IMG/VR virus record: IMGVR_UViG_3300033146_005163
Coordinates: 1 to 23,235 of that record
DNA from: a virus
Direction: 5' to 3' (one strand)
DNA length: 23,235 bases
The notes beneath the pieces were generated by a model that was not told the DNA's origin, ran no database searches, and saw nothing but the letters and a program-made list of their open reading frames with translations. Below, in pieces: positions 1-23,235 of this stretch (positions within the stretch are counted from its first letter, which is position 1; every line of letters starts with the position of its first letter). The position numbers were made by a program, and so were the translations under genes.

Positions 1-290
1 TACACCACAGAAACCAACAATCAGCCGTGAGGAATCACGCAGCTTAATATTCTTCAGCCCGTACTGCATTTTTTTGCACTACATCATTCATCCTTGAAAC
101 AGAGTCATTTGTCTGTTCAATACGTCTTTTTTGTTCTTTTGAAATAGCTGAAAAAATTGTTTCCAGGACAGGCCTTATTACTCTTTCCATAAACTCTTGT
201 TCAGTGTAAAACTCAATATCAAAGTCAGACCGTTCCCTGGATATTAAGCTGCGTGATTCCTCACGGCTGATTTTTGGTTTCTGTGGTTTA
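1..290. repeat. 50-bp inverted repeat pair flanking a 190-bp core
   Basis: Bases 1-50 and 241-290 are reverse complements at 48 of 50 positions (mismatches at window positions 3 and 18). The core is 51-240. Both arms are coding in the same sense relative to the repeat: the right arm encodes KPQKPKISREESRSLI on the minus strand within the ORF at 44-433, and the left arm encodes TPQKPTISREESRSLI on the plus strand, in a frame open from base 2 to a stop at 95-97. The geometry suits an invertible segment or a convergent duplicated gene end. Because the repeat begins at the first base of the window its true length is unknown, and a fold-back assembly artefact cannot be excluded. Confidence 0.9.
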
Positions 291-433
291 GATTTCAACT
301 GTGAGGTGACATGGGGAGCTGTGGGAAATGACGCGAAAGGGTGGGTTTTGGGGATTTCTGGGGGGTTGTGTTGGGCTTGATTGCTCTTTATTTTTGGGTT
401 TGATCTCTTTAATGGGTGTTTTAGTGGTGACAA
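44..433 (-). CDS. Unrecognised protein running through an inverted repeat
   Basis: Open frame of 129 codons read leftward, with a TTG at 431-433 as the most upstream possible start. No family is recognised. The N-terminal third is rich in Pro, Lys and His and comes from G-run-rich DNA, so the real start may lie further in. The C-terminal part, after the repeat-encoded KPKISREESRSLI, looks like an ordinary charged helical protein (residues such as DIEFYTEQEF and ISKEQKRRIEQTND). The stop codon lies inside the left repeat arm. If the 190-bp core were inverted, the same N-terminal part would run in frame into a different 15-16 residue tail ending at a TGA. The gene could be host or phage. Coding status is uncertain. 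Confidence 0.4.
   Translation of the reverse strand: MSPLKHPLKRSNPKIKSNQAQHNPPEIPKTHPFASFPTAPHVTSQLKSKPQKPKISREESRSLISRERSDFDIEFYTEQEFMERVIRPVLETIFSAISKEQKRRIEQTNDSVSRMNDVVQKNAVRAEEY
339..365 (+). other. G-run cluster with G-quadruplex pattern
   Basis: Four runs of three or more G on the plus strand (339-341, 343-345, 350-353, 360-365) are separated by loops of 1, 4 and 6 bases, which fits the usual G3+N1-7 pattern. It lies antisense to the Pro-rich part of the minus-strand ORF. Function is unknown. Confidence 0.45.
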
Positions 434-457
434 GTGGTGACAACTTATTTTGTCACC
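424..457. repeat. GGTGACAA repeat cluster (two direct, one inverted)
   Basis: GTGGTGACAA occurs twice head to tail at 424-433 and 434-443. Its core GGTGACAA is followed after six bases by the inverse TTGTCACC at 450-457, so the second and third copies form a perfect 8-bp hairpin. This spacing is typical of an operator or a recombinase/transposase binding cluster. The protein that binds it cannot be named from the sequence. Confidence 0.6.
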
Positions 458-570
458 TTAAAACTCTCATAACTGTGTTTTGGTCTCCAGGTTTTTCAGC
501 AAGTTGATGGAATCAGTTTTGGAATATTTAAGGTGCATTTTGCAAAACGATGTATGATTATACTAAAAAC

Positions 571-599
571 CGTACTGTTTATAGTACGATTCTTTTTTT
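571..599. terminator. Hairpin with T-run, possibly bidirectional
   Basis: CGTACT (571-576) pairs with AGTACG (583-588) around a six-base loop and is followed by ATTCTTTTTTT on the plus strand. On the minus strand the same hairpin is followed by GTTTTTAG, so it could act both ways. The stem is short. No plus-strand gene that needs it is visible in the window. Confidence 0.5.
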
Positions 600-634
600 A
601 GGCCGCTTCCGGGTTTCCGGGGGTGGCCTTTTTT
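600..634 (+). terminator. Rho-independent terminator
   Basis: An 11-bp stem (600-610 with 619-629, including several G-T pairs) encloses an eight-base loop and is followed by a T-run at 628-634. It stands in tandem with the hairpin at 571-599. Together they insulate the promoter at 758-786 from anything upstream. Confidence 0.65.
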
Positions 635-662
635 GTTTTTCTGGGCATGTCCTGGGCGGTCG

Positions 663-698
663 CTTTATAATAGCTTAAAATACTAAGGTATTATAAAG
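663..698. repeat. 10-bp perfect inverted repeat, operator-like
   Basis: CTTTATAATA at 663-672 is matched by TATTATAAAG at 689-698, with a smaller nested AATAC/GTATT pair inside the spacer. It lies in AT-rich DNA about 60 bases upstream of the regulated promoter at 758-786, and so may be part of the same control region. There is no T-run of the kind a terminator would have. Confidence 0.5.
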
Positions 699-733
699 AA
701 AGTCTTGTGTGTTGTTTAATGTCAAAAAATAAT

Positions 734-786
734 AATATGCCTATGGCATTTTTTTCCTTGACATTATGCCATAGGCATATTAGATA
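734..786 (+). promoter_or_regulatory. Promoter overlapped by paired palindromic operators
   Basis: TTGACA at 758-763 is followed after exactly 17 bases by TAGATA at 781-786, a good -35 and a weak -10. Two copies of a 13-bp palindrome flank the -35: ATGCCTATGGCAT at 737-749 and ATGCCATAGGCAT at 766-778. As a pair they form a perfect 16-bp inverted repeat (734-749 with 766-781). A dimeric HTH repressor bound to the second copy would cover the spacer and block RNA polymerase. The XRE-type protein encoded at 1354 is a candidate binder, but that is inference. The promoter reads toward the gene at 846. Confidence 0.75.
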
Positions 787-845
787 AGATTTAACGCTGA
801 GGGGATGCGTTTCAGAGAATCCAAAACACTTTAAAGGAGATCGAA

Positions 846-1205
846 ATGATGAATTGTGAAATTTGTAGCATTGTTGGTAGTGGGCAAGACAAGTTTGGTG
901 ATGCTGTTAATTGGATTTGTAAAAAAGACGACACGTGGGAAACGGCACAAGATGAAGACGACACAGTTTATATCGGCGGCGAAAATTCAGCTGAGGTTGA
1001 ATTTGATGACATTGGCATTTTTGCTGACGCCGCCGAAGCCTTAGGGTGGAATATGGAATCCTGGGCATGCCAGGAATGTGGGCATTCGATTGAACAGTAT
1101 GCTATTGGAGATGGTATGCTTTTTAACGGGAATGAGGGGGACGGGTGGCAATTCCTGCCATATGAAATGTTGCCGGAGGAAAAAATGTGTAATTATTGCA
1201 AATAA
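846..1205 (+). CDS. Small acidic cysteine-rich protein, unrecognised
   Basis: 119 residues, starting at ATG 846 behind AAAGGAGA (833-840), a strong ribosome binding site at proper distance. The protein is very acidic in its middle part and carries spaced cysteine pairs: C4/C7 near the N-terminus, CQEC near residue 75 and CNYC at the extreme C-terminus. This suggests metal (zinc) binding. No catalytic motif and no known family were recognised. It has its own regulated promoter with palindromic operators and its own strong terminator, so it is a single-gene transcription unit next to the prophage control region. Whether it belongs to host or phage is unclear. Confidence 0.8.
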   Translation: MMNCEICSIVGSGQDKFGDAVNWICKKDDTWETAQDEDDTVYIGGENSAEVEFDDIGIFADAAEALGWNMESWACQECGHSIEQYAIGDGMLFNGNEGDGWQFLPYEMLPEEKMCNYCK

Positions 1206-1211
1206 AAGCAA

Positions 1212-1249
1212 AAGCCCCTGGGAGCGGTATCTCCCAGGGGCTTCTTTTT
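1212..1249 (+). terminator. Strong rho-independent terminator
   Basis: A perfect 13-bp stem (1212-1224 with 1231-1243, core AGCCCCTGGGAG) closes a six-base loop and is followed by a T-rich tract to 1250. It sits six bases past the stop of the gene at 846 and ends that unit. Confidence 0.92.
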
Positions 1250-1250
1250 T

Positions 1251-1331
1251 CCCTTGCAGGGAATTAACACCCGGCATTTTTTTTGGAGATCGAAGCCAAA
1301 AAATCCCTTACAGGGAATTGATAGCCGGGAT
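1251..1331. repeat. Diverged 27-bp direct repeat upstream of an HTH gene
   Basis: Bases 1251-1277 and 1305-1331 match at 22 of 27 positions, sharing CCCTTxCAGGGAATT and a following CCGG. Each core (CCCTTxCAGGG) is itself a short inverted repeat. The copies lie 54 bases apart, ending 22 bases before the ATG at 1354, so they may be operators for that gene. Only two copies exist, with substitutions between them, so a CRISPR array is not supported. Confidence 0.6.
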
Positions 1332-1353
1332 ACTTTTATATAGGTGAAATTTT

Positions 1354-1665
1354 ATGGATAGTCAAGAATTTTTGGATTTAAGGAAAGCAATGAAGTTGAA
1401 GCAAAAAGCCCTGGCCGGAAGACTGGGTGTAACCCAGGGTACTATTGCAAAATACGAAAAGAGGGTCGGAGGGGTGCCGGAGCCAACTGCCAGGTTACTC
1501 CGCAGGATTTATAGAGAATGGAAAACCTACTGCATAGGCGCCCTAAATATTCAGTTCATCCCGTGCGGCCAATTCCATTATAATATGGCACACTGGATAA
1601 GCCTTTCAGATGTGGATCATTTAAACAATGAAACCTGGGGCGCGTATTATGAAGAAAAATTGTGA
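1354..1665 (+). CDS. XRE-type helix-turn-helix protein
   Basis: 103 residues from ATG 1354 behind AGGTGA (1342-1347). Residues about 5-55 form an XRE/Cro-C1 HTH domain: a LRKAMKLKQKALAGRLGV stretch followed by the recognition helix region TQGTIAKYEKRVGGVPEPTA. The remaining 50 residues (from TYCIGALN onward) match nothing I know, and could be an unusual tail or the result of a frameshift at the end of the HTH domain. The protein is a plausible regulator of the palindromic operators at 734-781 or of the direct repeats just upstream of its own start. It faces away from the prophage repressor. Confidence 0.8.
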   Translation: MDSQEFLDLRKAMKLKQKALAGRLGVTQGTIAKYEKRVGGVPEPTARLLRRIYREWKTYCIGALNIQFIPCGQFHYNMAHWISLSDVDHLNNETWGAYYEEKL

Positions 1666-1823
1666 GCAGAAGTCTCTTTAGCAATTGAAGGATTTGCTGC
1701 TTCTTCTGCTTGATGATTCGAGCAGCGTCACCGGTATAATCACTGGTGTTTGCTATTCACTTGCTCTTTTTTTCTGCTTTAATCTGGTTCGCAAGCACCA
1801 GTACCTGTGTAGCTAAAATTTCT

Positions 1824-2657
1824 TCAATCATCCTCAATTTGCAGCACATCTACCATCAAAGCTTTTTTGACATCTTTAATATTTAACTTGCATCCAAATT
1901 CATCTGATAATGAACCGGCTATGCTTGATAAGATTTCATCTTTAAGGAGAGTGCTGACAATGTTTTCATATTTCAGGGCATCTATTTTTACCCATAAATT
2001 TTCGAGCAGGCTTTGCTTTTTCATGCCGTTTTTTGAAAGAAGGTAGAAGTATTGCGCATCGATCACACGGCTTAAGCCATCTCGGATATCTATGGAATAC
2101 ATTGGAATATACTTTACCTTATCAATTACAGTTACCCGGTATAGTTGCCAGATAGGTCCGTTTGTGAGCACTGCCCATTTTATGCCAGAATATGCTGCAT
2201 AAGATGTGGCTTGAAAAACCTGCTTATCCCGTAATGCCATGCCTGCTTTTTTGGCTTCTATTACCATTGTGTCTTTTCCATCAATAGACACCACGTAGTC
2301 TGCTTTCTTCCCCTGTATTTTTTGTTCTGTTTTTATCTCTTCTATTGAATAGCCAAGAACATCTTGCAGTATTTTATCCAGTATTAATCTGGTGTCACTT
2401 TCGTTTTGTTTGTTTAGTATGGCGGCATTAAGCGCTGGCAATATCGGGTCAAGCGTGGGTCTAAGGTTTTTTATTTCTTCTATTATTGCATCTCTTGCAG
2501 ACTTGGGGCTGTCTTCATCTGTTATTTCAATGTCTTTTTGTTCATCTGCAAAGGTGGCCGTGAATTCAGCCCCGCAATTTTTGCAGGTAATTTTAGTTAA
2601 GAACTCACTATCTTTAATGGTGAAAGTTTTTTCACATTGCTCACATTTTGTTCTCAA
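1824..2657 (-). CDS. Zinc-ribbon protein with HsdR-N-like nuclease domain
   Basis: 277 residues. The start is TTG at 2655-2657, chosen because AAAGGAGG lies six bases upstream (2664-2671) and no ATG fits. Residues 5-28 form a zinc ribbon (CxxC at 5/8 and 25/28, second knuckle CKNC). Residues about 80-200 resemble the N-terminal domain of type I restriction R subunits (HSDR_N): GKKADYVVSIDGK with D120, VIEAKKAG with E134-A-K136 (the PD-(D/E)xK core), then QVFQATSYAAYSGIK and WAVLTNGPIWQLY. No helicase follows. The gene starts 45 bases after the repressor stop on the same strand, so it is probably cotranscribed with the repressor and expressed in the lysogen. A role in defence or superinfection exclusion is inference. 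Confidence 0.85.
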   Translation of the reverse strand: MRTKCEQCEKTFTIKDSEFLTKITCKNCGAEFTATFADEQKDIEITDEDSPKSARDAIIEEIKNLRPTLDPILPALNAAILNKQNESDTRLILDKILQDVLGYSIEEIKTEQKIQGKKADYVVSIDGKDTMVIEAKKAGMALRDKQVFQATSYAAYSGIKWAVLTNGPIWQLYRVTVIDKVKYIPMYSIDIRDGLSRVIDAQYFYLLSKNGMKKQSLLENLWVKIDALKYENIVSTLLKDEILSSIAGSLSDEFGCKLNIKDVKKALMVDVLQIEDD

Positions 2658-2702
2658 GTTATGCCTCCTTTTTTTCCCAACATAATTAGTTCAGCCATTA
2701 AG

Positions 2703-3155
2703 TTAAGTTCCCGATAACGCCGTTAAACTTTCAACAGCCAGTTTTATAAGTTCCGGATCTTTACTGCTTATGATCCGGCTGACCAGGCGCATAGCTTCCC
2801 TTGCTGGCTGCATGTCCCTGGTCTCCGGGCGCACATTGCCCTCTTCCACCCTACCGCCCGTTTGTACAACACTCCCTGAACCGTTGTTCTCAACGTAGAA
2901 ACCATTTCCAATATTTCCTCTAATGCCGTTTTCTACATTGCCTCTACGTTCATACATTTCCCCTTCTCCGGTCATGAGCCAGTTCAAATTCACGCCAAAT
3001 TTTTGATGAAGCATGTTTAAAAATTTGGCATCAGGTAGAAATTTGCCCTGTTCATAGTTTGCGTAGGTTGATCTACTTATCTGAAAGCAATCGGCAAACT
3101 GTTGCTGGCTTCTCTTTTTTCTGATTTGAGATAATCTCTGTCCGAGCGATGACAT
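2703..3155 (-). CDS. Prophage repressor, XRE HTH type
   Basis: 150 residues if started at the ATG ending at 3155 (weak GGTG site seven bases upstream). An ATG ending at 3179 would add eight residues. The N-terminus is a C1-type HTH domain (LGQRLSQIRKKRSQQQFADC, then ISRSTYANYEQGKFLPD and the LNWLMTGEG end seen in many phage repressors). The C-terminal half is a Gly/Asn-rich linker and a short helical tail. There is no LexA-type Ser/Lys peptidase domain, so induction by self-cleavage is not expected. It is divergent from the early operon and faces the perfect inverted repeat at 3221-3264, in the position of the Mu c repressor. Confidence 0.87.
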   Translation of the reverse strand: MSSLGQRLSQIRKKRSQQQFADCFQISRSTYANYEQGKFLPDAKFLNMLHQKFGVNLNWLMTGEGEMYERRGNVENGIRGNIGNGFYVENNGSGSVVQTGGRVEEGNVRPETRDMQPAREAMRLVSRIISSKDPELIKLAVESLTALSGT

Positions 3156-3220
3156 TTTTTTCACCAAAATATTACACATTATTCCAAAAACTTACGTTTT
3201 TTATGTCCAAAATTTAATCA

Positions 3221-3267
3221 GTACTACTAAAATTTTGTTGACATACTCAAAATTTTAGTAGTACAAG
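3221..3267 (+). promoter_or_regulatory. Early promoter with 16-bp inverted-repeat operator
   Basis: GTACTACTAAAATTTT at 3221-3236 is exactly inverted at 3249-3264 with a 12-base spacer. The spacer and arm edge hold TTGACA (3238-3243), and TACAAG at 3262-3267 is a fair -10 at 18 bases. A repressor dimer pair on these arms would cover both promoter boxes. The site lies between the divergent repressor and the first early gene, so it is the likely lysis-lysogeny switch. The repressor's own promoter on the minus strand is not obvious. Confidence 0.82.
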
Positions 3268-3311
3268 TGTACCCAGCATCAACACAAAAAGTATCAATAA
3301 GTGAGGTTTAT

Positions 3312-3527
3312 ATGAAATATCCCTTTAAATCAATAAAAAAATTAAGAGATGCCCTGTATGAGCAAGACCTTAATTATAGAGGATTTGCCAAGAAGTATGG
3401 CTTTAAGCTGAACACAGTTCGAAATGCAGTGTACCGGCATTGGGGCAAGGATGAAGCCCCGCGTGGGATAACCAGAGATGTTCTCAAAAAACTAGTTTTA
3501 ATTTGCAAGGAGGAAGTAACACAATGA
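3312..3527 (+). CDS. Small HTH protein, BcepMu gp16 / Ner-like
   Basis: 71 residues. The start at ATG 3312 follows GTGAGG by six bases. An in-frame GTG at 3267 overlaps the promoter -10 region and is unlikely. The sequence (LRDALYEQDLNYRGFAKKYGF, KLNTVRNAVYRHWGK, ITRDVLKKL) has the layout of the BcepMu gp16 family of short phage DNA-binding proteins: an N-terminal helix, then GFAKKYG, then the recognition helix. It is the first gene of the early operon, directly behind the operator, where Mu has Ner, and so probably controls early and repressor transcription. Its stop overlaps the following ATG (ATGA at 3524-3527). Confidence 0.82.
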   Translation: MKYPFKSIKKLRDALYEQDLNYRGFAKKYGFKLNTVRNAVYRHWGKDEAPRGITRDVLKKLVLICKEEVTQ

Positions 3528-3533
3528 ACATTA

Positions 3534-4082
3534 GTGCAGAAGATGAAAGGTCAGGCCGAAAAACTGGAGCTGATCAGCCAGCAGATTGACATCATGTCAT
3601 GTCAGCGGGAAGACATTACTATAATGATGGCTGTTAACGAGGATGTTATTAAGGAGCTTGCCAGGGAGGTCCGTTCCATGAAGCTTCCTGCTGCTGCTCC
3701 TATTCCGGTGCGCCGGTTTTCCTATCCCGGATCAGGCGGAACTGTGCGGCTGTTCATTATAGATAATAAACCTATGTTGCTGGCAATTGATTACCTGGGT
3801 GTCTGCGGGCACAAGGGCGGGGGGGCTAACGGTCTGGCCAAGTCAGGGTTTAAGCGCAATCTGGAGTTTACTGTGCGCAGCCTTACAGAAATAGCAGCTA
3901 TGTATAAAGTCACACCTGCTCATGTTCAGGGCCAGGCAAGTCTGGATGGATACAAAAGCATGACCTTCTTGACTCCCAAGGGCATGAAAAAAGTTCAAAC
4001 GCGGGATCCGGAATTTTACGACTGGTACACAAAATCAGTGGCCCCGTGCATTCATGAGCTTTATGAAATTATGGCTGATTAA
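3534..4082 (+). CDS. BRO-N-like (antirepressor-type) protein
   Basis: The frame begins at GTG 3534 or ATG 3543 and gives up to 182 residues. Residues 1-50 are a helical, probably coiled segment. From about residue 60 a BRO-N-like layout appears: VRLFIIDNKPMLLAIDYLGV, then FLTPKGMKKV and DPEFYDWYTKSVAPCIHELY, matching the last helices of that domain. The start is odd: the only good ribosome site (AAGGAGG, 3507-3513) serves ATG 3524, which reads in another frame for 21 codons to a stop near 3589. This points to a small frameshift or to translational coupling from a leader peptide. BRO-N proteins in phages often act as antirepressors; that role is inferred. Confidence 0.7.
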   Translation: MQKMKGQAEKLELISQQIDIMSCQREDITIMMAVNEDVIKELAREVRSMKLPAAAPIPVRRFSYPGSGGTVRLFIIDNKPMLLAIDYLGVCGHKGGGANGLAKSGFKRNLEFTVRSLTEIAAMYKVTPAHVQGQASLDGYKSMTFLTPKGMKKVQTRDPEFYDWYTKSVAPCIHELYEIMAD

Positions 4083-4132
4083 AATTAACACTGCCCTGGT
4101 CAGCCAGGGCACTAAACCAAAAGGAGAAACCA

Positions 4133-5008
4133 ATGAGCAATCCAACACCAAAAAAAGGCGATACCATAATAACCAAATCCGGCAAAAAAGCAATGTATCT
4201 GAATCAGGAAGAGACCATCAGCGGAGTTAAATGGTGGCTTCAGTATGAATCAGGCAGGAAGATGGCGGTTTTAGCAATAAACTGCACGGCTGTTTTTATT
4301 GAGGCAGATGCCGAGGAAGTTCCTGAGCTTCCTGAAGCCGAAGGCCAGAAAATTGACCAGGTCATTGACATTCTTATCGGCTCAAATGATGTTCCGGAAC
4401 CGGAAATTGATTTTCACAATGCCCCAACCCCAGGGGATAAAATAGCAGAGCTTTACGGCAGAAAAGCAGTTGACCAATATATTGAATGGGTTGAATTTTT
4501 TGAGGGTAAAAGGGCTGAACAGCCTGAACCGGTTCAAGTACCAGGCCAGTCAGATGCCGTATGCTCGGACATTGAAATCGGGGCAAAGATAGTGGCACGC
4601 AGGTCGGTTGACGGTTATACTCCCATTCAGGCTTGCGATCATATGACCGATTTGGGGCACATTCAGACATTTGGAAAACATGATGTTATTCAAGTTCTCT
4701 GCCCTATATGCAAACGCACACTCAATATAATGATGTACCCGGATCTTCTGGATTTTGTCACAGATCAGGTGACAGACTTCCCCAATTTTCAGGAAATGCT
4801 GCGCTACGAGTATAACCCTGTCATAGCTATGGAATCAGACATGCACCAAATCATGGCAGATGCATACGACCTTTCCCACCCTGGTAAAATAATATGCAGG
4901 CTGCGTAAAGAAGTCCCGGACGAAGCACCTCCCCTGGTCAAAAATATTGCCACAGGAGAATCCGGCCTGGTGGTCGGGCGCAGTAGCGGCAGTGTCAGGG
5001 TGTTGTGA
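4133..5008 (+). CDS. Unrecognised early protein with cysteine pair
   Basis: 291 residues from ATG 4133 behind AAAGGAGA. The N-terminal 60 residues (KKGDTIITKSGKKAMYLNQE, VKWWLQYESGRKMAVL) look like a small beta-barrel. An acidic linker follows, and the region near residues 165-200 holds C168 and CPIC, possibly a zinc site. No family is recognised. The stop codon lies inside the 10-bp target duplication of the adjacent MITE-like element, so the insertion did not change the end of the protein. The last residues (GSVRVL) resemble the start of a cytosine methyltransferase motif I, and a methyltransferase-like fragment follows downstream in a shifted frame, so the C-terminus may be the product of decay. 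Confidence 0.75.
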   Translation: MSNPTPKKGDTIITKSGKKAMYLNQEETISGVKWWLQYESGRKMAVLAINCTAVFIEADAEEVPELPEAEGQKIDQVIDILIGSNDVPEPEIDFHNAPTPGDKIAELYGRKAVDQYIEWVEFFEGKRAEQPEPVQVPGQSDAVCSDIEIGAKIVARRSVDGYTPIQACDHMTDLGHIQTFGKHDVIQVLCPICKRTLNIMMYPDLLDFVTDQVTDFPNFQEMLRYEYNPVIAMESDMHQIMADAYDLSHPGKIICRLRKEVPDEAPPLVKNIATGESGLVVGRSSGSVRVL

Positions 5009-5011
5009 TCT

Positions 5012-5131
5012 CAATGGCATTCGTTTAAGCAGAAAATGACACTTTTTGAGCTGCATATAGTATGTAACAATAAAGATACACACTACATATAGATCAAAAA
5101 ATGCAAAAAACACCTTAAACGAATGCCATTG
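5012..5131. mobile_element. 120-bp MITE-like element with 10-bp target duplication
   Basis: The element begins CAATGGCATTCGTTTAAG (5012-5029) and ends with the exact inverse (5114-5131). It is bounded by the direct repeat GTTGTGATCT at 5002-5011 and 5132-5141, a 10-bp target duplication. The AT-rich interior has no coding capacity for a transposase. Imperfect symmetry continues inward for about 20 bases. Terminal repeats starting CAATGGCATT and duplications of about 10 bp recall the IS4 family, so it is probably a non-autonomous derivative mobilised by an IS4-type transposase. The perfect duplication and repeats suggest a recent insertion into the phage. Confidence 0.9.
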
Positions 5132-5265
5132 GTTGTGATCTGGGCTGGGAATATGTGCCTGTGTTTAGTGTTGAGCGTAACCAGGTGTTCCGGCAATACC
5201 GGCCGGCGCTTATGCAACACCTCATGTATGGGGATATATCTAAAATACTAACCGGTCATAAATAA
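5132..5265 (+). pseudogene. Possible remnant of a cytosine-5 DNA methyltransferase
   Basis: Downstream of the element an open frame (beginning TGT at 5134, ending TAA 5263-5265) encodes CDLGWEYVPVFSVERNQVF followed by RQYRPALMQHLMYGDISKIL. This matches the order seen just after motif I of C5 methyltransferases: DLG, a strand ending in Glu (S-adenosylmethionine ribose ligand), then a YGDI motif III. No start codon, catalytic PC motif or target domain is present, so at most about 45 residues survive. The upstream reading frame is shifted and interrupted by the insertion. The assignment rests on a short stretch and is tentative. Confidence 0.35.
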
Positions 5266-5273
5266 GGAGGCAA

Positions 5274-5759
5274 GTGAAAGTACTCAGCAAAATGGGCACA
5301 GAAGGGGAAGTGCTGAAAAAATTAACCATAAAGGGCCGGAAATATTACGAGGTCTGGACAGAGAAAACAGCAAGGAGCCCTGCTATGATCAGGCACTGGC
5401 GGGCAGGGAACTGCTGCATCTTGGATAAATCAGCTATCAAGGCAAGGGAGGCGGCAATAGAGGTTGACCCTGGCGGCCTGAAGATAGGTGAGCTGTATGT
5501 AAATGTTAATAAAAGAAACCGTAAGGCGACAGGAATAGTTGCAAGACTCCATAAGATAATTGAAAAAAACGGCAGGACAATCGCAATATTGTTTGATGAA
5601 GACCGGCAGCGGATTAAGGAATGGGCAACGTCAAACCTGTCCAGGGCTGCGCCGAAAATTGCACAGGTAGAAATTCCTAATGATATGCCTTACGGACTCC
5701 CGGCATTCCCTACAATTCCAGGAAATGCCCTTGCATGGATGGAAAACAAAAACCAATAA
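5274..5759 (+). CDS. Unrecognised early phage protein
   Basis: 161 residues starting at GTG 5274. AAGGAGG ends only three bases before it, which is tight, but the next ATG (5292) is too far away. The protein is basic in its N-terminal half (KKLTIKGRKYYEVW, RHWRAGNCC) and ends with a Pro-rich tail. No domain or catalytic motif was identified. It lies in the early operon between the methyltransferase remnant and another unrecognised gene 12 bases downstream. Confidence 0.75.
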   Translation: MKVLSKMGTEGEVLKKLTIKGRKYYEVWTEKTARSPAMIRHWRAGNCCILDKSAIKAREAAIEVDPGGLKIGELYVNVNKRNRKATGIVARLHKIIEKNGRTIAILFDEDRQRIKEWATSNLSRAAPKIAQVEIPNDMPYGLPAFPTIPGNALAWMENKNQ

Positions 5760-5771
5760 AGGAGAAAAACT

Positions 5772-6254
5772 ATGAAACAAGAATTTACAAGCTCAACAGG
5801 CGCAACATGGGAACGACCCGAACCTAAAAACGGTCTGGTTTTTTCCCTGCCTGAAGGCAGTCGGGAAACGATAGCAGATAACGGGATCATCCGTTTTAAT
5901 GAAAGACTGTATGCAGTCCCCAGGGGAGCAGATCAGAATGAAGACTGCTTCTGGGCAATAGAGTCGGATCCGGAGCATAATGCCATAAGAATTTATCATT
6001 GGTATGGCGGTTTTATAGGTGAACAGATGCCTGTGTCGGCTTCGGAAATCCCGGAGCTTGAAGCTGAGACCGTGGATATTCCTGTGGAGATGTTCACAGC
6101 CATTATGGAAAATGCCCTCACAATTAAAAGCTGTCTGTCAGACTGGGACCCGCAGAGCCTTGCGGAAAAATCATCCGGGACAATAGCAATATGCGCGGCC
6201 CGGAATATTTGCGAGTACATGGAGAATATGAAACCCGACGAGGTAATCGTATGA
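5772..6254 (+). CDS. Unrecognised early phage protein
   Basis: 160 residues from ATG 5772 behind AAAGGAGA. The protein is acidic, with several aromatic-rich strands (FWAIESDP, IRIYHWYGGF) and a helical C-terminal third containing CLSDWDP and ICAARNICEYMENM. Nothing identifies a family. Its stop overlaps the start of the next gene (ATGA at 6251-6254), so the two are translationally coupled. Confidence 0.78.
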   Translation: MKQEFTSSTGATWERPEPKNGLVFSLPEGSRETIADNGIIRFNERLYAVPRGADQNEDCFWAIESDPEHNAIRIYHWYGGFIGEQMPVSASEIPELEAETVDIPVEMFTAIMENALTIKSCLSDWDPQSLAEKSSGTIAICAARNICEYMENMKPDEVIV

Positions 6255-6550
6255 AAAAAATTCTTACATCTATATTGGCAGGGTCTCTTCTGATAGCCGG
6301 CACAGTATTTTCAGCAGAGCTTAAGGTCCGGGTAATTATAGACGGGAATCCTGTGCCGGTTGCAGCCTATCTTTCGGAGATCACAGAGGATGCGCCGCCA
6401 ACAAGACCGGAACAGGAAGCAGATCCGGAAAAGATAACCTTAAACAGCAACGGGCAGTATCAGCTTAATCTGTACGGGGTTACATTCAGAGATCTTGCGG
6501 ATGTTATCAAAATATTAAGGGAAATGACCGGCAAGGATGAAAACAAGTAA
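6251..6550 (+). CDS. Small exported protein with signal peptide
   Basis: 99 residues from ATG 6251, which overlaps the previous stop. A longer frame from 6191 exists, but it would place the signal sequence internally, so 6251 is preferred. MKKILTSILAGSLLIAGTVFSA is a textbook Sec signal (KK, hydrophobic core, likely cleavage after VFSA). The mature part of about 77 residues is unrecognised; it begins with a short strand (LKVRVIIDGNPVPVA) and ends with a helix. A periplasmic phage protein in the early region may act on the lysogen's envelope, for example in exclusion; that is inference. Confidence 0.8.
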   Translation: MKKILTSILAGSLLIAGTVFSAELKVRVIIDGNPVPVAAYLSEITEDAPPTRPEQEADPEKITLNSNGQYQLNLYGVTFRDLADVIKILREMTGKDENK

Positions 6551-6583
6551 AAAAACCTGCGGGGGCAGAGACGCCTCCGCAGG
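6550..6583 (-). terminator. Minus-strand terminator-like hairpin in early operon
   Basis: CCTGCGGGGGC (6556-6566) pairs with GCCTCCGCAGG (6573-6583) with one G-T pair and a six-base loop. On the plus strand no T-run follows, but on the minus strand the hairpin is followed by TTTTTT (6555-6550). It would stop antisense transcription, while early plus-strand messages pass. On the plus strand it could instead stabilise the 3' end or separate two expression levels. Confidence 0.55.
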
Positions 6584-6663
6584 CGGAGAAAATAACGGGG
6601 TTAACCAGACCCCGCTCCAACAAACATAAATTTGAATATAACTTAAATAAAGGTAAAAGTCAA

Positions 6664-7410
6664 ATGCAGAATAACGTAGAGCTTTATCATGATGTTGAAG
6701 ACGGTTTGAGTCAGGAGGAACGGGATGTTTATATGGGCCATATAGCTTTTATTAAGCAAAATCTCAAAACCTTTTATGATGTGGGTATTAAGCTTGCGGA
6801 GATACGAGATAAACGGCTGTATCGTGAAAAATATATGAACTGGGAAGATTTTTGTGAAGAAGAGGTTGACCTTGCTAAAAGGTATGCTGACAGGCTGATA
6901 AGTTCGGCAATTACTATGGCTATTTTGAGAGCAGAAGACAAAACGGGGCCCAGTGGGCCCCAAACGGTTCCCATTTTACCAGCGAACGAAAGACAGCTTC
7001 GGCCGCTTGCGAAATTCTTAGACAATCCCCCTTTAATAATTAAAATCTGGAATTCCGTAGTATCACTGTCAGAGCAGACTGGCAGGAGCATTACATCTGC
7101 CCTGGTTGATGAGGCTGTCATCTTGTTTTTCCCTGTAAAAAAGCCTGGGAAGGAAGAATCCAAGCCGACCCAGGAACAACTCTGGAAGGAAATCGATGAT
7201 ATTCCTGCCGATTTAATGGGCATAAATATCGAACTTGCAAAACGGATCCAGGTAGAAATTGACCAGGACTTCCCAACTTCAAGCAGGCGGGCGATGGTTT
7301 TTCTTTTGGACTCCATGCGGTCTTATGTGAAATCCGGGAAAAAGGTAGTGGATGCCCTGGAGGAAAGACCTACTGAAAAGCAATTTCGTAAGCTTATAAG
7401 GATAAAGTAA
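6664..7410 (+). CDS. ParB/KorB-like DNA-binding early protein
   Basis: 248 residues from ATG 6664 (GGT-type site 9-10 bases upstream). Residues about 30-80 (YDVGIKLAEIRDKRLYREKY, NWEDFCEEEVDLAKRYADRL) follow the pattern LxEIRDxxLY...FEDYC...A..LI found in many phage and plasmid HTH proteins. LPANERQLRPLAKFL near residue 105 matches the ERQxRPL motif of the same ParB-like family. The C-terminal 90 residues are helical and basic. A GC-rich palindrome (6945-6961) encodes the TGPSGPQT linker between the two parts. Its job could be regulation or DNA organisation before transposition. It lacks the ParB CTPase motifs as far as can be read. Confidence 0.72.
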   Translation: MQNNVELYHDVEDGLSQEERDVYMGHIAFIKQNLKTFYDVGIKLAEIRDKRLYREKYMNWEDFCEEEVDLAKRYADRLISSAITMAILRAEDKTGPSGPQTVPILPANERQLRPLAKFLDNPPLIIKIWNSVVSLSEQTGRSITSALVDEAVILFFPVKKPGKEESKPTQEQLWKEIDDIPADLMGINIELAKRIQVEIDQDFPTSSRRAMVFLLDSMRSYVKSGKKVVDALEERPTEKQFRKLIRIK

Positions 7411-8279
7411 TGGGAAAATATATCATTTTCCGGGATTTTGAAACACATATGGATGAGGATGAAGACGGGCTGTTTGTATCCATTCCCCTTGACCTTATCC
7501 TGCAAAAAATTCCCAAGACCGGAAAGGCTGCTGTGTATCAGGATCAGGCTGCGGTGGAGCTGGAGTATGAAAGCCGGCTCCAGGGTGTTGAGTGGAGGCC
7601 GTGGATGGCACTGAACCTGCAGCAGACTAAAGACGGCAAACGGGCACTGAGCGCATATGCAAAGCTGCTCAGTGAGCTGGCAGGATTTCATAAAAAATAT
7701 GGGACAAAGGCAATGACTCGTGCTTTGAGAATGTGCTGGCAGCCCCGGCACGCCAACATTCCATATGTTCGGACAATCTTAAAAAATGATGCATTAGGGA
7801 AAGGGGAAGAACATCAAACCAGCCCTGCTGCATCCTCCTGGAAAGAAGTTTTGTCTGCAATAAAGCATTTGGATGTTTGCTATAACAAGAAGTTTACAGA
7901 CCCGAAAATACAGCCTGTTATTCAGAAAATGGGGGGCTGGGATTCATTCCGGGGGCAGACAACAAAGGTGGTTACTTCCAGGAAACGGGATTTTTTTGAC
8001 TTTTATCTGACTTTTTCAGCAGCCGAACCGGTAGATCTGCATCGTGCACCCGGAATTTTGCAGGATCTGGCAGCGAAAATCATAAAGCCTGTTGAAAAGA
8101 AAAAGATTATCCCCATTAAATCCTTCAAGAGAAAACCCAGGGGAAGGGATACAAAAGTAGCTATTAGGGACGTAATCCAGGCTGGAGATACCCGCGGAAT
8201 GGCAGTGTTTCAGCGTGAATACCCCACAAGATATGCGGAGGTTCAAAATGAGCTGGCTAAGCTACAAGGAAATGGCTAA
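7410..8279 (+). CDS. Unrecognised early protein preceding the transposase
   Basis: 289 residues. ATG 7410 overlaps the TAA of the previous gene (TAATG), indicating coupled translation. The protein has an acidic N-terminus (HMDEDEDGLF), a helical middle with WRPWMALNLQQTKDGKRAL and RALRMCWQPRHANIPYVRTI, and a basic C-terminus (KSFKRKPRGRDTKVAIRD) that could bind DNA. No family is recognised. Its 3' end overlaps the transposase start by 32 bases, which ties its expression to transposition; it may be an accessory factor. Confidence 0.8.
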   Translation: MGKYIIFRDFETHMDEDEDGLFVSIPLDLILQKIPKTGKAAVYQDQAAVELEYESRLQGVEWRPWMALNLQQTKDGKRALSAYAKLLSELAGFHKKYGTKAMTRALRMCWQPRHANIPYVRTILKNDALGKGEEHQTSPAASSWKEVLSAIKHLDVCYNKKFTDPKIQPVIQKMGGWDSFRGQTTKVVTSRKRDFFDFYLTFSAAEPVDLHRAPGILQDLAAKIIKPVEKKKIIPIKSFKRKPRGRDTKVAIRDVIQAGDTRGMAVFQREYPTRYAEVQNELAKLQGNG

Positions 8280-10107
8280 AAAACTAGACGTTTCTCAGCG
8301 TACTATAAAGCGCTGGGCAAAAGACCCGGAAAAACACGGACTGATAAAACGGGAAAAAGGATTCCATGAATCCGGACGGAACCGGATCCAATTGGCAAAA
8401 AAAACAGATCAACCGGTTGATGTCACCAAACAGATGAATATAAAACCGGAAGATATCCACCTGGCTCCCAATGAGTACCAGTTTGACCACTTCCTCTATA
8501 AGAAATTATTGGGGAAAACAGGGGATAACCTCCGCCAGGCTCGCAGATATTATACCCGTAAATTCAGGGAAACCGGGGAAGTTCCTGAGTCTTTGAAAGT
8601 GGTTGATGGGCGGAGTGTTAATGGCGGGAATGGCAGGGGTTCTGCCATAACCCCGGAAATAGAACAGAGATTCTGCGAAATGGTCAGGGCTTCGGCAATG
8701 GCTGACCCGTCTGATCCTAATTTTATGACCCAGAGATTACGGAAGATAGTAAATTATCGGCGCCGGCTTTTAGGTGAGTTCCCAGGTGTAGAGATCTCAA
8801 AGCACGGGCTGGGGAATCTGGTTAAAAAACACAGGCTCAGGGGCTTTATGAATCGGGCCGACTATGACGAGGAGAACATCAGCAAGAAAGTTACGTACTT
8901 CAATCCTGAACCGGTATTGGGTCTTATCCAGATGGACGGTTCAACCTTGAAATGGCTTGAAATGAGGGATGATAAAGGCGTGTTCCGGCAGCCTATTGTC
9001 ATTGAATTTTTTGACACAGGCTCCAGGAACCTGCTGGCTATGGATTTATATTCCTCGGAATCATCTGCAAATTCCGTTGATATTTTTTCTAAGTTTCTAA
9101 AGGCCACGCCCTTTCCTCTCCAAAAAGTCAAGATCAGGCCGGACAATGCCCCGGGATTTTTAAATTTAAAGCGTCCTATTCATCACCTAAACCGTAAATA
9201 TTCCATGCCCGACCGGTTTTACATGGATCCGGATTTTGCCAGGGTCAGAGCGCCAAAACATAAGGTGCATCTTGAAAGTTCACACAGGGCATTGCATAAT
9301 TTCGAGGATCACATCATCCATACGTTATCAGATAAGATTCTGGAACGACGCCAGGGCGTGAAGTTCGTAAATAACAAGCGTATAACAGGCACTATAACAC
9401 GCCTGGACATGACAATATCTGACCTGGCAGCAACCGGGCTTATTGAAAAATACAGGGTTGAACATAATGAAAAAATGCACAACTTCACTGAAGGCGGGCG
9501 CACCGGCTGCAAGTGGAGACCTGCTGAAAAGCTGGCAGATTTCCTAAAAGGCCGAGAATGCATCCAATTTACAGATGAAGATATAAAAGAGTTCAAGCTG
9601 TACGGGTACCCGAAAAGCAATGTCCGAACTATTCAGAACGATGGCACATTTCAGTATAATAGCCGGCGATGGCAGGTTGTTTCTGCTGAGGCTGATAATT
9701 TTAAAGGTGTTAAGACAAAGGTCAAGCTGTCGGAAGTTGACGGGGAAGTTTATCTATTCGGCCCGTCATCCGATGGCATAATGCTGGGCAAAGCGGCGGC
9801 GGTGGGTGAGTCCGTGGCACCAAGAAAAATAACTATAAATGCTGAAAAACGGCTGAAAGCCAATGAGTTTGAAATGATCTGCAAATATCTGCAAGAGTGT
9901 GAAATGCGCATAAATGCAGACCGGGTGCTGGGTATGTACAATCAGGGCCTGACCTTAAAAACTGCTGTGGAAATATATGCAGCCAATAAAGAACGCTATG
10001 AAAGCAAACAAAACCCCATGATCGTGTTTAACCTGTTCATCAGCGACTGGGGCCGGGAAATGGAAAAGGGGCACAAGGTCCTGCCGTATGCCAACCTGGG
10101 GAATTAA
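8248..10107 (+). CDS. Mu A-type DDE transposase
   Basis: 619 residues from ATG 8248, seven bases after GGAGG (8236-8240). A GTG at 8215 lies further inside the previous gene and is less likely. Residues about 3-45 form a MerR/HTH-like domain (YKEMAKKLDVSQRTIKRWAK). The RNase H-fold core carries the catalytic triad: D in IQMDGSTLKW (about 230), D in KIRPDNAPGF (about 299) and E in VHLESSHRAL (about 343). A beta-barrel and helical tail follow, as in MuA (663 residues). The enzyme binds the phage ends and carries out strand transfer for integration and replicative transposition. It is followed after nine bases by the ATPase that delivers target DNA. Confidence 0.95.
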   Translation: MSWLSYKEMAKKLDVSQRTIKRWAKDPEKHGLIKREKGFHESGRNRIQLAKKTDQPVDVTKQMNIKPEDIHLAPNEYQFDHFLYKKLLGKTGDNLRQARRYYTRKFRETGEVPESLKVVDGRSVNGGNGRGSAITPEIEQRFCEMVRASAMADPSDPNFMTQRLRKIVNYRRRLLGEFPGVEISKHGLGNLVKKHRLRGFMNRADYDEENISKKVTYFNPEPVLGLIQMDGSTLKWLEMRDDKGVFRQPIVIEFFDTGSRNLLAMDLYSSESSANSVDIFSKFLKATPFPLQKVKIRPDNAPGFLNLKRPIHHLNRKYSMPDRFYMDPDFARVRAPKHKVHLESSHRALHNFEDHIIHTLSDKILERRQGVKFVNNKRITGTITRLDMTISDLAATGLIEKYRVEHNEKMHNFTEGGRTGCKWRPAEKLADFLKGRECIQFTDEDIKEFKLYGYPKSNVRTIQNDGTFQYNSRRWQVVSAEADNFKGVKTKVKLSEVDGEVYLFGPSSDGIMLGKAAAVGESVAPRKITINAEKRLKANEFEMICKYLQECEMRINADRVLGMYNQGLTLKTAVEIYAANKERYESKQNPMIVFNLFISDWGREMEKGHKVLPYANLGN

Positions 10108-10116
10108 GGAGAAAGC

Positions 10117-10785
10117 ATGAAAAAGAAATTTATAAAGGATGCTCAACGGGAAATGGCTTTGAATGCCGTATATAACAGGATGCGCCGCGGCAAAAGCTCC
10201 ATGATACTGGCAGAATACGGGCATGGGAAAACAAGCCTTCTGCAGATGCTCCGCCCCAGAAAAAAGAAGCTGGTCTGGGTAGAGTCCCTGGGAGGAGTTC
10301 ATCATATCCTGGCTGAAATACTAAGCCAGGTAGCTTATGAATGTGACCCGAAAGCTCACTTGAAAATGAAGCACCTTTCCGAAATCCGTAAATATTGTGC
10401 AGGGAATGCAATTGTTATTATTGATGAATGTAACGATCTTCAACCGGTTGTCTGGCCGTATTTAAAAAGAATCATGGACGCAGGGGTGCCCATACTCCTG
10501 GCAGGGCTGCCCAAGGTTAAGTATTTTCTCCGGGAAAAACATGGGGATATACTGAGCCGGCTAAAAATTATTGACCTGCAAAGTGTTGGGGTTGATGACT
10601 TTAAAAAGAAGTTCGTTATCTTTGAACCGGAAGCCATTGATGTGGTTTATGGGGAGTCAGGCGGAAATATGCGGCGCATGGAAGAGCTGATTGATGACTG
10701 CATTGATAAATTTGAAGAGATTAACAAGGGCCTGGAAACGAAAATGGACAGGATAAGCATTGATATTGTTGCGATGTTTATCTAA
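10117..10785 (+). CDS. Mu B-like AAA+ ATPase, transposition target protein
   Basis: 222 residues from ATG 10117 behind AAGGAGA. Walker A is AEYGHGKTS (residues 32-40), Walker B is AIVIIDEC (98-105), and LLAGLP (127-132) is the sensor 1 strand. This is the AAA_22-type layout of MuB and related transposon ATPases. MuB has 312 residues; here the N-terminal HTH part is absent and the ATPase core starts almost at once, as in many Mu-like phages. It selects target DNA, activates the transposase and protects nearby phage DNA from reinsertion. It is translationally close to the transposase. Confidence 0.93.
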   Translation: MKKKFIKDAQREMALNAVYNRMRRGKSSMILAEYGHGKTSLLQMLRPRKKKLVWVESLGGVHHILAEILSQVAYECDPKAHLKMKHLSEIRKYCAGNAIVIIDECNDLQPVVWPYLKRIMDAGVPILLAGLPKVKYFLREKHGDILSRLKIIDLQSVGVDDFKKKFVIFEPEAIDVVYGESGGNMRRMEELIDDCIDKFEEINKGLETKMDRISIDIVAMFI

Positions 10786-10803
10786 TTTTTAAAGGAGAAA
10801 CCA

Positions 10804-11331
10804 ATGAACATAAACAAAGCGCAAATAGCCAAAATCCACTATGCCCGCAATTTTCTGAGCATGGATGATAAGGGATACAGGAAATTCCTTGAAAAATTTG
10901 AGGTCATTTCCTCTTTGGATCTGGAAAAATCACAGTTCGGTCAGGTCATGTCTGAATTTTGCAAGCTGGGGTTTGTGGATCCTCTGGGCGAGATGATCGT
11001 AAGTCTGGAGAGTATTATCGGTCAGCCTGTCCCTGAAAAACAACGGGGAATGTTTGAGATAATGGCTGCCCATCTGGTGAAAATAGACAAACTCTGGGAC
11101 TATGCCAACGCCATTGCAAAGAAGCGGTTTAAGGTTGCTCATATTATCCAATGCTCTCACACCCAGCTTTACAGCATAAACGGCAACCTGATGAGACACA
11201 GAAATAACGGCAAAACTGCCGGAATATATGCAAAGAATGTAGTTAAATTTAAAGATCTCAAAAAAAAGGAACGTAAAAATGCCAAAAAAAAACGACAGAC
11301 AGAAGCCGGACACGCTAGCACATATAGCTGA
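10804..11331 (+). CDS. GemA-like protein (Mu gp16 family, DUF1018)
   Basis: 175 residues from ATG 10804 behind AAAGGAGA. The N-terminal half matches the gp16/GemA family: KAQIAKIHYARNFLSMDD, YRKFLEKF and the short helical region ending in EFCKLGF. The C-terminal 40 residues are very Lys-rich (KDLKKKERKNAKKKRQTE) and overlap the next gene by 53 bases in another frame. In Mu, GemA affects host gene expression and DNA supercoiling and is needed in the early phase. Here it links the transposition genes to Gam. Confidence 0.88.
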   Translation: MNINKAQIAKIHYARNFLSMDDKGYRKFLEKFEVISSLDLEKSQFGQVMSEFCKLGFVDPLGEMIVSLESIIGQPVPEKQRGMFEIMAAHLVKIDKLWDYANAIAKKRFKVAHIIQCSHTQLYSINGNLMRHRNNGKTAGIYAKNVVKFKDLKKKERKNAKKKRQTEAGHASTYS

Positions 11332-11794
11332 TTTTAACGAGGCTGATGAGGCCCTGAAGGAGCTGGCTTTTATCATGGGTAAGCTGGATGCCATTGATAA
11401 GAACATGAACGAACGAATAGCAGGCATAAAAAGCAAAGCAGTAGCAGATGCAGCGCCTATAAAAACCAGGAAAAAAGCCCTGGAGACTGCGCTGGAGGCT
11501 TTTGGAAAATACAATAAATCATTGTTTGAACTGAAACGGAGCAAAGAATTAATGTACGGAACCCTTGGTTTCAGGAAGGCAACAAAATTAAAACCTGTAC
11601 CAAAAACAACCTGGGCGCAGATCCTTGTGGATGTTATTGAAAAAAATATCATCAAAGCCCTGAAAATTAAAAAAGCCCTGAACAAAGAAGAACTTGAAAC
11701 CTGGACTGATGAGGACCTTGGCAAGATCAGTGTGCGCCGGGTAGAGGTAGACGGGTTCTGGTTTGAAGTAGAACGTGAAACGGTAAAAAGTTGA
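11279..11794 (+). CDS. Gam-like host nuclease inhibitor (DNA end binding)
   Basis: 171 residues from ATG 11279; AAGGAA lies nine bases upstream, inside the GemA gene. Length matches Mu Gam (174). A long antiparallel helical pair is evident (ELAFIMGKLDAIDKNMNERI with ETALEAFGKYNKSLFELKRS), followed by the conserved GTLGFRKATKLKPV and WAQILVDVIEK, and a terminal strand WFEVERE. Gam is the phage Ku-like protein that binds free double-strand ends and shields them from exonuclease. Confidence 0.92.
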   Translation: MPKKNDRQKPDTLAHIADFNEADEALKELAFIMGKLDAIDKNMNERIAGIKSKAVADAAPIKTRKKALETALEAFGKYNKSLFELKRSKELMYGTLGFRKATKLKPVPKTTWAQILVDVIEKNIIKALKIKKALNKEELETWTDEDLGKISVRRVEVDGFWFEVERETVKS

Positions 11795-11810
11795 GTTTGG
11801 CAGGTGTACA

Positions 11811-11990
11811 ATGAACACTCGAACCCGAATATATAAACGCAGACCGGATATAAAAATAAATGCCCTGTACTGCCCAGACTGCGGCAAAGTCGTTGGGGAA
11901 TGTGAGGGGTTCAGCAGGTCTTTGTGCAAGTGCAAGCGGTGCGGGAAATGGGTATTATTTGAAAAAAAAGTAATATTGGAGGAATCATGA
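11811..11990 (+). CDS. 59-residue zinc-ribbon protein
   Basis: ATG 11811 to TGA 11988-11990. A weak GGTG site lies upstream (11802-11806). Two cysteine knuckles are clear: YCPDCGKVVG and LCKCKRCGKW, spaced about 20 residues apart, with basic residues at both ends. This is a zinc ribbon of the kind found in small phage proteins that contact nucleic acid or RNA polymerase. In Mu-like phages a Com-like zinc protein controls mom translation, but similarity here is only in size and zinc knuckles. The stop overlaps the next ATG (ATGA). Confidence 0.72.
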   Translation: MNTRTRIYKRRPDIKINALYCPDCGKVVGECEGFSRSLCKCKRCGKWVLFEKKVILEES

Positions 11991-12187
11991 CCAGGGAACA
12001 GCAAGATGAATTTTTAGCGGAAATGGGCTATTGCGCCTATTCCAAATACACAGGCAATAAAAATTTTCAAGGTGGAGAAATGCCGAAATGGGGTAGCCTT
12101 CCTGAAAAAATACAAGGTGCATGGTGTGATGCTGCCGGGGCAATCCGTAGACGCGTCGTACAACACGGAATGGAAGGATGCGGCTGA
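11987..12187 (+). CDS. Small conserved phage protein
   Basis: 66 residues from ATG 11987, behind GGAGG (11978-11982) and overlapping the previous stop. The pattern YCAYSKYTGNKNFQG, MPKWGSLPEKIQGAW and CDAAGAIRRR follows a motif seen in many small phage proteins (tyrosine-rich helix, GKNF.G, MP.W..LP..I..AW). The function of that family is unknown. Its TGA overlaps the ATG of the next gene. Confidence 0.75.
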   Translation: MTREQQDEFLAEMGYCAYSKYTGNKNFQGGEMPKWGSLPEKIQGAWCDAAGAIRRRVVQHGMEGCG

Positions 12188-12465
12188 TGTCAACTCATTG
12201 GGGTTATCACTGCAAAACTTGCGGTGTTGATAGCGAAACCTGGCTAAACCACGGTGAATCAATATTAGAAGAAATCTATAAATTAGCACCTGAAATCAAT
12301 AGGATTAAAAGCAATGCCAGTTTTATTGAAATTGAAATCACAGTCAATTGTTCAAGCGTATATTGGGATGAAGAACACCCGCTGGAATGGCTGAAGGACC
12401 ATGAAGGGCATGACATCTGCCTGAAAAATGAATATGGAGAGATCAAAGAGTTCGATGCAGTATAG
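12187..12465 (+). CDS. Small protein with N-terminal CxxC pair
   Basis: 92 residues from ATG 12187 (TGATG overlap; AAGGA at 12173-12177, nine bases upstream). An in-frame ATG at 12178 is too close to that site. It opens with HWGYHCKTCGVDSETW, half of a zinc site, followed by a helix and the strand FIEIEITVN. The second half is acidic (WDEEHPLEWLKDHEGHDICL) and holds another Cys and several His that could complete a metal site. No family is recognised. Confidence 0.72.
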   Translation: MSTHWGYHCKTCGVDSETWLNHGESILEEIYKLAPEINRIKSNASFIEIEITVNCSSVYWDEEHPLEWLKDHEGHDICLKNEYGEIKEFDAV

Positions 12466-12484
12466 AACAAAAAGGACATAAATA

Positions 12485-12670
12485 ATGAAAAAAATATTAA
12501 TCATAACAACTCTTCTGCTCTGCTCATGCACCATGACCGCAGGGCCGGTAAGAATAACGATTACGCAGGAACAGGCTTTTAGGTTGTACAAAATAGCAGC
12601 AGGCAGCAGGGCCGCGGAAAAAGAAACAGCCGTTATAACAGCAGAAGGGTATGTAATAAGCGTGAAGTAA
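12485..12670 (+). CDS. Small predicted lipoprotein
   Basis: 61 residues from ATG 12485. MKKILIITTLLLCSC is a short lipoprotein-type signal, with a Cys at about residue 15 preceded by LCS, an acceptable lipobox. The mature part (about 45 residues) has no known domain. A second lipoprotein follows 25 bases downstream. Small paired lipoproteins near the early-late boundary can be spanin parts, but neither sequence shows enough to say so. Ribosome site is weak (AGGAC). Confidence 0.65.
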   Translation: MKKILIITTLLLCSCTMTAGPVRITITQEQAFRLYKIAAGSRAAEKETAVITAEGYVISVK

Positions 12671-12695
12671 TTGGAAAAAAGCAAAGGGAGATAAT

Positions 12696-13325
12696 ATGAA
12701 AAAAATAATACCGGCATTTTTAATTTGCTCAATGTGCCTTGGCTGTGCTCAGGGTAAAACTGTTAATCCAAATTATCAGGCATATGTCAACGCCTGTAAT
12801 CAGCAGGCACAGCAGGAAACCCAACCATTGCTCGACTTGCAGCTTCATGAAAACGGCACAATTAAAAGCATCCAGGTTTCACTGCAAGGCCAAAACAACC
12901 CAAATATTCAACCCTACAAAGAATCTCCCAATCCGGCCTGGGGTCTGCTGCAAACCACATTGTCAGTTGCGGCCCCTGTACTCGGGTCAGTCTGGAGCAT
13001 CCATGAATCCGGAAAGGCTTTTGCAAATGTCCTTAAGGCAGGCCAGGGGAGCAGCAGCAGTGTTATCACAAACAGCTACAACCAGGAAACTGAAACAACG
13101 ACAGGCTTCAACAAAACAGCAGATATCAACAGATCAACAAATGACAGCTTCAACCCTGTTGATAACTCCCAGCAAAACCCGGTCAGCAATGTTGATGAAT
13201 CAACAAATGAAAGCTTTAACCCTGTTGATAACTCCCAGCAGAACCCGGTCAGCAACGTTGATGAATCAATCAATGACAGCCAAAACCCTGATTATGAAAC
13301 ACCGGTTTATTTGATTGAACACTAA
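12696..13325 (+). CDS. Predicted lipoprotein with 22-residue tandem repeats
   Basis: 209 residues from ATG 12696 behind AAAGGGAGA. The signal is MKKIIPAFLICSMCLGC, with lipobox LGC at residues 15-17. Residues 18-80 are Gln/Asn-rich, then a hydrophobic stretch (GLLQTTLSVAAPVLGSVWSI) could be membrane-associated. The C-terminal third is a Ser/Asn/Gln-rich repeat region: a 22-residue unit containing SFNPVDNSQQNPVSNVDES occurs twice with the start of a third, encoded by 66-bp direct repeats. This is the last gene before the early-late gap. A role in the envelope, such as lysis or exclusion, is inference. Confidence 0.78.
   Translation: MKKIIPAFLICSMCLGCAQGKTVNPNYQAYVNACNQQAQQETQPLLDLQLHENGTIKSIQVSLQGQNNPNIQPYKESPNPAWGLLQTTLSVAAPVLGSVWSIHESGKAFANVLKAGQGSSSSVITNSYNQETETTTGFNKTADINRSTNDSFNPVDNSQQNPVSNVDESTNESFNPVDNSQQNPVSNVDESINDSQNPDYETPVYLIEH
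13134..13280 (+). repeat. 66-bp in-frame tandem repeats (two full, one partial)
   Basis: Units begin at 13134, 13200 and 13266 (the third only about 15 bases before it diverges). The two full units differ at a handful of third positions. The period is a multiple of three, so unit number can change without breaking the lipoprotein frame. Confidence 0.92.
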
Positions 13326-13346
13326 TAAAAACACTTGATTTATAAT
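13315..13346 (+). promoter_or_regulatory. Candidate activator-dependent late promoter
   Basis: An exact TATAAT lies at 13341-13346 in the gap between early and late genes. The nearest -35-like hexamer, TTGAAC at 13315-13320, is 20 bases away, too long for unaided sigma70. Good -10 boxes with poor -35 spacing are typical of Mu middle and late promoters that need Mor or C. No Mor/C homologue is visible in the window, so the call is tentative. Confidence 0.35.
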
Positions 13347-13426
13347 TGCAAAATGACTAAAGAATAAACATCATTATTTCAGCGCCCCAATAGCGGGCCT
13401 TGGTAAACTCACTCAGCGGCTCAAGC

Positions 13427-13462
13427 AGCCCTGATACCTGGCGACGGGTATCAGGGCTTTTT
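13427..13462 (+). terminator. Strong terminator directly before the late operon
   Basis: AGCCCTGATACC (13427-13438) and GGTATCAGGGCT (13447-13458) form a perfect 12-bp stem with an eight-base loop, followed by TTTTT and a second T-run at 13466-13470. The ribosome site of the first late gene begins at 13471, leaving no space for a promoter after the terminator. A short alternative pairing, GGCT 13418-13421 with AGCC 13427-13430, would compete with the stem. Confidence 0.9.
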
Positions 13463-13482
13463 GCGTTTTTAGGGAGGAAAAT

Positions 13483-13926
13483 TTGGGGGAATTAAACATA
13501 ATTGAAATAGCGCAGGCTTTCGGGCTCCCCGGTCTGGTGTTTATTATTTGGTACTGGGAAAAAAGAGAGGCCGGGAAAAAAGCGGTTCAGCATCAAATAG
13601 AGCTGGATCAAAAAAGAAAAGAACACCAGGAACTTCTTGCGATTGAAACAGAAAAAGTCCGCCATCTTAAGGATAACCAGAAAGAAATAATTACAACTTT
13701 CCAGCAAAACCGGGATGCAATCCTGACTCAATTCGAGAAGTACATGGCTGAAATGAGGCAGATGTATGTAAACAATGCCTCCCTGGTAAAAAACTACCAG
13801 GCAATGTCAGCAGACTTAAAAGACGCATATATCCTGAACTCCCAGTCGATGACAAGATTATATGAAGAATTGAGACACAGATATCTTGAAGGCGCACCGC
13901 CAATGGCAGACAAAGACACGAAATAG
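13483..13926 (+). CDS. Single-TM coiled-coil protein, first late gene
   Basis: 147 residues. The start is TTG 13483, five bases after AGGGAGG (13471-13477); no ATG is available nearby. Residues 10-28 form one membrane segment (AFGLPGLVFIIWYWEK), followed by a long charged helix rich in Lys, Glu and Gln to about residue 130, predicted as a coiled coil facing the cytoplasm or periplasm. This architecture is common in late-operon leaders next to the terminase genes of Mu-like phages and resembles holin-associated or Rz-like proteins, but no defined family is recognised. Confidence 0.8.
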   Translation: MGELNIIEIAQAFGLPGLVFIIWYWEKREAGKKAVQHQIELDQKRKEHQELLAIETEKVRHLKDNQKEIITTFQQNRDAILTQFEKYMAEMRQMYVNNASLVKNYQAMSADLKDAYILNSQSMTRLYEELRHRYLEGAPPMADKDTK

Positions 13927-13934
13927 GAGAAGGC

Positions 13935-14192
13935 ATGAGCGAAATAAAACTTGAAGTAATGGCAATGAGAGGTCGGCTTGAAGAACTGAAGCAGGAAAGA
14001 AATTTACTGGTTTTATCTATTCAGGATCGAATCAAAGCAGCCAGGTCTGCCCTGTCTATGTTCAGCTTAAAGTCTATCATAGATGTTCCTGTTGAAGTCG
14101 CAGCACGGGAACTTGTCGAGGCTGTCAACAAAAAAGTCGAGCTTAAAAAAGTGCTGTCACAGATTGAGAGCATAAAATCGGAGCTTCCCTAA
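13935..14192 (+). CDS. Small coiled-coil protein upstream of terminase
   Basis: 85 residues from ATG 13935 (AGGAGA six bases upstream). The sequence is almost entirely helical with heptad-like spacing (KLEVMAMRGRLEELKQERN, LVEAVNKKVELKKVLSQI). Proteins of this size and type often precede the small terminase gene in Mu-like phages; a function is not known to me. Its stop overlaps the next start (TAATG, 14190-14194). Confidence 0.8.
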   Translation: MSEIKLEVMAMRGRLEELKQERNLLVLSIQDRIKAARSALSMFSLKSIIDVPVEVAARELVEAVNKKVELKKVLSQIESIKSELP

Positions 14193-14713
14193 TGGGCGAA
14201 CATACGCGGACCAGAACCAAAATAGAAACCGAACTTCCGCAAAAACTGCGTGAACAGCTTAACCGGCTTTTGCTCGAAGGTGCCACATATGAGGAATGCT
14301 CAAACTGGTGCAAGGAGCAGGGGTTTGACATAAGCAAATCTTCAGTGGGCAGATACGGGAAAAGCTTTTTTGAGTACCACAAACAGTTCTTGCAATTCGA
14401 GGATAAGGTCCGGAGCTTAAAATCCGAGGTTGGGGAAGGTTTAACTCTGGATGAAATGCTTTCGAAAATCCTGCTGAAAACCGCAATTGAGCGGGTTATG
14501 GCCGGGGAAGCGGAGTTTGACGAAATCATGACGCTCATGGAGAAAACAGGAAGGTTTCAATATTCAAATATAGCCAGGGAAAAGTTTAAGGCTGATATTG
14601 AAGACCGAATACTCGCAGCAGCAGACAATGTTGAAAAAATAGCTCAAAACGGCGGGGTTTCATCTGAAGTTATTCAAACCATACGCACAGAAATACTTGG
14701 GATCAACACATGA
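14192..14713 (+). CDS. Small terminase-like protein (Mu gp27, DUF3486)
   Basis: 173 residues. ATG 14192 overlaps the previous stop. The N-terminal third carries an HTH-type segment: LPQKLREQLNRLLLEGATYE, then WCKEQGFDISKSSVGRYGK, which is the DUF3486 signature. The rest is helical and ends in ILGIN. Position directly before the large terminase fits a DNA-recognition subunit of the packaging motor. The last four bases overlap the next gene (ATGA). Confidence 0.88.
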   Translation: MGEHTRTRTKIETELPQKLREQLNRLLLEGATYEECSNWCKEQGFDISKSSVGRYGKSFFEYHKQFLQFEDKVRSLKSEVGEGLTLDEMLSKILLKTAIERVMAGEAEFDEIMTLMEKTGRFQYSNIAREKFKADIEDRILAAADNVEKIAQNGGVSSEVIQTIRTEILGINT

Positions 14714-16137
14714 TGGGAAATGCCAAAATAATACCGGAAAACCGGAAAGCGTACTTCCTGCCCTATCAGGCTGCCTGGTCAGCAGACGACAACAGGCTCA
14801 AGCTTATGGAAAAAGCCAGGCAGATAGGTATTTCCCTGACAACCGGGTACAAGGTCACAGAGCGCACAGCAGCCCAGGACGCAAGATATGACCAGTGGGT
14901 AAGCTCCAGGGATGATCTTCAAGCCAGGCTGTTTCTTGAAGACTGTAAATTTTTTGCAAATATGCTCAAGGTTGCTGCTGAGGATATGGGACAGATCGTT
15001 ATTGATGAAAAGCAGGGCATTTCAGCCTATGTGCTGCACTTTGCCAACGGTCACAGAATCCATAGCCTGAGCAGCCATCCTGATGCACAGGCAGGAAAAC
15101 GGGGCGGACGGGTGCTTGATGAGTTTGCCTTAAACCCGAAATCAAGAGAGCTCTGGGCAATAGCTTATCCTGGAATAACCTGGGGAGGAACCCTGGAAGT
15201 TATTTCAACTCACAGGGGAAGCCAGTCTTTTTTCAACCAGATAATCCGTGAAATACGTGAACGCGGAAACCCGAAAAAAATAAGCCTTCACCGCGTAACC
15301 CTGGAAGATGCACTTAACCAGGGTTTTCTCTGGAAGCTTCAGCAGCACCTGGCTCCTGATGACGACATCCAGGGCATGAATGAATCCCAATATTTTGATT
15401 TCGTAAAATCAGGCTGTGCGGATGAAGAAAGTTTCAGGCAGGAATATATGTGTGATCCTGCTGATGATGACTCGGCATTTTTGGAATATGATCTGATAGC
15501 ATCCTGTGAATACGGTATGCGGGTTGATAACTGGGGGCCGGAAGAACTGGAGAGGCCAGAAGGACAGTTGTTTGCGGGTGTGGATATTGGAAGAAAACAC
15601 GACCTGACCGTTATCTGGGTTTTGGAAAAACTGGGCGATGTTCTTTATACCCGGAATATAACCTGTTTAAAAAACATGTCCAAGCCAGACCAGGAAAAAA
15701 TACTCTGGCCCATAATGCAGTATATGAACAGAACCTGCATAGATAATACGGGGCTGGGCATCGGCTGGACTGATGATGCTGAAAAAAAATTCGGGAAATA
15801 CAGAATAGAAGGCATAACCTTTACGGGCAGAGCCAAAGAAGAAATGGCTTATCCGCTACGGGGTGCATTTGAAGATAAAAAAATCAGGATACCTTACGAT
15901 CCGGAAGTCAGAGCAGATTTACGAAGCATAACAAAGCAGACAACAACGTCCGGCAATATCAGGTTTACAGCAGAGCGCAGCAAAGACGGACATGCCGACA
16001 GATTCTGGGCATTGGCTTTGGCAATCCATGCAGCAGGTTCAGGAACATCCGGCATACCAAGAATACAAAGCGCCGGAAACCCAAACATAAACAGACAATA
16101 TTATGACCGGCCTGAAATGTCAGGCTATTTGGAATAA
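14710..16137 (+). CDS. Large terminase subunit (Mu gp28 type)
   Basis: 475 residues from ATG 14710, overlapping the previous stop. The ATPase half has a degenerate Walker A, EKARQIGISL (34-43), lacking the usual P-loop Lys after the Gly, as seen in other gp28-like terminases, and Walker B RVLDEFAL (134-141). The nuclease half keeps acidic residues in AGVDIGRKHDLT (D292), CIDNTGLGIG (D345) and DGHADRFWALALA (D426/D430), a RNase H-like fold. It is the motor that packages phage DNA into the head, in Mu by a headful mechanism that includes flanking host DNA. Two bases separate it from the portal gene. Confidence 0.93.
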   Translation: MMGNAKIIPENRKAYFLPYQAAWSADDNRLKLMEKARQIGISLTTGYKVTERTAAQDARYDQWVSSRDDLQARLFLEDCKFFANMLKVAAEDMGQIVIDEKQGISAYVLHFANGHRIHSLSSHPDAQAGKRGGRVLDEFALNPKSRELWAIAYPGITWGGTLEVISTHRGSQSFFNQIIREIRERGNPKKISLHRVTLEDALNQGFLWKLQQHLAPDDDIQGMNESQYFDFVKSGCADEESFRQEYMCDPADDDSAFLEYDLIASCEYGMRVDNWGPEELERPEGQLFAGVDIGRKHDLTVIWVLEKLGDVLYTRNITCLKNMSKPDQEKILWPIMQYMNRTCIDNTGLGIGWTDDAEKKFGKYRIEGITFTGRAKEEMAYPLRGAFEDKKIRIPYDPEVRADLRSITKQTTTSGNIRFTAERSKDGHADRFWALALAIHAAGSGTSGIPRIQSAGNPNINRQYYDRPEMSGYLE

Positions 16138-16139
16138 AC

Positions 16140-17555
16140 ATGGACAAAGACCTCACAGAAAAACTCTCAAATGAATTTGCATCCCGTTCCAGATCATGGG
16201 ACTGGGACGGACTTTTTGGCTGCCTTCCGGATCCTGATCCCATACTGGAAAAACTGGGGGAGTCCGTTCATGTTTACCGGTCGCTTATGTCAGATGCTCA
16301 TGTCTGGGCGTGCATGACATCAAGAATTTACGGAGTGCTTGCCCGTGAATGGAAATTAAAGCTTCCCGGAAATACGAAAAACAAACCTGCATCTGAAAAA
16401 GCATTACAGGCATTTAAAGAAGATTTGACAGCCCTGCCCATGCAAAATATCATAACAGACATTCTCATGGCTCCGCTTTACGGTATTTCCCCCTGTGAAA
16501 TAACATGGGAAAAAGGAAAAAGATGGAAGCCTGGGAGTATCCAGGGGAAGCCTGCCGAATGGTTTGCATATTCATTTGAAAACGAGCCCAGGTTCTTATC
16601 AATGTCCCATGTTCTGGAAGGTGAACCTCTTCCTGATATGAAATTTTTAATGCCCAGGCATTTTCCGACATACAAAAATCCATACGGGGAAAGAACCCTG
16701 TCCAGGTGCTTCTGGCCCGTAGCTTTTAAACGCGGAGGCTTTAAATTCTGGGCAGTATTTGCAGAAAAATTCGGAATGCCCTGGCCGGTTGGAAAAGTGC
16801 CCGGAAGTACAAGCGACACCCAAAGGCTGGACCTTCTGACCAGGCTCAGGCAAATGGTGCAGGATGCAGTTGCGGTTATTAATGACGACCAGTCAATCGA
16901 AATGCACGAATCAGGCAGTAAAACAGGTTCCGCAGATATCTACGAGCGGCTTATAACAGCATCCAATAGGGAAATAAGTAAAGCAATCCTGGGTCAGACT
17001 CTAACAACGGAAGTGGGCAGTTCAGGTTCCTATGCAGCATCAAAATCACACATGGACGTGCGCCAGGAAATCATAGACGCAGACAAAAAAATGACAGAAG
17101 AACAATTCAATATCCTGTCGAGATGGTACTGCAAGCTAAACTTTCCGGAAGCTGAGCCGCCTGTGTTTTATTTTTACGAATCTGAAGATCTCCAGCTTGA
17201 AAGATCTGAACGGGATGAAAAATTATCAAATCAGGGCGTGAAATTTCAGCAGCAATACTATGAGCGGGCCTATGGATTTGAAAAAGGGGATATCGAAGTG
17301 CCAGCGGCGCCTGAGGAGAAATCCGATTTTTTAAAAAAATCGGATTTCTTTGAATCTGCTGGGGCTGACGACGAAATAGGCGCAATCATGGAGCTTGCAG
17401 CCCAGGCAGGCCAGACTATTATTGAAAAGCAGGTTAAGTCTGCATTTAAAGCACTGGACAGTTTAAGCCTGTCATCAGCTTTCCAGGAAAAGCTTGCTCG
17501 TGCAAAATTCTTCTGCGGTCTTGCAGGTGCAGCAGATGAAATTGAGGAGCAATAA
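16140..17555 (+). CDS. Portal protein (Mu gp29, DUF935)
   Basis: 471 residues from ATG 16140. Typical DUF935 features are present: an N-terminal segment DPDPILEKLGESVHVYRSLM followed by SDAHVWACMTSRI, the YGISPCEITW and MPRHFPTYKNPYGERTLSRC motifs, FAEKFGMPWPVGK, and ILGQTLTTEVGSSGSYAASK. The dodecameric portal forms the DNA channel and docks the terminase. Odd point: near residue 395 the sequence EKSDFLKKSDFFES is encoded by a perfect 31-bp palindrome, which looks like a small palindromic insertion into the C-terminal tail. The stop overlaps the next start by one base (TAATG). Confidence 0.93.
   Translation: MDKDLTEKLSNEFASRSRSWDWDGLFGCLPDPDPILEKLGESVHVYRSLMSDAHVWACMTSRIYGVLAREWKLKLPGNTKNKPASEKALQAFKEDLTALPMQNIITDILMAPLYGISPCEITWEKGKRWKPGSIQGKPAEWFAYSFENEPRFLSMSHVLEGEPLPDMKFLMPRHFPTYKNPYGERTLSRCFWPVAFKRGGFKFWAVFAEKFGMPWPVGKVPGSTSDTQRLDLLTRLRQMVQDAVAVINDDQSIEMHESGSKTGSADIYERLITASNREISKAILGQTLTTEVGSSGSYAASKSHMDVRQEIIDADKKMTEEQFNILSRWYCKLNFPEAEPPVFYFYESEDLQLERSERDEKLSNQGVKFQQQYYERAYGFEKGDIEVPAAPEEKSDFLKKSDFFESAGADDEIGAIMELAAQAGQTIIEKQVKSAFKALDSLSLSSAFQEKLARAKFFCGLAGAADEIEEQ
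17318..17348. repeat. 31-bp near-perfect palindrome inside the portal gene
   Basis: GAAATCCGATTTTTT (17318-17332) and AAAAAATCGGATTTC (17334-17348) are exact inverses with one base between. In frame it encodes EKSDFLKKSDF, a repeated KSDF peptide. It would form a 15-bp DNA cruciform or a strong RNA hairpin with little or no loop. It resembles protein-embedded palindromic elements known from other bacteria, but I cannot name a family. Confidence 0.9.
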
Positions 17556-18802
17556 TGCTTGGAATCCGTAATGACTGGGACCAGCCTTTTGAAGAGGCAA
17601 TAGATTATTTCAGGTCAAAAGAAATAAAGCTTTCCCCTGAAGGCTGGGAGCAGGTCTGGGAAGATGCTAATGCAGGCGCGTTCACAGTTGCACAGGTAAC
17701 AGAAATTGACGTACTCCAGGATATAAAAGACGCACTCACAAAAGCACAGGAGCAGGGCTGGACATACAGGCAGTTTCAAAAAGAAATAGTTCCGGAGCTG
17801 CAAAAAAAAGGCTGGCTGGGAAAAGGCGGTTTAAATGCTAGCCGCAGGTATTACCAGCAGACAGAAGTTGCCGAAACAAGGCCCTGGCTTCAATACCTGG
17901 CGGTCATGGATTCCGTGACACGAAAACGGCACAGGGAAATGGATAAAAAGGTTTACCGGATAGATTCCCCAGTATGGGATTCCTGGTATCCGCCCAACGG
18001 CTTCCGATGCAGATGCAGAACAAGAACTCTTTCAGATGATGATTTAAAAGAAAAAGGCATTAAACCGGAAACCAAACTTCCAAAAGGGGCAGTGCCGGAC
18101 AAAGGCTGGAATTATCATCCGGGAAAAGCAGGCATGAACGCATGGAAACCGGACGGAAAGATCGAAGCCAGGCCGGATAAAAAAATTAATATCAAGCCGA
18201 GCAGCCATCCAAAAACTCATACAGAAGCAGAAAACAGGCTGTCGGAAAAATTCAACATCCGGTCCGACTTGAAAGGCATTCCTCCTGAACTGGCTGATCA
18301 GATAGAGCAGGCATTAACTGATGTTGGGGAGCGGTATCCGCGTATTGTTGAAATTATGAATTATATCGGAACCGGTGATGATCCGAAAATATGGGATGAT
18401 GGATTTGGGAAAGACCGGGGCGCATTTAATAAATTTGGGAACAATATTTATCTGAATCCGAAATTATGGTCTGATCCTGGATATATAGATATGTACAAAA
18501 AAATGATGCGTGACGGGGATGTGGCAGGGGATCCTGATAAGCTTCATCCTATGCACGCAACGATAATTCATGAATTGGGCCATGCTGTTGACGCTTTTTT
18601 TATGACATATATGACTGGAAAAGATGAGGCGGTTCGTGAATTTAAAAGAACACCGCGCAGCGGGATTGGAAAATACGGCGCAAGAGATCCTGATGAAGGG
18701 TTTGCCGAGGGCTTTTTGATTATGATGTCAGAGCCGGAAAATAAGTGGTCTGGGTATGTTAAAAAACTATCGAAATTCATTGAAAAGCACATGCAGGAAT
18801 AA
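17555..18802 (+). CDS. F/MuF head morphogenesis protein fused to zincin-like domain
   Basis: 415 residues. ATG 17555 overlaps the portal stop. Residues 1-205 are a Mu gp30/gpF-type minor head domain: helices around QTEVAETRPWL, then the conserved HREMDKKVYRIDSPVWDSWY, PPNGFRCRCRTRTL and the closing KGWNYHPGKAG. Residues about 225-415 are a separate domain with IIHELGHAVDAFF (H339, E340, H343) and DPDEGFAEGF (E381/E385), the HExxH plus downstream Glu of a zinc metallopeptidase. MuF proteins with C-terminal effector domains are known in temperate phages and are carried in the virion or exported as toxins. No immunity gene is obvious beside it. The C-terminal part looks different in codon use from the first half. 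Confidence 0.9.
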   Translation: MLGIRNDWDQPFEEAIDYFRSKEIKLSPEGWEQVWEDANAGAFTVAQVTEIDVLQDIKDALTKAQEQGWTYRQFQKEIVPELQKKGWLGKGGLNASRRYYQQTEVAETRPWLQYLAVMDSVTRKRHREMDKKVYRIDSPVWDSWYPPNGFRCRCRTRTLSDDDLKEKGIKPETKLPKGAVPDKGWNYHPGKAGMNAWKPDGKIEARPDKKINIKPSSHPKTHTEAENRLSEKFNIRSDLKGIPPELADQIEQALTDVGERYPRIVEIMNYIGTGDDPKIWDDGFGKDRGAFNKFGNNIYLNPKLWSDPGYIDMYKKMMRDGDVAGDPDKLHPMHATIIHELGHAVDAFFMTYMTGKDEAVREFKRTPRSGIGKYGARDPDEGFAEGFLIMMSEPENKWSGYVKKLSKFIEKHMQE

Positions 18803-18808
18803 AAAAAA

Positions 18809-19270
18809 ATGGGTGAAGCATCAGTAATAATCAGGGATCAGGGAGTCCGCCGCCTGCTCCGAAGATTTGCAGACAAGGTTAAAAAACCTGGCCCGGCCCT
18901 GGCGGAAATCGGTGAAACCGGCATGTCTGCCATTGATGATGTTTTTGACAGTGAGGGCGGAGGTTCCTGGCCTGACCTGAAAGAATCCACAAAAAGACAA
19001 AGACTCAAGGTTGGAAAATGGCCCGGAAAAATGCTTCAACGATCAGGCGCAGCAGGAGGTCTTTTAGGCTCAATTAATTACAAAAAGGTGTCAAAAGGCG
19101 CAGACGGTCCCAAAGTAATCTGGGGCACAAACAAGGTTTACGCACGGGTTCATCACTTTGGATATAAAAAACGAAACATTCCTGCAAGGCCGTATATGGT
19201 TTTCAACAGATCAACCATAGATAAATTCAAGGACATACTCAGGAGGTATCTGGCAGATGTCAATAAATAA
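18809..19270 (+). CDS. Virion morphogenesis protein (Mu gpG / tail completion)
   Basis: 153 residues from ATG 18809 (AGGA at 18794-18797, followed by an A-run). The family signature is present: RFADKVKKPGPALAEIGETG, GGGSWPDLKESTKRQR, KMLQRSGAAGGLLGSI, YARVHHFGYKKRNIPARPYM and a terminal helix. The phage virion morphogenesis family includes Mu gpG and P2 gpS, which finish the head-tail joint. The last 14 bases overlap the next gene. Confidence 0.9.
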   Translation: MGEASVIIRDQGVRRLLRRFADKVKKPGPALAEIGETGMSAIDDVFDSEGGGSWPDLKESTKRQRLKVGKWPGKMLQRSGAAGGLLGSINYKKVSKGADGPKVIWGTNKVYARVHHFGYKKRNIPARPYMVFNRSTIDKFKDILRRYLADVNK

Positions 19271-19727
19271 AAAACAATTTGAAGAACTGATAAAAAGCAC
19301 CCTGGAAGAATTTGCATCTAAAATGAATACCGAGGCTGCTGTCAACCTGCTCCTGGGCACAGCAGCAAAAGAGTCAAATTTCGGCACATATTTAAGGCAG
19401 GTGAGAGGCCCTGCATTGGGTTTTTTCCAGATGGAACCTGCAACCGAAGCAGGCATCTGGAGAAACTATATCGTAAATATGGGCAAGATGGGCGAACGTA
19501 TTCTTCTTATAACAGGTGTTTCCGGCCCTGATCTGCCGGCATTAAGGGCTAATATCGCATATCAGATCATTATGGCAAGACTGCATTACCGGAGAATCCC
19601 TGCACCCTTGCCTGCTGCTGATGATGTTTGCGGGCTGGGGAAATACTGGAAAAAATACTATAACACTTACAAAGGCAGGGGCACAGCTAAACAGTTTGTT
19701 AAAAAATACAAAAAATATGTGGGGTAA
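19257..19727 (+). CDS. Lytic transglycosylase-like protein
   Basis: 156 residues from ATG 19257; AGGAGG at 19241-19246 lies ten bases upstream inside gpG. LLLGTAAKESNFGTYLRQ holds E39, the likely catalytic Glu of a lysozyme-like fold, followed by GPALGFFQMEPAT, the LGxFQ strand found in SLT-type enzymes. The Lys-rich tail (FVKKYKKYVG) may contact the cell wall. There is no signal peptide. Its place among head genes suggests a virion-associated peptidoglycan-cleaving protein used at entry, though it could serve as the endolysin, as no other one is seen in the window. Confidence 0.78.
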   Translation: MSINKKQFEELIKSTLEEFASKMNTEAAVNLLLGTAAKESNFGTYLRQVRGPALGFFQMEPATEAGIWRNYIVNMGKMGERILLITGVSGPDLPALRANIAYQIIMARLHYRRIPAPLPAADDVCGLGKYWKKYYNTYKGRGTAKQFVKKYKKYVG

Positions 19728-19729
19728 TC

Positions 19730-20665
19730 ATGGCAGGATTTAATGATTGGATAGAAATATTTAAAGGCGGAACACAGGCTGATGCAGATGGCAGGTTGCA
19801 CGATGGAGACGCGCTGATCGACATGGCTGTCAGCACATTTGATCCTGAAAAAATGGAACCGCCCCTTGTGGTAGGCCACCCAAAAGACAATGCCCCTGCA
19901 TTTGGCTGGGTTCAGGGATTAAAGAAAGCGGTCAAGGACGGAAGTAAAGTCCTGATGATGAAAGCAAAAGATGTAGTACCGGAGTTTGCCGAGCTTGTAA
20001 AAGCAAACATATACAAAAAACGATCTGCATCCTTTTTCCCTGACGGGAGGCTCCGCCATGTAGGATTTCTGGGCGGTGCAATCCCGGCAGTAAAAGGTCT
20101 GGCAGATATGGAATTTAAAGAAGCTGAAGCAATCAGTTTTGAGTTTTCAGCAGAAAAACAGGAGGAAAAAGATATGGGGTTTACCCAGGAAGAAATGGAC
20201 AAGGCTGTAGAAGTCGCAGTTGGAAAAGCGCAGGAAAAGGCATCCATTGAATTTGCTGAAAAAGAACGTGCGGCAGCCCTGGAAAATGACAGGGAAAAGG
20301 CACGAACAAGGCTGAAGGAACTCCGGGAAAAAGGCAATATCCCCCCGGCAGTTTTCATTTCCGGGACCGCTGAGTTTATGGATTCCCAGCATGGGACAAG
20401 CTTTGATTTTAAAGCTGATGACGGGGAAAAGAAACAGACCCCCGCAGCATGGCTTTTAAGCTTTATGGAAAATCTGGATACGGTGCTGGAGCCGTTAGCC
20501 GACAACCTGACAACGGAATTTGCCAGCAAGGACAAGGCTGACAAAGATAAAACCAAACAGGAAAAAGAAGCTGAGGAAGACGAGGCAAATGCAAAAGACA
20601 TTGCAAACCGTGTTGCCCCCAAAAAAACCGGATGGTTTGACTGGGGAAAAAATAAGGAGGAATAG
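19730..20665 (+). CDS. Head maturation protease with C-terminal scaffold (Mu gpI type)
   Basis: 311 residues from ATG 19730. The protease domain (1-140) has PPLVVGHPKDNAPAFGWVQG (H50) and RSASFFPDGRLRHVGFLGGA (S99/S101 candidates) followed by IPAVKGL, the pattern of Mu gp32 proteases. From residue 149 a charged coiled-coil scaffold begins (AQEKASIEFAEKERAAALEN), ending in a Lys/Glu-rich tail and KTGWFDWGKNKEE. As in Mu, the 3' half carries its own start. The protease is expected to trim scaffold and capsid proteins during head maturation. Confidence 0.92.
   Translation: MAGFNDWIEIFKGGTQADADGRLHDGDALIDMAVSTFDPEKMEPPLVVGHPKDNAPAFGWVQGLKKAVKDGSKVLMMKAKDVVPEFAELVKANIYKKRSASFFPDGRLRHVGFLGGAIPAVKGLADMEFKEAEAISFEFSAEKQEEKDMGFTQEEMDKAVEVAVGKAQEKASIEFAEKERAAALENDREKARTRLKELREKGNIPPAVFISGTAEFMDSQHGTSFDFKADDGEKKQTPAAWLLSFMENLDTVLEPLADNLTTEFASKDKADKDKTKQEKEAEEDEANAKDIANRVAPKKTGWFDWGKNKEE
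20174..20665 (+). CDS. Nested in-frame scaffold protein (Mu gpZ analogue)
   Basis: An internal ATG at 20174 lies in the same frame as the protease (codon 149) and follows AGGAGG (20160-20165) by eight bases, as good as any site in the late block. Translation from it gives 163 residues of scaffold without the protease domain. Mu gene I contains gene Z in just this way, and lambda C/Nu3 is similar. A higher copy number of scaffold than protease would result. Confidence 0.8.
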   Translation: MGFTQEEMDKAVEVAVGKAQEKASIEFAEKERAAALENDREKARTRLKELREKGNIPPAVFISGTAEFMDSQHGTSFDFKADDGEKKQTPAAWLLSFMENLDTVLEPLADNLTTEFASKDKADKDKTKQEKEAEEDEANAKDIANRVAPKKTGWFDWGKNKEE

Positions 20666-20668
20666 AAT

Positions 20669-21043
20669 ATGGCAGGTACATTAGGAGCTGAAGAAAATGC
20701 TGAAGCAGGTCAAAGTCAGCTTGTAGCAGGTGAAAATTGCCGGCAGAAAGCGGCAGTAATTGCCAGCGGTGAAGGAGTTCTTCTGCGTGGAGCAGTGTTG
20801 GAAGTCAACGGCACATCCTACGAATATGAAGAACTGACCGCAGCAGCAGGCGTAAATGCCAGGGCAATTCTGGCAGAAGATGTGGATGCCACATCAGCAG
20901 CAGCAGACGCCGAAGTATATCTTGCAGGCAAATACAGGACATCAGATCTTGTATGGCCCGCCGGCATTGCAGATGCCCAGAAAAATGCCGCAATTCTGGC
21001 TCTCCAGGATCGGGGCATAATCCTTGATTCTGATTTTATATAA
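20669..21043 (+). CDS. Head decoration protein (lambda gpD-like)
   Basis: 124 residues from ATG 20669 behind AAGGAGGAA (20654-20662). It fits the HDPD family: an N-terminal arm, then VIASGEGVLLRGAVLEVNG, ARAILAEDVDATSAAADAEV, YLAGKYRTSDLVWPAG and the terminal helix AQKNAAILALQDRGI. Lambda D trimers stabilise the expanded head. It precedes an E-type capsid gene, as D precedes E in lambda, and replaces the Mu head-shell gene set. Confidence 0.9.
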   Translation: MAGTLGAEENAEAGQSQLVAGENCRQKAAVIASGEGVLLRGAVLEVNGTSYEYEELTAAAGVNARAILAEDVDATSAAADAEVYLAGKYRTSDLVWPAGIADAQKNAAILALQDRGIILDSDFI

Positions 21044-21055
21044 AGGAGACAAAGT

Positions 21056-22066
21056 ATGGATAATTTATTCAGAACACGGGTTCTGACATCAGCAGTTAAT
21101 GAAATGCAGGCCCCTGAAGCCAGGGTATTTAACAGGCTGTTTGCTCCCAAAGCAAACATGCAGATAAGCGACAGGCTGGCATTTGACATTATAACAGGTT
21201 CTCAGCAGATCCTGCCCAATCTGGCAGTAAATGCCGAAGCGACCGTCACAAACAAGGTAGGTCGAAAAACTGTAACTGTAACCGCCCCAAGGCTCAGCAG
21301 CAAACGATATATATCAGCAGCAGAGCTTAATGCCGTGCGTGCATACGGTTCCCAGATGACAACTGAAATGCTCAAGGACAGGATCGCAAGGGAGCAGTTT
21401 GACATGGTTGGGGAGCATGGCAGAACAAAAGAATTTTGGGCAGTAAATGCCCTTAAAGGCAAGATCTATGATTCGGATATGACGACCGTACTAGTGGATT
21501 ATAACGCCGATCCGGGCCACAGTATAACCCTGACATTAACAGACCTGTGGACTGATGCAGCGTCAGACCCTGCAAATAAAATCAGGGAATGGAAAAAAAT
21601 CATTGAGGATGATTCAAACGCAAACATAACGGGCTGGCTTGCATATTGCGGATCAGGTGCAATGGATGCTCTTTTGTCCAATGTAAAAGTCAGGGAATTA
21701 CTCAAGTACGATAAAGGCGCACAGATTGCAGAAACAGGCAGGATCCAAAAACTGGTAGAGGTCGAGCTGGACGAATACCTGGGATCATATCAGGACAGCA
21801 GTGGAACCCGCCAGCGATTTATAGCTGATGATGAGTTGCTTTTAATCGGGCTGTGCAATGACCTGATTGACTGTCCATATGCCCCTGTGGTTGATCTTGA
21901 TGCGCCCAAAGGAGTTGGAAATATAACAGCAGCAGGCAAACCGGTTTCCGCATTTTCCAAATCATGGAAAACCGAAGAACCGTCAGGCAGATGGATAAAA
22001 GTTGAAACCAGACCACTGCCCGTTCTCCAGAGACCTGGAGCAGTCATCAGGGCAACAGTAGTGTGA
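21056..22066 (+). CDS. Major capsid protein, lambda gpE family
   Basis: 336 residues from ATG 21056 (AAGGAGA eight bases upstream). Features of the Phage_cap_E family: N-terminal LTSAVNEMQAPEARVFNRLF, the FDIITGSQQILP strand, APRLSSKRYISAAELNAVR, then TEMLKDRIAREQFDMVGEHG, the LAYCGSGAMDALL helix and the closing SGRWIKVETRPLPVLQRPGA. Length matches lambda E (341). It builds the icosahedral shell on the scaffold. Mu itself uses the unrelated gpT, so this head module derives from a different lineage than the transposition genes. Confidence 0.93.
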   Translation: MDNLFRTRVLTSAVNEMQAPEARVFNRLFAPKANMQISDRLAFDIITGSQQILPNLAVNAEATVTNKVGRKTVTVTAPRLSSKRYISAAELNAVRAYGSQMTTEMLKDRIAREQFDMVGEHGRTKEFWAVNALKGKIYDSDMTTVLVDYNADPGHSITLTLTDLWTDAASDPANKIREWKKIIEDDSNANITGWLAYCGSGAMDALLSNVKVRELLKYDKGAQIAETGRIQKLVEVELDEYLGSYQDSSGTRQRFIADDELLLIGLCNDLIDCPYAPVVDLDAPKGVGNITAAGKPVSAFSKSWKTEEPSGRWIKVETRPLPVLQRPGAVIRATVV

Positions 22067-22105
22067 TTTTTAAATACTAACATAAAGTGACAGACGGAGG
22101 CAGAT

Positions 22106-22315
22106 ATGAAAGTAAAAGTTGTAAAAGGCGCAGTTGATTTTAAGGGAAAACGCTATATTCAGGATACGGAAACCGCAATATTTGACGCACCTGAAGAAGT
22201 GGCTGCAAAGCTCCTGAAAAAAGGTGTGGTTGAAAAGTATGTGCCGGAAACACTGAAAGCAAAGCCCGAACCCGCAGCAGCAGAGCAGCCTGCGCCAAAG
22301 GCTAAAGGGAAGTAA
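22106..22315 (+). CDS. Small Lys/Ala/Pro-rich protein after capsid gene
   Basis: 69 residues from ATG 22106 behind GGAGG (22096-22100). The N-terminal 45 residues form a compact unit (VKVVKGAVDFKGKRYIQDTE, VAAKLLKKGVVEKYV); the tail is a Lys/Pro/Ala linker. Small proteins of this pattern lie between capsid and connector genes in many Mu-like and siphoviral phages. Function is unknown. Confidence 0.8.
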   Translation: MKVKVVKGAVDFKGKRYIQDTETAIFDAPEEVAAKLLKKGVVEKYVPETLKAKPEPAAAEQPAPKAKGK

Positions 22316-22318
22316 CCA

Positions 22319-22756
22319 ATGGCCTATTGCACATACGACGATCTGCTGAACATCTGTCCTGAGCGGGTAATTGTCCAGCTTACAGACGATGCCCGCACAG
22401 GTGTTGCAGATCAATTAAAAGTGCTTGATGCCATTGAAGCTGAGGCAGATATTATTGATGCCCATATCGGCAAAATAATAAAGCTGCCCATAGCCGGGGA
22501 CATCCCGCCAATCCTGAAGAGGCTTAACGGACAGATGGCGGTTCATCATCTGTATATCAGGATAAAAACCCCGCCCGACCACTGGGTAAAGCAGTATGAA
22601 AACTGCATAAAGGTCCTGGGAAAAATAAGGGATAACGTGATTTCAATCGGGGTGCAGCCAATGCCTGAATCACCTGAAATAGATAACGTCAGGATAACGG
22701 CAGTTTCAAACACCCGTACATCCATGTTTTCTTCAGAAGAAATGGAAAAATACTGA
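22319..22756 (+). CDS. Head-tail connector protein (Mu gp36, DUF1320)
   Basis: 145 residues from ATG 22319. The family pattern is clear: MAYCTYDDLLNICPERVIVQ, the helical core ending in AIEAEADIIDAHIGKI, KLPIAGDIPPILKRL and MAVHHLYIRI. In Mu, gp36 belongs to this DUF1320 family and lies directly after the capsid genes. The last base overlaps the next start (TGATG). Confidence 0.88.
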   Translation: MAYCTYDDLLNICPERVIVQLTDDARTGVADQLKVLDAIEAEADIIDAHIGKIIKLPIAGDIPPILKRLNGQMAVHHLYIRIKTPPDHWVKQYENCIKVLGKIRDNVISIGVQPMPESPEIDNVRITAVSNTRTSMFSSEEMEKY

Positions 22757-23193
22757 TGCTGACAAAGGAAATACTGAAGGAATTAACGGAAATCAGGCAT
22801 GAAAATATATATATAACCCCTGATGAAAATTATATCCCAATCCATGTTACACTTCCATGTATAGGTATTAAAGATGGTGGCCTTACTTGGAATGTGAATC
22901 TGGCCGATACAAACGGCAGGAAAACAAGCATATATAAATTAATAATAGTTGTATATTCTGATTTAATTCGTGATGAAACGGCTTCAATGGGTGATGACTC
23001 ATTAGATGAATTAGGCACACTTGAAACCTGTAAAAATATTATTAATGCTATTGACGGGATGCTGCCTGAAGGATGTTATGAAGCCTATACAACAGGTGTA
23101 AGTCCTACGGAAACATTTGGCGGTGAAGGGGATAGGATACACCGTCAACAAATCAGTCATGAATTATTGGCATTGGAATTTAGAGGTAAATAA
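22756..23193 (+). CDS. Tail terminator/completion-like protein
   Basis: 145 residues from ATG 22756, overlapping the previous stop. Strand-rich core: ITPDENYIPIHVTLPCIGIK, KTSIYKLIIVVYSDLI and QQISHELLALEF, with an acidic helix between. Position and fold suggest the tail terminator class (compare Mu gp37), but the sequence is not close enough to be sure. The gene is clearly more AT-rich than its neighbours, with ATA and TTA codons, which hints at separate acquisition. Confidence 0.7.
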   Translation: MLTKEILKELTEIRHENIYITPDENYIPIHVTLPCIGIKDGGLTWNVNLADTNGRKTSIYKLIIVVYSDLIRDETASMGDDSLDELGTLETCKNIINAIDGMLPEGCYEAYTTGVSPTETFGGEGDRIHRQQISHELLALEFRGK

Positions 23194-23195
23194 TT

Positions 23196-23235
23196 ATGAT
23201 TAAAAATGCAGTTCTAAACACTGTTTATGAAACTG
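23196..23235 (+). CDS. Start of a further late gene (cut by window end)
   Basis: ATG 23196 follows AGAGG (23182-23186) and reads MIKNAVLNTVYET to the last base of the window without a stop. Position suggests a tail gene. Too short to identify. Confidence 0.6.
   Translation, partial: MIKNAVLNTVYET

Follow-up and report, generated by a model that had tools for sequence, protein, structure and literature searches.

A fragment of a Mu-like temperate phage carries, directly behind its repressor gene and on the same strand, a gene for a predicted restriction-type nuclease. We lean towards the view that this nuclease is expressed in the lysogen and used against superinfecting phages, because of the position of the gene, its intact active site and the precedent of other repressor-linked genes. 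The whole stretch of DNA analyzed, hereafter the window, was the IMG/VR virus record IMGVR_UViG_3300033146_005163 (23,235 bases). Its Mu-like character is given by a Mu-type transposase, a MuB-type ATPase and a Mu Gam-like protein, detected with Pfam and PHROGs, and it contains further phage genes for terminase, portal, head and tail-completion proteins. Integration into a host was not directly observed, and the record, like many of the related loci, is a fragment. The features that bear on the regulation of the nuclease gene are as follows:

1824-2657, minus strand: nuclease gene, 277 aa, TTG start (ORF list, Pfam, phrog_17239 at 3e-41)
2658-2702, minus strand: repressor-nuclease junction, 45 nt, with GGAGG at 2664-2668, 6 nt before the TTG
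2703-3155, minus strand: CI-type repressor, 150 aa (HTH_19 4e-14, Phage_CI_repr 1e-8, RstR-family 1.8e-9)
3221-3264: perfect inverted repeat with 17-bp arms (3221-3237/3248-3264), operator-like, separating the repressor from the divergent early gene
3312-3527, plus strand: first divergent early gene, 71 aa, in a Ner/Cro-like position (weak BcepMu gp16 and DNA-binding matches)
8215-10107, plus strand: Mu-type transposase (phrog_310 transposase, 4.9e-7)
10117-10785, plus strand: MuB-type ATPase (phrog_296 DNA transposition protein, 2.6e-12; AAA_22)

The repressor, for which an alternative start at 3179 is also possible, is homologous to the repressors that precede the nuclease in the Mu-like prophages at loci L181/L131 and L191. 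The inverted repeat at 3221-3264 is a good operator candidate. A second perfect 17-bp inverted repeat (733-749/766-782) lies inside a TTGACA-type promoter-like site on the plus strand, and precedes genes for a 119-aa CxxC protein (846-1205) and a 103-aa HTH protein (1354-1665), the latter resembling the C-terminal half of MqsA-type antitoxins. This pair (846-1665, plus strand), which is convergent with the nuclease gene, is putatively self-regulated or toxin-antitoxin-like. At the left end of the record, a 50-nt inverted repeat (1-50/241-290, 96% complementary) is either an assembly artefact or an element end.

At the nuclease start the minus strand reads ...AAAAAAAGGAGG-CATAAC-TTG. The TTG start is supported by the nearest relative of the gene, a chromosomal homolog (L180) that likewise begins with TTG after GGAGG. 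Between the repressor stop and the nuclease start lies a mini-ORF of 14 codons (2658-2700, minus strand; MAELIMLGKKGGIT), whose TGA stop shares bases with the TTG (TTGA), possibly reflecting translational coupling, or chance. No promoter-like or terminator-like sites were found in the 45-nt gap, which is weak evidence because the scan was limited to sigma-70 type sites. The nuclease gene is very probably co-transcribed with the repressor. Co-expression is well supported because the two genes share a strand, the gap is 45 nt and free of recognizable promoters, the ribosome site is strong and the arrangement recurs in many unrelated phages, 15 of which have repressor-nuclease gaps of -31 to +46 nt. 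The gene layout agrees with the original prediction, which had placed the nuclease start 45 bases after the repressor on the same strand, with a near-ideal ribosome site, a TTG start and probable cotranscription.

Three domains were distinguished in the nuclease protein:

2556-2657, minus strand: N-terminal zinc ribbon, residues 1-34, with C5, C8, C25 and C28 (Zn_ribbon_4 and model)
2085-2405, minus strand: HSDR_N PD-(D/E)xK domain, residues 85-191 (PF13588, fold and conserved residues)
1827-2075, minus strand: C-terminal six-helix domain, residues 195-277, about 80 residues (models with pLDDT 93.8 and 91.4)

The original prediction had described a zinc ribbon fused to an HsdR-N-like PD-(D/E)xK domain without helicase or methylase, and suggested a profile search with PF13588. 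The search bore this out: HSDR_N_2 (PF13588) matched well above its cut-off (E 4e-10; 40.1 bits vs 25), HSDR_N (PF04313) matched slightly below its own (2.7e-5), and Pfam detected neither a helicase nor a methylase domain in the 277-aa protein. For the ribbon, the Zn_ribbon_4 match was sub-threshold (1.7e-5; 25.1 vs 30.3 bits); the CxxC...CxxC pattern is plain in the sequence, AlphaFold2 modelled the ribbon confidently, and Foldseek returned a weak match to LysW (5eio_C).

The AlphaFold2 model was built on an alignment of 40 family members and reached a mean pLDDT of 93.8. Structure comparison of the model revealed a core fold similar to that of the HsdR subunit 3h1t (Z 12.3 over 118 residues, rmsd 2.9), BpuSI (Z 12.1), DrdV (Z 11.6) and EcoR124I (Z 9.1). 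Residues E86, D120, E134, K136, Q149 and Y153 belong to the nuclease domain, and the last five are invariant in 133/133 aligned relatives. A W-LTN motif is equally constant in these relatives; it was given little weight, since most of them were gathered using this motif and its constancy is uninformative. Sequence and model thus identify a PD-(D/E)xK protein with the catalytic D...ExK and the core fold, and we infer that it is active as a nuclease. The C-terminal six-helix domain is conserved within the family, and fold searches of the PDB gave no clear match to it. The conserved unit is HSDR_N plus the helical C-terminal domain; the N-terminal part varies and the zinc ribbon is optional. The predicted pairing of a zinc ribbon with a lone HSDR_N is therefore present in the window, but is too narrow as a description of the family.

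The nearest relative mentioned above is a solitary gene in a Desulfobacterota chromosome, with 74% protein identity. Between the two genes, pS is 0.77 (saturated) and pN 0.15, indicating purifying selection on the nuclease gene. The ORF is not a chance one, because this protein identity was retained with saturated synonymous sites. DNA similarity between the window and this locus is confined to the nuclease gene, and the pattern indicates that the gene is under selection and travels on its own, as a single-gene cassette.

To quantify linkage to repressors, we grouped 71 viral contigs into 54 distinct cases, each with sufficient sequence upstream, counted a same-strand repressor-type HTH gene upstream as linkage, and used the other ORFs of at least 150 aa on the same contigs as a control. 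A repressor was found within 600 nt upstream of the nuclease in 27/54 cases, compared with 21/434 control ORFs (Fisher 7e-17), and within 60 nt in 13/54 compared with 8/434 (Fisher 9e-9). The survey of repressor-adjacent genes proposed with the original prediction thus confirmed that the linkage recurs. About half of the viral copies had no detected repressor linked, as counted with ORFs from a simple longest-ORF script by which some neighbours are spurious and some repressors were missed. Among bacterial-genome loci, a repressor lay within 600 nt upstream in 6/63. Since the HTH profile had been seeded from nuclease-adjacent repressors, a Pfam count was run as an independent check. It gave HTH_3 16, Peptidase_S24 10, Phage_CI_repr 6 and Arc 2 among 50 ORFs upstream of nucleases, and HTH_3 1 and none of the other three among 44 control ORFs, an enrichment at Fisher 1e-4 and 1e-3. 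On a tree of 133 rows, 29 changes of the linkage label are required, and well-supported branches force at least 18 of them; we read this as linkage having changed many times and give no exact number, because it is a quick tree and the changes mix gains and losses.

The gene might be a passenger, that is, a nuclease from the host chromosome whose function is unrelated, which tolerates a place behind a repressor and brings no phage-tied benefit. Chromosomal copies are indeed widespread, the majority of relatives are chromosomal and lack a repressor, and the closest of all is chromosomal and solitary. These copies also lie outside defence islands: PADLOC matches were similar among 138 nearest-neighbour ORFs and 128 ORFs further off, and with no enrichment near the gene an argument from defence islands was dropped. 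Against a passenger stand the purifying selection and the supported changes on the tree combined with the strong enrichment on viral contigs, which argue for repeated selection for the repressor-adjacent slot. We consider a passenger unlikely.

The arrangement was seen in several kinds of phage. Zinc-ribbon relatives (about 40-53%) follow a repressor in two further Mu-like prophages, G403 and G419, which places this form in the repressor slot of three different Mu-like phages. The order in G403 (L131/L181) is repressor, 62-aa CxxC protein, nuclease, D12 methylase; G419 (L191) contains MuA, MuB, a Ner-like gene, repressor and nuclease. In G168 (L176) a zinc-ribbon relative comes after a CI-like gene, and on the viral contig L006 one comes after a repressor. 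In two members TerD replaces the zinc ribbon: at L007 5314-6705, by Pfam and with a repressor upstream, and at G436/L184 1498-2787, by alignment and by eye. A second copy in G403 (L182 8621-9670) has two tandem zinc ribbons and an OLD-like ATPase gene close by. A ribbon-less member is found in the Thermus phage Riverbug.

Other observations were made at related loci. Staphylococcal-nuclease-type genes occur beside the HSDR_N nuclease at L033 5359-5880 and L176 12765-13436, one directly upstream and the other a few genes downstream. A zinc-ribbon member in a Thiotrichales MAG (L051 6998-7885) adjoins a terminase gene, and no repressor was detected there. A search of viral contigs for transposase relatives, meant to find close phages without the nuclease, returned none, and a single-protein scan of viral contigs gave no matches. 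The window-type transposase, together with its small upstream genes, was found in Desulfobacterota chromosomes (L188, L189, L190 in G168, L205 and L211), with three near-identical copies within one genome. These are either short Mu-like transposons or decayed phages, and the elements examined contain neither repressor nor nuclease.

With the repressor as its constant neighbour, the nuclease could instead serve the phage itself, in its regulation, in transposition or in the repair of DNA. Transposition of Mu-like phages involves the handling of DNA ends, and zinc ribbons are often modules that bind protein or nucleic acid. The family is not confined to Mu-like phages, however, as it also stands beside the repressors of integrase phages and of Riverbug and in chromosomes without a phage, and in the window the gene lies on the repressor strand, opposite to the transposase and replication genes. 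Such an internal role therefore appears distinctly unlikely.

Downstream of the nucleases, integrases or serine recombinases are often found, and 66 downstream ORFs gave single matches to Abi_2, AIPR and a D12 methylase. In the G403 Mu-like prophage a D12 adenine methylase comes after the nuclease, and a cluster of type I-like restriction genes is found near the copy in G168. Both would suit selfish addiction, in which the nuclease eliminates cells cured of the prophage and a paired methylase protects the others, as in type II restriction-modification. Methylase matches were only single among the downstream ORFs, however; neither the surroundings of the window gene nor most other loci showed a methylase to our inspection, no other self-protection gene was noticed in the window fragment, and a Mu-like prophage is not easily lost. 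We regard addiction as very unlikely.

Accounting for the gene as a defence factor of the lysogen, we propose the following. As the second cistron of the repressor transcript in a Mu-like temperate phage, the nuclease would be made during lysogeny, with the lytic genes silent. The encoded protein would be an HsdR-N/type IIG-like nuclease that cuts double-stranded DNA, probably as a dimer. The N-terminal module, here the zinc ribbon, would probably serve for sensing or DNA docking, and the helical C-terminal domain for dimerisation or control. Most likely it would cleave DNA entering the lysogen, from superinfecting phages or from other elements. As to the target and the way in which self DNA is spared, we infer that recognition would depend on modification, on DNA structure or on a partner protein, and not on a methylation-protected site. 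Weighing against a defence role are the lack of defence-gene enrichment around chromosomal relatives, the absence of the family from PADLOC and the viral copies, about half, without a detected repressor. More tentatively, with somewhat less than even confidence, we suggest that the window protein represents a widespread, unnamed single-gene defence family, in which HSDR_N and the helical C-terminal domain are combined with exchangeable sensor modules (zinc ribbon, double ribbon or TerD), and which was recruited repeatedly into the repressor operons of unrelated temperate phages and tells self from foreign DNA without a methylase.

If this is right, a single-gene nuclease family joins the repressor-adjacent prophage arsenal, with many test cases at hand. 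It also raises the question of how the cell is spared by a lone restriction-type nuclease that it produces all through lysogeny. For phages remote from the standard model hosts, the repeated recruitment would mark the repressor-adjacent slot as a hunting ground for defence genes.

Among known systems, the N-terminal nuclease domain of HsdR (3h1t, EcoR124I) shares its fold and catalytic motif with the window protein. Membership in type I HsdR was rejected: the superfamily 2 helicase motor is missing from the 277 aa by Pfam, and there was no HsdM or HsdS partner among the ORFs next to the gene in this fragmentary record. The N-terminal nuclease of the type IIG enzymes BpuSI and DrdV likewise matches in fold; the window protein has neither their methyltransferase nor their target-recognition domain, and a PADLOC type IIG match covers residues 97-177 only. 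Shedu (SduA) is a single-protein PD-(D/E)xK nuclease with exchangeable N-terminal parts. Its core family is different, and the Shedu nuclease family DUF4263 was absent among Pfam matches at E up to 1. PADLOC-DB 2.0.0 holds no model for the family and gave only weak, partial type IIG and Cas4 matches.

The factor had been predicted to be undescribed. It has indeed no PADLOC model, and no functional test of any family member was found in open PubMed Central papers, but the family itself is already on record. Gp55 of Riverbug, annotated 'restriction endonuclease' (PQ109080), belongs to it (37% over the nuclease core) and occupies the same slot, in the order LexA-like regulator, 4 nt, gp55, periplasmic-domain gene, integrase; unlike the window protein, it has no zinc ribbon and comes from an integrase phage. 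Similarly, phrog_17239 (function unknown in PHROGs) matches window residues 71-274 at 3.2e-41 over profile positions 18-223 of 259, leaving the zinc ribbon uncovered.

Genes that act on other phages are known from the repressor-adjacent slot that is read in the lysogen. In the B3-like phage Fc02, the lysogen transcript spans the repressor and the next ORF, which has no assigned function (PMC9936078); the 'HsdR' in that paper is merely a strain genotype and was rejected as a related gene. The defence genes of CarolAnn and Sbash were likewise rejected as family members, being of a different family. The CarolAnn proteins gp43/gp44 (DUF4747 and a membrane protein) are unrelated to the window nuclease, but their rexAB-like genes are co-expressed with the repressor and act on other phages, and together with lambda RexAB they exemplify repressor-cotranscribed accessory genes that block other phages (PMC6426606). 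The slot between cI and integrase is a defence hotspot in P2-related and Bacillus prophages (Rousset et al., PMC9122126), a lysogeny-operon position like that of the window gene.
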